A DNA stretch of 64,000 nucleotides from Methanohalobium evestigatum Z-7303. Lineage in GTDB: Archaea > Halobacteriota > Methanosarcinia > Methanosarcinales > Methanosarcinaceae. Position numbers and translations under genes: made by a program. Positions 1-64,000 of this stretch are shown piece after piece. The number at the start of each line of letters is the position of its first letter. Positions within the stretch are counted from its first letter, which is position 1. The stretch is taken from contig NC_014253.1 of NCBI RefSeq assembly GCF_000196655.1, positions 1,319,423 through 1,383,422 of the forward strand, written 5' to 3'. The notes below the pieces were generated by a model. The model saw only the letters and a list, made by a program, of their open reading frames with translations. It made no database searches and was not told the DNA's origin.

Positions 1-578
1 CTTCCATCAAGTGTTTCAAAATCAAAATCCATCTCAAGCCTTCCCCATCCTGCAGCAATCACCAGTTCTTTTAAAATGTTTATTAGGTTATTTTTGTCTA
101 TGTCAATGTTTTTTTTTATGTATCTGGCTGCATGAATGCCACCGTTGAGACCACTCATCATCAGCAGTCCACCGGAATCGGATACATTTTCTTTTATTAT
201 GTGTATAACATCCACAAAAGTTGTTGCACGGGTTATTACGGCTCTTTCACCAAGTAACTGGAGAGGGTAGTCAAGTGAATGTAGTTCCCCGTTCTCCATA
301 ACCTCGTATTCAACATTTAAAACAACATCAAGTTTTTTGAGTTTGTCTAAAAAAGAATTAATATCAACACTTTGTTTTACAAGTGCAAAAAGTACGTATT
401 TTCCCCTATCACTATATTCGGTGTTATCAATATATCCATACCTTACATCCACGTTTTCAGATGCAAAAAGATTTGCAATGTCAGCCTGTGATTTTGGTGT
501 ATCGGAATGGTGAATCTTGAACCATACATAATTTCCAGTTTCCTCTTTACTGAAAAAAATACCAAGATTATGTGTCAT
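1..578 (-). CDS. ACT-like / V4R-like domain protein, 3' end cut by window edge
   Basis: The frame is open from an ATG at 578 to the window edge, so the C-terminus is missing. The first ~80 residues have the alternating pattern of an ACT-like ligand-binding domain. The remainder ends in a motif AAGWGRLE, which resembles the V4R (4-vinyl reductase) domain; both assignments are by eye. It starts 9 bases after the stop of the upstream GH57 gene, and a good ribosome binding site (GGGGAGTG) overlaps that stop, so it belongs to the same operon. A regulatory or ligand-sensing role is inferred from the domains only. Confidence 0.6.
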   Translation of the reverse strand, partial: MTHNLGIFFSKEETGNYVWFKIHHSDTPKSQADIANLFASENVDVRYGYIDNTEYSDRGKYVLFALVKQSVDINSFLDKLKKLDVVLNVEYEVMENGELHSLDYPLQLLGERAVITRATTFVDVIHIIKENVSDSGGLLMMSGLNGGIHAARYIKKNIDIDKNNLINILKELVIAAGWGRLEMDFDFETLDG

Positions 579-587
579 TTAAACATT

Positions 588-1790
588 TCACTCCCCTGAT
601 AAACCATTAAGTCGTTTAAACACTTCAGCCTTGAAATCCATAACAACCGCCATATAATTTATTGCAGCGTCAAATGGTGAGGAATATACACTAAAATAAG
701 CATGTACATCGCCGTCACCCATCCATTTGGTACACATATAATGGAAATGGTCGGATGTAAGCATATGTTTCCATATTTGTATCAGTTCATCATCTTCTGT
801 CTTTTTAACATATGGTCCCAGATGTTTAATTTCTTCAAGACATCTTCTCTGCATATCATTTCCAACCCATGCACTGGTATCGCGTTCCATATCAGCCCAT
901 GATATTGTTGAAAAATCCCCTACATCGATATTTCCCACTGGTGAATACATATCCACTACTTCAGAAGGAGTATTGAATGCAAGACCCTGATCTAATACTT
1001 CACCGGGTAAAGCACGTATAAAATCGAAAATACCGGTTTCTTCCCATTGATGTTCACCAAACGTTTCATAATCCATGAAAATGTTAAGAATATCCCCTTC
1101 CACATCAGATGCCCATGAAGCCCATTTATCAGCAGTAAGAGGGTATTCACCCCACCATCTTGCTGAAAAACGGTATCCAATGTCATCACTTAATGGGTAG
1201 TTCCTCAATAATAAAGGCAGACCGCTACCTTCTGCCCGGTATACATAATCAGGAGAGCGCCATCCAAGAAGGTTATCCACGCCTTCAGCAAGTATTGCAT
1301 TGTATCCTAAATCAGAAACGGTCTTTGCTATATTATTGTTGTAAATCAACTCGGTATTCCTGAATACTTTTGGTTTGACACCAAGAAGATCCTTTATTAC
1401 ATTGTGATGTTCTTTAATTTCCTCTATAAATTCTGACCTGTCCTCAAATAATCCTGCTAATGAGTGGTAATTTGTCTCGTCCAGGAATTCTACACAACCC
1501 GAATCTGCCATCTGTTTGAAAGTGTCCAGTACATCATCACCCCAGTGTTCGCACTGGTTCAGAAGAGTTCCTGTTACAGAAACACTGAATTTAAAATCTC
1601 CATTATATTCATCGATTAATTCCAGCAGTAGATTATTTGTCGGACGATAACATTTGTCTGCAACTTTTTCAAATATCTCTTTATTTGCAGTGTAATCAAA
1701 ATACCTGTAAAAACCGCTTGTATCATCAGGCCAGAACCACCTGAGTCTGTATGGTTGATGAATCTGGAAATAAGGACAGACAGAAGTCAT
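588..1790 (-). CDS. GH57 family alpha-amylase-like glycoside hydrolase
   Basis: 400 residues, the usual size of the short archaeal GH57 alpha-amylases. Region 1 is the N-terminal FQIHQPYRL (HQP motif), the probable nucleophile is Glu147 in RNTELIY, and the probable acid/base is Asp240 in NIFMDYETFGEH. Both catalytic residues are therefore present. GH57 enzymes hydrolyse or transfer alpha-glucans by a retaining mechanism, and no signal peptide is seen, so action on intracellular glycogen-like polymer is likely. Its start overlaps the stop of the paralogous gene upstream by 4 bases, and an ACT/V4R protein follows. Confidence 0.9.
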   Translation of the reverse strand: MTSVCPYFQIHQPYRLRWFWPDDTSGFYRYFDYTANKEIFEKVADKCYRPTNNLLLELIDEYNGDFKFSVSVTGTLLNQCEHWGDDVLDTFKQMADSGCVEFLDETNYHSLAGLFEDRSEFIEEIKEHHNVIKDLLGVKPKVFRNTELIYNNNIAKTVSDLGYNAILAEGVDNLLGWRSPDYVYRAEGSGLPLLLRNYPLSDDIGYRFSARWWGEYPLTADKWASWASDVEGDILNIFMDYETFGEHQWEETGIFDFIRALPGEVLDQGLAFNTPSEVVDMYSPVGNIDVGDFSTISWADMERDTSAWVGNDMQRRCLEEIKHLGPYVKKTEDDELIQIWKHMLTSDHFHYMCTKWMGDGDVHAYFSVYSSPFDAAINYMAVVMDFKAEVFKRLNGLSGE

Positions 1791-2950
1791 TGTCCGGCCT
1801 CCATTTTTTTGATTTGTCCTGCTTCCTCAATAACAGCACGCCTGAAATCCGAGATGATTGAAAAGTTGTTTACCCCACGTTCATAAGCCAGTGGAAGGTT
1901 GTTATAATTCATATCCAGAAATATGTCACTCTGTTGAAGATATCCATATATCTGTTTCAAAAAATTGTAATCAGGTGATTCTTTAATTTTCTGGAGGTCT
2001 TTATTGATTCCCATTAATTCACACAAATAAAGGTTTTGCATATGGTTTCCTGTAAGACTGTCCATACCAAACCTTGCAGTTGATTCAATATTAAGGTTAT
2101 CAAGTTTTACTTTTTGGTGTTTCTTTACTGCTTCAGAAGGAGTTTCCATCTTGATATCGTACTTTTTGAGGCTTTCTGGTAGTTCTTTTAAAAACTGAAA
2201 TATATTACTTCCATTTTCATGATGTCTGGCAAGGGTGTCATAATTGAAATAGATTACAACTACATCCCCTTCCATGTTATTTATCCAGGAAGCGAACTTG
2301 TCTGGAATCAACGGATAACCTGTCCATGACCTGTCAGAAAATCGGGTCTCTATATCCTCGCTTAAATTAATATGCCTGAGAAGGATGGGTAATTGGTTGT
2401 TGTAGACGTATACAGGGTCTGTTCCATCTAAAAGATTGGATGAACCTTCTGAAATTATGCATTCAAAACCCTGATCTTGCAAAATGCTTCCTGTATGAGT
2501 TGTTAAAATCAATTCTGAATCGATAAACGTTTGTGGATTTTGTTCAAACAGATTATTTATTTCGTTTCTATGCTTTTTAATCTGGTCGCGGAATTCAAAG
2601 GAATCATTATATAAACTGCTAAGTGAATGATAATATGAAGATGAGGTGAATTCAACTTTTTCGGTGTTTGATAATTCTTTGAAAGATTTGATTACATCAA
2701 AATTCCATTTTTTGCATATGTCTATAAACGTTCCGGAGATATTAAAAGAATACTTTCCACCATTTTCTATTGATTCTTTTATAACTTCATTTGTACGTAT
2801 GACATCATAACCTATTTTATCAAAGCTAGAATAGACCTGCGGCAGGTCGAAGTATTTGTCGATACTCGGTTTAGTGTATTCATAAGCCGGCCAGTACCAT
2901 TTCAAATTTAATGGTAGGTGTACCTCCCCGCAAAAACAAACAGATTTCAT
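1787..2950 (-). CDS. GH57 alpha-amylase-like paralogue with altered catalytic site
   Basis: 387 residues, alignable along its length with the following GH57 gene. The HQP motif is changed to EVHLPLNL. The nucleophile Glu is kept (Glu146 in DSELI), but the acid/base position is Asn236 (VVIYFNYDT, codon AAT) instead of Asp. GH57 alpha-amylase-like proteins lacking a catalytic residue are a known class with unknown role. It is probably inactive as a hydrolase, and may bind glucan or act as partner of the active paralogue, with which it overlaps by 4 bases in one operon. The start lies 60 bases from the tRNA-Trp gene. Confidence 0.82.
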   Translation of the reverse strand: MKSVCFCGEVHLPLNLKWYWPAYEYTKPSIDKYFDLPQVYSSFDKIGYDVIRTNEVIKESIENGGKYSFNISGTFIDICKKWNFDVIKSFKELSNTEKVEFTSSSYYHSLSSLYNDSFEFRDQIKKHRNEINNLFEQNPQTFIDSELILTTHTGSILQDQGFECIISEGSSNLLDGTDPVYVYNNQLPILLRHINLSEDIETRFSDRSWTGYPLIPDKFASWINNMEGDVVVIYFNYDTLARHHENGSNIFQFLKELPESLKKYDIKMETPSEAVKKHQKVKLDNLNIESTARFGMDSLTGNHMQNLYLCELMGINKDLQKIKESPDYNFLKQIYGYLQQSDIFLDMNYNNLPLAYERGVNNFSIISDFRRAVIEEAGQIKKMEAGQ

Positions 2951-3022
2951 ATATCCTAATTCTTTTTATGGAATATTTGAGTGTATTGGTATCACAAGAA
3001 AAAAGAATGCAGAAAGAAAAGG

Positions 3023-3225
3023 TGGGGCTGGTGAGATTCGAACTCACGATCGACGGGTCTCTCCGAACCACTGCTCTTGACAGTTCTTTAAAGGTTCTTG
3101 CCGAGCACATATCAGTGCTCCAACGGTTCCTCATAGACCCGCCCCGTCGAGCAGGTCTCAGCAGACCCGTTGTTCATCATTTATCCGCTGGAGCCCGTCG
3201 CCATTCCTGGCTAGGCCACAGCCCC
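3023..3225 (-). tRNA. tRNA-Trp (CCA) with 129-nt intron
   Basis: The acceptor arms GGGGCTG and CAGCCCC pair, the T arm is GTGAG-TTCGAAT-CTCAC, and the anticodon stem ACGGG/CCCGT closes a loop with anticodon CCA at 3191-3189. Exon 1 is 3225-3188 and exon 2 is 3058-3023, giving a 74-nt mature tRNA with discriminator A. The intron 3187-3059 sits after position 37, the canonical archaeal place, so splicing by the bulge-helix-bulge endonuclease is expected. The terminal CCA is not fully encoded. Confidence 0.95.
3059..3187 (-). ncRNA. C/D box guide RNA within the tRNA-Trp intron
   Basis: Box C (ATGATGA, about 3180-3174), box D' (CTGA, 3161-3158), box C' (TGAGGA, about 3134-3129) and box D (CTGA, 3115-3112) occur in order. 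The guide before box D' (ACGGGTCT) is complementary to the intron/exon 2 junction, with the fifth base facing C39. The guide before box D (TTGGAGC) matches the anticodon region, with the fifth base facing C34. Archaeal tRNA-Trp introns are known to guide 2'-O-methylation of positions 34 and 39, in cis or trans, before splicing. All elements were found by reading the sequence. Confidence 0.88.
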
Positions 3226-3321
3226 TGACCTATCTTTATATTAGATACATATTCCTAAACATATATCCACCAGTCTACATTACACGATTGGATTTATAAT
3301 TTTTGCTATTAATTATAATTG

Positions 3322-3795
3322 TCAAATCTTGGAATTCCCTTCTTTGATACTTCTTATAAAGACTGTGCCATCCGATGTATCCAGTGTAGTGGTTCTGCCG
3401 TAATTTCCTCCTGTTTCTTCAGCTACAAGCGGTATGTCAAGATTTGATAATACTTCCTTTGCTTTTTTTACATTGTTCCTCCCCACATTGATGGTCCCGT
3501 TGTTACCCATAGAAAACATATCAGCTCCACCCACAAGTTTTGCTTCAAGCCTCCTTTTTGCAACGCCATATTTTACCAGTTCATCAACAAGATACGGAAT
3601 ACTTGTATCCACAAATTTTGCTTTGTTGTTTGCACTCCTTGCATTCTCAGAAGAAGGCAACATTGCATGAATAAGACCACCCACTTTTTTGGAAGGATCG
3701 TAAAGTGTTATACCTACACACGAACCAAGACTCATCGTTTTCAGGTTATCAGGGCTTTTTGCAACAGCACAGTCTGCCATTTTTACTAGTTTCAT
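3322..3795 (-). CDS. cheD: Chemoreceptor glutamine deamidase CheD
   Basis: 157 residues. The catalytic triad of CheD is visible: Thr20, Cys26 in SLGSCVGITLYD, and His43 in GGLIHAMLP. CheD deamidates glutamines of methyl-accepting chemotaxis proteins and binds CheC to stimulate its CheY-P phosphatase activity. cheC lies directly upstream with a 28-base gap, so the two form an operon. No archaellum genes or chemoreceptors lie in this window, so the partners must be elsewhere. Confidence 0.93.
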   Translation of the reverse strand: MKLVKMADCAVAKSPDNLKTMSLGSCVGITLYDPSKKVGGLIHAMLPSSENARSANNKAKFVDTSIPYLVDELVKYGVAKRRLEAKLVGGADMFSMGNNGTINVGRNNVKKAKEVLSNLDIPLVAEETGGNYGRTTTLDTSDGTVFIRSIKEGNSKI

Positions 3796-3823
3796 TAAAA
3801 TCAGCTCGTTTTACTTTTTCAAA

Positions 3824-4456
3824 TCAAACCATCTTGTTTATCCTCTCAAGGAAATCATCCAGCAGTGACTTGTCAAACATTGTCAGAAAACTGCCCCTTA
3901 CCTTGTGTTCATCTTTGATTGTAAACTCGGTATCAAATACGATTGCATAATCCACCTCTATACTCATCTCAATAAGGAGGTTGTCCATTATTGCAGCAAC
4001 CATATCGTAGTTGGTATACGGAATTGTAATCGAAGTATTGATTCCAAAAAAATCACTGATAGCACTGGAATATGAACCTGCAAGAATCTGACCCACTTCC
4101 CCCATCATAGACAGGGTCATCTCACTCTGCAAATCAGCGTCATCCGAATCCATAACAATTTGTGAGATTTTTTCAGCGCTTTCTTCAGGAAATATTATAG
4201 CAATATATCCCATGAAATTACCTCGAAGCCCTACAATGGTTCCAACCACTGGTTCTTCAGGGCTTCCGACAATTTCGGGTACATCTTCTATTTTTTCTAT
4301 TTTTAAATCAGGAACATGTATGTTCACCTGTCGGTTGATGAGTTTTGATAATGATGTTATGGAGTTGCCCATTCCTATATTGGCAACCTCTTTAAGCGCA
4401 TCACGCTGGAATTCATTCAGATTGAGTATTTCTTCATTTTCCATTTTATCTACCAT
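3824..4456 (-). CDS. cheC: CheY-P phosphatase CheC
   Basis: 210 residues. CheC proteins carry two active-site motifs of the form D/S-x3-E-x2-N-x22-P. The first is complete: Asp19, Glu23, Asn26, Pro49. The second has Ser116, Glu120 and Pro146, but Gln123 in place of Asn, so one of the two phosphatase sites is probably weakened. The protein is cytoplasmic, lacks membrane segments, and is co-transcribed with cheD. The start may be at 4456 or at the next ATG (4444); neither has a clear ribosome binding site. Confidence 0.9.
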   Translation of the reverse strand: MVDKMENEEILNLNEFQRDALKEVANIGMGNSITSLSKLINRQVNIHVPDLKIEKIEDVPEIVGSPEEPVVGTIVGLRGNFMGYIAIIFPEESAEKISQIVMDSDDADLQSEMTLSMMGEVGQILAGSYSSAISDFFGINTSITIPYTNYDMVAAIMDNLLIEMSIEVDYAIVFDTEFTIKDEHKVRGSFLTMFDKSLLDDFLERINKMV

Positions 4457-4735
4457 TTATATTTGTTTAGCAGACCCGTCTATACTGATGCTACATATAT
4501 GATACCTTGCGGGTTTTAGATGGCTGTTAAATCAAGCTGTAAAATTTTAATAATTTAAATCAGAGTTAATATATTTATATACTGTTCATACAGGTATAAA
4601 ATTATTAATTTAAATATTTCTGCTTTTGATAAATAAAACAAAAATTTTATATTAGTTTTTAGGCTCATTTTGCGGTGTTTTATCAACACCAAAAACCTTT
4701 AAAATCGAAATGTTATTGTAAAAAGCGGTGAACCC
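4457..4735. other. Intergenic region between divergent cheC and tyrS
   Basis: No gene is seen. It is AT-rich and must hold both divergent promoters. A TATA-like stretch (TTTAAAAT, near 4698) is about 38 bases before tyrS. Just upstream of it a 6-bp inverted repeat (4674-4679 with 4685-4690, GGTGTT/AACACC) could be an operator, with little support. Confidence 0.35.
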
Positions 4736-5695
4736 ATGGAACAGGAAGAACTTATAAAACGGAACCTGCAGGAGATAGTAACAGAAGAAGAACTTGATGA
4801 ATTAGTCGCCACAAAGAACAGACCGACAGCGTATGTAGGGTATGAACCAAGCGGAAAAATTCACATGGGGCACGTCCTGACAGTAAACAAATTAATCGAT
4901 TTACAAAGGTCTGGATTTGATATTATAGTTCTCCTTGCTGACATCCATGCTTATCTCAATCAAAAAGGAAGCCTTGAAGAAGTTCGCGAACTGGCAGAAC
5001 AGAACAAACGATGTTTCCTTGCACTGGGACTTGACCCTGATAAAACCAAATTTGTTTTTGGTTCAGATTTCCAACTGAATCATGATTACATGTTAAATGT
5101 CTTAAAACTTACACAGGAGACTTCATTAAACCGTGCAAAACGAAGCATGGATGAGGTGGGGCGCAAAATGGATGACCCGAAAGTGTCCCAGATGGTATAT
5201 CCTATCATGCAGGCGGTTGATATAGCCATGCTTGAAGTTGATGTAGCAGTCAGCGGTATCGACCAGAGGAAAATCCATATGCTTGCACGGGAAGAACTTC
5301 CAGATGTAGGTTACAGGTCGCCAACATGCATACATACACCGATTATGCTCGGTCTGGATGGTGTTAAAATGTCATCATCAAAAGAAAACTACATATCAGT
5401 GGATGATACAGAAGATGACATTAAAAGAAAAATGAAAAAAGCATACTGTCCGGCAGAAACAGTTGAAGATAATCCTGTACTTGAAATTTTCAAATACCAT
5501 GTGTTCCCGAGATATGATGAAATAACCCTGAAAAGACCTGAAAAATTCGGAGGAAATCTGGAAATATCAGGTTATCAGGAACTGGAAGAACAGTTTGCAT
5601 CGGGTGAAATTCATCCAATGGATTTGAAAAATGCCGCAACTGAATATATGAATGACCTTCTCAAACCGGTAAGAAAAATCCTCACAGAAGCCTGA
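4736..5695 (+). CDS. tyrS: Tyrosyl-tRNA synthetase, archaeal type
   Basis: 319 residues, the size of the compact archaeal/eukaryal TyrRS. The class I signatures are HMGH (in SGKIHMGHVLTVN) and KMSSS (in DGVKMSSSKENY). It charges tRNA-Tyr in the cytoplasm. The ATG lies behind AAGCGGTGAACCC. A monocistronic arrangement is likely; the next gene starts 67 bases on with its own strong ribosome binding site. Confidence 0.96.
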   Translation: MEQEELIKRNLQEIVTEEELDELVATKNRPTAYVGYEPSGKIHMGHVLTVNKLIDLQRSGFDIIVLLADIHAYLNQKGSLEEVRELAEQNKRCFLALGLDPDKTKFVFGSDFQLNHDYMLNVLKLTQETSLNRAKRSMDEVGRKMDDPKVSQMVYPIMQAVDIAMLEVDVAVSGIDQRKIHMLAREELPDVGYRSPTCIHTPIMLGLDGVKMSSSKENYISVDDTEDDIKRKMKKAYCPAETVEDNPVLEIFKYHVFPRYDEITLKRPEKFGGNLEISGYQELEEQFASGEIHPMDLKNAATEYMNDLLKPVRKILTEA

Positions 5696-5762
5696 CAGAT
5701 AAAATTAAATCTTTGCACTTACATATTACTATATACCAATTACCTGTAAGAGTGGGGGTTAG

Positions 5763-6920
5763 ATGGCTAAATATACTTATCAGGATTCTACAGAACTACC
5801 GGTACAGAGAGACTTCATTCAGGATTTACAAACTTTTTTAGACGTAACACAGAAAGTTATACCTCTTGAAAAATCAGCTATCGAAACATATAACGATACA
5901 GAAACCAGAATAAAATCACTTAACAAAAGAATTAACGAACTCGAGCGTTTTGAAAAAAATATCAAGGGTTACGTTGAAAAACTTGCAGACGATACAGATT
6001 CAGAAGAAATCATCGAATTTAAGGATGCAGTGGTTGATACTTGTTCATCATATACCAATAAATGGACCCAATATCTTGAAGAGGAAATCAAATCACAGAA
6101 GAAACAATGTGAAAATGAAATAGAAAATATTGAATCACAGGTTTATCCAGCACTTGACCCACTATTTAAAGGTGGAATATATGGTGCACGGGAAAAATAC
6201 ACTGGTGTTGTGGATGATGAACTTAGGGGAAAATTGACCGCAGAACTTGATGGACTACAATATGAATCCGAACTTACTTACGAATATGAATTACTCAGCG
6301 TGAGAAGTATATACGGGCAGTTGTATATACCATTCTGGTCTACATCAGGGCTAATACACAAAGAAAACAAAGTTAAAAATACTGATGTTTCTGATTATCT
6401 TTTAGATTCTTTCAGTTATAATGATGGATATCTGGATGCGGTTTTTAAAAATAAAAAAGAAGGAAATAGTTTCAGGATTATGTATGATAACAACCTCTAC
6501 CATATTTATTGTGGAGATTATAACATAACTGAAGATAGTACCCTTTCAAATTCACTTGATATGGAAAATATTGAAAATTTTGTTAGCGTGCTTGTTGATT
6601 TTATTCTCAAAAACATAAGGTCACAAAAATTGACAAGTTTGCTGTATGTTGATAAAGATGCAGTCAAAAATAACAAAATATTTGATTGCCTGAAAAATAT
6701 TGCTCAGCAATACGGGTATATTGTAACTGAATGCCTTGAAAGAGGCTATGTTAAAAATGAGATAACAATAAAAATTCACAAATCAGATGGTAACAGAACG
6801 GAAAAATACGCTAATATAAATGAAATTTTCAACCAGCTTTCATCACTTGGAAGCGAGGGGATTGAACTTGCAGAAATACTTGGCATCCATAATCAAGATT
6901 CTGGTTCTTCATCCGTTTGA
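5763..6920 (+). CDS. Uncharacterised coiled-coil protein
   Basis: 385 residues, not recognised. Residues about 45-140 are rich in Glu/Lys and heptad-like (for example RIKSLNKRINELERFEK), so a long coiled coil is likely. A mixed alpha/beta domain follows (about 195-385), ending in a Ser-rich tail. There are no membrane segments, signal peptide or catalytic motif that I can name. The ribosome binding site is AGAGTGGGGGTTAG before ATG 5763. Its 3' end overlaps the 3' end of the convergent permease gene by 28 bases. Confidence 0.7.
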   Translation: MAKYTYQDSTELPVQRDFIQDLQTFLDVTQKVIPLEKSAIETYNDTETRIKSLNKRINELERFEKNIKGYVEKLADDTDSEEIIEFKDAVVDTCSSYTNKWTQYLEEEIKSQKKQCENEIENIESQVYPALDPLFKGGIYGAREKYTGVVDDELRGKLTAELDGLQYESELTYEYELLSVRSIYGQLYIPFWSTSGLIHKENKVKNTDVSDYLLDSFSYNDGYLDAVFKNKKEGNSFRIMYDNNLYHIYCGDYNITEDSTLSNSLDMENIENFVSVLVDFILKNIRSQKLTSLLYVDKDAVKNNKIFDCLKNIAQQYGYIVTECLERGYVKNEITIKIHKSDGNRTEKYANINEIFNQLSSLGSEGIELAEILGIHNQDSGSSSV

Positions 6921-7963
6921 TATTTTATTTTTATTTTCGTTCTGTAAAATGCAAGCAAGAAACCATAGACAAGTGGACCTACAATAAACCCTGTAAAACC
7001 AATAACAAATATCGGTGCTGTGAAAGAAAGTAATGTTATAACAGGATGTATTGATGCTTTATTTTTAGCAAGCCTTGGTCTTATGAAACTATCAGGGAAT
7101 ATACTAAGAATAAATATTCCAAACAGCAAAATGATTATTGCTGTAGCGTAATCCTGTATAATAAGATAGTAGATAAAAAATGGTATATAGATAACTGGTG
7201 CACCGACAAGAGGAAGCAGTGTTAACAGGAATACAGCCATCCCAAGAATAACCGGATAGGGAATACCAAGAAGGAAAAAACCTACAGATGCGATAACTCC
7301 TGTTAAAAAACTGGTTACAAAAAAGATGTTGAATAGGTTGTAATAGATAACATTAAGTTCATTAATGAATAAACTTACAACATGCTTGTTTTTTTCAGGA
7401 ATTACATCCATGATTTGGGCTCTAATTCTGCGTGCATCTATTAAGAAATAGTATGTAAACAACAAAGTCAATACAAAACTTATAAGATATAACGGTGTAT
7501 TGGTTATAAAAGATGTCAAAAATGTTTTTACATATGGGGACACCCAGTTTATAACCGTAACCACCGGTTGACTCAGACCATTTGATATATAGCTCTCTGC
7601 TATAAATGAAAGATAATCTGTAGAACTTATAAAATCCAATAATTCTTTTTCCAGTGCTATTATTGGTTCTCTGATTTGGTCTGGTGACGTTATCAGTTTT
7701 GATATTTCCCTTACGGCGGAACTTAAAAGAAGGTAAATACATAACCCAAGAATGAATAAAGCTGAAAGTACTGATATAGATGAGGCTATTCTTTCGCTTT
7801 TGGTAACCTTTTCAAGATATGAATATACAGGATAAAGTACATAAGTTAAAAAGATGCTAAATACAACTACTGGAACAAATTCTTTAGTCAGATATATGGC
7901 TATAATACTTACCAAAAGTAGTAATGAAATTATGAAAAGGTTATATTTTTTATCAGAATCCAT
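6893..7963 (-). CDS. AI-2E family transporter-like membrane protein
   Basis: 356 residues with about eight hydrophobic segments and the loop pattern of the AI-2E/PerM family, including the SGLSQP- and PLVGAPVIYIPF-like regions. Family members export small molecules or act as Na+/H+ antiporters; the substrate here cannot be told. The N-terminus begins with a short charged segment and then membrane helices. It is transcribed convergently with the coiled-coil gene and has an AT-rich 277-base region upstream. Confidence 0.85.
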   Translation of the reverse strand: MDSDKKYNLFIISLLLLVSIIAIYLTKEFVPVVVFSIFLTYVLYPVYSYLEKVTKSERIASSISVLSALFILGLCIYLLLSSAVREISKLITSPDQIREPIIALEKELLDFISSTDYLSFIAESYISNGLSQPVVTVINWVSPYVKTFLTSFITNTPLYLISFVLTLLFTYYFLIDARRIRAQIMDVIPEKNKHVVSLFINELNVIYYNLFNIFFVTSFLTGVIASVGFFLLGIPYPVILGMAVFLLTLLPLVGAPVIYIPFFIYYLIIQDYATAIIILLFGIFILSIFPDSFIRPRLAKNKASIHPVITLLSFTAPIFVIGFTGFIVGPLVYGFLLAFYRTKIKIKYQTDEEPES

Positions 7964-8240
7964 GTTTATTGGTCTTTGATCTTTTTGGAATAATCATTGT
8001 TTTTATTTTAACTTATAATGAATGGATATGTATAGTTAAATATATTTTTGATTTTTTACAAAAGTGTAATTCTGTTAATAAACATATTATATGCTAATAT
8101 ATCAAGGAACTATCAGTTCATTTTATTGTATTTTAGGTTATTATATAAGAAATATTTATCGAACTTATTGGTTATTTCCTATTTATATCGAAATATCATT
8201 GTATCTATATATTTATAAAAAACATACTGAAAGTTATAAA
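7964..8240. other. AT-rich intergenic region, no gene seen
   Basis: Very AT-rich, with stops in all frames. It presumably contains the promoter of the AI-2E-like gene and the terminator of the PII gene. No repeat or RNA gene was recognised. Confidence 0.4.
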
Positions 8241-8582
8241 TTAATCTTCATTGTTTAACGTACACATGTGGGGTATACCAAATACTCTATCAACTGGTAG
8301 CATAAATCCCATGCCATTTCCTGGTTTTTCAAGGTCGACTGCATCAATTATCCTTTTGGATACTCTTTCTGATATCGATGATGGTACTATGGTTAATACA
8401 ATCTCTTTTTCAGGTTCTACTATAAAACCCATAAAGGTCTGATCTTCATGGATACCAGTTCCACGTCCAAATATTACAGTGCCCCCCTGGGCACCTGCTT
8501 TTTTAGATGCCTGGACAACTGTATCTCCCCAGCCCTTTTTTACAATTGTAACTATTAAAATATTGTTCTCATCATCATCCAT
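8241..8582 (-). CDS. PII-family (GlnB-like) signalling protein of the DUF1538 operon
   Basis: About 113 residues from the ATG at 8582, chosen because AGGAG lies 9 bases upstream; a TTG at 8591 is the alternative. The ferredoxin-like PII pattern is seen: an N-terminal ILIVTIVKKGWGD strand, GGTVIFGRGTG in the place of the T-loop region, and a C-terminal KPGNGMGFMLPVDRVFGI. Classical PII uridylylation residues are not evident. It overlaps the upstream DUF1538 gene by 8 bases, so it probably controls those membrane proteins in response to a nucleotide or metabolite. That role is inference. Confidence 0.85.
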   Translation of the reverse strand: MDDDENNILIVTIVKKGWGDTVVQASKKAGAQGGTVIFGRGTGIHEDQTFMGFIVEPEKEIVLTIVPSSISERVSKRIIDAVDLEKPGNGMGFMLPVDRVFGIPHMCTLNNED

Positions 8583-9303
8583 TTGTATCAACTCCTATGT
8601 ATCGAATATAAACTCCAAGTATCATTACAAATATTATGGGTGCAAGTGCTATCATGGCAACCAGACCGAACCCATCAATTACAGGATTCCTCCCATCAAT
8701 CGAAGATGCAACACCTATTGCCATAGACATTAGGAAGGTAACTGCCATGGGTCCTGTGGCTACTCCTCCTGCATCAAAGGCTATTGCTATAAAATCTTTA
8801 TCTGAAAGCCAAAGAAGCAGTATTGCAAGAATGTATCCAGGAATTATTATATATTGGAACGGGATTCCATAGACAAGTTTTGCCATGGCAATAGCTACAA
8901 AGACACCAACTCCTATGGACAGGGTATAAATCATTAGATTAGATTTAATAAAACCACTGGATGATTCTTCTATTTGATAACACAATACCCTGACAGCTGG
9001 TTCTGCAAATGTTGCCAGAAAGCCCATTATAAATCCAAACGGCATCAGTATCCATTTATGTTCAAAATTTCCAAGAATTTCACCAATTTCTTGCCCAACT
9101 GGCAAAAATCCGTTGTATACACCATAAAGGAATAATATCATACCAATAGCAGTAAGTATTATCCCTCTGATTAATTTAACTAATTCCAGTCTTGGAAATT
9201 TGAGATATAGAATCTGGAAAATTGCAAAAAATATCAATAATGGTAACAATGCTTCTAATACTTCTATTAAGACTGTTAGTAATCCATGTTCTCCATAAAG
9301 CAT
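8575..9303 (-). CDS. DUF1538 family membrane protein (second copy)
   Basis: 242 residues with about six to seven membrane helices. The family motif DAGGVATGPMAVTFLMS and the following DGFGLVAMIALAPI are present. It shares its start region with the stop of the preceding DUF1538 gene (1-base overlap) and overlaps the PII gene at its end. DUF1538 proteins are inner-membrane proteins of unknown transport activity, often found in pairs or fused. Pairing with PII suggests a regulated transporter. Confidence 0.88.
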   Translation of the reverse strand: MLYGEHGLLTVLIEVLEALLPLLIFFAIFQILYLKFPRLELVKLIRGIILTAIGMILFLYGVYNGFLPVGQEIGEILGNFEHKWILMPFGFIMGFLATFAEPAVRVLCYQIEESSSGFIKSNLMIYTLSIGVGVFVAIAMAKLVYGIPFQYIIIPGYILAILLLWLSDKDFIAIAFDAGGVATGPMAVTFLMSMAIGVASSIDGRNPVIDGFGLVAMIALAPIIFVMILGVYIRYIGVDTNG

Positions 9304-9992
9304 TAGATAAACACACCCATTAACATGACAGTAATTATTGGACCTATCGATGCAAGACCAATCAGTCCAAACCCATCTGAAAGTTGGGATTTACCACCAA
9401 GCATCGAAGCAATCCCTATACCAAGTGCAAGTATCACAGGTACTGCTAATGGTCCAGTGGTCACTCCTCCAGCATCAAAGGAAATTGCAAGAAATTCAGG
9501 TGGTGTGAAGAAAGACAGTATAATCACAAAAAGGTAGCCGACAGTGAACAGGTATTTAATAGGTATTCCATAAGCAATTCTGAGCATGGATATTGCTACA
9601 AATACACCAAGCCCTAATGCAATAGAAATAATCAGTGCGATTCGGGACACTCCTTCAGATACCATAGCAAACATGCTGCTTAAAACCCGTACATCTGGTT
9701 CGGCAATTGTAACCAGAAATGCCAGTAAAAAGGTAATAACTATAATAAACAACAGTGAGCCATGTTTTGGCAGTTCAGAACCAATGGATTCACCCATGGG
9801 CAGCATACCAAGTTTAACACCCATCAGGAAAAGCCCCATTCCCAATATGACCATAACAGCACCGGATAAAAACGGCAATATCAATTCCAGGTCAGGTCCT
9901 ACAAAAAAAAGTATAAATAAAAGCACGGTCACGATAATTGGTAATGTGGCTTGCATTACTTCCAGCATATTTTCTTTAAAAACCTGGTTCAT
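9303..9992 (-). CDS. DUF1538 family membrane protein (first copy)
   Basis: 229 residues with about six to seven membrane helices. It carries the same motif as the next gene (DAGGVTTGPLAVPVILALG, then DGFGLIGLASIGPI), so the two are paralogues that may form a heteromer equivalent to the fused double-domain proteins. It is the first gene of a three-gene operon ending with the PII protein. No substrate can be assigned. Confidence 0.88.
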   Translation of the reverse strand: MNQVFKENMLEVMQATLPIIVTVLLFILFFVGPDLELILPFLSGAVMVILGMGLFLMGVKLGMLPMGESIGSELPKHGSLLFIIVITFLLAFLVTIAEPDVRVLSSMFAMVSEGVSRIALIISIALGLGVFVAISMLRIAYGIPIKYLFTVGYLFVIILSFFTPPEFLAISFDAGGVTTGPLAVPVILALGIGIASMLGGKSQLSDGFGLIGLASIGPIITVMLMGVFI

Positions 9993-10126
9993 TAACTGCC
10001 CCCTAAAATACTACATCGTATTACATGGATAAGTATTTTAAGATTCGTATTTTTGCAAACGCAACAAAAATCATCATTTTTTTAAATTAAAAAAGAAATA
10101 AATCAATATTAAAAGGTGAGCTGGTA

Positions 10127-12163
10127 ATGGATATTCCATTGTTTAATGACTTTATAATTATTATCGGTCTTTCTATAGCTGCTTTATATATCTGTAACCG
10201 TCTGGGAATATCCGTAATCGTAGGTTTTCTACTCACAGGCTTAATAGTAGGTCCACATGGATTGAAACTGATTGAAAATATCCATCAGGTCGATTCATTA
10301 TCTGAAATTGGAATTATATTACTACTTTTTACAATAGGAGTAGAACTATCACTTCAAGAATTGTGGAGTGTCAGAAAGGGTGTCGCTATTGGTGGGTCAC
10401 TGCAAGTACTGTCAACAATTCTTGTTACCACTGGCATTGTTTATTATTTGGGTATAAGTATTACTGAAGCACTTTTTGTAGGTTTTCTTATATCTTTGAG
10501 CAGTACAGCAATAGTCCTCAAAATTTTGCAGGGAAAAAATGAAATCAATACACCCCATGGAAAAATGTCTCTTGCTATTTTAATTTTCCAGGACGTGATA
10601 ATTGTTCCAATGATGCTGGTAACTCCACTGCTTGCTGGTGGGGAATTGAATTTAGGCAGTAGCTCATTGCTAATCATAGCAAAAGGATTGGGGATAATAC
10701 TGCTCATAATTGTAAGTGCCAAATGGATAGTACCTGGGATTTTGTATCAAGTAGCAAGAACTCGAAACCGTGAATTGTTTTTGTTGAGCGTCATCTTTAT
10801 TTGTTTCTCCATTGCATGGCTTACTGCAAGTGTTGGACTTTCGCTTTCTTTGGGTGCATTCCTTGCTGGTCTTATCATATCAGAATCGGAATACAGTCAC
10901 CAGGCACTTAGTAAAATACTTCCATTCAGAGATATCTTTCTGGGTCTATTCTTTGTATCAGTCGGTATGCTTTTGGATTATACGTTTATACTTCAATATC
11001 CGATTATTTTTCTGCTTATTGTAGTTGGTGTAATAGTATTCAAGTCATTGATTGCGGGTACTGTAACATTTATAATGGGATATCCAATACGAACCTCTAT
11101 CCTTGTTGGTTTGGCACTGTGTCAGGTAGGGGAATTCTCACTGATACTGTCTAAAGTAGGCCTTGACGCCAATGTTATAAGTGATAGTGTATATCAGATT
11201 TTCCTATCAGTATCTGTAGTTACCATGGCTGCAACCTCATTTATCGTGGATTTTTCACCAAAAGTAGTAGATTCGGTTTCAAAATTACCGCTTCCACATA
11301 AATTAAAATACGGTTATCAGCATGTAAGTAATGAATCAGAATCTGAAAACCATATGCTGGAAAATCTGAACGACCATCTTATAATATTAGGCTATGGTTT
11401 TAATGGAAGAACAATAGCAAAAGCTGCTAAAGTCGCAGGTATTCCCTATATAGTCATTGAAACTAATCCTGATACAGTAAAATCCGAGAGGTCTAAAGGT
11501 GAACCTATTATCTACGGGGATGCAACCCATGAATTGGTTCTTGAAAAGGCGAATATAAAAAGTGCAAGGATTATGGTACTGGCAATATCAGATTTCTTTG
11601 CAACCAGACAAGTTATAGATATAGCCAAAAGTCTAAACCCAAAACTGTATATCATCACAAGAACTCCTTATATGAAGGATATTGATTTATTGTACGAATC
11701 AGGTGCTGATGAGGTTATATCCCAGGAATTTGAAACTTCAATTGAAATATTTGTTCGCCTTCTGAAAAAATACCTTGTACCACAGGATAGTATTGACAGA
11801 TTTATAGCTGAAGTACGTTCTGAAGGTTATGACATGGTCAGGAATCTTCCAAAATATACACATGGTCACTCGGATTTGAAGATGAATCTTCCTGATATTG
11901 ATATAAGCACGTTCAAACTCAATAAAAGGTCACCATCAGCAAATAAATGTCTTTCAGAACTTGGATTAAGGCAAAAATATGGTGTTACTGTACTGGCAAT
12001 AGAAAGAGATTCTGAAACTATTACCAACCCACACGGTGATACCAAATTATTTCCTGGAGATATTGTTATTGTACTCGGAAAACCAGATCATCTTGCCGAA
12101 GCCCAAGCTTTTTTTGTTGAAAAAGACAAAGTTAACAAGTTTTTCTGGGAATACCAGCATTAA
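10127..12163 (+). CDS. Kef-type (CPA2) cation/proton antiporter with TrkA-N and TrkA-C domains
   Basis: 678 residues. About twelve membrane helices (residues ~5-385) carry the CPA2 pattern, for example LIVGPHGLKLI and FFVSVGMLLDY. A soluble Rossmann TrkA-N domain follows (about 410-530; nucleotide motif GYGFNGRTIAKAA), and a TrkA-C domain lies near the end (about 600-665). Such proteins exchange K+ or Na+ for H+ and are gated by nucleotide binding. The role in ion or osmotic balance is inference. It is convergent with the symporter gene, the two stops being 2 bases apart. Confidence 0.92.
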   Translation: MDIPLFNDFIIIIGLSIAALYICNRLGISVIVGFLLTGLIVGPHGLKLIENIHQVDSLSEIGIILLLFTIGVELSLQELWSVRKGVAIGGSLQVLSTILVTTGIVYYLGISITEALFVGFLISLSSTAIVLKILQGKNEINTPHGKMSLAILIFQDVIIVPMMLVTPLLAGGELNLGSSSLLIIAKGLGIILLIIVSAKWIVPGILYQVARTRNRELFLLSVIFICFSIAWLTASVGLSLSLGAFLAGLIISESEYSHQALSKILPFRDIFLGLFFVSVGMLLDYTFILQYPIIFLLIVVGVIVFKSLIAGTVTFIMGYPIRTSILVGLALCQVGEFSLILSKVGLDANVISDSVYQIFLSVSVVTMAATSFIVDFSPKVVDSVSKLPLPHKLKYGYQHVSNESESENHMLENLNDHLIILGYGFNGRTIAKAAKVAGIPYIVIETNPDTVKSERSKGEPIIYGDATHELVLEKANIKSARIMVLAISDFFATRQVIDIAKSLNPKLYIITRTPYMKDIDLLYESGADEVISQEFETSIEIFVRLLKKYLVPQDSIDRFIAEVRSEGYDMVRNLPKYTHGHSDLKMNLPDIDISTFKLNKRSPSANKCLSELGLRQKYGVTVLAIERDSETITNPHGDTKLFPGDIVIVLGKPDHLAEAQAFFVEKDKVNKFFWEYQH

Positions 12164-12165
12164 TG

Positions 12166-13650
12166 TTACTGGTTAACCCTGTCGAATTCCATTTGCACTT
12201 CTGCAGGCGGCTCTTCTCCCAGTTTCATAATTACATAGATTACAATGCATGAGATTACAAATCCCGGCACAATTTCATAAAGGTCGAATATACCACCTGT
12301 TAATTGTTTCCAGGCTATTACCATCAAACCACCTGACATCATACCACCAAGAGCCGCATTCTTTGTCATCTTCTTTGAAAACAGAGAGAATATAATAGGG
12401 GGGCCAAATGCTGCACCAAATCCAGCCCATGCATAGGATACAAGGTCAAGAACCGAGCTTTCAGGGTCTAGAGCAAATAGATATGCTATGATAGAAATGG
12501 TTATTACAGTAAATCTCCCCATCCACACAAGTTCTTTATCACTGGCATCTGTTTTGAATACGAACCTGTAAATATCCTCTGTAAATGCAGATGCTGATAC
12601 AAGAAGCTGGGAATCAGCAGTGCTCATAATAGCTGCAAGTATAGCAGCAAGAAGAACGCCTGCAATAACAGGATGGAAAAGGTTGTTTACCATAACCATA
12701 AACACTGTTTCACTTGCAGACCCTTCAAGAAATTGTGGAAGATAAGCCCTCCCAACCAAACCTACAAAGACTGCAAACGCAAGTGAGATTGTAACCCAGA
12801 CCATGGCTATAATTCTTGACCGTTTTATATGTTCAGGATTATCAATCGCCATGAAACGTACCAGTATATGAGGCTGTCCAAAATATCCCAATCCCCAGGC
12901 GGACATTGATATTATACTTATTAAAGGTAGTACACTTCCATCGAGTTCTCTTAATGGATTTACCAAATGAGGGTCTATATTATTTAGGATATCAATTGTG
13001 GAACCAATTCCACCCATATCAATTGCCCCCAGTATAGGAACTGCTGTTATTGCAAGAACCATGAGCATGCCCTGGAAAAAATCAGTCCAACAAACCGCCA
13101 TGAATCCACCAAGGAACGTGTATGAGATTACAACAACGACACCTATAGTAAGCGCTGTAAAATAGTCAAGTTCAAAAACCGTGCTGAAAAGTTTTCCACC
13201 GGCTACAAGTCCGGAGGATGTATAAAATAGGAAGAATATGAGGATAAATATGGCAGATATACTTCTCAACATTTTTGTGTTATCTTTAAACCGGTTTTCA
13301 AAAAATACAGGTATTGTAAGAGAATTACCTGCCATTTTTGTGTATTTTCGCAACCTTTTGGCTATAAATTTCCAGTTGAAATATGTACCTATTCCAAGTC
13401 CCAGAGCTATCCAACCTGCTTCCAATCCTGATAAGTAAGCAGCTCCGGGAAGTCCCAGCAACAACCATCCACTCATATCGGAAGCCTGGGAACTCAGAGC
13501 TGTTACCCAGCTGTTTAAACGTCTGCCACCAAGGATATAATCGGAAAGGTCTTCGGTTTTCCTGTAGTATATGAAACCGATAGCCAGCATAAAGAGAAGA
13601 TACAAAGCAAAAATAATTATAATACTCTGATTATCAGAAACATCCACCAT
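12166..13650 (-). CDS. putP: Sodium:solute symporter, PutP (proline) type
   Basis: 494 residues with about 13 membrane helices of the SSS family. Near the N-terminus ILGGRRLNSWVTALSSQASDMSGWLL matches the PutP signature region, and the sodium-site helix with STADSQLLV is seen near residue 340. It imports proline or a related solute with Na+. It is a single gene, convergent with the antiporter. Substrate specificity is by family resemblance only. Confidence 0.9.
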   Translation of the reverse strand: MVDVSDNQSIIIIFALYLLFMLAIGFIYYRKTEDLSDYILGGRRLNSWVTALSSQASDMSGWLLLGLPGAAYLSGLEAGWIALGLGIGTYFNWKFIAKRLRKYTKMAGNSLTIPVFFENRFKDNTKMLRSISAIFILIFFLFYTSSGLVAGGKLFSTVFELDYFTALTIGVVVVISYTFLGGFMAVCWTDFFQGMLMVLAITAVPILGAIDMGGIGSTIDILNNIDPHLVNPLRELDGSVLPLISIISMSAWGLGYFGQPHILVRFMAIDNPEHIKRSRIIAMVWVTISLAFAVFVGLVGRAYLPQFLEGSASETVFMVMVNNLFHPVIAGVLLAAILAAIMSTADSQLLVSASAFTEDIYRFVFKTDASDKELVWMGRFTVITISIIAYLFALDPESSVLDLVSYAWAGFGAAFGPPIIFSLFSKKMTKNAALGGMMSGGLMVIAWKQLTGGIFDLYEIVPGFVISCIVIYVIMKLGEEPPAEVQMEFDRVNQ

Positions 13651-14252
13651 CTTTCAACTTCCTCAAAACGGTTTTTTAATCGAGCCCTGAATATAATTAT
13701 TCAAATATTAATTTTATGATTTAAAAACTTCAGCACTTGCTCTGTAGAATCCGTCTTTTTCATATACATTCACAGGTAAATCGAAAAGTTTTGAAAGATT
13801 ATTACTGTTGAGTACATCTTCTTTTCTACCATCCTTGAATATTCTACCATCCTTTAGCAAAACAACCCTGTCAATTTCAGGTATTATATCTTCAAGATTA
13901 TGGGTTACAAGAAGTATATTTTTACTTTTTCCTGCAATCTTTCTTAGTGTTTCTCTAAAATGATGGTGGCTTCGAAGGTCAAGGTTGTTTGTGGGCTCGT
14001 CCAGAACAAGTGCTTCAGGGTCATGTACAAGTGCTCTTGCAATCAGAATTCTTTTTGCCTCGCCTGCAGACATTTTTGTTATATCTTTGTCTGATAGATA
14101 TGATATTTCCAGGAATCCAAGTATATCTTTTGCTTTTTCTTCCATTTTTCGTGTTACTTTATAAAGATGAAGAAAACCACGATGTCTTTAGCATCGGGGT
14201 AAAGCAAATGGTCAAAAAAATATAAGTATTTTGCTAAATAATTATATGATGA

Positions 14253-15506
14253 ATGTATCTAACCCAGAAGAACCATCTCCGTGCTGATAAGCAGACGTAT
14301 GAAACTTTGAAGAGGTTGACCAAACTGTCCAAGAACCTGTACAATTTCACGTTGTACACGATTAGGCAGTACTTTTTCAATCATGGCAAATATCTCGATA
14401 AAGATACTGCTTACCATACGGTCAAAGAAAACGAGAATTATAGATTAATGCCATCTCAGGTTGCCCAGAATACCATAGAAACTGTAGATGGTGGTATGAA
14501 ATCGTTCTTCAAACTTCTGGATAAGAAAAGAAAAGGAGAATATGAGAAACCAGTTTCCCTTCCAATGTATCTGGATAAAGACGGCAACTTCATATGTACT
14601 TTCAAGAAAGATCAACTGAAGGTTATCGACGACAAAATCAGATTATCGTTAGGTTTAGATTATTACAGAACCTATGGGATTAAATACCTATACTTCAAGA
14701 TACCTGACAACATAATAGGTCAATACATCAATCAGGTCAGGATTGTACCAAAATACAAAGGTCGATGGTTCGAGATAGAATTTGTCTATCATGAAGATGG
14801 AGAGATTGCTGAACTGGATTACAATAGCCATCTATCGATAGACCTTGGAGTGGACAACTTTGCAACCTGCGTGACGACCGGCGGGACTGCCTTCATATTA
14901 GACGGCAGGGTTATCAAATCTTACAACCGCTGGTGGAACAAGGAGAAGAGTAGGTTACAGTCAGTCTACGATAAACAGGATGTAGATAATGGAATCAAGG
15001 ATGTAGATAATGGAATCAAAATGGATAGATTCTCTAATAAAAGGTTCTGGAAGATAAATGATTACATGAACCAGTGTGTCAATCACGTCGTTAAACACTG
15101 TCTGGAAAATCGAATCGGCAACATCGTGATTGGAGAGATGAAAGAAATCAAACAGGAGCAGAACATCGGTAAAGAAAACACCCAGAACTTCCAGACTATA
15201 CCATTTGCCAGGTTCAGACATAAATTAGCTTCAAAATGCGAATACCACGGTATAAAGTATAATGAGGTGAATGAAGCTTATACCAGTAAAGTCGATGCAC
15301 TGGCGTTGGAACCTATTAGAAAACATAAGAATTATCTTGGTAAAAGATCTAAGAGAGGAATCTTCCAGTCATCTACAGGTAGACTGATCAATGCCGATAT
15401 CAATGGAGCATTGAACATCTTGAGAAAGGTAATCGGTGATTCCCTTGAAAGGATAACCGATAGTGGGGATGTGAACTCCCCTGAGAGAATAAGACTTTCC
15501 TGGTAA
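14253..15506 (+). CDS. tnpB: TnpB, RNA-guided nuclease of IS605-type element 1
   Basis: 417 residues. The RuvC-like motifs are LSIDLGVDN, NIVIGEM and NADINGALNI. The usual CxxC zinc-finger cysteines are absent: the segment after EAYTSK reads VDALALEPIRKH. A 21-base tandem duplication (14979-14999 and 15000-15020) repeats DVDNGIK. TnpB proteins cut DNA guided by an RNA from the element's right end and help retain the element. The gene sits on the strand opposite to the ABC gene it disrupts. Confidence 0.9.
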   Translation: MYLTQKNHLRADKQTYETLKRLTKLSKNLYNFTLYTIRQYFFNHGKYLDKDTAYHTVKENENYRLMPSQVAQNTIETVDGGMKSFFKLLDKKRKGEYEKPVSLPMYLDKDGNFICTFKKDQLKVIDDKIRLSLGLDYYRTYGIKYLYFKIPDNIIGQYINQVRIVPKYKGRWFEIEFVYHEDGEIAELDYNSHLSIDLGVDNFATCVTTGGTAFILDGRVIKSYNRWWNKEKSRLQSVYDKQDVDNGIKDVDNGIKMDRFSNKRFWKINDYMNQCVNHVVKHCLENRIGNIVIGEMKEIKQEQNIGKENTQNFQTIPFARFRHKLASKCEYHGIKYNEVNEAYTSKVDALALEPIRKHKNYLGKRSKRGIFQSSTGRLINADINGALNILRKVIGDSLERITDSGDVNSPERIRLSW

Positions 15507-15550
15507 ACTTCTCTCGAAGCCGCTGAGTCTTTAGCTCAGCGGTAGTTCAC
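15440..15550 (+). ncRNA. Candidate omega-RNA (reRNA) at the 3' end of element 1
   Basis: The 3' end of tnpB and the right end contain a GGGGA/TCCCC hairpin (in GGGGATGTGAACTCCCC) and the terminal 15520-15542 hairpin. TnpB guide RNAs, and the sense overlapping transcripts described for IS1341-type genes in haloarchaea, map to this place. The guide would begin just outside the right end. The limits given are approximate. Confidence 0.45.
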
Positions 15551-16092
15551 GATTGTTGTAAATACCTATACTTCCAAAAAACCCAGAAAGAACAACATCC
15601 ATCCCACTGACGTTTCTTTGATAATGTTGCTGCAGGTTGTCTGAAACGATTCCCAGCAAATAACGCAGGTCAAAGATGTTCCATCTTTCTTTTCCCATTA
15701 TATTAAAAATGGTTTCATCCTTATCCAAAAGTGGTTTGTATTCTCCAGTGATGGTTTTTATAAGTGTAGATTTTCCTGAAGCGTTAGATCCGATGATAGC
15801 AACATTTTCATCTTTTTCAATAGTTAATGATAAGGAATCCAGAATATTTGTACTGGTTTTGGTCACTGTTACGTTTTTCATTTCAAGGATTGGTTCATTT
15901 TCATTTCCATTGGATTTGACCTGCTGCATATTTACCACCCTGCTTAATTACATATAGTATTAAAATGTTTATGTAACAAAAAAATTTTATACTATAATTA
16001 AATGATTTATTTTCTAAGGAGTGGGAAATTAATCCTTGTTGAGTTAATCTGAGCTTAGATGTTGATTGCAATTAACCAGTGTGGTCTAAATT

Positions 16093-16788
16093 ATGGATTT
16101 CAAAAAAATTCGGGTATGGGGTATTTTAGCAATAATTGTGTTTGCAGCTTATTTGATTTTACCAGTAGCAAGCGCAGTTGATGGAAACAATAACGTACCA
16201 GTATATCTAATTGCCCTTGTAACTATTCTCATAGTATCTGTTTTTGGAGGTCTGATGTATGCAGGCTATAAAGCTGATGCTGATTTGAATAAAGGAGAAA
16301 TGAGAAGGGCGATTGCAGGAACATTTTCGGTAGGATTTATAATATTGATGGTGTTGTCACTTCATTACAGTTTCGATGAAAATAAAGAGATTGTCACAAC
16401 ATTTATTCAGCTCGTAGGAGTTGTTATTGGTTTTTATTTTGGTACCAGAACTGCATTATCTGTACCAAAAAACATGACCGGGACGACTGAATCTGGAATG
16501 TCTTTAGATATCGAAAATGTAAAGTTTGAAACCGATGAATTGGGTAACCCTACTAAAAAAATAACCTTTTCAATTAGAAATCGTGGAGACACAGACCTTC
16601 AATTGGATAAAATCTATTTTAATGGAGAAGATTTTGATAGGGGTATCCAAATTAAATCACAGAGTTCAGTGAAAGAAACAATAGAAATAGAAAAAGAATG
16701 GATACCTAACAAAGAGTATAACTTCAAAGTTGCTACAACTACAGGAATTGTTGCTGAGAAAATATATTCATCACCTACTGTAGATTGA
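16093..16788 (+). CDS. Uncharacterised membrane protein with C-terminal extracytoplasmic domain
   Basis: 231 residues, not recognised. Four hydrophobic segments occur at about 10-30, 38-58, 72-92 and 100-118. The C-terminal ~110 residues are polar and beta-rich (SLDIENVKFETDELG onward), resembling a small immunoglobulin-like or CARDB-like fold by pattern. There are no catalytic motifs. It is flanked by the disrupted ABC gene and a cytochrome b-like gene; no operon is evident. Confidence 0.65.
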   Translation: MDFKKIRVWGILAIIVFAAYLILPVASAVDGNNNVPVYLIALVTILIVSVFGGLMYAGYKADADLNKGEMRRAIAGTFSVGFIILMVLSLHYSFDENKEIVTTFIQLVGVVIGFYFGTRTALSVPKNMTGTTESGMSLDIENVKFETDELGNPTKKITFSIRNRGDTDLQLDKIYFNGEDFDRGIQIKSQSSVKETIEIEKEWIPNKEYNFKVATTTGIVAEKIYSSPTVD

Positions 16789-16931
16789 TATTGTCCTTTT
16801 CAATCAGTATTTCTCTTTGATTTAGGAAACTAACTTATTATTACAGAAAAAATTAATTATAATTGATTGTATTATTAAAAGATATAATTTGTCAAATAAT
16901 AACCTGAACAAAATTTAGTGGGTAGAAAACT

Positions 16932-17516
16932 TTGGATTCTCATCATAACAAAATAATTTACTTGATTTATACAATTGTTATTGCTATTGCTTTATTTGTG
17001 ATTTATACTCTATATCAGAACCCAGAAAGCCCTATTAAACTGATATATCGTACAGCTGGAATTTTTAGTTATTTATTTATTTTTTCAGCAATTATATCTT
17101 CTGAATATATGTCCAAAATAAAAAAATTATTTGGGCTACCCTTTTTAAAATTCCACCATAACCTTATTAAACTCGCATTAATCCTGATGGTTCTTCATCC
17201 GTTATCTTTTGCACTTGATATCCAGAGTTTGCAGGTATTTTTACCTGTTTTTTACCCACCAGTAACGTTTCTTGAACTCGCAGGAAGACCCGCTTTTTAT
17301 CTTTTCATTATTGCGATAATTACTGCTGTTTATCGAAAAAAGATACCCAAAGACTGGAAAAAAATACACCTTTTTAATTATCTGGCATTTTTCTTGGTAT
17401 CGATACATGCACTACTGATAGGTACTGATTTTTCATCCACTGGTATGCAGATATTATCAGTTGCGATGATGATAATTGTTGCAGGAGTTTTTATTGATAA
17501 GCATTTAAAAAAGTAA
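16932..17516 (+). CDS. Ferric reductase-like / MsrQ-like haem membrane protein
   Basis: 194 residues from a TTG start. About six hydrophobic segments carry paired histidines typical of b-haem binding: FHHN and VLHPL in one bundle half, KIHLFN and SIHALL in the other. This is the ferric reductase-like transmembrane domain shared with MsrQ/YedZ, which pass electrons across the membrane to a partner oxidoreductase. No partner gene lies next to it. The assignment rests on topology and histidine spacing. Confidence 0.7.
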   Translation: MDSHHNKIIYLIYTIVIAIALFVIYTLYQNPESPIKLIYRTAGIFSYLFIFSAIISSEYMSKIKKLFGLPFLKFHHNLIKLALILMVLHPLSFALDIQSLQVFLPVFYPPVTFLELAGRPAFYLFIIAIITAVYRKKIPKDWKKIHLFNYLAFFLVSIHALLIGTDFSSTGMQILSVAMMIIVAGVFIDKHLKK

Positions 17517-17540
17517 AGTAAAAATAATGTATTAAAAACA

Positions 17541-17612
17541 TGCGGCTGCCGGGATTCGAACCCGGGTTAGAGGCTTGGGAAGCCTCTGTCATGACCACTA
17601 GACCACAGCCGC
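17541..17612 (-). tRNA. tRNA-Gly (CCC)
   Basis: The cloverleaf has acceptor GCGGCTG paired with CAGCCGC, T loop TTCGAAT and anticodon stem GAGGC/GCCTC closing loop TTCCCAA. The anticodon is CCC. It has no intron; length is 72 nt. Confidence 0.95.
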
Positions 17613-17981
17613 TCATTCTGAAATTGTAATTCACAAATTATTGGACAGGATTGATATTTAAACTAGGGTTAGCGATATAAATTTTAAATTGCATGATTAC
17701 AAACATTTTTACTAATACAAAAATGTAACTAATTATATTCCTTCGATGAACTGCTCGGCTTCTAAATATTATCTGTTTATTTAATTATTATTTTTTAATT
17801 TCTTTTTATAAAAAAATAATTTTTAAATTTGTTTGAGAATGGAAGATTTAACTGATTCACACAAAAGCAATTTGTTGAGAAAGGATATGGATATTACTCA
17901 AGGTTTAACTGGGATGTGTCAGACGATTATCAATATTTCTGGCCAACCAGAAAAGAAAACTGAGCATTTTCCAGAAATGGT
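17613..17981. other. Intergenic region with a possible gene remnant
   Basis: No complete gene. On the + strand, 17856-17963 is open and reads like protein (VEKGYGYYSRFNWDVSDDY, then WPTRKEN and TGA) but has no start codon. It may be the tail of a lost gene. The rest is AT-rich. Confidence 0.3.
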
Positions 17982-19790
17982 TCAAACAGTCCATTTACCT
18001 CTTTTGTATTCCCCCAATTCGATTTCTAAGGTTATACGACCTATGAAACATCCCAACAAATCCGCAATATTTTCGACAGCAATTCTTACTTCCTGAGGTA
18101 TATCATCATATGTATGAGATGATACACTTAGAGCTGCGACGATATCCCCTTTGAATTTGATCGGAATAATACCTAATGCTTTATATTCATGTTTGGTATT
18201 ATAATCTGAATTATAAAATATCTCGGAGTAATCTTTGTATACCGGATTACCAGTATTCAATAGATTGGTGATAAACGAATTAGCGTTTATATGAGAAATA
18301 TCATAAACAAGTGAGGATGATAAACCTTTATGAACTACCAGATCCAAACCACCTGATTCGTTAACAAAATGTATACATCCACAATCGATAGTATTTATTT
18401 CAAGAACATGTTCCACCACTTTTTCCACTGTTTTATCTACATCTTCATCAGAATTTAATAACGACCCAATTTTATGCTGGATATTTATTATGTTTTCAGC
18501 ATACTTATGTTTGGTATTATCAACAATAATCCCCTGATAGTATAAGGGTTCTCCAGCATCGTTTCGCTGTATAAACGTCCTTTCATCAACCCATCTAAGA
18601 TAGCCTGATTTGGTAACTATTCTGTATTCCTGGGAAAAATCCGAATAACCGTTTTTACGCTGTTCGTGTAACCCTGTTTGTACTTTATCAAGGTCTTCAG
18701 AATATATTATATCCCCATATTGGATTTTCCCTTTTACGAATTCATCAGGCGTATAACCAAATTGTGCTATGTTATCAGACACATATTCAACAGGCCACAT
18801 TTCATCGGGGTTATTGCTATCGCTTGCCTTCCATTGGAATACAACTACAGGACTGTTGTTGATAATATATTCAAAATTCTTTTTTTCTTTTAGTGATTCC
18901 TGAAGAGCAATTTCTTTATTTTTCCTGTCAGTGATATCATACATTATACTTTGATAAGCTACAGGTGAACCATGGCCATTGTAATGGACAATAACCTCTT
19001 CATTTACCCATCTTAACTTTCCTGATTTTGTAAGAATTCTATATTCCTGAGTGAAATCAGTGTAACCGAGCTGGCATAATTTCGAAAATTCGAACCTTAT
19101 CCTATCCAAATCATCTGAATATATTAGGCAATCATGTCTTATGCTTCCTGATGTAAAATCTTCAGGTACATAACCGAACTGAGACACATTGTTAGATACA
19201 TATTCAGCAGGCCAGTTTCTATCGAATTTCCATAAAAATACAACTAATGGACTATTATCTATAACATTTTGCAGAATATCCCGTATTTCTAAAGAATTAT
19301 TGAGTGCTATTTCTTTATTTTTTTGTCCAGTTATGTCTGTAATAATTCCTTTGTAAAAAGTAACATTACCTTCTTCATCACGATGAATATAACTGGTTTC
19401 ATCTATCCATTTAACTTCTCCAGATTTTGTTATTATCCTGTATTCCTTAGAGAATGTGGATTCATTTTTAAAATATGTATTATTAAGTTTATTTTTAACT
19501 TCTTTTAAATCATCAGGATGTATAATATCTTCGTATTTTAATTCACCAGTAATAAATTCATCTGCCGAGTATCCAAAATTTTCGATGTTATTTGTAACGT
19601 ATTCAACCGGCCATCCATCTTCAGATTTCCATAAAAAAACTATACTGTTATTACTTTTATCAAAACTTTCCACCACGTTTTGAATCTCGAAAATATCGTC
19701 TAATGCTCTTTCATAAACGATATCTTCAGGAGGTATATCTTTGTATTTTTGATAGTAATATAAACTCCTTTTAAAATACTTCGTTTTCAT
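17982..19790 (-). CDS. Sensor protein with three PAS domains and a GAF domain, no kinase
   Basis: 602 residues. Three similar PAS/PAC repeats (about 45-155, 175-285 and 300-415) each contain W-P-V/A-EYV-NN/DN...FGY and end with D-I-T-G/D-style PAC tails. A GAF domain follows (about 430-590) with DCGCIHF. No histidine kinase or other output domain follows before TGA, and the tail LGEYKRGKWTV resembles nothing I know. It may be a truncated kinase or act through protein contacts. Methanosarcina sensor kinases with haem-binding GAF domains exist, so the CxC is worth noting. Confidence 0.82.
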   Translation of the reverse strand: MKTKYFKRSLYYYQKYKDIPPEDIVYERALDDIFEIQNVVESFDKSNNSIVFLWKSEDGWPVEYVTNNIENFGYSADEFITGELKYEDIIHPDDLKEVKNKLNNTYFKNESTFSKEYRIITKSGEVKWIDETSYIHRDEEGNVTFYKGIITDITGQKNKEIALNNSLEIRDILQNVIDNSPLVVFLWKFDRNWPAEYVSNNVSQFGYVPEDFTSGSIRHDCLIYSDDLDRIRFEFSKLCQLGYTDFTQEYRILTKSGKLRWVNEEVIVHYNGHGSPVAYQSIMYDITDRKNKEIALQESLKEKKNFEYIINNSPVVVFQWKASDSNNPDEMWPVEYVSDNIAQFGYTPDEFVKGKIQYGDIIYSEDLDKVQTGLHEQRKNGYSDFSQEYRIVTKSGYLRWVDERTFIQRNDAGEPLYYQGIIVDNTKHKYAENIINIQHKIGSLLNSDEDVDKTVEKVVEHVLEINTIDCGCIHFVNESGGLDLVVHKGLSSSLVYDISHINANSFITNLLNTGNPVYKDYSEIFYNSDYNTKHEYKALGIIPIKFKGDIVAALSVSSHTYDDIPQEVRIAVENIADLLGCFIGRITLEIELGEYKRGKWTV

Positions 19791-19970
19791 GGCACTCCCC
19801 CTTAAAAAATTACACAGTTTTAGCTAAAGTTTGATATAGCAACAACTATTTTTGCTGCCTAATTTAGTTAATACATTCCGCCCAGCAATTATAAAGATGA
19901 ATGTATTTAATATAAAAATATTATTCTATTAAACCAAAAAATAATGATTAAACATTAAAAAAATTAATTT

Positions 19971-19991
19971 CCCTGTCCATAAAGAACAGGG
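19971..19991 (-). terminator. Hairpin plus T-run after the superoxide reductase gene
   Basis: An 8-bp stem (CCCTGTTC/GGACAGGG on the transcript, one wobble pair) with loop TTTAT lies 13 bases after the sor stop. It is followed on the minus strand by an A/T stretch containing seven T. It looks like a terminator or a 3' stabilising hairpin. Confidence 0.5.
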
Positions 19992-20003
19992 GTCACAATT
20001 TTA

Positions 20004-20495
20004 TCAAAATCTGTGAGTCCAGGTACAGACACGACCTTCGCCCACATCTTTTGACACAACCTCAATACCTCTTGTTTCTTCCCACAACCCATGAGTATTG
20101 CAATATCCAAGAGCTGTTAAACTGGTAGCCACTACTTTACCATCGCATTCACCGCAGACGTTGTAGCCATGGATATAACAGTTTTCGAACTGATATGCAG
20201 CTATTATATCCTCTTTTGCATATACTTTAAATTTGGCTTCAGCTTTTTCATCGTTTGGTGTAAAGGTTTTCTCTTCTACCAGTTCACCGTTAAAATATAA
20301 CTGGATCCATTCGATATAATGTTCTTCTTTCATTGGATGCGGTTTGTGCCCCACATTTACGGTAACCTCAAATTCATTACCTTCAACCACTTCATCCGGT
20401 GCTTTGATAAGCGGTAAATGTTCTTTTTCGTCCTCGGTAAGGTTTGACAAATCTTTTGGACGATTGATTTTAAGTTTGTATCCTTCATGTACCAT
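20004..20495 (-). CDS. Superoxide reductase (neelaredoxin-like)
   Basis: About 163 residues from ATG 20495; a GTG at 20507 is possible. The iron ligands of superoxide reductase are visible: histidines in VGHKPHPMKEEHYIEW and the C-x2-H of YCNTHGLW (Cys132, His135). There is no N-terminal desulforedoxin domain. A Cys-rich insert (CYIHGYNVCGEC) lies before the Cys-His motif and is unusual for the family, perhaps a metal site or disulfide. It detoxifies superoxide by reduction in this anaerobe, with electrons probably from rubredoxin. Confidence 0.85.
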   Translation of the reverse strand: MVHEGYKLKINRPKDLSNLTEDEKEHLPLIKAPDEVVEGNEFEVTVNVGHKPHPMKEEHYIEWIQLYFNGELVEEKTFTPNDEKAEAKFKVYAKEDIIAAYQFENCYIHGYNVCGECDGKVVATSLTALGYCNTHGLWEETRGIEVVSKDVGEGRVCTWTHRF

Positions 20496-20631
20496 ATAAT
20501 CCACCACGTTAAATCCAAGTTGTCTATCTTTTAATTACAAAGTAAATTAATCAGCCAGCAGAATTTTGGTCTGCTGACTGACTTCAACTCCCCCTTTAGT
20601 TTAAATATGGATATGATATCTCATCTTACGT

Positions 20632-20874
20632 TCAGTACTTGTAGTTCTTGACAGAGTGAAACAGTATCACAAAGAAGAACCCCAGTATAGCCGCTACGAA
20701 TCCTATAAAGGTTACTGGGTCAAAGGTATAACCCAATTCACCTCCTTTTTCCCATCCAACCAGTACTGCACCTTTGAGGACAGTTGGCATTACAACACAG
20801 ACAAAGGCAAGTACGAATATGAAAAGGACGTCAAAAGCTTTGATAATGTTACTTTTAGTAGTCGCTCCGTCCAT
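20632..20874 (-). CDS. Small two-helix membrane protein of the mtm operon (80 aa)
   Basis: 80 residues with hydrophobic segments at about 13-40 and 53-72. A strong ribosome binding site (AAGGAGGT, 7 bases before ATG) supports it. It is the last of the genes downstream of mtmB, 12 bases after the 94-aa gene. No family recognised. Its position behind the methylamine permease suggests an accessory subunit; this is inference. Confidence 0.8.
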   Translation of the reverse strand: MDGATTKSNIIKAFDVLFIFVLAFVCVVMPTVLKGAVLVGWEKGGELGYTFDPVTFIGFVAAILGFFFVILFHSVKNYKY

Positions 20875-20886
20875 TTTTGAACCTCC

Positions 20887-21171
20887 TTAATCATAATATC
20901 TAAGTCTAAATCGATGTTCTTTGATGCTGCGGTATACCTGTGCACAACCAAGCGTTTCGATACCTATCAGTAAACCGATTACAACGATGTATACACCAAA
21001 CATCGGTAGAGGCATCATAGTCCATGCTTGAGTGGTAGTTGTAATCATGATAAACACGAATAACTCCACTGCAATCAACACCGTGACAATCCCTATAATC
21101 AACATCAGATCTAATCTAAGGCCACGGTCATATTTTCCCCTATCAATATCAGATGGAATTTCTGAGCTCAT
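20887..21171 (-). CDS. Small two-helix membrane protein of the mtm operon (94 aa)
   Basis: 94 residues from ATG 21171, chosen because AAGGAGTG, which overlaps the mtmP stop, is 7 bases upstream. Two long hydrophobic helices (about 24-48 and 56-76) follow a polar N-terminus, and the C-terminus is basic. No family recognised. It lies between mtmP and the 80-aa membrane protein with tight spacing, so all are expected on one transcript. Confidence 0.8.
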   Translation of the reverse strand: MSSEIPSDIDRGKYDRGLRLDLMLIIGIVTVLIAVELFVFIMITTTTQAWTMMPLPMFGVYIVVIGLLIGIETLGCAQVYRSIKEHRFRLRYYD

Positions 21172-21176
21172 ATCAA

Positions 21177-22577
21177 TCACTCCTTATTTTCATTTTCATA
21201 ATGATGCACAGGTTTTGGCCAGCCCATTTCTTTCTCCCAGTCCATCGGTCTTTCTGTATGTTTGTAATGGAAGTAGAAATACGCTATTGTGTAGAACAGA
21301 AGACCGAACAACAGGTTGTAGAAGTAACCCCAGTACAACGTTGTCAGGATAACAATTGCAACTATTATCGAGAACCATGCAATATAGGGTTGCAATGGAC
21401 CTTTGAACGGACGTACTTTGTCATTTGCAATTCTGTCCGGGAACATCTTCCTGAAACGTATCAATGAGAAAGGAATTAATACGTAACATAGTAGACCAGA
21501 GATAATCGAGAAAGTTATCACCTGATCCAGATAACCACTGAATGCAAACGCAATGGCAATCGGCATCGTGAATATGACAGATCTGTAAGGTGATCTGTAA
21601 TACGGATGTACTGCCGAGAACCATTTAGCCACATAATCATCTTTTGCCAGTGCATACCACGATCTTGAAGAATCACAGATTGTACCGTTAGCACTTGCAA
21701 GACACGTTAGTAGTGTTCCAATACCCATTAACACAATCAGGAACGTAACTCCCGATTCTCTTGCAGCTTCCCACTGTGGATAAACTGACACACCGAGGTC
21801 GCTTGCAGGGAGTATTGATGAACAGTAGAATAATGTCATTGCTGCGACTACAAGTAGTGAAATCATTCCTGCCTGCTGTCCGAGTGGTACAGACCTTGAT
21901 GGTTTGGCACATTCTTCAGCTGACATTGCTGCGCCTTCAATACCAAGATAGAACCACGGTCCAAATTGTAAAGCTGCAAATAAACCTATTAATCCTTGAG
22001 GCATCGCTCCTTGCGACCATAACTCAGCCGAATTCAGTTCTACAATTCCTCCTAACGTTGAGGAGAAGAAGAACACGATAATCGCAAGGAAAGCAATCAT
22101 AGTAATAACAAAGTTTAGCGTTAAAGCGCCTACTACTCCGCGATAATTAACAAACGTCAATGCACCTATTACAAGCAGCGTCATCGGGAATACAGCGATT
22201 TCCGGGAATATCGATTGTGCCAGTTGAGCGACGACAATCGCATCTGCTGCTTCCAGCGCAATATATTCCATATAAACTGCCAGTCCGACGCTGCCCGCAG
22301 CACCGGGTCCCACAAACAATCTCGCCCATTCATAGGGACCTCCTGCAGATTGTGTGGCAGCACCAAGTTCACTTGCACACAACGATATGATTATATATAA
22401 TACACCGGCAAGTGTCATGGCGATAAGTGCACCAAGGATTCCACCTTTTGCTACTGTAAAGTTCCAGCCCATGTATTCTCCGACCAGAACAATACCAACA
22501 CCAAGTGCCCAAACATGGAAAGGTCTTAGAGTTTTGACTAAGCCAACATCTTCATCTGGGTCTTTATCATCAGCCAT
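21177..22577 (-). CDS. mtmP: APC-superfamily permease, probable monomethylamine permease
   Basis: 466 residues with about twelve membrane helices. The N-terminal helix GVGIVLVGEYMGWNF and the loop AGGPYEWAR match the amino acid/ethanolamine permease branch of the APC superfamily. In Methanosarcina a gene of this family (mtmP) accompanies mtmCB. Placement between mtmB and two small membrane proteins, all in one direction, supports methylamine uptake. The ribosome binding site is AAGGGGGAGTT before ATG. Confidence 0.85.
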   Translation of the reverse strand: MADDKDPDEDVGLVKTLRPFHVWALGVGIVLVGEYMGWNFTVAKGGILGALIAMTLAGVLYIIISLCASELGAATQSAGGPYEWARLFVGPGAAGSVGLAVYMEYIALEAADAIVVAQLAQSIFPEIAVFPMTLLVIGALTFVNYRGVVGALTLNFVITMIAFLAIIVFFFSSTLGGIVELNSAELWSQGAMPQGLIGLFAALQFGPWFYLGIEGAAMSAEECAKPSRSVPLGQQAGMISLLVVAAMTLFYCSSILPASDLGVSVYPQWEAARESGVTFLIVLMGIGTLLTCLASANGTICDSSRSWYALAKDDYVAKWFSAVHPYYRSPYRSVIFTMPIAIAFAFSGYLDQVITFSIISGLLCYVLIPFSLIRFRKMFPDRIANDKVRPFKGPLQPYIAWFSIIVAIVILTTLYWGYFYNLLFGLLFYTIAYFYFHYKHTERPMDWEKEMGWPKPVHHYENENKE

Positions 22578-22610
22578 TTTTAACTCCCCCTTTTTTAGTT
22601 TTCATTTACT

Positions 22611-22727
22611 TCACTTTTCAGCTCTGCGTTTTTCAACTCTGCCAGCATCAAAAAGGATATAACCTATCAATCCAAAGGCCAATAAATACAATATACCATT
22701 GATAATGGTCCAGGTTTCAATTGCCAA
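22611..22727 (-). CDS. 38-aa single-helix membrane protein between mtmB and mtmP
   Basis: From TTG 22727 behind AGGGGGAG it encodes 38 residues: AIETWTIINGILYLLAFG, a helix end at about residue 26, then a basic tail (RVEKRRAEK). The ribosome binding site quality and spacing are like those of its neighbours. An upstream extension to 22859 would run back through the end of mtmB and is not supported. It may be a small subunit of the permease; no family recognised. Confidence 0.7.
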   Translation of the reverse strand: MAIETWTIINGILYLLAFGLIGYILFDAGRVEKRRAEK

Positions 22728-22806
22728 TTTTCTACTCCCCCTATTTGTTTTTGATAATAAACATCCAAATTTGAAATGCCAGTGGTATAATAACCACTGG
22801 TTAAAT

Positions 22807-24183
22807 TTAGAATACCAGTCCCAGGTCTTCCAGTTTCTTCTTAGCACCATCGTAGACATTTACGTATTCATCAATAGGTGTGATGGTGGAAATGTCATAG
22901 CACTCCTGGAAGGTCTTGTCTTCTGGCAGGTTACCGAAATCGTTTTCGTACATACCAACAAGCTTGTCAAGTATCTTGTTGACCTCGTTGATATCCATAC
23001 CAGCAGTAGCTCTTGCAGTTTCACCCATCATTCGAGCTTCCATACCGGTAGTCTTGTCCTGACCGACACCCTTTGCAGAAGCGACACCGGACAGTATTTC
23101 ACGGCCTGATGCGGTATCAGTCATGGATTGAGCAGCAGCTTCCAGCAGACACATCTCGGTGCATGGGCCTGCACATGGATAGTACTGGTTACCAAGTATC
23201 ATGTCGGTGTGCTCTTTAATAGTAGCAGAAGTCCATCCTGCAATCTTGAGGGCTTCCCTTGTGTTAGTTGAACCCCATCTGATGTGTACAGGACCATCAA
23301 GATGCCATGTAGCATTGTTCATCAGGAAAGCATTGATTGTAGTAGCAACATCTACGATGGCAGTTTCTTCGATACCGCCAGCATATCCACCGAAAATAGG
23401 CATCTGTTCATCCATTATGACATCGCTGTTTGCCTGGTAGTGTGCAACAACAGCGATAGCATCCAGATCGATTTTCAGTTCATTAAGCTGTGAGACCTCA
23501 TGGCTGTCTGCAGGGTTAAGTCCGCCGACAGCATCAGCAGAGATGTTACCTGGAGCAGACAGTGAGGTCTCGGGTCCCTACAGACCCATACCGGGTCTAC
23601 CGCACATGGCGCATGCTTCTTTAATCAACCTGGATTCACTTTTGGCTGCCAGTACTTCGTATGGGCTTCCTGGTACCGGTGATTTGCCACGGATAGATGT
23701 CATGACACCGTTTACGATAAGGTCACATTCTCTTTCCATCGCGTAGCTCATGTGCACGGGAACAAAAACATCTTCGGATACAGGTGCACCGGTAGGACCG
23801 CCCTGAATAAGTGGTTTTCTTTTGTCTCCAACTTCCCTTTTACGTACAGTAACAGCATCTCTGCCTGTACCGAGAGTGAATTCTTTATCAACGTTGTTGA
23901 TAGCGTCCCATATCTCGTCTTCAGTGTATTTTACAATTCTCTTGGTGTCGGTACAGTAAATACCACACTCAAGCAGCATCTCAAAACCAGCGTTGAACAG
24001 GTTTTCCATCATGTCCTTATCGGTAGGAACGAATTCGTCACCGAAATCAAGGCCATATTTTTGTTTGAGTTCACCTGCTTTCATCGGTATGGTCATCAGG
24101 TCCCAATCGTCCTGTGTGGTTTTTTCACCTGTTTTTGCTCTGTCGTAGAAATCGTATACAGTAAATGATTTTTTGAATGCCAT
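22807..24183 (-). CDS. mtmB: Monomethylamine methyltransferase MtmB, pyrrolysine at residue 202
   Basis: 458 residues when the in-frame TAG at 23580-23578 is read as pyrrolysine. The N-terminal part (AFKKSFTVYDFYDRA onward) ends RPGMGL, then amber, then GPETSLSAPGN, and the frame continues to TAA at 22807. This is exactly the known place of pyrrolysine in MtmB, which methylates the corrinoid of MtmC with monomethylamine. In the mRNA the UAG sits in the loop of a GGTCT/AGACC hairpin. An ordinary ORF finder reports two separate genes here. mtmC lies just upstream. Confidence 0.98.
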
Positions 24184-24199
24184 GTTTTACTTACCTCCA

Positions 24200-24859
24200 T
24201 TACTTTTGCATGAGATTAATCCCAACTCTTGCAGCTTCAGCAGCGTTTTCTGCAGTTGCATCGGCACCGATCTCATCAATCCATTTCTGAGTTACAGGAG
24301 CGCCACCGAGCATGATTTTCACATAATCTCTAACGCCTGATTCTCTGATCAGGTTCATAAGTTCTTTCTGACCAAGCATTGAAGTGGTCATGAGTGCTGA
24401 ACCGACAAGCAGGAGTTTCTTATCTTTATTCTTTTCAATTTCTTCAAGAACAGTATCATCTGGAACATCGGTACCAAGGTCAACGATGTCAAATCCATTG
24501 GCCTGTAACATTGTAGTTACGAGTCGGTGTCCGATGTCATGAATATCTCCTTCCTGAACAAAGGTAATAGCAGTTCCTACTCTTTCTTCTTCCCCACCGC
24601 CTTTCTCCAATTCGGGTTCGATATATTCCATCGCTCCCTGCATTGCTTTGGCAGCCATCATAATCTGTGGCAGGAACGCTTCACCATTTTCGAATCTGTC
24701 ACCGACAACTTTCATACCGGGTGTCAAACCCTTGTTGACAATCTCTATTGGTGATAAACCTGCATCAAGTGCTTCTTTTGTCAGGTTTTTACATCCTTCT
24801 ATGTCCTGGTTTATTATAGCATTTTTAAGTTTTTCAAATTGTTCTTCTTTCTCTACCAT
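24200..24859 (-). CDS. mtmC: Monomethylamine corrinoid protein MtmC
   Basis: 219 residues from ATG 24859, chosen for GGGGGAG 5 bases upstream. A helical cap domain (about 1-90) precedes a cobalamin-binding domain with the motif EGDIHDIGHRLVTTMLQ (D-x-H-x2-G, the His being the base-off cobalt ligand), GSALMTTS and GGAPVT. MtmC carries the methyl group from MtmB to MtbA and on to coenzyme M. It is the first gene of the operon, which has a long AT-rich leader. Confidence 0.97.
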   Translation of the reverse strand: MVEKEEQFEKLKNAIINQDIEGCKNLTKEALDAGLSPIEIVNKGLTPGMKVVGDRFENGEAFLPQIMMAAKAMQGAMEYIEPELEKGGGEEERVGTAITFVQEGDIHDIGHRLVTTMLQANGFDIVDLGTDVPDDTVLEEIEKNKDKKLLLVGSALMTTSMLGQKELMNLIRESGVRDYVKIMLGGAPVTQKWIDEIGADATAENAAEAARVGINLMQK

Positions 24860-25211
24860 GAATCTCCCCCTATTATCTCGGATTGTTACAGAAGCTACAA
24901 ACACCCTAAACTTCTGTAACACTTGGAATAACGTCTTATATTTAAATTAAAAAAACGCATGAAAACAATTATATAAGTTTTATTCATGGGGAAACTTAGT
25001 TCCGTAATTATTTTAATATATAAGGAGTTTAAAATTTTATATAATTTATAAAGAATAAAACGCTACAGATTCCCAGTGTAATGGTTTATAAATAATTAAC
25101 TTGAAGAATTGTTTGTGTTTAGACAAACAGTTTTAATCAATTAACTTTTATATATGTAAATATAGTAATTTTATTCTGTAATTATATAATGTTTAGAGGG
25201 AGTGTGTTAAT
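24860..25211 (-). promoter_or_regulatory. Promoter and long leader of the mtmC operon
   Basis: About 350 bases separate mtmC from the divergent small gene. The region is AT-rich with several TATA-like stretches on the minus strand (near 25045-25065, 25005-25025 and 24970-24985), so the transcription start cannot be fixed. No ORF is credible. Methylamine methyltransferase genes of Methanosarcina are substrate-regulated and often have long leaders, which fits. Confidence 0.5.
24885..24920 (-). repeat. Perfect 10-bp inverted repeat in the mtmC leader
   Basis: GTTACAGAAG (24885-24894) and CTTCTGTAAC (24911-24920) form a perfect inverted repeat with a 16-base spacer, ending 25 bases before the mtmC start codon. 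It could be an operator or, in RNA, a hairpin placed just before the ribosome binding site. Confidence 0.6.
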
Positions 25212-25544
25212 CTGAAAAATGCAAAAGTAAACAAAACCGGTAATAACTTATCATCACAAGTTGAAGATAACATAAGGGCTAACAAACATAAAATCGGGCA
25301 ATTTTTCATCTGGGTTCTTGGGTTATATCTCGGATTGACCGGGCTAGGCTTGGCTATCACTGAAAACAACTTAGCTGTAGGTATACCTTTGTTTTTGACG
25401 GCTCTTGTGATATTGCCTCCACCTGCAGGTATCACAGATGTGATTGAAGCTAAAATAAATTATACGATACCAGGTGGCTTAAAACTTGCTGTAGGTACAA
25501 TATTATTACTTATAGCCTGGTTTAACCTTCCGGGTGGTCTATAA
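25212..25544 (+). CDS. Small membrane protein with apparent CTG start (110 aa)
   Basis: The frame is open from upstream of 25212. A good ribosome binding site (GAGGGAGTG, 25196-25204) lies 7 bases before CTG at 25212, and no ATG, GTG or TTG occurs in frame until TTG 25335, which falls inside the first membrane helix. The product has a polar N-terminus (about 30 residues), then two or three helices: FFIWVLGLYLGLTGLGLAI, GIPLFLTALVILPPP and a last one ending in LPGGL. The family is not recognised. It is divergent from mtmC. Confidence 0.6.
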   Translation: MKNAKVNKTGNNLSSQVEDNIRANKHKIGQFFIWVLGLYLGLTGLGLAITENNLAVGIPLFLTALVILPPPAGITDVIEAKINYTIPGGLKLAVGTILLLIAWFNLPGGL

Positions 25545-25619
25545 ATGATTAAATTCATTATCTAATTCAGTGGTCGAGTAGATTTTAGAATCTAACTATA
25601 TAAAAAAGAAGGAGATGGG

Positions 25620-25748
25620 TTAATTCTTGGGCCCATTTCCTCTCATGGTATCTTTTGTTTCAAGAGAGGTATCATCGTAGTAATAATCCTGGTCTACACC
25701 AAAGTTATCACTATTAATTATTATCTCAAAGAATTGTGTTGTATTATC
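25620..25748 (-). pseudogene. Possible gene remnant after the alpha/beta hydrolase
   Basis: A 42-codon open stretch with protein-like composition (NSDNFGVDQDYYYDDTSLE) ends in TAA but begins right after a TGA and has no usual start codon. It may be the C-terminal relic of a lost gene, or chance. Support is weak. Confidence 0.25.
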
Positions 25749-25770
25749 TCACATACTAACAGAATCATAA

Positions 25771-27150
25771 TCAATACGGCGGAACAAGAACAGGTAATAG
25801 CCAAATGACAGCCAATATATTAAAAATAAGTCGCTGTCTTAAATCCATTCCCGATTTCCACAACAACAGTGAGATAAAAGATAAAAACAGGAACAATAAA
25901 CTACCAAGCACCACTGATGTAACAAGCTGGAAGATTACAAATTGTGTGGATATCAGGACAAACGATGCACCTGTAATTAAAAGAAAAAACAAATCAAGTG
26001 CAAATTCCTTTTTATTCAGGATTTTGAAAATATTAGATGATTTGGTTACTACAACACCAATTGTTGATGCAATTATACCGATTACCAGATACTGGAACCA
26101 TTGATATCCTGCTGGTTCTAACTGGATAAACTGTCTGGCTATCGTTGAAAGCAGAACAATATAAAAAATAACAAAAACAATTACCGGTATCAGAAACCTG
26201 AACAAATTTTTATTATTAAATTTATAGTTGTATGAACCGGATAGCCAAACGGCGCTTATGAACATAACCATACCTGATAAAAACTGCAGTAAAACAGTTC
26301 TGAATGATTTGGTTTCAATGTTTATGTTGCCAGATGCATCCTTTCCTGCAGAATAAAGTGCCCATCTAACAGATTCCTCAATAAGTTTGTCATCAAAAGC
26401 TTCTGTAAGATGTCCTGAAGATTCAGACACAAATATTTTGGTGGCGTTGTTGCCTTCAAAATCACCATCAAATTTATTTCTGTTCAAATGTTTTCCTGTA
26501 ACATTAAATGCGATATCTTCAAGTTTTTCTGGAGGAACAAGTGTATCCTTTCCACCTGTAGCAAGCAAAAGGTTGGTCTCAAGTTCATCTATATTTTCAG
26601 GTGGGAAACGTCCTGCAATAGCAATTATTCCCGAAACATCAGGTTTTTCAAGCGCAATCCGATATGCACCGTTTGCACCTCCTGAATGCCCACCCACAAC
26701 AATCCTATCAGAATCTGTGTCATGCCTTGATTCCAGTTGCGAAAGGACAATAATATCTTCTCTCAACGAACGATTGAACAGAAACTCATTCCCATGTACT
26801 ATCTCCCAGTGAATTGTAGATGGGAAACTGGTAAAACTTCGTGACGGCCCGTGAATAAAAGTTAAAAATCCCTGTCTTGAAAAACCTTCTCCATAATGCG
26901 AATACTGGATGGGATCAGCACCCGAACCTGCTCCAAAATAAACTACCGGGAAAGGTCCTTCTCCATCTGGGATATATAATAAACCCTCCATTGTTCTATT
27001 TTGAGAGAGTTCTAAAAGAACCTGTTCGGATTCAAAATTATGAGCCTGGTTCTGGTCAGTTAAAATCGGGTAAATCAACCCTGATAGTCCTGCAAGTAGA
27101 ATAAGTACAGCTATAATTTGTTTCCGGGATATATTAGAATCAGCATCCAT
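25771..27150 (-). CDS. Membrane-anchored alpha/beta hydrolase (acyl-thioesterase/dienelactone hydrolase-like)
   Basis: 459 residues. An N-terminal membrane anchor (about 10-30) is followed by an alpha/beta hydrolase domain with the nucleophile elbow GGHSGGANGAY, a candidate acid in ATGGKDTLVPP and a His in SSGHLTEAF. The C-terminal ~180 residues form about five membrane helices. The hydrolase lies on one side of the membrane. The exact substrate is unknown; resemblance is to the BAAT/dienelactone hydrolase group. It is a single gene. Confidence 0.78.
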   Translation of the reverse strand: MDADSNISRKQIIAVLILLAGLSGLIYPILTDQNQAHNFESEQVLLELSQNRTMEGLLYIPDGEGPFPVVYFGAGSGADPIQYSHYGEGFSRQGFLTFIHGPSRSFTSFPSTIHWEIVHGNEFLFNRSLREDIIVLSQLESRHDTDSDRIVVGGHSGGANGAYRIALEKPDVSGIIAIAGRFPPENIDELETNLLLATGGKDTLVPPEKLEDIAFNVTGKHLNRNKFDGDFEGNNATKIFVSESSGHLTEAFDDKLIEESVRWALYSAGKDASGNINIETKSFRTVLLQFLSGMVMFISAVWLSGSYNYKFNNKNLFRFLIPVIVFVIFYIVLLSTIARQFIQLEPAGYQWFQYLVIGIIASTIGVVVTKSSNIFKILNKKEFALDLFFLLITGASFVLISTQFVIFQLVTSVVLGSLLFLFLSFISLLLWKSGMDLRQRLIFNILAVIWLLPVLVPPY

Positions 27151-27217
27151 AGATAATAGGAAAGATGTTTTATTACTCCTCGATAAAATACTATTTGTAT
27201 ATAAACATTTCTGGATT

Positions 27218-27865
27218 TCAGGTATTTTTCACCTTTTTATGAAGAAATATCCATAATATACCGGGAATAATTACACCAACAGCAAGAGGAAACGACCATT
27301 CGGATACACTATGCAGGTAACTGCCGAAATATGAATAGTAAACAGTCACAGGGATTGTGCCTATAATAATAATGCTCAGAAAACGCAAGAATGATATTCC
27401 TGTCAGTCCGGCAAAACATGACATGGTTTCTGTTAGCATAGGTACCATGCGTGATAGTATAAGGATGCCTTCACCCCATTGTGTAAACCATTTATTCATC
27501 AATTTCTGTTCACTCTCATCGATAAAAGTTAAAGCTTTTCGTTTCCCTATATATCTTGTTAGACAGAAACCAGTAATTGATGCAAGCAGTGAGCCCAAAG
27601 TCCCAATTAAAACACCCCAGAAAAAACCATACAAAGAACCTGCAAGGGTCATAAGCACAGAAGAAGGTACAGGAATAACAAGGTCAATAATAAGCATTAG
27701 TATTATTATCAACCCTGCAAGTGAATCGAATGATAGAACCCAGTTTTTTACATCTTCAAGAGTTAGGAATCCGGATAATTCAAAGATAATAAATATCATC
27801 AGGAAAACAGTAAAAAGAATAAGAGGAATGAATCTCCAGTTGAATGTTTCCCATTTATCCAGCAT
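27218..27865 (-). CDS. DedA/TVP38 (VTT domain) membrane protein
   Basis: 215 residues with about five membrane segments. The VTT-domain pattern is present: PVPSSVLMTLAGSLYGFFWG, GSLLASITGFCLTRYIG and a later SRMVPMLTETMSCFAG region. Family members act in lipid translocation and membrane homeostasis. It lies 41 bases upstream of the 3' end of metX in the same direction but is probably a separate unit. Confidence 0.85.
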   Translation of the reverse strand: MLDKWETFNWRFIPLILFTVFLMIFIIFELSGFLTLEDVKNWVLSFDSLAGLIIILMLIIDLVIPVPSSVLMTLAGSLYGFFWGVLIGTLGSLLASITGFCLTRYIGKRKALTFIDESEQKLMNKWFTQWGEGILILSRMVPMLTETMSCFAGLTGISFLRFLSIIIIGTIPVTVYYSYFGSYLHSVSEWSFPLAVGVIIPGILWIFLHKKVKNT

Positions 27866-27906
27866 ACATATATATTTTAAGGAGCCCCTGATTTAAAAAC
27901 ATCCGG

Positions 27907-29376
27907 TTAAAATTCCTCAATCAACCTGCTTATATCCTCACTTGTAACCATCCCGATAACCCTTCTATCCTTATCAATTACCGGAAGTGCAGAAATATCC
28001 TTACTTTCCATTTTTTCCGCTGCTTTTTCAATAGGTTCATCAGGTCGAGCGGTTACAACATTTTTTGTCATTATCTCTTCAAGGTTGTCTGATTTTAATG
28101 CAATCGATTTGGAGATATCCCATGAGGTAACCAATCCAACGAGTTTACTATCTGAGGATACCAACGGTAAATGAGTAATTTCCTTTTCAAACATTACCCT
28201 GGCTGCTTCATCTATGCTTATTCCCTCTTTGATTGTCGCTATATCCTCAATCATTATATCTGAAACATAGGTATGTGAGAGGAAATTGTTAAGCACATAA
28301 TTTAGTTGTCCGCTTTCCAGCAAGAATGAGTCGTGTCCGTAATTGGATTCGATTTCTCTATAGGTCACATCAGCATTGTTAGCACTTAAAGCCATTACAA
28401 TTTCTCTCAACTGATATGGAGGATACAGCCAGTCAGATGTAAACGAAATTACCAAAAATTTCGCCTCTACATTTTTTAAACCTTCTGCAAGGGAATTGTT
28501 TTCTGTCAAATCAAAATAATCAATAGCTTTGGTAAGATACAGATAAGAATTCGCATCAAATCTTTCGGTAAATGTTAAACCCTGATAGTGCAGATAACTT
28601 TCGACTTCAAATTCTCTGGAAAAATCGAATTCGTATTCGTTTTTATCCTGCAATCTCCTCCCAAATTTTTGGTGCATGGAATCATCGCTGAGATAGGTAA
28701 TATGACCAATCATTCTTGCAAGAGCCAGCCCATGAGTTGGTTCTTTTTCACCATAATAATTACCACTGTTCCAATTTGGGTCAGAAACTATAGCAATCCT
28801 TCCAACTTCATTGAAAGCTATTTGCTGGGGTGTGGAATATCCGGCTGTAGCTATTGGTATTGCCTTTTTTACCATGTCTGGATATGATACACTCCACTGA
28901 AGAACCTGAAGTCCGCCCATAGACCCTCCTATAACTGCTAAAAGTTTGGATATACCCAGATAATCTATTAGTTTTTTCTGAGCGTTTACCATATCTTTTA
29001 TTGTAACTACTGGAAAATCAAGCCCATAGGATTCTCCTGTATCCGGATTAATCGATGAAGGACCTGTAGACCCTTTACAGCCCCCGATGACGTTGGAACA
29101 GATTATAAAATATTTCCGTGTATCAAGAGCTTTACCAGGACCTATTATTATGTCCCACCATCCGGGTTTTCTGTCACCTTCATGCCATCCTGCCGCATGA
29201 GCATCACCTGTAAGGGCGTGACATACAAGAATAGCATTGCTTTTATCCCAGTTCAAAGTTCCGTAGGTTTCATAGGCAAGAGTTACATCACTTATTTTTT
29301 TGCCGCTTTCAAGGACAAGCTCTTCAGGTATCTGGTAATATTTTGTTTCAACATTACCTATTGATTTGTATTTCAT
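27907..29376 (-). CDS. metX: Homoserine O-acetyltransferase MetX fused to two CBS domains
   Basis: 489 residues. The first ~370 are MetX, an alpha/beta hydrolase-fold acyltransferase with the nucleophile elbow VIGGSMGG and the C-terminal GHDSFLLE. The last ~115 are a tandem CBS pair ([19 protein letters not shown] and [14 protein letters not shown]). It makes O-acetylhomoserine from homoserine and acetyl-CoA for methionine synthesis. CBS domains bind adenosyl ligands such as SAM or AMP, so feedback control is likely. It overlaps metY by 4 bases. Confidence 0.93.
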
Positions 29377-30659
29377 ACTTTTTGGGACAACTCCAGTGCC
29401 TGGTCAATATCCTGAATAATATCTTCAGCATCTTCTATACCAATAGACAACCTGATAAAATCATCAGTAACCCCTGTAGATTTCTTCTCTTCCTCGGTTA
29501 ACTGTTGGTGGGTTGTTGATGCGGGATGGACAACAAGGCTTTTTGCATCTCCTATATTGGCAAGATGTGAGAGTAGTTGAACATTCTCAATAAATTTTTT
29601 ACCGGACTCAAGTCCACCTTTAATACCGAATCCAATAAGTGCTCCGTATTTACCATTGAGATACTTTCCTGCACGTTCATGTGTTGGATGAGTTTCAAGT
29701 CCCGGGTAATTCACCCATTCTACATCTTGGTGTTTTTCAAGGAATTTGGCTACTTTGAAGGCATTATCACAATGTTTTTCCATTCTCAGTGGGAGTGTTT
29801 CCAGACCCTGCAAAAACAGAAAGGCATTGAAAGGGCTCAGGGCTGTGCCAAGGTCACGCAGAAGCTGAACACGCATTTTTACAATAAAAGCAATCTTTCC
29901 GAATTCTTCCCAGTATTTTAATCCATGGTAGCCGGGATCAGGTTCAGTAAGTTCCGGGAACTTGCCATTGTTCCAGTTGAAATTTCCAGAATCAACAATT
30001 AATCCACCTATAGAAGTTCCGTGTCCACCCAAAAACTTGGTTGCCGACAGGACTTCAATATCAGCACCAAAACTAATCGGCTGTGAAATACCTATTCCTG
30101 TTGTATTGTCCACTATCAGCGGAATACCGGCAGAATGTGCAATATCTGTTATTTGTTCAAAATCAGGAACATCCAGTTTTGGGTTTCCTATGATTTCAGT
30201 ATAAATTGCTTTAGTGTTTTCGTTTATCTGTTCTTTAAACTCTCCAGGTTTTGTAGAATCCACAAATTTTACTTTTCTACCAAGGTCTGGAAGTGTATTA
30301 TTGAACAACTGGTAAGTACCACCATAAAGGTTGTCTGCAGAAACAATTTCATCACCTGGTTGAGTGATTCCAAGCACTGCCAGTGTGATAGCAGACATAC
30401 CTGATGAAACTGCCAATGCTCCGGCACCCCCTTCTAGAGATGCCACCCGCTGTTCCAGAACCTCGTTGGTAGGGTTTGTGATTCTTGTATATATATTCCC
30501 GAATTCTTTCAGACCAAAAAGTCTTGCAGCATGGTCTGTATCTTTAAAATTGTAGGATGTAGTCTGATATATGGGAACGGCTCTGGAACCTGTTGTAGGG
30601 TCTGGTACCTGACCTGCATGTACTGCTCTGGTACTGAACCCGTAATTTTGTTTGCCCAT
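29373..30659 (-). CDS. metY: O-acetylhomoserine sulfhydrylase MetY
   Basis: 428 residues, a Cys/Met-metabolism PLP enzyme. The N-terminal [27 protein letters not shown] block is typical, and the PLP lysine lies in [11 protein letters not shown]. It makes homocysteine from O-acetylhomoserine and sulfide. It sits 14 bases downstream of pscS and overlaps metX, forming a sulfur amino acid operon. Confidence 0.94.
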
Positions 30660-30673
30660 GTAAAACCTCTAAT

Positions 30674-31909
<1,236 letters not shown>

Positions 31910-31954
31910 TCAAGCATCCAACAATATGTTATACTTGACATTCAGGTATTGATT

Positions 31955-32236
31955 TCAACAGGCTTTAACTGCTTCGCTGAATACTTCATTAAACTCATCA
32001 CAACGGGAGATGAGTTTTGATAAAGCCTCTTTGATAACAGTAATCTGGTCTGTACCATCGGTTTTGACATACAGTATAGGTTCACTTACATTAACATGTT
32101 TCATATCGTATGAAGCGATTTCAACTCTGCTGTCTTCAAGAAGTATTGATTTTAAAACATTAAGCAGGGTATGGTCTTCTCCCTGTATCTCCATATTTAT
32201 TTCATAATCAGTCTTGTTTAAAATTTTTAATTCCAT
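31955..32236 (-). CDS. rpo11: DNA-directed RNA polymerase subunit Rpo11 (L)
   Basis: 93 residues, the expected length. The conserved core GEDHTLLNVLKSILLED and the C-terminal ALSKLISRCDEF helix are those of the Rpo11/RPB11 family, which pairs with Rpo3 in polymerase assembly. It follows csl4 with a 19-base gap in an information-processing gene cluster typical of euryarchaea. Confidence 0.95.
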   Translation of the reverse strand: MELKILNKTDYEINMEIQGEDHTLLNVLKSILLEDSRVEIASYDMKHVNVSEPILYVKTDGTDQITVIKEALSKLISRCDEFNEVFSEAVKAC

Positions 32237-32255
32237 TTTCTCACCTTAAAAAACT

Positions 32256-32855
32256 TCAGATTATACCTGTTCCATAATCAGAAGATATCTTTCGTTTTTC
32301 GGTTTTTCCACAATTGGGACATTTGAGTTTATTATTATCCTTTTCCATTGCACTCCTACAGTTTGTGCAGTAGGCTTTCATAACTCCAAGAGAGTCTTCA
32401 GAAGTGCTAAGACTTAGGTTTTTGGCACTTTTAATTTTCCCCTTTACAATATCAAATGGTGCAAACTCATCTGAAAGCTTTTTGACATAAGCATCTTTTA
32501 CATTGGACACATGTATCGCAGCAGGCCGGGACTCCTGAAATTCCCTTTCTCCTTTATCTTTGATTGCTTCAAGTCCCACTATAGCTACTGAATCGCGAAC
32601 ATCGGTTATTCCACCGATAACAATGTCGCCTTCTTTTATGGATGGTGGTGTTTTTGTATTCGGAATCACTGATACTGAACGGGAATTATCATCAACAACA
32701 ACATCTCCTGCAACAAGTGAATATATATTCCCGTGATACATGTAAGTCCCCTCACCGGGTATATATTCCTCAGTAGTTCCTACAAAATCACCCGGCATCA
32801 CAAAATTAGATTCATAGTCTTCAAGTTCCTCTGATTCTTCTGACTCCAGTGTCAT
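32256..32855 (-). CDS. csl4: Exosome RNA-binding subunit Csl4
   Basis: 199 residues from ATG 32855. The N-terminal domain starts VMPGDFVGTTEEYIPGEGTY, an S1 domain follows, and a zinc ribbon (CTNC..CPNC) closes the protein. Csl4 caps the archaeal exosome and recruits RNA. The frame stays open upstream for more than 50 codons with a strong ribosome binding site before an ATT at 33017 and no usual start codon, so a longer N-terminus (253 residues) is possible. Confidence 0.9.
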   Translation of the reverse strand: MTLESEESEELEDYESNFVMPGDFVGTTEEYIPGEGTYMYHGNIYSLVAGDVVVDDNSRSVSVIPNTKTPPSIKEGDIVIGGITDVRDSVAIVGLEAIKDKGEREFQESRPAAIHVSNVKDAYVKKLSDEFAPFDIVKGKIKSAKNLSLSTSEDSLGVMKAYCTNCRSAMEKDNNKLKCPNCGKTEKRKISSDYGTGII

Positions 32856-33066
32856 CTCTTCATCTTGGCTGATGTTTTCTTTCTCCTTGAATTCAGTTGT
32901 GTCATTAGGTTCGTAATTTTTATCTTGTGTATTTATAGATTTATCGGAATTATTTATAGGTTTTTTATCATCAGAAGCTTTTATTTTCCTTCTTGAAAGT
33001 CTTTTTCTTATTCTAATAAAAATCCCTCGTTGGGTTAATTGTAATAATAGTTATAAAAACCAGTTT

Positions 33067-33660
33067 TTATAGAGACTGACTGATTCTATAGATTTCAACT
33101 TCAATTTGTTCTACATCTTTTTTATGGAATTTAAATGTTCGTTTTAACGGAAACCCTGTCCTATACCATTCTGTAACAACAGCAGGACTTATGAATTTTT
33201 CAATAAAATTTTTACTTCCTTTGTTGTGTATAGAATATATTACATTTGCCAGTTTTAAAGCATTTGATAAAAACGGTCGGTCACTGCCTCTTACCTGTGA
33301 ACCGAAAGGGGGATTCATGACCACTGTCTGTGCTTCACCTGATATATTACTTATATCCTTACATATAAAATCCACGTCTACATTCATACTCCTGGCATTT
33401 TTATCAGCGATCTGGAGAGCATAGTGGTCAGTATCAAATCCTGTTACTATTTCAGCACCCAGTAATTTTGCTCCGATAGCAAGAACCCCTGTTCCACACC
33501 CAATATCATATACTGTGTCTCTAATATCACCTTTCATATATGCAAAATGAAGTAATTCAGCAGCGATTGGAGCGGGTGTAGTATATTGTTCCAGTGATGC
33601 ATCCGGACTATTGAAACCTTCAACCTGCTCAAGCAACATTTCTAATTTTCGCTGTTTCAT
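33067..33660 (-). CDS. METTL5-like RNA (adenine-N6) methyltransferase
   Basis: About 197 residues from ATG 33660; a GTG at 33675 is the alternative. The features are LEQYTTPAPIAAELL, SAM motif I DIGCGTGVLAIGAKLLG, and the N6-adenine motif NPPFG. This matches the archaeal/eukaryal METTL5 type that modifies a small-subunit rRNA adenine. It is placed between dph2 and csl4, consistent with a translation role. Confidence 0.85.
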   Translation of the reverse strand: MKQRKLEMLLEQVEGFNSPDASLEQYTTPAPIAAELLHFAYMKGDIRDTVYDIGCGTGVLAIGAKLLGAEIVTGFDTDHYALQIADKNARSMNVDVDFICKDISNISGEAQTVVMNPPFGSQVRGSDRPFLSNALKLANVIYSIHNKGSKNFIEKFISPAVVTEWYRTGFPLKRTFKFHKKDVEQIEVEIYRISQSL

Positions 33661-33664
33661 CGGA

Positions 33665-34666
33665 TTATTGTACACCTCTTATTTCATCAAATACCAGTTT
33701 TTCCCATTTACGCTCCCCAAGTACTATTTCAAATTCCTGAGGTGTAAGCATTGGAGATGGGAAATGTCCCACATCATCGATTGCTATCCTTGGACAGGCA
33801 GTATTAACAAATGCATCCACTTTAAATTGCAATAATTGGTCAGATGTTACACGGTCCATGGTCAAAATATATGCTTTTTTGCCATGTTTTTTTGCAAGGT
33901 TTTTTAAATATTTTGCCAGTTCCATACGATATTGTCCAATCTTTGATGAAACCAAAATTCCAAAGGTAGATGAATCAAGTGACTTTGCAATAACAGCACT
34001 TCTCTGGCGCAATATTCTGGATGGGTCTACATAATATGTTTTATCCATAAACGGGTCTGCAACCATGACAGGTTTACCGGTTGCTACCGCAACTCCTACC
34101 GGATGAAATTCACCGCTGCCGATATATAAGTATTCATCACATTCATCTATTTCAGCCGATGAGAAATTACATCCAAGAACCTGTCCGGGGTAGGCAATCC
34201 TCGTGTCTCCTTTTTGGATTATACATTCCCTACTACAGGATTCAATAATTTTACGCACTTCTTCCAGTTTATGTACATGCTGGACTGTAGTGAGAACCCC
34301 TACGCGGTAAGCTTTAATATTTTCCATCGCCTGTTTGACAATTTCTGAAATATTTATTTCAGAAGCCGCTTTGATGTAGTAAATTTTTTCGTTGTATTTG
34401 CAGTCATCAAGTTCTGAATGTCCGAAATGGAAAAGAATGTCCACATCATCCAGTATATCAGTATCAATATCGCATGCCCCATAACAGGGATTTGCAGATA
34501 CTATGACCTCTACACATGTAGATTGTTCCAATTTTGATGCTATATCAATAGACTTTCTTTTTAATCCCTCTGGTAATTGTAAACCTACAACATATGCTTC
34601 TGTTTTATTTATAATATCAATCAGATGTTGTGTTTGAAATTCAAACCTTTCATTGTTTGCCACCAT
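33665..34666 (-). CDS. dph2: Diphthamide biosynthesis protein Dph2
   Basis: 333 residues. The Dph1/Dph2 pattern is seen: QLPEGLKRKSIDIA near the start, ANPCYGACDID with one cluster Cys, TRIAYPGQVLGCNFS with another, and VNTACPRIAIDD with a third. It is a non-canonical radical SAM enzyme that adds the 3-amino-3-carboxypropyl group to the diphthamide His of aEF2. It overlaps hpt upstream by 17 bases. Confidence 0.92.
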   Translation of the reverse strand: MVANNERFEFQTQHLIDIINKTEAYVVGLQLPEGLKRKSIDIASKLEQSTCVEVIVSANPCYGACDIDTDILDDVDILFHFGHSELDDCKYNEKIYYIKAASEINISEIVKQAMENIKAYRVGVLTTVQHVHKLEEVRKIIESCSRECIIQKGDTRIAYPGQVLGCNFSSAEIDECDEYLYIGSGEFHPVGVAVATGKPVMVADPFMDKTYYVDPSRILRQRSAVIAKSLDSSTFGILVSSKIGQYRMELAKYLKNLAKKHGKKAYILTMDRVTSDQLLQFKVDAFVNTACPRIAIDDVGHFPSPMLTPQEFEIVLGERKWEKLVFDEIRGVQ

Positions 34667-35222
34667 TTACCTCCCTTATTGAAACACCTTTTTCATCCAC
34701 ATTGATTTTAATAAGGGATTTGACAGGTATGTTCATCTCTTTTAATTTTGATACCCCTTCACCACGTTCAACAATTACCACAACCTCATCTATTATGCTT
34801 CCTGCATCGATCAACGCTTTGATAACAGATTGGAGAGTACCACCGGTACTGACCACATCATCCACTATCAGTATACGGTCACCACTTTCGATACCATTAA
34901 TGTAAAGTTGACCTTTTGAATATCCTGTACTCTGTGATACTGCAATTTCACCATTCAGACCGTATTTTCTTTTCCTAATTATTGATAGTGGAACACCTGA
35001 CTTAAGAGACAGTGATGTTGCAATAGGGATGCCCATAGCTTCGATTGAAACAATTTTGTCCACATTCATTTTGGTATTTTCAACTATATGATTGGCTATT
35101 TCCTGTAATAATTCAGGCTCTACCGAAGGGATACCATCGGTTATAGGATTTATAAAGTAATAGTAATTGTTCTTTTTAATCACTGGAGATATTTCCAGCG
35201 ATTTTTGAAGTGTGTCCAGCAT
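34650..35222 (-). CDS. hpt: Archaeal hypoxanthine/guanine (purine) phosphoribosyltransferase
   Basis: 190 residues from ATG 35222, chosen because MLDTLQKSLEISPV matches the family start and GAGG lies upstream; an earlier ATG at 35243 gives 197. The PRPP-binding loop is ILIVDDVVSTGGT. It salvages hypoxanthine or guanine to IMP or GMP. It is the first gene of the hpt-dph2-METTL5-csl4-rpo11 cluster. Confidence 0.88.
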   Translation of the reverse strand: MLDTLQKSLEISPVIKKNNYYYFINPITDGIPSVEPELLQEIANHIVENTKMNVDKIVSIEAMGIPIATSLSLKSGVPLSIIRKRKYGLNGEIAVSQSTGYSKGQLYINGIESGDRILIVDDVVSTGGTLQSVIKALIDAGSIIDEVVVIVERGEGVSKLKEMNIPVKSLIKINVDEKGVSIREVNGGKQ

Positions 35223-35508
35223 GATGTTTAATCCTCTATGCACAACTTAAAATATAGACTACATATCCTGTAGATAACATCGAGTTATGAGGTTTATGAT
35301 ACAAAAAAATCTATGTGGTATATAATGTTAACCCGTAAAACTGGGAATAGTTTCTAAATAGAGAGGAATAAATAAAATCCAATCAATTTAGTATTGATTG
35401 GAAATATGGGATAGCTAACAGCTGGAAATATTTAATTAAAATATAGTATACTTTATAAGTAAAATATATAAGAATTGATAACAGAAAATATAATCAATTA
35501 TATTCATC

Positions 35509-36711
35509 ATGGAGATTGTTATGGTTAAAAGGACCGAAACGATATACCTAAATTATGATAAAAACCTTAGCTGGTTGTGTCATATTTCCAAGAACTTATA
35601 CAACCAGGCAAACTTCATAGTTAAACAATCCCTAAATGATGAAGGTGATTGGGTAAGATACGAAGAACTAAATAAACAGTTAAAAGGTACTGAAAATCAT
35701 TCTGTTTTACCCACACAAACAGCACAACAGACACTAAAACTGATGGATAAAAACTGGAAATCTTTCTTCCAATCAATTAAAGACTGGAAGAAGAACCCAG
35801 AAAATTACTATTCAAAACCCAACCCACCAAAATATAAAAAGAAAAATGGCGAAAATATTCTCTCTTTCACAAACCAACAGTGTAAGATAAAAAAAGGAGT
35901 CCTCAAGTTCCCGAAGAAAACGAACCTGCAAGTAGAAACTCGTCTTACAGATGACACTAAACTAAATCAAGTTCGAATTCTTCCTATGGGAGTTGGTTAT
36001 AAGTGTGAAATTGTTTACGAGAAGGATTTAGAAACACCAGATCCAAACGAAGAAAACATCGCCAGTATCGACTTGGGTATTAATAATATCGTCACTATGG
36101 TGAATAACATCGGTGAAAAACCGATTGTTATTAAGGGCGGAGTCGCAAAATCAATAAACCAGTTCTACAACAAAAAAGCTGGAAAACTAAAATCTATTTA
36201 TGATAAATTAGGCATCAAAAACAGCAAAAAACTGAAAAAACTATACCATAAATATAAAATGAAAATCAATGACTTCTTCCATAAAGCAAGTAAAAGAGTT
36301 ATTGATTTTTGTGTCAAACACAACATCGGCACACTAGTCATTGGATATAACGAAGGGTGGAAACAAGAAGTGTATATGGGTAAGCGTAATAACCAAAAGT
36401 TCACACAGATTCCATTTCATAGACTTCTTGAACAACTAAAATACAAAGCCGAAGATGTTGGATTGAAAGTAATTGAGCAAGAAGAATCCTACACATCGAA
36501 GTGTTCGTTCCTCGATGGTGAACCAGTTGAGAGAAGGACTTCTTATCTTGGTAAAAGAATTAAAAGAGGGCTTTTCCGATCATCTAACGGCACTATAATC
36601 AATGCCGATGTAAATGGTGCCTATAATATTATGAAGAAAGCAATCCCTGATTTAGATGGGATAGAGGGTGTAGCGTTACACCCAGTGAGTATATCTCACG
36701 AATGTGATTGA
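35509..36711 (+). CDS. tnpB: TnpB, RNA-guided nuclease of element 2
   Basis: 400 residues (ATG 35521, four residues in, is also possible). The RuvC-like motifs are IASIDLGINN, LVIGYNEGW and NADVNGAYNI. As in element 1, the zinc finger is not complete: SYTSKCSFL keeps one Cys only. GKRNNQKFTQIPFHRLL is typical of this TnpB subgroup. The frame is intact, so the protein could be active as a guide-dependent nuclease. Confidence 0.9.
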   Translation: MEIVMVKRTETIYLNYDKNLSWLCHISKNLYNQANFIVKQSLNDEGDWVRYEELNKQLKGTENHSVLPTQTAQQTLKLMDKNWKSFFQSIKDWKKNPENYYSKPNPPKYKKKNGENILSFTNQQCKIKKGVLKFPKKTNLQVETRLTDDTKLNQVRILPMGVGYKCEIVYEKDLETPDPNEENIASIDLGINNIVTMVNNIGEKPIVIKGGVAKSINQFYNKKAGKLKSIYDKLGIKNSKKLKKLYHKYKMKINDFFHKASKRVIDFCVKHNIGTLVIGYNEGWKQEVYMGKRNNQKFTQIPFHRLLEQLKYKAEDVGLKVIEQEESYTSKCSFLDGEPVERRTSYLGKRIKRGLFRSSNGTIINADVNGAYNIMKKAIPDLDGIEGVALHPVSISHECD

Positions 36712-36745
36712 TAATAAAATTAGTTATCTAATGTTACTAAGTTTA
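36640..36745 (+). ncRNA. Candidate omega-RNA at the 3' end of element 2
   Basis: Two hairpins overlap the last codons of tnpB: GGGTGTA/TACACCC (36666-36683, loop GCGT) and GTGAG/CTCAC (36685-36699). This is where TnpB guide RNAs lie in related elements. Limits are guesses. Confidence 0.4.
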
Positions 36746-36884
36746 TCAATTACAATGACGTTATCAGTATGTTCACCATGTTTAATAATAGAAATTAACT
36801 TTTAATTAATGTTTTATTAGTTAATCTAATATATTAAAAACAATATCCAGAATACACATGTAAATTAAATGGAGGGAGAATTAA

Positions 36885-37376
36885 ATGAGTACTACTGATA
36901 ATTTAAAAGATGCTTTTTCAGGCGAATCAATGGCAAACAGAAAATATCTTGCTTTTGCAAAAAAAGCCGAGAAAGACGGATATAATCAAATAGCTAAATT
37001 GTTTAGGGCTGCCGCAGCTGCAGAAACAGTGCATGCTCACAATCATCTGGATATACTTGACGAAGTTAAAAGCACCAATGAAAACTTACAGGAAGCTATA
37101 AACGGCGAAACCTTTGAATTTGAACAGATGTATCCGGGTTATATAGAAGAAGCAAAAGAGGAAGAACAAACAAAAGCTGAATGGAGTTTTGACGTAGCAA
37201 ACAAAGTTGAAAAGATTCATGCTGATTTATATCAGAAGGCACTGGATAACATGGGCAACAATGAAGAAGTTGATTACTACGTCTGCCAGGTATGTGGAAA
37301 CACCGTCGAAAATGAAGCACCTGATGTATGTCCTATATGCGGCGCTCCAAAATCAAAATTTGAAAAAATTGAATAA
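36885..37376 (+). CDS. Rubrerythrin
   Basis: 163 residues. A ferritin-like diiron domain (NLKDAFSGESMANRKYLAFAKKAEKDG and AAAAETVHAHNHL with the expected Glu and His ligands) is followed by a rubredoxin-like domain (VCQVCG and CPICGAP). It reduces hydrogen peroxide in anaerobes. The ribosome binding site GGAGGGAG precedes ATG. A decayed relative lies at 47331-47519. Confidence 0.95.
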   Translation: MSTTDNLKDAFSGESMANRKYLAFAKKAEKDGYNQIAKLFRAAAAAETVHAHNHLDILDEVKSTNENLQEAINGETFEFEQMYPGYIEEAKEEEQTKAEWSFDVANKVEKIHADLYQKALDNMGNNEEVDYYVCQVCGNTVENEAPDVCPICGAPKSKFEKIE

Positions 37377-37405
37377 ATAACTTTTACTTCTCTTTTTATT
37401 TTAAC

Positions 37406-37807
37406 TTAAACCACACCAGCAATACCGAAGATACTTTGACCAAATATAATCACTGCAAGGTTACTTGCAACAAGAACAATACCCATTATATTAATGGTAT
37501 GCTTTCCAAATTTCCACCCTGATTTCGATTTTTTATCCATAACATAACAAATATACAGGAACAGAAGAACCATCAGTTTCAATATGGTAAGCCCTACAAA
37601 ACCATATTCAGAAATTATTGTTGAAGGCAGGCTATTACCTTCAAAACCATATCCATTGGTTATAGCAAACCATGTTGTCAGAATATCACCAATGATATAA
37701 AATGCTATTATATACCGCACTTCCACCAGAAATTTGAAGACCTTATGATTTAATAATCTGTTCAAATGATTATAGGTATCATTAATATTATAGCATTCTG
37801 TTCTTAT
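37406..37807 (-). CDS. DUF5658-like membrane protein, start uncertain
   Basis: Four hydrophobic segments occur, including YIIAFYIIGDILTTWFAI and FVGLTILKLMVLLFLYICYV; the pattern resembles small archaeal DUF5658/DUF63-type membrane proteins. The longest frame starts at TTG 37837, but a strong ribosome binding site (AGGAGGGGG) lies inside it, 5 bases before ATA at 37807. I therefore place the start at 37807 with reserve. No function can be given. Confidence 0.6.
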   Translation of the reverse strand: MRTECYNINDTYNHLNRLLNHKVFKFLVEVRYIIAFYIIGDILTTWFAITNGYGFEGNSLPSTIISEYGFVGLTILKLMVLLFLYICYVMDKKSKSGWKFGKHTINIMGIVLVASNLAVIIFGQSIFGIAGVV

Positions 37808-37972
37808 ATATACCCCCTCCTGTCTGATATACCCCAAATATCAAACCTAAAGTTTGGTTATAAGTTATAATGTTAAAAGAAATATGGTTTTGGAAATAAA
37901 GTTTCAGAATTCAGTTACAATGCCTTTTGTTAACCCCATTAATTTTAATATGTCTGTTAGATATTTTATTGT

Positions 37973-38608
37973 ATGGACTATGTGGGGATTTTTGTTTTTG
38001 CATTTGTATCTATATTTGTTATTGTAGACCCTCTTGCAGCGGTTGTAACCTTCATCTCATTGACAAATAAAATGGATGATAAAACAAAAAATATGGTAGC
38101 AAAACGTGCAGTTCTGCTTGCGTGTGTTATTGCTCTGGCTTTTGCTCTAACCGGTAATTTTGTTCTAAATATTTTCGGAATCGGTGTTGATTCTCTACGA
38201 ATAGCAGGTGGAATCTTACTTTTTACAGTTGCACTGGATATGATGCATGCTAAAATATCAAGAGAAAGTATAACAAAAAACGAAATCTCAGAATATATAG
38301 ACAGAGAAGATGTTTGGATATTCCCAATTGCGCTTCCTCTTCTAACCGGACCGGGGGCAATCACAACAGTAATTGTCCTTATGGGCAATTCTGATACAAT
38401 CTTGAATAAATTAGTAGTTATTCTGGCAATCATTGCTACCTTTATAATAACACTTTATGTATTCATTTTTTCAAGACGTCTCTACAAAATTATGGGATAT
38501 ACTGGAATGCTGGTTTTTACAAGAATCATGGGACTGTTATTGGCAGCTATATCAATAGAGTTTATTACTACTGGCATATTAAATATGTTCCAGAATTATG
38601 GACCTTAA
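37973..38608 (+). CDS. MarC family (UPF0056) membrane protein
   Basis: 211 residues with six membrane helices. The MarC pattern is clear: FVIVDPLAAVVTFISLT near the N-terminus, IAGGILLFTVALDM in helix 3 and ALPLLTGPGAITTVIVLMG in helix 4. The family was once linked to multiple antibiotic resistance, but the transport function is unknown. Monocistronic, upstream of hmgA. Confidence 0.92.
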   Translation: MDYVGIFVFAFVSIFVIVDPLAAVVTFISLTNKMDDKTKNMVAKRAVLLACVIALAFALTGNFVLNIFGIGVDSLRIAGGILLFTVALDMMHAKISRESITKNEISEYIDREDVWIFPIALPLLTGPGAITTVIVLMGNSDTILNKLVVILAIIATFIITLYVFIFSRRLYKIMGYTGMLVFTRIMGLLLAAISIEFITTGILNMFQNYGP

Positions 38609-38794
38609 ACAAATAATTATACATTCATTTTTATAAATAACCATATAGAGTGAAATATTTGTATCACCAATAATAAACAGTATCATAGGTTAAATACTAC
38701 TGACGGCTTTAGTCGTGGGGTAATTTACCTGGTTACAGGAATTTTAATATCAACAAAGCCAATATATTTTCAACTTCAAAGGTGTTAGTTACTC

Positions 38795-40048
38795 ATGGAA
38801 CAGGAAAATGAAACCAGAATGGAAGAAGATGAATTGTTTGAAAAAATAAAATCAGGGGAAGTGTCACTCCGAAAAATTGAGAAATATACCGATGCAAATA
38901 CAGCTGTTAAACTGCGAAGACAGGCAGTGGAAGAAATGTCAGATATCTCATTTAAAAATATTCAGAATCATAATATCGATGCTGAAGAAGTGGCAAGGAA
39001 AAACATCGAGAATATGATAGGTGCAGTACAGATTCCTCTTGGGGTTGCTGGACCATTAAAAGTTAATGGTGAATATGCGGATGGAGATTATCACATCCCC
39101 CTTGCAACTACTGAAGGTGCACTGGTTGCAAGTATTAATAGAGGATGCTCAGTAATAACCCGTTCAGATGGTGCAAATGTTAGAATATTCCAGGATGTGA
39201 TGACCAGAGCTCCTGCGTTTAAAGTAGAAAATGTAGCAAGAGCACAGGAATTTGTAGAGTGGATAAAAAAACCAGATACAATCAAACATATGCAAGATAA
39301 GATAAGTGATATCACAAGCCACGGTGAACTTGTTGATGTTGACCCTTATGTACTGGGCAATACTGTGTATCTGAGATTTTCCTATGATACAAAAGATGCT
39401 ATGGGCATGAACATGGTCACAATAGCCACAAACACCCTTGTCGACCTTATAGAAGATGAATTTGGTGCTGATCCGATATCCCTTTCAGGCAATATGTGCA
39501 CCGATAAAAAACCAGCCGCTATCAATAGCATACAGGGTAGAGGTAAAACTGTAGTTGCAGAAACTGAAATTCCGAAAAAGGTAATAGAAGACCGGTTAAA
39601 ATCCACACCTGAAGAAATGGCAGAAGTAAACTACAGAAAGAACCTATTGGGTTCAGCACGTGCTGGTTCGCTTGGATACAATGCACATGCTGCAAATGTA
39701 ATCGCTGCTATGAATATAGCATGTGGCCAGGATACTGCACATGTAGTGGAAGGTAGCAACACAATCACTACAATGGAAGTAACCAAATATGGGGACTTAT
39801 ATTGTTCAGTAACACTTCCATCCCTGCTAGTAGGCACTGTTGGCGGTGGAACAGGTATCGGAACACAGAAAGACTGCCTCGACCTGCTTGGTGTAGCTGG
39901 TTCAGGCCATCCCCCAGGTTCAAATGCTAAGAAATTGGCAGAAATAATTGCATCTTCTGTTCTTGCCGGTGAAATTTCACTTATAGGAGCACAGGCTGCT
40001 GGACATCTGGCACGAGCACACGCAGAACTTGGACGTGGCGGTTTCTAA
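38795..40048 (+). CDS. hmgA: HMG-CoA reductase (class I)
   Basis: 417 residues, the archaeal length. Catalytic regions are ATTEGALVAS (Glu), MCTDKKPAAIN (Lys, then Asp in GGGTGIGTQKDCLDLLG) and the late His in AAGHLARAHAELGR. It reduces HMG-CoA to mevalonate with NADPH for isoprenoid ether lipids. The ATG at 38795 has GGTGTTAG upstream. Single gene, convergent with corA. Confidence 0.96.
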   Translation: MEQENETRMEEDELFEKIKSGEVSLRKIEKYTDANTAVKLRRQAVEEMSDISFKNIQNHNIDAEEVARKNIENMIGAVQIPLGVAGPLKVNGEYADGDYHIPLATTEGALVASINRGCSVITRSDGANVRIFQDVMTRAPAFKVENVARAQEFVEWIKKPDTIKHMQDKISDITSHGELVDVDPYVLGNTVYLRFSYDTKDAMGMNMVTIATNTLVDLIEDEFGADPISLSGNMCTDKKPAAINSIQGRGKTVVAETEIPKKVIEDRLKSTPEEMAEVNYRKNLLGSARAGSLGYNAHAANVIAAMNIACGQDTAHVVEGSNTITTMEVTKYGDLYCSVTLPSLLVGTVGGGTGIGTQKDCLDLLGVAGSGHPPGSNAKKLAEIIASSVLAGEISLIGAQAAGHLARAHAELGRGGF

Positions 40049-40053
40049 CCAAC

Positions 40054-41124
40054 TTACAACCATTTTTTCTTTTTAAAATAAGCAAACATAAACAGACTTG
40101 CTGAAACCATAATCATCCATAATATCGGGTAACTCCATTTCCAATATAGTTCCGGCATGTATTCAAAATTCATACCATAAATACCCGCTATAAATGTAAG
40201 AGGTATGAATACGGTGGCAATAATAGTCAATACCTTCATAACTTCATTCATTCTATTGTTGATGCTTGATAGATAAAGGTCAAGCATACTTGTCAGCATT
40301 TCTCTATAAGTGTCAAGTGTTTCTATAGTCTGAATCACGTGGTCATAAACGTCCTTTAAAAATAATTGAGTGGTTTTGTAGATAAGTCTGGATTCATTTC
40401 TATTAAGGGTGTTTATAACTTCTCTTAAAGGCCAGATACTCTTACGCAGAAAAAGAACATCCCGTTTTAAACCATGAATTGTTTGCAGGGTTTCTGGTTC
40501 TGGATCGGGGTTTTTGGATAATTCATCTTCTACTGATTCTATTTGCTCACCGATTTCCTCCAGTACTATAAAATAGTTATCCACAACCGTATCTATCAAG
40601 GAATACGCAAGGTAATCAGATTTCATTTTCCTGATATGACCTTTGTTAAACCTGATTCTGTCCCTTACAGGGTCAAAAATGTCTCCCTCTTTTTCCTGAA
40701 ATGATATAACAAAATTAGAGCCAATTACTATACTAACCTGTTCAATGTTGGTTTCATTTTCCTGTTTATTATACGTAAACATCTTTAATACTGTATAGAT
40801 ATAATTTTCAAAATCTTCCGTTTTTGGACGCTGGCTAATATTTAGGATATCTTCCAGAACTAACGGATGCAAATCAAAATGTTCTCCAATTTTTTCTATT
40901 ATGTCCACTTTGTGCAGACCATCAATATTAATCCATGTTACAGAAGGCTGATCTTTAAAAGGAAAACAATCCTCTACATTTTTTGTAACCATTTCCTGCA
41001 CACTTTTTTCACTATAATCTATTACAGTAATTTTTACATCTTCAGATCTTTTTTCACCCTGATAGACAAGGCTTCCCGGCGGCAACCCCACATCTTTTGA
41101 CTTTTTCCTTGAAATATACCTCAT
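40054..41124 (-). CDS. corA: CorA-family Mg2+/Co2+ transporter
   Basis: 356 residues. A large cytoplasmic N-terminal domain is followed by two C-terminal membrane helices with the signature YGMNF (GMN motif) between them. It forms a pentameric channel for divalent cations. The C-terminus is basic (FKKKKWL), as usual. Convergent with hmgA, stops 5 bases apart. Confidence 0.95.
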   Translation of the reverse strand: MRYISRKKSKDVGLPPGSLVYQGEKRSEDVKITVIDYSEKSVQEMVTKNVEDCFPFKDQPSVTWINIDGLHKVDIIEKIGEHFDLHPLVLEDILNISQRPKTEDFENYIYTVLKMFTYNKQENETNIEQVSIVIGSNFVISFQEKEGDIFDPVRDRIRFNKGHIRKMKSDYLAYSLIDTVVDNYFIVLEEIGEQIESVEDELSKNPDPEPETLQTIHGLKRDVLFLRKSIWPLREVINTLNRNESRLIYKTTQLFLKDVYDHVIQTIETLDTYREMLTSMLDLYLSSINNRMNEVMKVLTIIATVFIPLTFIAGIYGMNFEYMPELYWKWSYPILWMIMVSASLFMFAYFKKKKWL

Positions 41125-41267
41125 TTACTCATCCCCGACATCTATTAACCACCTAAATAATTAATTTTTAAATTTTATTAATCCACGCAAACAATGATAA
41201 CTTGTATATACCATCATAAAAAATAATAACTATACGAATTAATACTTAATTGTGAGGGGACTATATT

Positions 41268-41834
41268 ATGGAAAATAAATCATATGATAAAATCTTGATA
41301 GCAACTGATGGTTCAATAAATTCTGAAGGGGCAATTGATTCAGGTCTTGAGATTGCAAGGCTGAGTGGGGCGAAAGTATATGCATTATATGTCATGGCTC
41401 CTACTGGATTTACACTCAGAGGTACACAGGAAGCATGGGTAAAAGAGGTATACAATGAATTAAGCAAAGAGGGGAAAGAAGCAACAGAGTATATAAAACA
41501 ACTCGGAGAAGACTATGGTTTAGAAGTAGAAGCCGTTATGCTGGAAGGAAACCCAAATGAAATGATTATTGATTTTGCAGATGAAAATGAAATCGATTTA
41601 ATAGCAATGGGTACTCATGGTAAAACCGGTCTACAAAAATTTTTAATCGGGAGTGTAGCTGAAAAGGTCGTAAGAAACTCCAATAAAGAAGTTCTTGTTG
41701 TAAGAGGCCCCAATCCAAACCCTGAAGTATTAAAACAGAAAAAAGAAAAAATTAAAGAAATGGTACGCAGCAAACAAGACGTTTATAAACCGAATGTGAG
41801 TGAAAAAAGGGATAATTTCCCAAACGTAAGATAA
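41268..41834 (+). CDS. Universal stress protein with C-terminal extension
   Basis: 188 residues. The UspA fold carries an ATP-binding motif (GTHGKTGLQKFLIGS, G-x2-G-x9-G-S). An extension of about 40 basic residues follows the usual domain end (from NPNPEVLKQKKEK). The ribosome binding site GTGAGGGGA precedes ATG. A second Usp gene follows after 64 bases. Confidence 0.92.
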   Translation: MENKSYDKILIATDGSINSEGAIDSGLEIARLSGAKVYALYVMAPTGFTLRGTQEAWVKEVYNELSKEGKEATEYIKQLGEDYGLEVEAVMLEGNPNEMIIDFADENEIDLIAMGTHGKTGLQKFLIGSVAEKVVRNSNKEVLVVRGPNPNPEVLKQKKEKIKEMVRSKQDVYKPNVSEKRDNFPNVR

Positions 41835-41898
41835 AAAATACTACCTTTACAACTATTTTTTATACAGGTTCTGCCCAAATTGATATGGGGAGTATTTT

Positions 41899-42315
41899 AT
41901 GAGCAATAATAAACATTATGCAGATATATTGATTGCTACCGATGGATCAGAATATTCCAAAATGGCGGTGAATTCAGGAATAAAATTCGCCAAATCATTC
42001 GGTGCCAAAGTACATGCAATCTATGTTATAAACGTACGATGGGAGAGGGAAGTTTATAATTATCTTAGAAAAAAAGGAGAACAGGCAACAAATGAGGTTA
42101 AGCAGTTAGGTGATAAAAACAATGTAGAAGTTAAAACCCAGCTCCTTGAGGGTGACCCAGCTGAACAAATCATCGATTATGCGGAAAATAACGACATCGA
42201 CCTGATAGTAATGGGTACACACGGTGAATCAGGAATAAGCAGATTTTTGATGGGGAGTGTCGCACAGAAAGTTGTCAGAAAATCCAGCACAGAAGTGCTT
42301 ATATCTAAAATATAA
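41899..42315 (+). CDS. Universal stress protein
   Basis: 138 residues, the standard single-domain length. The nucleotide motif is GTHGESGISRFLMGS. It is similar in sequence to the preceding Usp gene, pointing to tandem duplication, and is probably ATP-binding. The function in methanogens is not defined. Confidence 0.92.
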   Translation: MSNNKHYADILIATDGSEYSKMAVNSGIKFAKSFGAKVHAIYVINVRWEREVYNYLRKKGEQATNEVKQLGDKNNVEVKTQLLEGDPAEQIIDYAENNDIDLIVMGTHGESGISRFLMGSVAQKVVRKSSTEVLISKI

Positions 42316-42332
42316 AAAATAAAAAACTTAGG

Positions 42333-42548
42333 TTATTCATTGTCCATTTTTTCTTTTGCTCTCTCCAGTATCTGTGTGCATTCATCCATTTTTTGTTCTG
42401 CTTCCAGTAATTCATCAGCAACCTTTTCAAACCCTGCCTGACGTATTCTGTTTCCCCATTCATTGAAACTCTGGCTGTGGTTTTTGTTGTGTTCTATCCA
42501 GTGTTCCAGAAGATGTTCCAGTTTATCTTTGTTTATATCTTCAGTTAT
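42333..42548 (-). CDS. Short helical protein (DUF8180-like), apparent ATA start
   Basis: 71 residues: ITEDINKDKLEHLLEHWIEHN, then SFNEWGNRIRQAGF and a helical end ERAKEKMDNE. Short proteins with an HWIEHN motif occur in methanogens. The ribosome binding site GAGGGGG lies 7 bases before ATA at 42548, just after the stop of the aconitase-family gene, and there is no ATG, GTG or TTG before the middle of the protein. I therefore think ATA is the start. Function unknown. Confidence 0.65.
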   Translation of the reverse strand: MTEDINKDKLEHLLEHWIEHNKNHSQSFNEWGNRIRQAGFEKVADELLEAEQKMDECTQILERAKEKMDNE

Positions 42549-42562
42549 GTTTATTCCCCCTC

Positions 42563-43804
42563 TTAAATATCTCTTGGGTCTGCAATTTCACCCGTTATAG
42601 CTGATGCAGCTGCAGTTGCAGGTGATGCAAGGTATATATACCCGCCTTTTCCCATTCGTCCTTTAAAGTTCCTGTTTGCGGTTGAGACGCATACCTCACC
42701 TTCACCTATGACGCCCATATGTCCACCAAGGCATGGTCCACAACCTGGAGTACCAAATGTTGCTCCTGCATCAAGCAGTATTTCAGCCGTACCATTATTA
42801 ACAGCTTCTATCATAGTGGAACGGGACGCTGGTACAATAATTGTTCTGACACTTACCTTTTTTCCTTTAAGTATTTCAGCAGCAACTTCAAGGTCTTCCA
42901 ATCTCCCGTTTGTGCATGTTCCTATAAACACCTGATCTACCTTTGTTCCCGAAACATCAGTGACATTGGCAACATTATCAACCGAATGCGGTTTGGCTAC
43001 CTGTGGTTCAAGTTCATCAGCATTTATATGATATTCTTCTGAATAAATCGCATCTTCATCTGAATAAACAGGTTCGTAGTCTTCAACAGCTCTGTTTTTT
43101 AAGTATTCAAATGTTTTATCATCAGGAGGCACTATTCCAGTTTTGGCACCCATTTCAATAGCCATATTGCAAAGGGTCATACGTCCAGACATTGACAGGT
43201 TTTCTATTACATCACCGTAAAATTCAACAGCTTTATAGGTAGCACCAGCAGAACCCATTTTACCAATTATATACAAAGTCAGGTCTTTTGCATAAACATG
43301 ATTTTTAAGAGTCCCATCAACAGTTATTTTGATACTTTCAGGAACTTTAAACCAGAGCTTTCCAGACGCAAAAATTTCCGCCATATCGGTCGCACCTACA
43401 CCAGTAGCAAAAGATCCAAATGCACCGTATGTACAGGTATGAGAATCCGCACCAACGAGCAACTTACCCGGCATAGCGAATCCATTTTCGGGTAATACTT
43501 GATGACATACACCATATCCGATTTCATAAAAATGTTCTATCTGCTGGTCATTAATCCAGTTTCTAATATCATTTTGAAGTGATGCAGTTATTTCTGTATT
43601 TGCAGGAGCAAGATGGTCAAAGGGTATCACTATTCTTTCGGGATTCCATACCTTTTCAACCCCCATGTCCCTGAAAGATTTTACTGCAAGAATGCTTGTA
43701 CCATCATGTGCCATTGCATAATCCACATCTGCAATGACAAATTCATCAGCTTTTACCTGTTCCCCTGATGCACGGCTGAATATTTTTTCACTTATTGTAC
43801 CCAA
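42563..43804 (-). CDS. Homoaconitase / 3-isopropylmalate dehydratase large subunit
   Basis: 413 residues of the aconitase superfamily in the short archaeal form. The cluster-binding region is [13 protein letters not shown], with a further Cys in IGTCTNGR. Methanogens have two such enzymes, one for coenzyme B synthesis (homoaconitase) and one for leucine, and sequence by eye does not separate them. The small subunit is not adjacent. The short helical gene follows directly. Confidence 0.9.
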
Positions 43805-43913
43805 TATATAATTCTCCTTATCAAAATGATATGATGTAATTGAAAGTAATTAAGCTAATGGGATTTAAACATTAAATCCATTGCTATAATTTGACAATAA
43901 ATTGTCAGTTAAT

Positions 43914-44288
43914 TCAGGAAAGGTTTTTGAGACGCTCAATATTTTCAAGAATAGATTTGTTCTGGGACAGGATATCGTTTTCTATATTGTTGATTATAGT
44001 GTCAAGAGGAACAACAAGTCTGTATAACTTAATAGGACGCCCTTTACCTTCATTTTTCTTTTCTTCCCTGATTTCAACCCATTCATTATCAAGAAGATAG
44101 CGCATTGCTATGCTTACTTCGGGCTGTCTTAATCCTGTAGCTTTCTCAATACTGCGAGAGGTGAGTTCATAACCATCCGATAAACAGGCAAGCGTTAATG
44201 CCACCGGTCTGGTCATATTTATTTTCCTAAGAATTTCCACCATCTCATACTTTTTATCATCCAACATTACTTCATCGCCATCTTCCAT
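43914..44288 (-). CDS. Winged-helix transcriptional regulator
   Basis: 124 residues. A helix-turn-helix of MarR/TrmB-like type is seen (LTSRSIEKATGLRQPEVSIAMRYLLDNEWVEIREE) followed by a wing and a C-terminal helix. No effector domain is present. It is divergently placed from nothing obvious and its target is unknown. Confidence 0.8.
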   Translation of the reverse strand: MEDGDEVMLDDKKYEMVEILRKINMTRPVALTLACLSDGYELTSRSIEKATGLRQPEVSIAMRYLLDNEWVEIREEKKNEGKGRPIKLYRLVVPLDTIINNIENDILSQNKSILENIERLKNLS

Positions 44289-44466
44289 TAAATCACCGAT
44301 AAGCCAAATCTTTTATAAAAACTCATATAATATTTTTTATTAATAAGTTTTATGGATTTTATTTTATATATAGACAGTAATTCAAATTAATATAAAAATA
44401 GAACAGAATAAGTAAAATCAATAGAAATTTTGAAAAATACTTAGAAAAATTGCAGAAAAAATGTAG

Positions 44467-44540
44467 TGGGCCCGCTGCGATTCGAACGCAGGACCTCACG
44501 GTTATCAGCCGTGCGCTCCACCAGGCTAAGCTACGGGCCC
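44467..44540 (-). tRNA. tRNA-Ile (GAT)
   Basis: Acceptor GGGCCCG pairs with CGGGCCC, the T loop is TTCGAAT, and anticodon stem ACGGC closes a loop with GAT. Length 74 nt, no intron. Confidence 0.96.
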
Positions 44541-44709
44541 GATTTGTTTATTTTCAAGACGCGACCACCCCAATATACATGCTTATATTTTAACGTTGCG
44601 CTTTGTTTTTACACTTAAAAAATAACTTTATCAGCAACAAAATATCAGACAGTTAAAATTAGCGATACTTTTATGTAGATAAGGTTATATCTTGGAATGC
44701 TAACATTAA

Positions 44710-44814
44710 GGGCCGGTAGATCAGCATGGAAGATCGCTACCTTGGCAATTGTGTTGCACAGATGCAATACATCCAGACTGGTAGAGGCCTCGGGTTCGAA
44801 TCCCGACCGGTCCA
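44710..44814 (+). tRNA. tRNA-Ala (GGC) with 31-nt intron
   Basis: Acceptor GGGCCGG pairs with CCGGTCC, including the G3:U70 pair that identifies alanine tRNA. The D stem is GATC/GATC, and the T arm is TCGGG-TTCGAAT-CCCGA. The anticodon stem CTACC/GGTAG closes a loop with GGC (44744-44746). The intron 44748-44778 follows position 37 and can form a TTGCA/TGCAA hairpin. The mature tRNA is 74 nt. Confidence 0.88.
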
Positions 44815-44876
44815 TAAAGATTTTTTGATTAACCTAAGGGAATTTATATTTGCTGACTACTCTCCCACGACTGAAG

Positions 44877-45104
44877 AGCCTGTCCGACAATTCTGGACTA
44901 CAATCAATCTATTTTTATCAATTAGACAAATAAATATAAATTATAGATTAATTTATGTATCAATAGCATTTATCCAATAATCCAAAAACCAGTCACGGAT
45001 GCTGTCACTTGATATAAAAGAAACAATCAGGACTGATAATTTATGTTACTTGGTAGGTCCTTTTGTATAAGATATCCACTTTAATATTAATTGCCGGACA
45101 GCCT
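44877..45104. mobile_element. MITE-like element with 16-bp imperfect terminal inverted repeats
   Basis: 44877-44892 and the reverse complement of 45089-45104 match at 14 of 16 bases (AGCCTGTCCGACAATT against AGGCTGTCCGGCAATT). The 196 bases between are AT-rich and non-coding. It lies between CCACGACT (44865-44872) and AGTCGTTGG, which would pair as a hairpin of the IS605-end type, so the element seems to be nested in an older relic. No transposase in the window shares these ends. Confidence 0.5.
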
Positions 45105-45245
45105 GTAAAGTCGTTGGCTTTCACGTACCCCTGTTGCCCCACTTTCGTAAACTTTTAATTTGTAACAAATGTTTTACAAAAAACGATTCCAGTTTAAATT
45201 TATATTATCAATAGCTATAAATTAAACCGTACATATTAAAAATTG

Positions 45246-45890
45246 ATGCCTAAGATTGAACCCTTTGACAAATATTACCAAAAATACGAAAACTGGTTTG
45301 AAAAATATAAATTTGTATATCTGTCAGAGTTGGAGGCAATTAGGAATTATATTCCCCATAAATAGGATGGAATAGAAATTGGAATAGGTACTGGAAGATT
45401 TGCCAAACCTTTAGGTATTGAAGAAGGTGTTGAACCCTCATATAATATGGGAAAAATAGCTAAAAGTAGAGGAATTAAAGTATATAGTGGAACAGCTGAA
45501 GAACTGCCATTGAATAATAATAGTTATGATTTTGTATTAATGGTGACTACTTTATGTTTTCTTGATAATTTAGAGAAGTCCTTTTCGGAAGTCTACAGAA
45601 TTTTAAAAGAACATGGACGCTTTATTATTGGATTTATAGATAAAGACAGTCCTATAGGCAAAAAATATCTTGAATCTAAAAACGAAAGTACATTTTATAA
45701 ACACGCTGATTTTTATTCGACTGATGATGTCCTACGTTTATTGAAAAAATTCAATTTTAAGGATATTGATGTATTACAGACCATATTTGGAAATCCAGAA
45801 GATATCAAAGATATTCAAGAATTTAAAAGAGGATATGGAGAAGGCGTTTTTGTAGTTGTCGTTTCTGAGAAACAGGGAGGTATTCGATGA
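45246..45890 (+). CDS. SAM-dependent methyltransferase with in-frame TAG at codon 40
   Basis: 214 residues if TAG at 45363-45365 is read through. The N-terminus MPKIEPFDKYYQKYENWFEK, the helix before the amber, and SAM motif I (EIGIGTGRFAKP) just after it form one coherent class I methyltransferase. Starting after the amber would lose motif I. The frame continues through GTAEELPLNNNSYDFV and RILKEHGRFIIGF to TGA. Pyrrolysine insertion is a plausible explanation in this Pyl-using organism; a nonsense mutation is the alternative. It overlaps the J-domain gene by 4 bases. Confidence 0.75.
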
Positions 45891-46210
45891 AAGATGATGA
45901 TTTGGACCCTGATAAGATCTATGAGGCATCAAAAGTATTGAATTTAAACGAAAAAGCTACAATGAAAGAAATAAAAGAATCATACCGCAGATTAATAAAA
46001 AAATGGCATCCGGATAAGTGTCAGCAAAATCCAGATATTTGTAAAGCTAAAACTGAAGAAATAATCAATGCATATAGAATCATCATTAAATATTGTCATT
46101 ACCAAAAGTATTCATTTAAAAAAGAAGACATAATCAGTAATTTACCAATTGAAAAACAGATGGACGAAGATTGGAAAAACCGTTTTGGTAATGATCCTTT
46201 ATGGGGATAA
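45887..46210 (+). CDS. Short J-domain protein
   Basis: 107 residues. A J-domain (about 8-75) has the signature HPD in KKWHPDKCQQN. There is no glycine-rich region or zinc finger, so it is not full DnaJ. It would stimulate an Hsp70 partner. It overlaps the methyltransferase stop (ATGA) and is overlapped by the following small amber-containing frame. Confidence 0.88.
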   Translation: MKDDDLDPDKIYEASKVLNLNEKATMKEIKESYRRLIKKWHPDKCQQNPDICKAKTEEIINAYRIIIKYCHYQKYSFKKEDIISNLPIEKQMDEDWKNRFGNDPLWG

Positions 46211-46454
46211 ACTTTATTCTATAGTTTACATACCAGAATACTGGTTAAATTCAAGTTTTAAAAAACAGATTCAAATTGAAAATAATCGATGTTCTTTGAA
46301 AATTTAGGATGGCAAAGTTCTCCCTCTTCTATATAGATATTTTAATGGCTTTGTAGAAGTCATCAATGATACTTTATACATGGCTTCTTTCTCAGATAGA
46401 AATTGCCTATATTATGAAGGGATACTAAAAAAACCAATTATGCTGGATTTTTGA
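46191..46454 (+). CDS. Possible small protein with in-frame TAG at codon 39
   Basis: From ATG 46191, overlapping the end of the J-domain gene by 20 bases, the frame is open for 87 codons except for one TAG at 46305-46307. The product looks like real protein on both sides: YIPEYWLNSSFKKQIQIE before the amber, DGKVLPLLYRYFNGFVEV after it. No family recognised. No clear ribosome binding site. If real, it is a third amber-containing gene besides mtmB and the linked methyltransferase. Confidence 0.4.
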
Positions 46455-46589
46455 TAATTTCTTTTCCAGAAAACCATATTTATCAAAAAATGTGTTGTGT
46501 CGTAATCATTAAATAATTATCTTTCAATACAATTTATAGATAAATGCTAATTTTTGGCATTTACAATTAGTAAGGAGAGTGTGGAAAAC

Positions 46590-47282
46590 ATGGACGAATC
46601 AAATACACAAGAACAGACGAGTCTACCTCTTATAGGTGACGATGCTCCTAAATTTACAGTAAACACTACACAGGGTAAAATCAACTTTCCTGATGATTAT
46701 AATGGAAAGTGGGTGATATTATTCAGCCATCCTGCTGATTTCACTCCTGTATGTACTACAGAATTTATGACTTTTGCTAACATGCAGGAAGAATTCAGAG
46801 AATTGAACACGGAACTGATAGGACTTTCTATAGACAGCAATTTTTCACATATTGCATGGTTGAGAACTATAAAAGAAAAGATGGAATACAAAGGCATGAA
46901 AAATGTCAGAGTTGGTTTTCCAGTTATTGAAGACCTGAAAATGGAAGTAGCCAAAAAATACGGCATGATCCAGCCCAACGCCTCTACTACACAGGCAGTT
47001 AGAGCTACTTTTATAATCGACCCGCATGCAAAAATCAGGGCAATACTGTATTATCCACAATCAACCGGTAGAAACATGGACGAGATAAAGAGAATGATTA
47101 TCGCCATGCAAAAAACCGATAAGGAACATATTGCAACACCTGCAAACTGGAATCCGGGTGAGGATGTGATAATACCACCTGCTGGAGATTATGATACTGC
47201 GGAACAGCGAGCTGAATCAACAGAGGAAGGAACGTACTGCCTCGACTGGTTCATATGCTTTAAAAAAGAATCTGGTAAGTAA
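46590..47282 (+). CDS. Peroxiredoxin (AhpC/Prx6 type)
   Basis: 230 residues from ATG 46590, chosen for AAGGAGAG about ten bases upstream; a TTG at 46554 would add 12 residues that read through this site. The peroxidatic Cys55 is in HPADFTPVCTTEF. Two C-terminal cysteines (Cys217 and Cys223, in TYCLDWFICF) are possible resolving residues. It reduces peroxides. The rubrerythrin relic downstream suggests an oxidative-stress cluster. Confidence 0.94.
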   Translation: MDESNTQEQTSLPLIGDDAPKFTVNTTQGKINFPDDYNGKWVILFSHPADFTPVCTTEFMTFANMQEEFRELNTELIGLSIDSNFSHIAWLRTIKEKMEYKGMKNVRVGFPVIEDLKMEVAKKYGMIQPNASTTQAVRATFIIDPHAKIRAILYYPQSTGRNMDEIKRMIIAMQKTDKEHIATPANWNPGEDVIIPPAGDYDTAEQRAESTEEGTYCLDWFICFKKESGK

Positions 47283-47330
47283 GAGCAAATTATAACAAAT
47301 CAACTGGATGTTAAGGATGAGGGACATATC

Positions 47331-47519
47331 TTGGAGAAAACCATAGAGAACTTGAAAAAAGCATTCACAGGCGAAAGTCTTGCAAGGAACCGATATACCA
47401 ATTTTGCAAAACTTGCTAAAGAATAAGGATATGTACACACCGGTACAGAACCGCCTGAAAAATGTCCCTCGTGCGACCATCCATACAATTACTTTGAAGT
47501 AAAATGTGAAGATTACTAA
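47331..47519 (+). pseudogene. Rubrerythrin remnant
   Basis: From TTG behind GGATGAGGG it reads like a rubrerythrin N-terminus (TIENLKKAFTGESLARNRYTN, first 31 codons), then TAA at 47424-47426, and directly the C-terminal rubredoxin-like part (HTGTEPPEKCPSCDHPYNYFE) in the same frame. Most of the diiron domain is deleted. The internal stop is TAA, so this is decay and not pyrrolysine coding. Confidence 0.8.
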
Positions 47520-47710
47520 AAACCATTAATTAGCACCTTATCCAATTATCTTATTTTTTTTCTCTTTTATAAATGCTTAAATTTACAATATTTCGACCTG
47601 TCCACTCTTTTTTAAATTTCCACCTCGACTTAGCCGCTTTGACTAATTTTGCCGGTTATGTATATCAGTTATCATAATATTTATCAATGTGGTAGTCATC
47701 GATTTAACCT

Positions 47711-48325
47711 ATGAGTTTGAAAAAATTAGTTCTGATATTGTTAATTGGTAGTGTTGTTCTGTTTAGTGGATGTGCAGGAATGAATGACAACACAAATGGA
47801 AATGACACTACAGGTACAGGGGAAAATGTAGTCGAAAATGGAGATATTGTAACATTGGATTATACACTAATGTATGAAAATGGTACAGTTGTTGAAACCT
47901 CTGTAGATGACATCGCTGAAGAAAATGATAACATCGAACAATCAAGGGAACCGTTAGAATTTGAAGTTGGTTCTCAACAAATGATAGCAGGCATCAATGA
48001 AGGCGTTCTTGGTATGAGTGAAGGTGAGCAAAAAACCTTAACATTGCCTCCAGAGGAAGCTTTTGGACCCTATCGAGAAGATTTGGTTCAATCAATGACT
48101 ATTGAAGAATACCAAAATGCCACAAATTCAAACACAACTCCTGAACAAGGAGAACAAATAATGACACAAATGGGTCCAATAACTGTTAGTGATGTTAATG
48201 AAACTCACATAACACTTGATGCCAATTCTCCGTTTGCCGGTAAAACTGTAGTATTTGATATAACAATAAACTCTATTAAAAAAGATGAAAATACACAGAA
48301 TAACGGAGAACCACCGGAACAATAA
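47711..48325 (+). CDS. FKBP-type peptidyl-prolyl isomerase, lipoprotein
   Basis: 204 residues. A signal peptide ends in the lipobox LFSGC, then a Thr/Asn/Gly-rich linker leads to a SlyD-like FKBP domain: GDIVTLDYTLMYENGTVVETS, an insert, FEVGSQQMIAGINEGVLGM and PPEEAFGPY. It probably assists folding on the outer face of the membrane. The C-terminus is polar. The next gene is an OB-fold membrane protein 39 bases away. Confidence 0.9.
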   Translation: MSLKKLVLILLIGSVVLFSGCAGMNDNTNGNDTTGTGENVVENGDIVTLDYTLMYENGTVVETSVDDIAEENDNIEQSREPLEFEVGSQQMIAGINEGVLGMSEGEQKTLTLPPEEAFGPYREDLVQSMTIEEYQNATNSNTTPEQGEQIMTQMGPITVSDVNETHITLDANSPFAGKTVVFDITINSIKKDENTQNNGEPPEQ

Positions 48326-48364
48326 AAAAATAATATTTATACATAAAACTGGTTAACGGTTTCT

Positions 48365-48751
48365 ATGGAGAAAGAAGGGAAGATAATTGTAGTGCTTATT
48401 GCAATGGCTCTTTCTTCTCTTTCTATAGCCTACATTACTTTCTTTCCTGCAAATAATGGTCTTCAGGAATACAGCGATTCTTCAAATATCGGTGAAGAAG
48501 TATATCTTGAAGGAACTGTACTTGGAAAACATGTCACATATAATGGAGACCATCTAATTTTAAATTTAAAATGGAACTCCGGTTTGGTCAAAGTATTTGT
48601 TCCAAACAGCAACGGTGCAGAAACCTTAGATAAAAAAATAAACAAAGGTTTTTATATCCATGTTGAGGGTGCAGTGGACAAATACAAAGGAAAAAGAGAA
48701 ATCATAATCCAACAAAAAAACGATATTTCAGTTGTTGAACATCCCCAATAA
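48365..48751 (+). CDS. Membrane-anchored OB-fold protein
   Basis: 128 residues. An N-terminal helix (about 8-27) anchors or exports it. The remainder has the strand pattern of a small OB-fold (VYLEGTVLGKHV, LVKVFVPN, FYIHVEGAVDKYKGKREIII). Nucleic-acid or ligand binding outside the membrane is possible. Likely co-transcribed with the FKBP gene. Confidence 0.75.
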   Translation: MEKEGKIIVVLIAMALSSLSIAYITFFPANNGLQEYSDSSNIGEEVYLEGTVLGKHVTYNGDHLILNLKWNSGLVKVFVPNSNGAETLDKKINKGFYIHVEGAVDKYKGKREIIIQQKNDISVVEHPQ

Positions 48752-48819
48752 TTACAGATAGGATTTTTTTTTTGAAAAATCGTTACATCTATAAATAAAA
48801 AGAACAATATCGGTTAAGC

Positions 48820-49989
48820 ATGAAAGCGTGTATAATGTGTGGAGGAAAAGGAACAAGGCTTCATCCTTTAACGTTTGAGCGACCAAAACCAAGCATACCT
48901 GTTTTGAATAAACCGATTTTGACCCATTTGATTGAGCACCTGTCAAAAGAGGGTTTTACAGAGATTGTTGTTACCCTTGGATATATGGGTCACATGATAG
49001 AAGAACAGCTTGGAGACGGTCGAATGTTTGGGGTTCATATTAATTATGTATATGAGCACAAAAAACTGGGTACTGCTGGAAGTGTAAAAAACGCTGAACA
49101 TTTGCTTGGTAATGAACCATTTATTGTGCTCAGCGGAGACCATGTTCTGAACCTGAACCTGCGTGAAATGTTTAGATTCCATGAAACAACAGGCGACTCA
49201 ATGATAACTATAGGACTGCTTTCTATCGACGACCCGCGAGAATTTGGTATCGCAGATATGGATGTCAACAACAAGGTTCACAGATTTCTGGAAAAACCCG
49301 ATTCCGGGGAGATATTCAGTAACCTCGCAAGTACAGGTATTTATGTATGTGACCCTGAAATTTTTAACTACATACCTGAAGATACCCAATACGATTTTGC
49401 CAAAGATGTATTCCCCAAACTCATGTCATCAGGTAAGGATATAAGTGGATTCCTTGTTTACGGTGAATGGACTGATGTAGGAAACCCTGCTGCCTATAGG
49501 GCAGCTCAGCGCTGGATGCTTGCTTCTTTAACCGGTACATCAATTATGGGACGCTTTAACACAAAAAATGCACGCATAAGTGGACCATTAAAAATTGATA
49601 ACAATGTTACTATAGGTTCAAATTCATCTCTTGTGGGACCCATTGTCATAGGTGAAAATACAGAGATAGGAGACAACGTTCTTATTAGCCCCTATACTGT
49701 AATTGGTTCAAATTGTGTTATCGAAAACAATGCCAGGATTTTCTCATCCTATATCTTCAATAATGTTAAAATAGGTCAAAATACAAATGCGTCAGGTGCA
49801 GTAATCGACAACGATGTTAGTGTTGGTCAAAATACAAGTCTTGAAAACGGTACTGTATTGGGGGCAAAGGTTACTATCGGTGATAACGCAACAATTCACT
49901 CAAATGTTAAAATATGGCCAGAAATAGATGTTAGTGATTCCGAAAATGTAACAACCAGTTTAATCAATCCGGAATACCACGAAAGTTAA
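48820..49989 (+). CDS. NDP-sugar pyrophosphorylase with left-handed beta-helix
   Basis: 389 residues. The nucleotidyltransferase signature is GGKGTRLHPLTFERPKP at the N-terminus, with LSGDHVLN as the metal-site region. From about residue 245 hexapeptide repeats (for example ISGPLKIDNNVTIGSNSSLVG) form a beta-helix. It makes an activated sugar, glucose or mannose type, for glycan synthesis. The membrane protein gene follows after a short gap. Confidence 0.92.
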   Translation: MKACIMCGGKGTRLHPLTFERPKPSIPVLNKPILTHLIEHLSKEGFTEIVVTLGYMGHMIEEQLGDGRMFGVHINYVYEHKKLGTAGSVKNAEHLLGNEPFIVLSGDHVLNLNLREMFRFHETTGDSMITIGLLSIDDPREFGIADMDVNNKVHRFLEKPDSGEIFSNLASTGIYVCDPEIFNYIPEDTQYDFAKDVFPKLMSSGKDISGFLVYGEWTDVGNPAAYRAAQRWMLASLTGTSIMGRFNTKNARISGPLKIDNNVTIGSNSSLVGPIVIGENTEIGDNVLISPYTVIGSNCVIENNARIFSSYIFNNVKIGQNTNASGAVIDNDVSVGQNTSLENGTVLGAKVTIGDNATIHSNVKIWPEIDVSDSENVTTSLINPEYHES

Positions 49990-50017
49990 TCTCATTTTGG
50001 TATTCTGGATTGATTAC

Positions 50018-51046
50018 ATGAGTAAATTTAAAAAATGGATGAAAGCTTCACTTTTAATAAGTGGTATATCTATTCTACTTCTTCTTATTGTCACTGTTAA
50101 TTCTGAAACCATTGAAACCGTCCTCAAAATCAAATATGAATACATTGTACTGGCAGTTATAATGCATATAGTCGCATATTTTATGTGGGCTCTTCGTACA
50201 AAATCTATGTGTCAGGGTATTGATTATAAAATCAAATTTTTAAGTTGTGTTAAAATTGTGACAGCTGGTAAATTTGCAGCATCAATTACACCTTCATCAA
50301 TAGGAGGCGAGCCTTTACGGATTGAATTACTGCACCAAAATGAATTGCCTATAGGACGTGCTTCTGCAATAGTTTTGGGAGAGCGGTTTATGGATGCATT
50401 TTTAATCCTTTTTTCTGCCCCTGTAGCTCTTTACATATTAAGAGACGGATTTTCGGATTCAAGTCTGGACATTGTTTTTATCATGGGTGAATTTATACTA
50501 ATGTCTGTTCTTTTAATAATGTTATATGGCTTATTACGACCTGAAAATCTGAAACGCATTATACGTTTTATTGCTATCAAATTAACTAAATTATTGGGTA
50601 AAAAAAGAGAAGATCAAATCTACCATGTGCTCAAAAAAATTGATTCAGAATTTTATAATTTCCATGCAAGCCTCAGAATGCTGTTAAGAGAGGGTCGAAC
50701 AAGTCTGGCTTGTGGTATGTTGTTTACAGTTTTTTACTGGTTATTTTTATTTTCCATATTACCAGTGATTCTTATGGGACTTAACCTGAACCCGCCTGTA
50801 ATAATAACTTTCGCAGCCCAGATTTTGCTTTTGATTATCACAGCTGTTCCGATAACACCCGGTGCAAGTGGTGTCGCGGAACTGGGAGCTACCACCCTTT
50901 TTTCAGTTTTTGTTGTCCCATCTTTGATAGGTATCACTGTAATTACATGGCGGGTTTTAACCTATTATATGAACCTTTTAGTAGGCGGATTTGTAAGTAT
51001 AAAAATCGCAAAGGATACCGAATTGATTAACAGGCTGTTTGGATGA
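50018..51046 (+). CDS. LPG-synthase-like membrane protein (UPF0104/AglD type)
   Basis: 342 residues from ATG 50018; a TTG at 49997 is possible. Eight or so membrane helices carry the UPF0104 pattern: AGKFAASITPSSIGGEPLRIELL and VPITPGASGVAELG. Archaeal relatives are found with N-glycosylation genes. The neighbour, a sugar nucleotidyltransferase, supports a cell-surface glycan or lipid role. Confidence 0.87.
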   Translation: MSKFKKWMKASLLISGISILLLLIVTVNSETIETVLKIKYEYIVLAVIMHIVAYFMWALRTKSMCQGIDYKIKFLSCVKIVTAGKFAASITPSSIGGEPLRIELLHQNELPIGRASAIVLGERFMDAFLILFSAPVALYILRDGFSDSSLDIVFIMGEFILMSVLLIMLYGLLRPENLKRIIRFIAIKLTKLLGKKREDQIYHVLKKIDSEFYNFHASLRMLLREGRTSLACGMLFTVFYWLFLFSILPVILMGLNLNPPVIITFAAQILLLIITAVPITPGASGVAELGATTLFSVFVVPSLIGITVITWRVLTYYMNLLVGGFVSIKIAKDTELINRLFG

Positions 51047-51050
51047 TATT

Positions 51051-52733
51051 TCAAAGGGAAATATAGTTTATTAATTTCTCACCATTCTCCACTCTTTCCA
51101 TAAAATCATTTTTATCTTTGAAAGGAATATTTTTGTAGATTTCAGCTGCCTGATTCTTCCCAACACCCGGTATTTCACTAATTAGTTCCAGTGATGCTTC
51201 ATTAATCCTTAGTGGATATGGTATGCCAGTGATTGAACGGTGTCCATGACCAGTAACCATTATATCTATAAATTTATTTTCTGGAAGCAATTCCGGAATA
51301 CCTACAAGCAACGGATATGAACCCAATTGTCTTCCGAAAGTAAAACCATCTTTATGGACTTCACACAACACATTTTTAAGTATTGTACCTTCTGGAACAA
51401 GTTTTCTAAGCATTGGTTTGTCAATATATTCTCTGACTTTTTCCTTGTGATTTAAAAATAGTTTATTATGTTTTTTTGTGACGGTGTCCTTACCATATAT
51501 AGGAGTTCCTGGGAAGGTAACCACTTGTCTCAGGTTTATTCGCCTTACAAGCAACCCGGAATCAAACACTTTTTTCAGGAAATCGTAGTTATTTTTGAAG
51601 GTTTTTTTGGTTTCTCCTTTGAGACCGTAAACAAAATTCAAACCCGGTAGAATCTCTGGAAGCCCATTGTATCCACATTTACCACCTTTCTCATTAATAA
51701 TTTTAATTGCTTCTAATACTTCTTCCGGTGTTGCTTTAAGATTATTGGCAGACACTACATCAGGGTCAGCACTCTCCATACCGAGAGCACATACATCACC
51801 GGTTGTATGATATTTCAAGATAATATCCAGTATTTTGCGGGATTTATCAGGATATCTGGCTATAGTAGCCGGGTTTACATTATCCATATGAAGAACCTGT
51901 AAATCAGGAGCTTTATCCCTTATGCCCCTGTAAAGTTTTTCAATGGCTTCTGGATTAGGTTCAGATATATCATTAGTGTTTTCAATAGATTGATAGGTGA
52001 AAAGATCAGGCTGTCGACCAATTCTGAAATATCTGGCACCTGAATTGTAAAGCTCTGAAACTTCAAATATAACGTCTTCTACAGGTCTGTATTTGGATTC
52101 TTTATAAAACGGTTCTGTACAGAATGAACAATGAGTGTTTCTTCCACACCCCCGATAAGTCTCCAGTTCACAAATGATATAAGGATAATCAGGATGTTGT
52201 TGGTGAATAAAAGCACCATTTATAGCCCATCTTCCAATTTCTTCCACTGTTCTTTGCCGGTGGGTTATGTTTCCAATTTGTTGGTTATTTTGCAAAAAAT
52301 CATATACAAATGATTCAATATCCTCTTTAGCAATATAAACATCCTCAATATTAATACCAAGTTTTTTAGCAGATTCCCCACCCTGTTTACTAAAACCCAG
52401 ACGAATAGGACCGCCGAGTATTTTGGAACCTGATGCTATTTTAAATACACTCTCAATTTCATTAAGAGTTATCGGTGAAGCTCGAAGATATTTACCGGGT
52501 ACAGTCATACCTGCTATTATAATAACAGTATCAGCCTGTTTGATGGTTTCTTTCATGGAAGATAATTTGCGTAACTGGTCTATAGTAGTGTAATGAATGT
52601 TTTGTTTTTTAATATTACATTCATGTAAAGCTCCTGCTATGTACCTTGGATAGGGTGACAGGTAGGGTGGCACACCAAAACATGCCGGTTCATCTACATA
52701 ACCATCAACAATTACAGCTTCAAAGTTTTTCAT
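51051..52733 (-). CDS. Radical SAM protein with N-terminal B12-binding-like and C-terminal HhH regions
   Basis: 560 residues. The cluster motif departs from C-x3-C-x2-C: Cys196, Cys202 and Cys205 in YRGCGRNTHCSFC (C-x5-C-x2-C). An N-terminal ~150 residues resemble a B12-binding-like Rossmann fold, and a helix-hairpin-helix lies near the end (ISEIPGVGKNQAAEI). This architecture is shared by archaeal proteins of unknown function. Convergent with the UPF0104 gene, stops 4 bases apart. Confidence 0.87.
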   Translation of the reverse strand: MKNFEAVIVDGYVDEPACFGVPPYLSPYPRYIAGALHECNIKKQNIHYTTIDQLRKLSSMKETIKQADTVIIIAGMTVPGKYLRASPITLNEIESVFKIASGSKILGGPIRLGFSKQGGESAKKLGINIEDVYIAKEDIESFVYDFLQNNQQIGNITHRQRTVEEIGRWAINGAFIHQQHPDYPYIICELETYRGCGRNTHCSFCTEPFYKESKYRPVEDVIFEVSELYNSGARYFRIGRQPDLFTYQSIENTNDISEPNPEAIEKLYRGIRDKAPDLQVLHMDNVNPATIARYPDKSRKILDIILKYHTTGDVCALGMESADPDVVSANNLKATPEEVLEAIKIINEKGGKCGYNGLPEILPGLNFVYGLKGETKKTFKNNYDFLKKVFDSGLLVRRINLRQVVTFPGTPIYGKDTVTKKHNKLFLNHKEKVREYIDKPMLRKLVPEGTILKNVLCEVHKDGFTFGRQLGSYPLLVGIPELLPENKFIDIMVTGHGHRSITGIPYPLRINEASLELISEIPGVGKNQAAEIYKNIPFKDKNDFMERVENGEKLINYISL

Positions 52734-52867
52734 TATGCGTTCTACCCTCTGATATTGTATATCTAAAAGTGCATTAAAGCAGTTGAAAATTTTAACGCCT
52801 TTATAATATTTAACGCAGAAAAATTTACAGCATCATTTATTATATATATTTATAATGCATAGTAAGG

Positions 52868-53060
52868 AATTGACAGCAGAGGTAGAGAATGAGGGAAAAC
52901 TCTACATCTGTTTGAAAGTAGTGGACGAGCGAATTTAATGATTGAGTGGGGTTCAACCATCGGGAGATGTGGTTAAAGTAGTCAATATAGGCTTATCCGC
53001 CCAATCTGTGTTATTCGGGGGAGTTATCACAGTTTGGGTGGTTAATATGAATCTTTCTTG
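52868..53060 (+). ncRNA. Candidate structured non-coding RNA
   Basis: In an AT-rich gap, this G-rich stretch follows a TATA-like run (52832-52850). Helices by eye: CAGA-GTAGAG (52877-52887) with CTCTAC-TCTG (52900-52910), one mismatch inside; a GGGA-capped hairpin (52955-52974); and a 14-position helix 52997-53010 with 53028-53041 (13 pairs, one of them wobble). Stops interrupt the frames. It does not match RNase P, SRP or tRNA as far as I can tell. Ends and strand are inferred. Confidence 0.55.
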
Positions 53061-53251
53061 TGATATCTACACCCAGTAACTTATGATTTTTATATTTTAT
53101 ATAGTTTTTATGCTTTATCTGTAGTATTAATAAATTTTTATGTAAAAGAGCTAAATATATAATCATAATTTAAAAATATAATTTACTCTGTTACTGGTTT
53201 ATAAAGATAAAACTTTAAATTAGCCACACTTGTTTTAGTTAGGGAACAAAA

Positions 53252-53791
53252 ATGGATGAGAATAACTAGGAAAATGATAATAATTCAGATATGGCAAATA
53301 ATGTAGAAAAAATAAGTTACCATTTAGAAGAAATAGAAAAAACATTAGGTATTAAACCTCGCAGGGATTTGGCCATTGAAAACTGCCTGATGAGATAGCA
53401 CATCAATGGTTACTTTAAATTAAGAGACAAATATGGAAAACTTGAGATTGTAGAAATCACAGAAAAAGGCTATAACCATTTAACCAATAATGAATTAATA
53501 AATGAACCATCCCTTATACAAGAACTGGATGAACGAAGGGAAAAACTGGTAAATTATAAACCATTCTGGATACGAATCAACGAGCTTTTAGAAGCCGGAA
53601 TTATACCACAGGAAACCGTGGAAAGTTTAAAATCCTATCAATTGGATCCGATGGATATAGTCAACTTAATGGCTACCACCCCTACTGGTATTCATGATGT
53701 AACTGAATTAACAAAAAATGATATAGTTGAGACCACTTTAAATAAAGAGGAAGTAGACGAAATCTACAGAATTGCTAATCTGGATTCTTGA
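53252..53791 (+). CDS. Unknown protein with two in-frame TAG codons
   Basis: From ATG 53252 the frame runs 180 codons to TGA with two ambers, codon 6 (53267-53269) and codon 49 (53396-53398), and no other stop. The sequence reads as one protein: VEKISYHLEEIEKTLGIKPRR before the second amber, a wing-like HINGYFKLRDKYGKLEIVEI after it, and a helical C-terminus with WIRINELLEAGIIP. A winged-helix DNA-binding domain is possible. GGGAAC lies before ATG. Pyrrolysine coding is plausible; a decayed gene with two ambers only is less so. Confidence 0.6.
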
Positions 53792-53837
53792 AAAATATAT
53801 TATTGGGTGTTGTTCTATACTTAACTAATTTTTCATG

Positions 53838-53960
53838 TCAATTCCTCTCGGTTTTTATTGAATCTGCCAGCATTTTTTTGGTCGCACGGATTGGTTTCAC
53901 TACTAACAGCAATACAATAAGGTATATCACCAACAAACAACCCAATATTGTTTTTATCAT
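53838..53960 (-). CDS. Possible 40-aa single-helix membrane protein
   Basis: From ATG 53960, GGTGAT 9 bases upstream, it encodes IKTILGCLLVIYLIVLLLVVK then a charged tail (IRATKK, DSIKTERN) and TGA. One membrane helix followed by a basic segment is a typical small-protein layout. No family. The convergent gene on the + strand ends 47 bases away. Confidence 0.45.
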   Translation of the reverse strand: MIKTILGCLLVIYLIVLLLVVKPIRATKKMLADSIKTERN

Positions 53961-54244
53961 TGATACATCACCATTTAACAATAAGTACATCGATTAATAT
54001 ATTTATATATAACATATAATATTTAACGTTGTATACTTACATCTAATATTTCATCATATTTTAATTCTACCATTGTTTTATATCATAGTTGTTCAGCTAA
54101 CGGTCAAAATCATTAAATACCATCCTATCACCAAATACGTTCAATAAAAAACCAATAAGAAAATCTATAATACTGTTTAATATTTATTTTAAAAATAGCC
54201 GAATTATCAATTAATATAAAAACATTCTATAATGAGTTGATTTA
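53961..54244. other. Intergenic region upstream of ilvD, no gene seen
   Basis: AT-rich with stops in all frames. It must hold the ilvD promoter. No structure recognised. Confidence 0.35.
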
Positions 54245-55906
54245 ATGAGAAGTAATACTATAAAAAAAGGAATGGAACATGCACCCCATCGTTCGCTTCT
54301 TAAAGCTACCGGTGTAACAGATTCCGAGATGGATAAACCGTTTATTGCTGTCGTAAATTCGTGGAATGAAATTGTTCCCGGACACATCAACCTTGACAAA
54401 CTTGGTGAATCAGTAAAAGCAGGAATTAGAAACGCTGGAGGAGTACCTTTTGAGTTTAATACCATTGGTGTTTGTGACGGTATAGCAATGGGTCATGAAG
54501 GTATGAAATATTCCCTCCCAAGTCGTGAAGCTATTGCAGATACGATTGAACTCATGGTACAGGCACACCAGCTTGATGGTATGGTATTAATTGCAGCCTG
54601 TGACAAAATCCTTCCAGGTCACCTGATGGCTGCAGGACGTCTCAACATACCGGCAATTGTTGTCACCGGTGGTCCCATGTTACCGGGTTATGTTGGTGAC
54701 GAATACTGTGACCTTGTATCTGTATTTGAAGGAATAGGTTCTTGCCGTAACGATAACATTTCAGAATCCCAGTTAAAAATGATAGAAGACCAGTCGTGCA
54801 GTGGAGCTGGTTCATGTGCCGGATTGTTTACTGCAAATACAATGTCCTGTTTAACAGAAGCAATGGGAATGAGCCTTCCGGGTTGTGGAACTGCTCATGC
54901 GGCAGATGCAAAGAAAGCACGTATTGCCAAAGATTCTGGTGAACGTATAGTCCAGATGACAAAAGAAGACCTTACACCACGTCAAATTGTAACCGATGAG
55001 ACTCTTAATAATGCTATAAGGGTGGATATGGCAATAGGAGGAAGTACAAATACTGTTCTGCATCTTCCAGCAATAGCCAATGAGTTCGGATTGGAGTTAC
55101 CTATTGAAAAATTCGATGAATTGAGCAGGCAAACACCTCATTTGATAAACCTGAGACCCGGTGGATACAACCACATGCTCGATTTTGACAGAGCAGGGGG
55201 AGTTCAGGCAATCCTTGAAAGGATAAAACCGATGCTATTCCTTGATGTTAAAACTGTTACTGGAAAAACACTTGGTGAAAACCTTGAGGACTTTGTTGTA
55301 ATAAATCCGAAAACAAACAAAGATATCATAGCAACAATCGATAATCCTGTCCATCCAGAAGGCGGAATAGCAATTCTTAAAGGTTCTCTTGCACCAGAAG
55401 GTTCAGTAATTAAACAGTCAGCAGTAAATGAAGATATGCTTGAACACAAAGGTCCAGCAAGAGTTTATGATAGTGAAGAAGATGCTATGTGTGGTATACT
55501 GGGTGGAGATGTTAAATCAGATGATGTTGTTGTCATAAGATATGAAGGTCCAAAAGGAGGACCTGGAATGCGTGAAATGCTGTCTCCAACATCTGCAATA
55601 GCAGGTATGGGGCTTGATACAGTTGCACTGGTTACAGATGGACGTTTTTCAGGTGGAACAAGAGGACCATGTATAGGGCATATATCACCAGAAGCCATCG
55701 ACAGTGGACCTATTGCATATATCCAGGATGGAGATGAAATCGAAATAAACATTCCAGAAAGAACTTTGAATCTTAATATCTCAGAGGAAGAGATGAAAAA
55801 GAGGAAAGAATCCTTTGAGTTATCCGAAAAAGAAGTAGATTCTAAATACCTTACAAAATACAGAAAATCAGTAGGTTCCGCAAGTAAAGGCGGAATCCTT
55901 CAATAA
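54245..55906 (+). CDS. ilvD: Dihydroxy-acid dehydratase IlvD
   Basis: 553 residues, the family length. Iron-sulfur cluster cysteines are in [15 protein letters not shown] and [17 protein letters not shown]. The C-terminal [22 protein letters not shown] and [10 protein letters not shown] are typical. It dehydrates dihydroxy acids in valine and isoleucine synthesis. The ATG follows GAGTTGATTTA. The ferredoxin gene starts 25 bases after its stop. Confidence 0.97.
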
Positions 55907-55930
55907 TTTATTATTTTTTAATAAGGATTT

Positions 55931-56392
55931 ATGTACAATATCATGGGGGAAGGTATAATTCCAAAAAGGATAAAAGTCGCCAATCAGGCTCGATGTATTG
56001 GATGTTACTCCTGTATGCTGGCATGTGCACGTACCTATTACGATACAGTTTCCCTGAAAAACAGTGCAATTGATATACAGACAAAAGGCGGTATAGAGGA
56101 GGGTTTTGTCTCCATAGTCTGTCATGCCTGTATAGATCCCCCTTGTTCCAGAGCATGCCCTACAGGTGCTCTCACTGTGAGAAAAGGTGGTGGAGTAATA
56201 CTGCACAATGATTTGTGTGAAGGGTGTAGGTATTGTGTAGATGCATGCCTTATAGGTGCAATACATATGGATGCATACGGTAAAGCCGTTGTCTGTAAAC
56301 ACTGCGGTGTATGTGCTTCATACTGTCCCCGGGATGTGCTTGAATTAAGAAAAGTTGGGGATAACGGGGAAGAAATCATGGATACAAATTAA
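55931..56392 (+). CDS. Polyferredoxin-like 4Fe-4S protein, electron partner of AOR
   Basis: 153 residues with about 15 cysteines. Motifs CIGCYSCMLACART, CHACIDPPCSRACPTGAL, CEGCRYCVDACLIGAI and CKHCGVCASYCP imply four cubane clusters, as in the HycB/AOR-associated ferredoxin family. It lies 12 bases before the AOR gene, so it is most likely the electron acceptor of that enzyme. Confidence 0.92.
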   Translation: MYNIMGEGIIPKRIKVANQARCIGCYSCMLACARTYYDTVSLKNSAIDIQTKGGIEEGFVSIVCHACIDPPCSRACPTGALTVRKGGGVILHNDLCEGCRYCVDACLIGAIHMDAYGKAVVCKHCGVCASYCPRDVLELRKVGDNGEEIMDTN

Positions 56393-56404
56393 TCGAGGGA
56401 TTTG

Positions 56405-58162
56405 ATGACTGATACAGTTATAAACAGCACATCCAATGTACTTTATATAGACCTTACAAATGAAACATCTAAACTTGTACAAAGACCGGATCTGTTTGAC
56501 AGATATATTGGAGGTACAGGTGTAGCAACACAACTACTTGACGAAGGTTTCAGAGAAGACAAAGATGCTCTTGACACAGAAGCACCTATTGTATTTAGCA
56601 TCGGACCATTTTCTGGTATATATCCGTGTTGCACAAAAGCAGTGGCAATGTTTCGTTCTCCTTTAACCGGTGAACTGGGTGAATCATATGCAGGAGGCAG
56701 AATTGCCACAGCAATGAGGTTTGCAGGATATGATTCAATAGTTATTACCGGAAAAGCAAAACGTCCTGTTTATCTTTCTTTGCATGATGGCAATATTACA
56801 TTCAAAGACGCCACATCTATATGGGGTCTTTCATCAACTGTAGATGTTGGAAAGATACTCAGAGATGCAGAACCTTATTCAGGGAGAAGAAGTATTATCC
56901 GCATCGGTCCCGCCGGTGAAAAAGGTGTTAAATACGCCAATGTAAATGTTGATACCTACCGTCATTTCGGTCGACTGGGTCTTGGTGCGGTTTTTGGCTC
57001 CAAAAACTTGAAAGCCATAGTATTATCAGGTAATGAAGAACTGCAGGTTGTAGATAAAAAAGACTACAATAAACAGTACAAGCAACTCTACCATAAAGTG
57101 GTGAACACTGACCTGATGGAAAAATATCATGATTTGGGAACTACTATCAATGTAAATGTTTTAAACGAAATCAACGCACTGCCAACCAGAAACTTCCAGC
57201 AAACATATTTTGAATATGCAGAGAACATATCCGGTGAAAATTTAGGAGATAATTACCTAATAAGAAAACTTTCCTGTGCTGGTTGTCCCATTGGATGCAT
57301 ACATGTTGCAATGCTGAAAACGTTGTTTTCAAATTCTCATGATGTAGAAGTTTCTGATATACCATATGATTATGAGCTTGTATATGCACTCGGTACAAAT
57401 CTGGGACTTAAAGAACCAGAAGATGTACTTGAATTAATTGATACATGTGAACGTCAGGGTGTTGACATTATAAGCATGGGTGTTATTCTTGCATGGGCTA
57501 CAGAAATGTCGATGAAAGAAAAAATCTCTACCGATGAAACCATGGGTGTAACATTAAAATGGGGAGATCTTAATAATTTCCTTCGTGCTGTTGACTTGAT
57601 AACAAAATCCCCGAATGAATTTTACTCTGCACTTGCAGAAGGTGTAGCTGTTGCATCGGAAAAATATGGCGGTCAGGATTTTGCAATGCATCTTGGAAGG
57701 CTGGAAGTCCCAGGATATCATACGGGACTGGGTAATGTTGTAGGACTTACAGCTGGCGTACGCCATTCCCATCATGATAATGCAGGATATAGTGCAGACC
57801 AGAAGGCGTTTAAGAGTGATCTATCGGATGAAGAGATTATCGACCAGTTGATAGCCGAAGATGATGTAAGGGGAGTTCTCAATTCACTTGTTATCTGTCT
57901 GTTTGCACGCAAAGTCTATACCCCTGATGTCATTGTTGATGCACTTAAACCACTTGGCATTGAAAAATCGGAAGAAGAACTTGACAGAATTGGAACTGAG
58001 ATATTTATGAAAAAATACGAGCTTAAACAAAAATTTGGATTTAACCTTGATAATGTCAAACTTCCGAAACGTTTCTTTGAAACCGCGTCTACCAACGGAA
58101 TAATTGATAAAGAAAGAGTTGAAAACGCTCTGGAAATATACAAAAACAAAAGAGGATTTTAA
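56405..58162 (+). CDS. aor: Aldehyde:ferredoxin oxidoreductase (tungsten)
   Basis: 585 residues from ATG 56405, behind GAGGG. The N-terminal ~200 residues carry the AOR tungstopterin pattern (DRYIGGTGVATQLL, FRSPLTGELGESYAGG). The 4Fe-4S cluster uses SCAGCPIGCIH (C-x2-C-x3-C) and a late Cys (LNSLVICLF). It oxidises aldehydes to acids with ferredoxin as acceptor. It is flanked by the ferredoxin gene and a zinc-ribbon gene. Confidence 0.94.
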   Translation: MTDTVINSTSNVLYIDLTNETSKLVQRPDLFDRYIGGTGVATQLLDEGFREDKDALDTEAPIVFSIGPFSGIYPCCTKAVAMFRSPLTGELGESYAGGRIATAMRFAGYDSIVITGKAKRPVYLSLHDGNITFKDATSIWGLSSTVDVGKILRDAEPYSGRRSIIRIGPAGEKGVKYANVNVDTYRHFGRLGLGAVFGSKNLKAIVLSGNEELQVVDKKDYNKQYKQLYHKVVNTDLMEKYHDLGTTINVNVLNEINALPTRNFQQTYFEYAENISGENLGDNYLIRKLSCAGCPIGCIHVAMLKTLFSNSHDVEVSDIPYDYELVYALGTNLGLKEPEDVLELIDTCERQGVDIISMGVILAWATEMSMKEKISTDETMGVTLKWGDLNNFLRAVDLITKSPNEFYSALAEGVAVASEKYGGQDFAMHLGRLEVPGYHTGLGNVVGLTAGVRHSHHDNAGYSADQKAFKSDLSDEEIIDQLIAEDDVRGVLNSLVICLFARKVYTPDVIVDALKPLGIEKSEEELDRIGTEIFMKKYELKQKFGFNLDNVKLPKRFFETASTNGIIDKERVENALEIYKNKRGF

Positions 58163-58178
58163 GAAGGGGGATACAAAG

Positions 58179-58331
58179 CTGGAAGTTACTGGCATCTGTT
58201 CTATATGTGGCAGACCTGCAAAACTTAATACATGCAGTTTCTGTGGGAGGCAGGTGTGCGGGAATTGCCTGACCTCCAGAGGTATTTGTGTTCAGTGTGC
58301 ACAAGGCAGTAGAGGAAGATATGTAGAATAA
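58179..58331 (+). CDS. Zinc-ribbon protein of the AOR operon, apparent CTG start
   Basis: 50 residues, beginning (fM/L)EVTGICSICGRPAKLN with further pairs TCSFCG, CGNC and GICVQC, i.e. a small cysteine-rich double zinc ribbon. The ribosome binding site GAAGGGGG begins 1 base after the AOR stop and lies 8 bases before CTG at 58179. An in-frame ATG (58104) lies inside aor without a binding site. Homologue starts of the form MEVTGICSICG are what I would expect, so CTG is probably the start. Confidence 0.75.
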   Translation: MEVTGICSICGRPAKLNTCSFCGRQVCGNCLTSRGICVQCAQGSRGRYVE

Positions 58332-58333
58332 CC

Positions 58334-59272
58334 TTATAACAGACGATTTATCGGATGATTGCTGGGCTGTCCCAAATCCGTACCTATACCTGCGGATGCT
58401 TCTGATACCATGATATCGCCCATTGCTGCTACAGGGAATGTATATGGTGCATTTTCAATTGGACCATAGAGAACAAAATCACCTGTTGCCATCTGCTGCA
58501 TACAGGTGGAACTGATATCACACATTCTATATACAAGAGGGTCTTTTTTCCCTTGTTCTTTGAGCCAGTTCCATGAAGAAGGTGCGTTATGTATCCCTGA
58601 ACCTGTAGGATAACCCCATTTTGCCTTTACATTTGCTGTCATACGTAAAGCAATACCAGCACCATTACCCATAGGTGTGATACTTGGGTCAACCATTATA
58701 TTGGATATACCACAATCCTCTGCAATTTCCAGCAAACCTCTGTCAATAGCTCCGCCACCGTTTTCAAGTATTTTCATACGTCCTTCCATTGAAGAATCTA
58801 TTGCATTAAAACCAAGTATTATAGAACTGAATACATCCGAGTTTTTAAGTGCCTGCTCTTCATCTTTTGAAATACTCATATTAACGGAATTGTAAATGGT
58901 CTTGTCTGAAAGTCCAACTTCTGTAACGTATTCTAATGCTTTTTTACGCACTTCTGTTTCTGATGAATCGATGATAAACGGTGCATCAGTAATTTCAGAT
59001 ATAAAATCTATATAATTGCATACATTTTCAGGAGTTGTTCCATAGATATGCAACATGTGAGGATTTCCAGTCTCATCAGAATTGGTTTCCTGGATATTTA
59101 CAAGTGTTTCAGCAGCGTTTTTATCAAAAGTCCCTCTGGATTCGTTTTTTATTATTTTATGTCCGCGGTAAAAAATGGTACCTGCAAGTACAGTGGGCAA
59201 CTCTCCGGGTTGTCCCCCGACCTTTACACCTGCGATATTGACAATTTCCTGTTCTTTTCTGAATTTAAACAT
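58334..59272 (-). CDS. mtxH: MtrH-family methyltransferase, probable MtxH
   Basis: 312 residues with the MtrH pattern: FKFRKEQEIVNIAGVKVGGQPGE at the start, DETGNPHMLHIYG, and near the end SDFVLYGPIENA-like GDFVLYGPIENAPYTFP. MtrH transfers the methyl group of tetrahydromethanopterin to a corrinoid protein. It is not in an mtr operon, so it is likely the MtxH paralogue, partner of MtxA. It is convergent with the zinc-ribbon gene, stops 2 bases apart. Confidence 0.88.
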   Translation of the reverse strand: MFKFRKEQEIVNIAGVKVGGQPGELPTVLAGTIFYRGHKIIKNESRGTFDKNAAETLVNIQETNSDETGNPHMLHIYGTTPENVCNYIDFISEITDAPFIIDSSETEVRKKALEYVTEVGLSDKTIYNSVNMSISKDEEQALKNSDVFSSIILGFNAIDSSMEGRMKILENGGGAIDRGLLEIAEDCGISNIMVDPSITPMGNGAGIALRMTANVKAKWGYPTGSGIHNAPSSWNWLKEQGKKDPLVYRMCDISSTCMQQMATGDFVLYGPIENAPYTFPVAAMGDIMVSEASAGIGTDLGQPSNHPINRLL

Positions 59273-59474
59273 TTATTAACCTCACATATACAATCCTTAA
59301 AAACAAATAACTATTTCTTGATAATATTTTTAAATGTTAGCCGGATGAATTAATTCCATGAATATCATTAATTTTATTATGATAATCCTTAATCTATTTA
59401 AAAATAAGTGTTTTTGTTACCAATGTATTTATCACCTATTTTTCACATAAAAATGTTTAACAGTACCGGATAAT

Positions 59475-60149
59475 ATGCACACTATCACATTAATAATAAT
59501 ACTTGCCTATGCACCCAGTCTGGCTCTTTTGTGGTATTTTTATCACAAAGATAAGTATGAGCCAGAACCCAAAAGATACGTGATTTTGACCTTTATATAC
59601 GGTGCTCTTAATTCGGTAATCATCGCCATGTTTTTTGAACAATTGTTGTTCCAGTTTATACCCAGAACCATTTTTTCCATAGCAATAGTAGCAGGTGTTG
59701 TAGAAGAGATTACAAAGGGATACATTATACGGATACCCTATAAAGCAAAGCAAATGGATGGTATAATGGATGGGGTAGTATATGGTGTTGCAGCAGGCCT
59801 TGGATTTGCTGCTACCGAGAACCTGTTGTATGGTTTTGGGTTTGGTGTAGGTATATCCGTCCAGAGAGCACTGTTAACACCTATTGCTCATGGTGTATGG
59901 ACTGCAACTATAGGTGTAGGTTATGGACTTAAAGCAGAAAACAAATTGAAACTACCACTTATTTACTTTTTCTTTGCTGCTATATCCCTACACTTTTTAT
60001 GGAATTACTTTGCGTTGCTGTCAAGAGACATACCAATTTTGTTTTCGGTTGTAATACTTTTGATTCTGTTTAATATTGCTATCATTTCCTATTTTGTAAA
60101 TGCCGGTTTGAAAGAAGACCGCATTAAGTATGGTTTTTCAGGAAAATAA
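59475..60149 (+). CDS. PrsW-type intramembrane metalloprotease
   Basis: 224 residues with seven or eight membrane helices. The PrsW motifs are VVEEITKGY (EExxK), GFAATENLLY (FxxxE) and TPIAHGVWTA (HxxxT/A), all within helices. Family members cleave membrane proteins such as anti-sigma factors in bacteria. Its archaeal substrate is unknown. It lies on the opposite strand between mtxH and mtxA. Confidence 0.9.
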   Translation: MHTITLIIILAYAPSLALLWYFYHKDKYEPEPKRYVILTFIYGALNSVIIAMFFEQLLFQFIPRTIFSIAIVAGVVEEITKGYIIRIPYKAKQMDGIMDGVVYGVAAGLGFAATENLLYGFGFGVGISVQRALLTPIAHGVWTATIGVGYGLKAENKLKLPLIYFFFAAISLHFLWNYFALLSRDIPILFSVVILLILFNIAIISYFVNAGLKEDRIKYGFSGK

Positions 60150-60155
60150 CCTCAA

Positions 60156-60755
60156 TTAAGCCTTAAAAATCATTCCTGTTTCTGTATCTATTACAAATTC
60201 ATCCGAAATAAACATATCACCATTATCAGATGATACTGGTGGAAGTGTTTTTTTCTTTCTACTTTTTGATGTTACAAGGACAGGTTCTTCATTATAAGCG
60301 TCTCGTTTATCTTTATAAGTATCAACAATATTTCCTAAAACCTCTGAATCGGTTTCACCTATACAATCAATCACTTCTACCTGATTCCGAAAACGCTGGA
60401 TGGCTATTCGAGGAATATTTTCTACAAATGGAATAGCCCCTTCTGAACCGATGATTCTCCCCTTCCCATCAACACCGTTTTTGTGTAGTTTCAAAATAGT
60501 ATGTCCCGATAGATGTCCTCTGGACTCGCCACCACATAACAGAACAAATCTAATGTTGGAATTGGAGACTATATTAGTGATTAATTTTTCAGCTCCCAGA
60601 TTTTCGGTTTTGCATGTACCCCATAAACATGCTTCAGGGTTTGATTCTATTGAACTGGCAAGTGTAACAACTACTATCCTTGATTCAGGGTTGCCTACAG
60701 TGTAATCACCTTTTACAACCGGCCAATCATCAGCAATTCGTTTTAAGATAACCAC
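60156..60755 (-). CDS. mtxA: MtrA-like corrinoid protein, probable MtxA
   Basis: 199 residues from GTG 60755. It follows MtrA closely: DWPVVKGDYTVGNPESRIVV, the CKTENLGAEKLITNI block, VLLCGGESRGHLSGHTI and GAIPFVENIPRIAIQRF. The C-terminal membrane anchor of MtrA is lacking; a polar Ser/Lys-rich tail is present instead. The His of the GH motif is the likely cobamide ligand. It follows mtxX with almost no gap, so they are co-transcribed. Confidence 0.9.
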   Translation of the reverse strand: MVILKRIADDWPVVKGDYTVGNPESRIVVVTLASSIESNPEACLWGTCKTENLGAEKLITNIVSNSNIRFVLLCGGESRGHLSGHTILKLHKNGVDGKGRIIGSEGAIPFVENIPRIAIQRFRNQVEVIDCIGETDSEVLGNIVDTYKDKRDAYNEEPVLVTSKSRKKKTLPPVSSDNGDMFISDEFVIDTETGMIFKA

Positions 60756-60756
60756 C

Positions 60757-61599
60757 TCATTTCGTTTTAATTGATGTTAATGCACTGGCAATCATAATGG
60801 CTTTAGTGAAATCTTTCCTTGCCCTTGATGTGTCCACAAAGACATATTCATCGGTAAGTACTGGAGCTCCTATACCTTCCCCTCCACATAGATATACAAG
60901 TGTTCTAAAAATCAGATTTCCTGTGATACCATCTGGAGCATAGACAAAATCAGATTCTTTAACAGCGTTTTCTATCAGTATATTATGATTCGTGGCATTA
61001 ATTCCGTTGCCCAGTAAATACCTAGTTATAAATTCTGCATCTGCAAGTGTTCTATCAACCTTATTGTTGCGCCCGATGTCTCCTGACCTGCCACCTGATA
61101 AGATTCCAACTTCAGGGTCAATATCAAATCTGCGTATATGCTCAATACTTTTTTTTACATGTTCAATTTTTGATGCCAGATCATTTCCTTCATCAATACC
61201 TACTGGAGCAAAGAAAAAAGGTCTGCCCATATTTGTTTGAAGTAATGCTATACGATACAATTTTTCCGCATCCATTAATGTTTTCAGATAATCCAGTACT
61301 TTTGATGCTTTTATATTTCCTCTTACAGCGGCATCTACATCATTGGATGCGAGAAGTTCACAGATTGATTTTTCAGGGTTATCAGTATCTACAATTTCTA
61401 TGTTGGATTCAGAATCGAGGTTTTCAATATCCTTTTTGCAGCCTACAATTACAATATTTGCATAACCTCTATCCTGTGCTTTTTTAAGACTATCCAGTAT
61501 TTCTGTAGAAAGGAAATTTATCCCAATCGCAACTCGTGCTTTGTTTTCGATAGCTTTCTTTTCTACTATGTTTAATATCGAGCTGTCATTAAACATCAT
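60757..61599 (-). CDS. mtxX: Methanogenesis marker protein 4, putative methyltransferase MtxX
   Basis: 280 residues, of the phosphotransacetylase-like fold (NKARVAIGINFLSTEILDSL, RGNIKASKVLDYL, SGGRSGDIGRNNKVD). It corresponds to the MtxX family described with mtxA and mtxH in Methanosarcina barkeri. Function unproven; a corrinoid-dependent methyl transfer role is assumed from context. ATG 61599, second Met two codons on is also possible. Confidence 0.88.
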   Translation of the reverse strand: MMFNDSSILNIVEKKAIENKARVAIGINFLSTEILDSLKKAQDRGYANIVIVGCKKDIENLDSESNIEIVDTDNPEKSICELLASNDVDAAVRGNIKASKVLDYLKTLMDAEKLYRIALLQTNMGRPFFFAPVGIDEGNDLASKIEHVKKSIEHIRRFDIDPEVGILSGGRSGDIGRNNKVDRTLADAEFITRYLLGNGINATNHNILIENAVKESDFVYAPDGITGNLIFRTLVYLCGGEGIGAPVLTDEYVFVDTSRARKDFTKAIMIASALTSIKTK

Positions 61600-61655
61600 A
61601 AACTGGAAATGTATATTGAATATATTCCTTAACTAATTTTTGCTTCAATGTAAAT

Positions 61656-61790
61656 GTGAACTACCACTTGGATAAAGACCAAGTGGCTCCTTAAATAAAA
61701 AATTTAAGGATAACTTTAAATCTATGATTTAAAGTGCTTCCTGTTTCATCCTTTTCCCTTATGGGAACAAGTTCACAGGCTCTACCCCTC
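61656..61790 (-). ncRNA. Candidate omega-RNA of element 3
   Basis: Downstream of tnpB, the right end of 130 bases contains a TTCCC/GGGAA hairpin, an AAATC-type AT hairpin and the terminal 61664-61686 hairpin. This is the position of TnpB guide RNAs. Limits approximate. Confidence 0.4.
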
Positions 61791-62916
61791 ATCCCGAAGG
61801 TGAATTGATGCCTATTAGATTCTGTTTATCCAGCGCGAATTTTTTAATATTTACTGATGCGTTGATGTCTCTATCATGTTCCGTTTTGCAGTCAGGACAT
61901 TCCCATTCTCTGTCTTTAAGTTCTAAACCCTTATTATAATATCCACATACATGACAGATTTTGCTTGATGGGTCGAATCGTCCTATCTTGATAATATTTT
62001 TACCATACCATTCTGCTTTATACTCTAATTTCTGAACAAAACTACTCCATGAAGCATCGGTTATATGCTGTGCCAGATTATGATTTCTCAGCAGTCCTTT
62101 TACATTCAAACATTCCAGTGCTACAGCTTGGTTCTCGCTTATCAGTTTATTACTTAACTTATGCTGGAAATCTTCTCTCTGATTAGCAATTTTCTCATGA
62201 TATTTTGCTATCTGATGTTTTAGTTTCCTGTAATTGTTAGAACCCTTCTTTTTTCTGCTGAGCCTTTTCTGTAATACCTTCAATCTTTCAATTGAATTTT
62301 TCAGGTACCTTGGATTATCGATTTTTTCACCGTCGGATGTTACAGCGAAATCCTTGATTCCTACATCGACTCCTACTGTATTATTTTGGTCGAATGTCTG
62401 TTTTTGTGGTAATTGTTTGTCGTCATCGACTAAAATACTGATATAATATTTTCCTGTCGGTGTTCTTGTTATAGTTGCAGTCCTTTGTTTACCATCAAAC
62501 CTTCTATGAAGCCTTGTTTTTATCCAGCCGATTTTAGGTATGTATACTTTATTATTACCAAAATCGACTTTATAATACTGAGGAACAGAAAACGATTGTA
62601 CTGGGTTTTTCTTGGATTTAAACTTTGGAAAACCTGATTTTTCTCTGAAAAATTTGGTAAAAGCATTTTCCAGGTTAAGAGTAGCTCCCTGTAATGATTG
62701 AGAGTTAATTTCATTCAACCATTCATGATCTTCTTTTAATACCCTTATCTGTTTGTTCAATTCAAATCTTGATATTGCTTTACCATCCTGCTCATAAGAT
62801 TTGATTTTGTTCTCCAATGCCCAGTTGTATATGAACCTACAAGCTCCTATATGTTTTGCGATTAACTCCTGTTGGATTTGGTTTGGATACATACGATACT
62901 TGTAGGCTTTTAACAT
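61789..62916 (-). CDS. tnpB: TnpB with complete zinc finger, element 3
   Basis: 375 residues from ATG 62916 (MLKAYKYRMYPN is the usual family start; an upstream ATG at 62940 gives 383). RuvC motifs are TVGVDVGIKDFA, AVALECLNV and DRDINASVNI, and the zinc finger CHVCG...CPDC is complete. It differs strongly from the TnpB proteins of elements 1 and 2, although its element has the same ends as element 1. Confidence 0.92.
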   Translation of the reverse strand: MLKAYKYRMYPNQIQQELIAKHIGACRFIYNWALENKIKSYEQDGKAISRFELNKQIRVLKEDHEWLNEINSQSLQGATLNLENAFTKFFREKSGFPKFKSKKNPVQSFSVPQYYKVDFGNNKVYIPKIGWIKTRLHRRFDGKQRTATITRTPTGKYYISILVDDDKQLPQKQTFDQNNTVGVDVGIKDFAVTSDGEKIDNPRYLKNSIERLKVLQKRLSRKKKGSNNYRKLKHQIAKYHEKIANQREDFQHKLSNKLISENQAVALECLNVKGLLRNHNLAQHITDASWSSFVQKLEYKAEWYGKNIIKIGRFDPSSKICHVCGYYNKGLELKDREWECPDCKTEHDRDINASVNIKKFALDKQNLIGINSPSG

Positions 62917-63070
62917 ATTACAGTAATTAGAATTTAACATTATTTATATGTTAAGTTATATATTGGACGGTATTCAGCCCTGATGCTGAAGACATCAGGG
63001 TTTTCTACCTTCCATTATTATAAAATGCAAACATTAATTAAGACTCTTTCTTTATCTGGGATTGGTTAAG

Positions 63071-64000
63071 ATGAGTGAACCAATCGAATGGGCTGAAAAA
63101 TACAGACCATCTACACTTTCTGATGTAGTAGGCAACAAAAAAGCTTTAGAATCACTGAAAAAATGGGCTGAAGAATGGTTGGATAATGTACCAGAAAAAA
63201 GGGCTGTTATACTGCACGGCAGAGCTGGTATTGGTAAAACCTCAACAGCCTATGCTCTTGCAAATGATTTTGGATGGGAGGTAATTGAACTCAACGCAAG
63301 TGATCAGAGGACTGCTGAGGTTATCAACAAAATCGCAGGTTCTGCATCAAAAACAGGCTCACTGTTTGGTTCAGGCGGGAAAAGATTGATAGTACTTGAT
63401 GAAGCTGATAACCTGCACGGTACCAATGACCGTGGCGGAGCCCGTGCAATCTCCGAAACAATTAAAAAAACCGACCAACCAGTAGTTTTGATTGCAAACG
63501 ATGTCTATGGTGTAGCATCATCTATTCGAAATCAATGCCTTGAGATTAAATTTAACAATGTACAGACAAGGTCTATAGCCGCCTCCCTTAAAAAAATCTG
63601 TAAAAAAGAAGATATAAACTGTGACGATGAATCAATCGAAAAGTTGGCACAGGATTCAGATGGTGACGTACGCAGTGCTATAAACGACCTCCAGGCAGCA
63701 GTATCCGGTAACGAACTCCATATTGAGGATATAGCCACCTCACAGAGGGATACAGAAGAATCCATTTTCAAAGTTTTAACCAAAATTTTTAAAGGTCATG
63801 ATATTAACGATGCCCTTAATGCTACTTACGGTATTGATGAAAGCCCTGAAGACATGGTTCACTGGATTGATGAAAATCTGCCTGCTCAGTTTAAACATGA
63901 AATTGATGACATAAAATCTGGTTATGGTTATCTTTCAAAAGCAGACATATATCTTGGAAGGGTGAGAAACAGACAAAATTACCGATTGTGGCGTTATGCT
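63071..64000 (+). CDS. rfcL: Replication factor C large subunit, cut by window edge
   Basis: 310 residues to the edge. The clamp-loader features are [14 protein letters not shown], Walker [11 protein letters not shown], Walker [11 protein letters not shown] and the sensor region around SSIRNQC. RfcL with RfcS loads the PCNA sliding clamp. The C-terminal domain and PCNA-binding tail lie outside the window. Confidence 0.96.

What the first reader, a model, noticed from the sequence alone, without database searches (positions are those of the whole stretch)
53252..53791. Gene with two in-frame amber codons hidden in an apparent intergenic gap
A 180-codon frame is interrupted only by TAG at codons 6 and 49; TAA and TGA are absent, although in such AT-rich DNA they should be common. 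The residues on both sides read as one protein with a possible winged-helix part. Two pyrrolysines in one non-methyltransferase protein would be unusual and of a kind not known to me.
Basis: seen in the sequence. Interest (0 to 1): 0.85.

Follow-up and report, generated by a model that had tools for sequence, protein, structure and literature searches.

The report
Small archaeal gene with two pyrrolysine codons
A small methanogen gene of unknown function is interrupted twice by the codon UAG, which this organism evidently reads as the rare amino acid pyrrolysine rather than as a stop; the frame is kept intact in a sister species, so this is a real hidden gene and a further example of an amber-as-sense methanogen, not a new kind of decoding.

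Summary
Window 53252-53791 is a 179-codon frame (ATG to TGA) with TAG at codons 6 and 49 and no TAA or TGA. It lies in a Methanohalobium genome (by size probably M. evestigatum) that carries PylRS and tRNA-Pyl(CUA).

A sister Methanohalobium MAG holds the same frame: 92% amino-acid identity, no indels, both TAGs kept, dN/dS 0.27. For codons 50-122, which follow the second TAG and have no in-frame start codon, dN/dS is 0.16 (P=0.0015 against neutrality). A same-length paralogue without TAG exists in both genomes and aligns over codons 53-126. Decay is therefore rejected, and TAG49 must be read through.

TAG is nearly vacated as a stop here: 4 of 329 sampled genes, and three of those four are themselves interrupted genes (mtmB, mtbB, an IscB-like gene). 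A SAM methyltransferase in the same window also carries an in-frame TAG.

Best reading: UAG serves as a pyrrolysine sense codon in this genus, and this is a genus-restricted protein, perhaps winged-helix, with two Pyl residues. Shown: one protein-coding frame across TAG49. Inferred: that the residue is Pyl, that translation starts upstream of TAG6, and the DNA-binding function. It is a new member of a known kind.

The parts
53252..53791 (+). Read-through ORF, 179 codons plus TGA; genus-restricted protein with two in-frame TAG
53267..53269 (+). TAG codon 6, in an Asp/Asn-rich N-terminal tail; TAG in the sister species too; translated only if the start is ATG1 (53252)
53396..53398 (+). TAG codon 49, in the predicted helix before a beta-hairpin; TAG in the sister species too
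53399..53617 (+). Codons 50-122: purifying selection (dN/dS 0.16, P=0.0015) although no ATG/GTG/TTG lies in frame between TAG49 and GTG123
53408..53629 (+). Codons 53-126, homologous to the TAG-free paralogue (33% identity, BLASTP E=2e-9)
53198..53206 (+). TATA-like element TTTATAAAG about 50 bp before ATG1; expected transcript start near 53227 (inference from sequence)
   Evidence: conserved in the sister; 53201-53251 has 1 difference in 51 against 12.3% in 53071-53200

Best explanation
The stretch is one functional gene. Its two UAG codons are sense codons, read by the PylRS/tRNA-Pyl(CUA) pair as pyrrolysine, in a genus where UAG has nearly disappeared as a stop. The product is a 179-residue, genus-restricted protein (tail, probable recognition helix plus wing, helical C-terminus), a divergent paralogue of a TAG-free 179-residue protein, most likely a DNA-binding regulator or accessory protein. 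No PYLIS-like hairpin is needed: UAG decoding is general here, and the two TAGs most likely arose by neutral substitution. Shown: the frame, its selection across TAG49, the Pyl machinery, the rarity of TAG stops, and other genes with in-frame TAG. Inferred: that Pyl is the residue, the start at ATG1, and DNA binding.
For: Sister Methanohalobium MAG (91-92% protein identity) keeps length, frame and both TAGs with no indels. dN/dS is 0.27 overall, 0.25 for codons 50-179 and 0.16 for codons 50-122 (P=0.0015); neighbouring genes give 0.07-0.22 at similar dS. No in-frame ATG/GTG/TTG occurs between codon 49 and codon 123. TAG-free paralogue in both genomes. PylRS and tRNA-Pyl (anticodon cta) lie side by side in the genome; PMC9499178 states M. 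evestigatum has pylTS and pylBCD clusters. TAG ends 4 of 329 greedy ORFs of at least 100 aa in 400 kb; three continue in frame as MtmB, MtbB and an IscB-like protein, and the fourth looks like a transposase fragment. The Methyltransf_11 gene at 45243-45890 has TAG at codon 41 where ungapped homologues carry variable sense residues. Coding potential after TAG49 matches real genes.
Against: No peptide or RNA evidence. TAG conservation between the two species says little, since about 92% of all codons keep their residue. No homologue outside the genus shows which residue TAG replaces; in the paralogue the alignment at codon 49 is uncertain. No PYLIS-like fold after either TAG (z -0.27 and +1.09, against -4.33 for mtmB), but PYLIS is not required (PMC9499178). 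Translation could start at ATG14 and skip TAG6.
Confidence: 0.85

Rival explanations
1. Only TAG49 is decoded. Translation starts at ATG14 (53291), so the protein has 166 residues and one pyrrolysine; TAG6 lies in the 5' leader.
For: ATG14 is in frame after TAG6; codons 1-13 are Asp/Asn-rich and too short to show selection; the region before ATG1 has no strong Shine-Dalgarno match.
Against: The TATA-like element and the strongly conserved 53201-53251 fit a start at ATG1; ATG14 has no Shine-Dalgarno-like sequence; codons 1-48 score as coding (0.39); 53252-53290 has 1 difference in 39 in the sister.
Confidence: 0.25
2. A regulatory switch: full-length protein is made only when pyrrolysine is available, so the two ambers couple a regulator to methylamine metabolism.
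For: Two ambers early in the frame, both kept in the sister; a possible DNA-binding fold (low confidence).
Against: Ambers also occur in an IscB-like gene and a SAM methyltransferase, so neutral gain suffices; TAG is nearly vacated as a stop, which suggests constant Pyl supply; codon conservation is no higher than for other codons.
Confidence: 0.06
3. A decaying gene whose ambers are ordinary nonsense mutations.
For: The gene is genus-restricted with no family match, and TAG normally means stop.
Against: Two separated species share an intact frame with no indel, TAA or TGA, with dN/dS 0.27 overall and 0.16 after TAG49.
Confidence: 0.03
4. Two short separate genes flank TAG49, the second using an unusual start codon.
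For: Archaea can use rare starts; ATG47 and TTG40 lie just before TAG49.
Against: No ATG/GTG/TTG in frame from codon 50 to 122, although that stretch is the most constrained and matches the paralogue; the paralogue is a single 179-residue ORF.
Confidence: 0.04

Closest known systems
Methanosarcina tRNA-His guanylyltransferase Thg1 with pyrrolysine (Heinemann et al. 2009, cited in PMC8211752 and PMC4153887)
   Same: Non-methyltransferase archaeal protein with an in-frame UAG explained by neutral evolution in a Pyl-decoding methanogen
   Different: Conserved enzyme family; the gene here is genus-restricted, of unknown function, and has two UAG
The 16 predicted Pyl proteins of 'Ca. Methanomethylophilus alvus' (PMC4153887)
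   Same: Many unrelated proteins with in-frame TAG in a genome with 1.6% TAG stops; here 4 of 329 sampled ORFs, mostly not real stops
   Different: Different order; those were found through outside homologues, and Table 7 as read does not give the number of TAGs per gene
Methylamine methyltransferases MtmB, MtbB, MttB
   Same: In-frame UAG in the same genome; mtmB is in this window (TAG codon 202)
   Different: There Pyl is in the active site and mtmB has a PYLIS element; here no such structure and no catalytic role is evident
Archaeal all-TAG pyrrolysine code (recalled: Kivenson et al., Science 2025; not in the library, not checked)
   Same: General decoding of TAG as Pyl explains this gene without local signals
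   Different: Whether Methanohalobium was included could not be checked
TAG-free Methanohalobium paralogue (L004 and L010, 179 aa)
   Same: Same length, homologous over codons 53-126, both species
   Different: No TAG; its N-terminus carries five cysteines (possible metal site) where this protein has an Asp/Asn-rich tail

Membership tests
Pyrrolysine-containing protein | Genome encodes PylRS and an amber tRNA-Pyl | tested here: met
   PylS C-terminal model 366.6 bits at C1:298792-299508; tRNA-Pyl (cta) beside it
Pyrrolysine-containing protein | Coding frame under selection on the far side of the TAG | tested here: met
   Codons 50-122 dN/dS 0.16, P=0.0015; no alternative start
Pyrrolysine-containing protein | Homologues with a sense residue at the TAG position | tested here: inconclusive
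   TAG-free paralogue only; alignment is secure from codon 53 on. No homologue outside the genus
Pyrrolysine-containing protein | Pyl found in the protein by mass spectrometry | not testable with these tools
   No proteome data available
PYLIS-dependent recoding (mtmB type) | Stable hairpin directly downstream of the TAG | tested here: not met
   z -0.27 (TAG49) and +1.09 (TAG6) against -4.33 for mtmB; no Rfam match at this locus
Winged-helix DNA-binding protein | Helix, recognition helix, two-strand wing, following helix | tested here: inconclusive
   Model shows H38-51, E55-60, E63-69, H71-78 but mean pLDDT 48 (62-70 in residues 41-70, 57 in 71-80); best PDB matches E about 1, including some winged-helix proteins
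Winged-helix DNA-binding protein | Match to a curated family | tested here: not met
   No significant Pfam, NCBIfam or PHROGs hit
Pseudogene | Loss of frame or relaxed selection | tested here: not met
   No indel, TAA or TGA in the sister; dN/dS 0.27

The most novel reading that the evidence does not exclude
The two ambers form a pyrrolysine-availability switch: a DNA-binding regulator completed only when pyrrolysine is present, with Pyl49 in the DNA-recognition helix, linking methylamine metabolism to gene control.
Probability: 0.05. Interest if true: 0.85.

Novelty: new member of a known kind. Interest (0 to 1): 0.45.

Why it matters
It is a gene that standard annotation would probably miss or cut in two, and its selection pattern is clear comparative evidence that UAG is read through in an ordinary, non-methyltransferase gene of Methanohalobium. 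With the near absence of genuine TAG stops in the sampled 400 kb, it supports amber as a general pyrrolysine sense codon in this genus, and it provides a small test protein with two predicted pyrrolysines far from any corrinoid chemistry.

Tried and rejected
Pfam, PHROGs, NCBIfam and PDB sequence searches gave no family. Homologues were sought in 112 Methanosarcinaceae genomes, 23 further genomes of the order, one scan of GTDB species contigs and one of viral contigs: only the two Methanohalobium genomes. The weak match to a 754-residue ORF (E about 0.002) did not recur with the profile search and was dropped. Foldseek on both low-confidence models gave no significant match. PYLIS-like folding downstream of the TAGs was not found. 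A first codon comparison used the wrong strand of L002 and was discarded. The query had a mistaken N-terminal stretch of about 14 letters that matched nothing; only the aligned part is used. The Science 2025 all-TAG paper was sought and not found.

Full report
WHAT IS THERE. Window 53252-53791 (+) is a single frame from ATG to TGA of 179 codons with TAG at codons 6 and 49 and no TAA or TGA. The window lies at 1,319,423-1,383,422 of a 2,242,317-base contig in a 2,406,232-base genome. The sister record is titled Methanohalobium sp., and by size the genome is probably M. evestigatum (inference). Random sequence of local composition never gave such a run in 3000 trials, and codon usage after TAG49 is that of real genes.

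SELECTION. The sister MAG has the same frame with 31 changed codons, 16 synonymous, no indel and both TAGs. dN/dS is 0.27 for codons 1-179, 0.25 for 50-179 and 0.16 for 50-122; simulated neutral change gives so few amino-acid changes with P=0.0005, under 0.0005 and 0.0015 respectively. Neighbouring genes have dN/dS 0.07-0.22 at similar dS. Codons 1-48 alone have too few changes (5) to test. Since no ATG, GTG or TTG lies in frame between codon 49 and codon 123, the most constrained segment can be translated only by passing TAG49. TAG6 is less certain because ATG14 follows it; a TATA-like element at 53198-53206 and the conserved 50 bp before ATG1 favour ATG1.

RELATIVES. A TAG-free paralogue of the same length, 179 residues, is present in both genomes and aligns over codons 53-126 (33%, E=2e-9). 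No other relative was found in 112 Methanosarcinaceae genomes, in a scan of GTDB species contigs or in viral contigs.

GENOME CONTEXT. PylRS and tRNA-Pyl (anticodon cta) are adjacent at about C1:298.8-300.3 kb; the literature gives pylTS and pylBCD as separate clusters in M. evestigatum (PMC9499178). In 400 kb around the window, TAG ends 4 of 329 greedy ORFs of at least 100 aa (6 of 322 when each 20-kb stretch is treated alone). Three of the four are interrupted genes: MtbB (TAG 356), MtmB (TAG 202, in this window) and an IscB-like protein whose TAG stands where three 92-93% identical paralogues have Gln. The fourth looks like a transposase fragment. Small samples of other genera gave 1.4 to 16.4% TAG, so low TAG use is not unique to Methanohalobium. 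The sister MAG sample has 17 of 529, several of them apparent true stops with a second stop close behind, so TAG may still end some genes there. In this window a Methyltransf_11 gene, 45243-45890, has TAG at codon 41 in an ungapped alignment with homologues at 46-53% identity that carry variable sense residues there.

MECHANISM. Best reading: UAG is decoded by Pyl-tRNA in competition with, or largely instead of, termination, without a local signal. The stretches after both TAGs lack the stable fold seen after the mtmB TAG, and PYLIS is not required (PMC9499178). A neutral origin of the ambers, as proposed for Thg1 (Heinemann et al. 2009, cited in PMC4153887) and suggested by the Gln-to-TAG difference in the IscB-like gene, is the simplest history. 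The protein function is a guess: the model places residue 49 in a helix followed by a beta-hairpin and an ITEKG helix, as in winged-helix domains, but confidence is low.

COMPARISON AND NOVELTY. Reviews name transposases and Thg1 as the other known Pyl proteins besides methyltransferases (PMC8211752), and 16 more were predicted in Ca. M. alvus (PMC4153887). The 2013 genome-wide prediction that included M. [quoted passage not shown] I recall a 2025 report of an archaeal code with all TAG as Pyl; it was not available here. The case is a new member of a known kind; two Pyl in one small protein is its unusual point, and that rests on the start codon.

Noticed in passing
window 52875-53056 (+): A conserved RNA-like element of about 180 nt just upstream of the gene, with at least 7 dispersed copies in this genome and 7 in the sister MAG and none found in 110 other Methanosarcinaceae genomes. 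Consensus fold has three helices, 6 of 34 pairs with compensatory change; no Rfam match. Possibly a new Methanohalobium non-coding RNA family.
   Followed up: partly
window 45243-45890 (+): SAM-dependent methyltransferase (Methyltransf_11) with an in-frame TAG at codon 41, just before motif I; homologues in the family are open there. A second non-methylamine Pyl candidate in the same window.
   Followed up: yes
genome C1:1287147-1288376 (-), in L021: IscB-like gene with TAG at codon 313; three paralogues 92-93% identical have Gln there and the rest of the frame is intact.
   Followed up: partly
genome C1:1191336-1192502 (+), L016: Possible HEAT-repeat protein with TAG at codon 10; the true start may lie after the TAG.
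   Followed up: no
L127 (G027) and G065:C1:599102-599704: Homologues of the 45243 methyltransferase in another genus (g3) are themselves reported with 1 and 2 in-frame TAG, so amber-as-sense genes may be common across the family.
   Followed up: no
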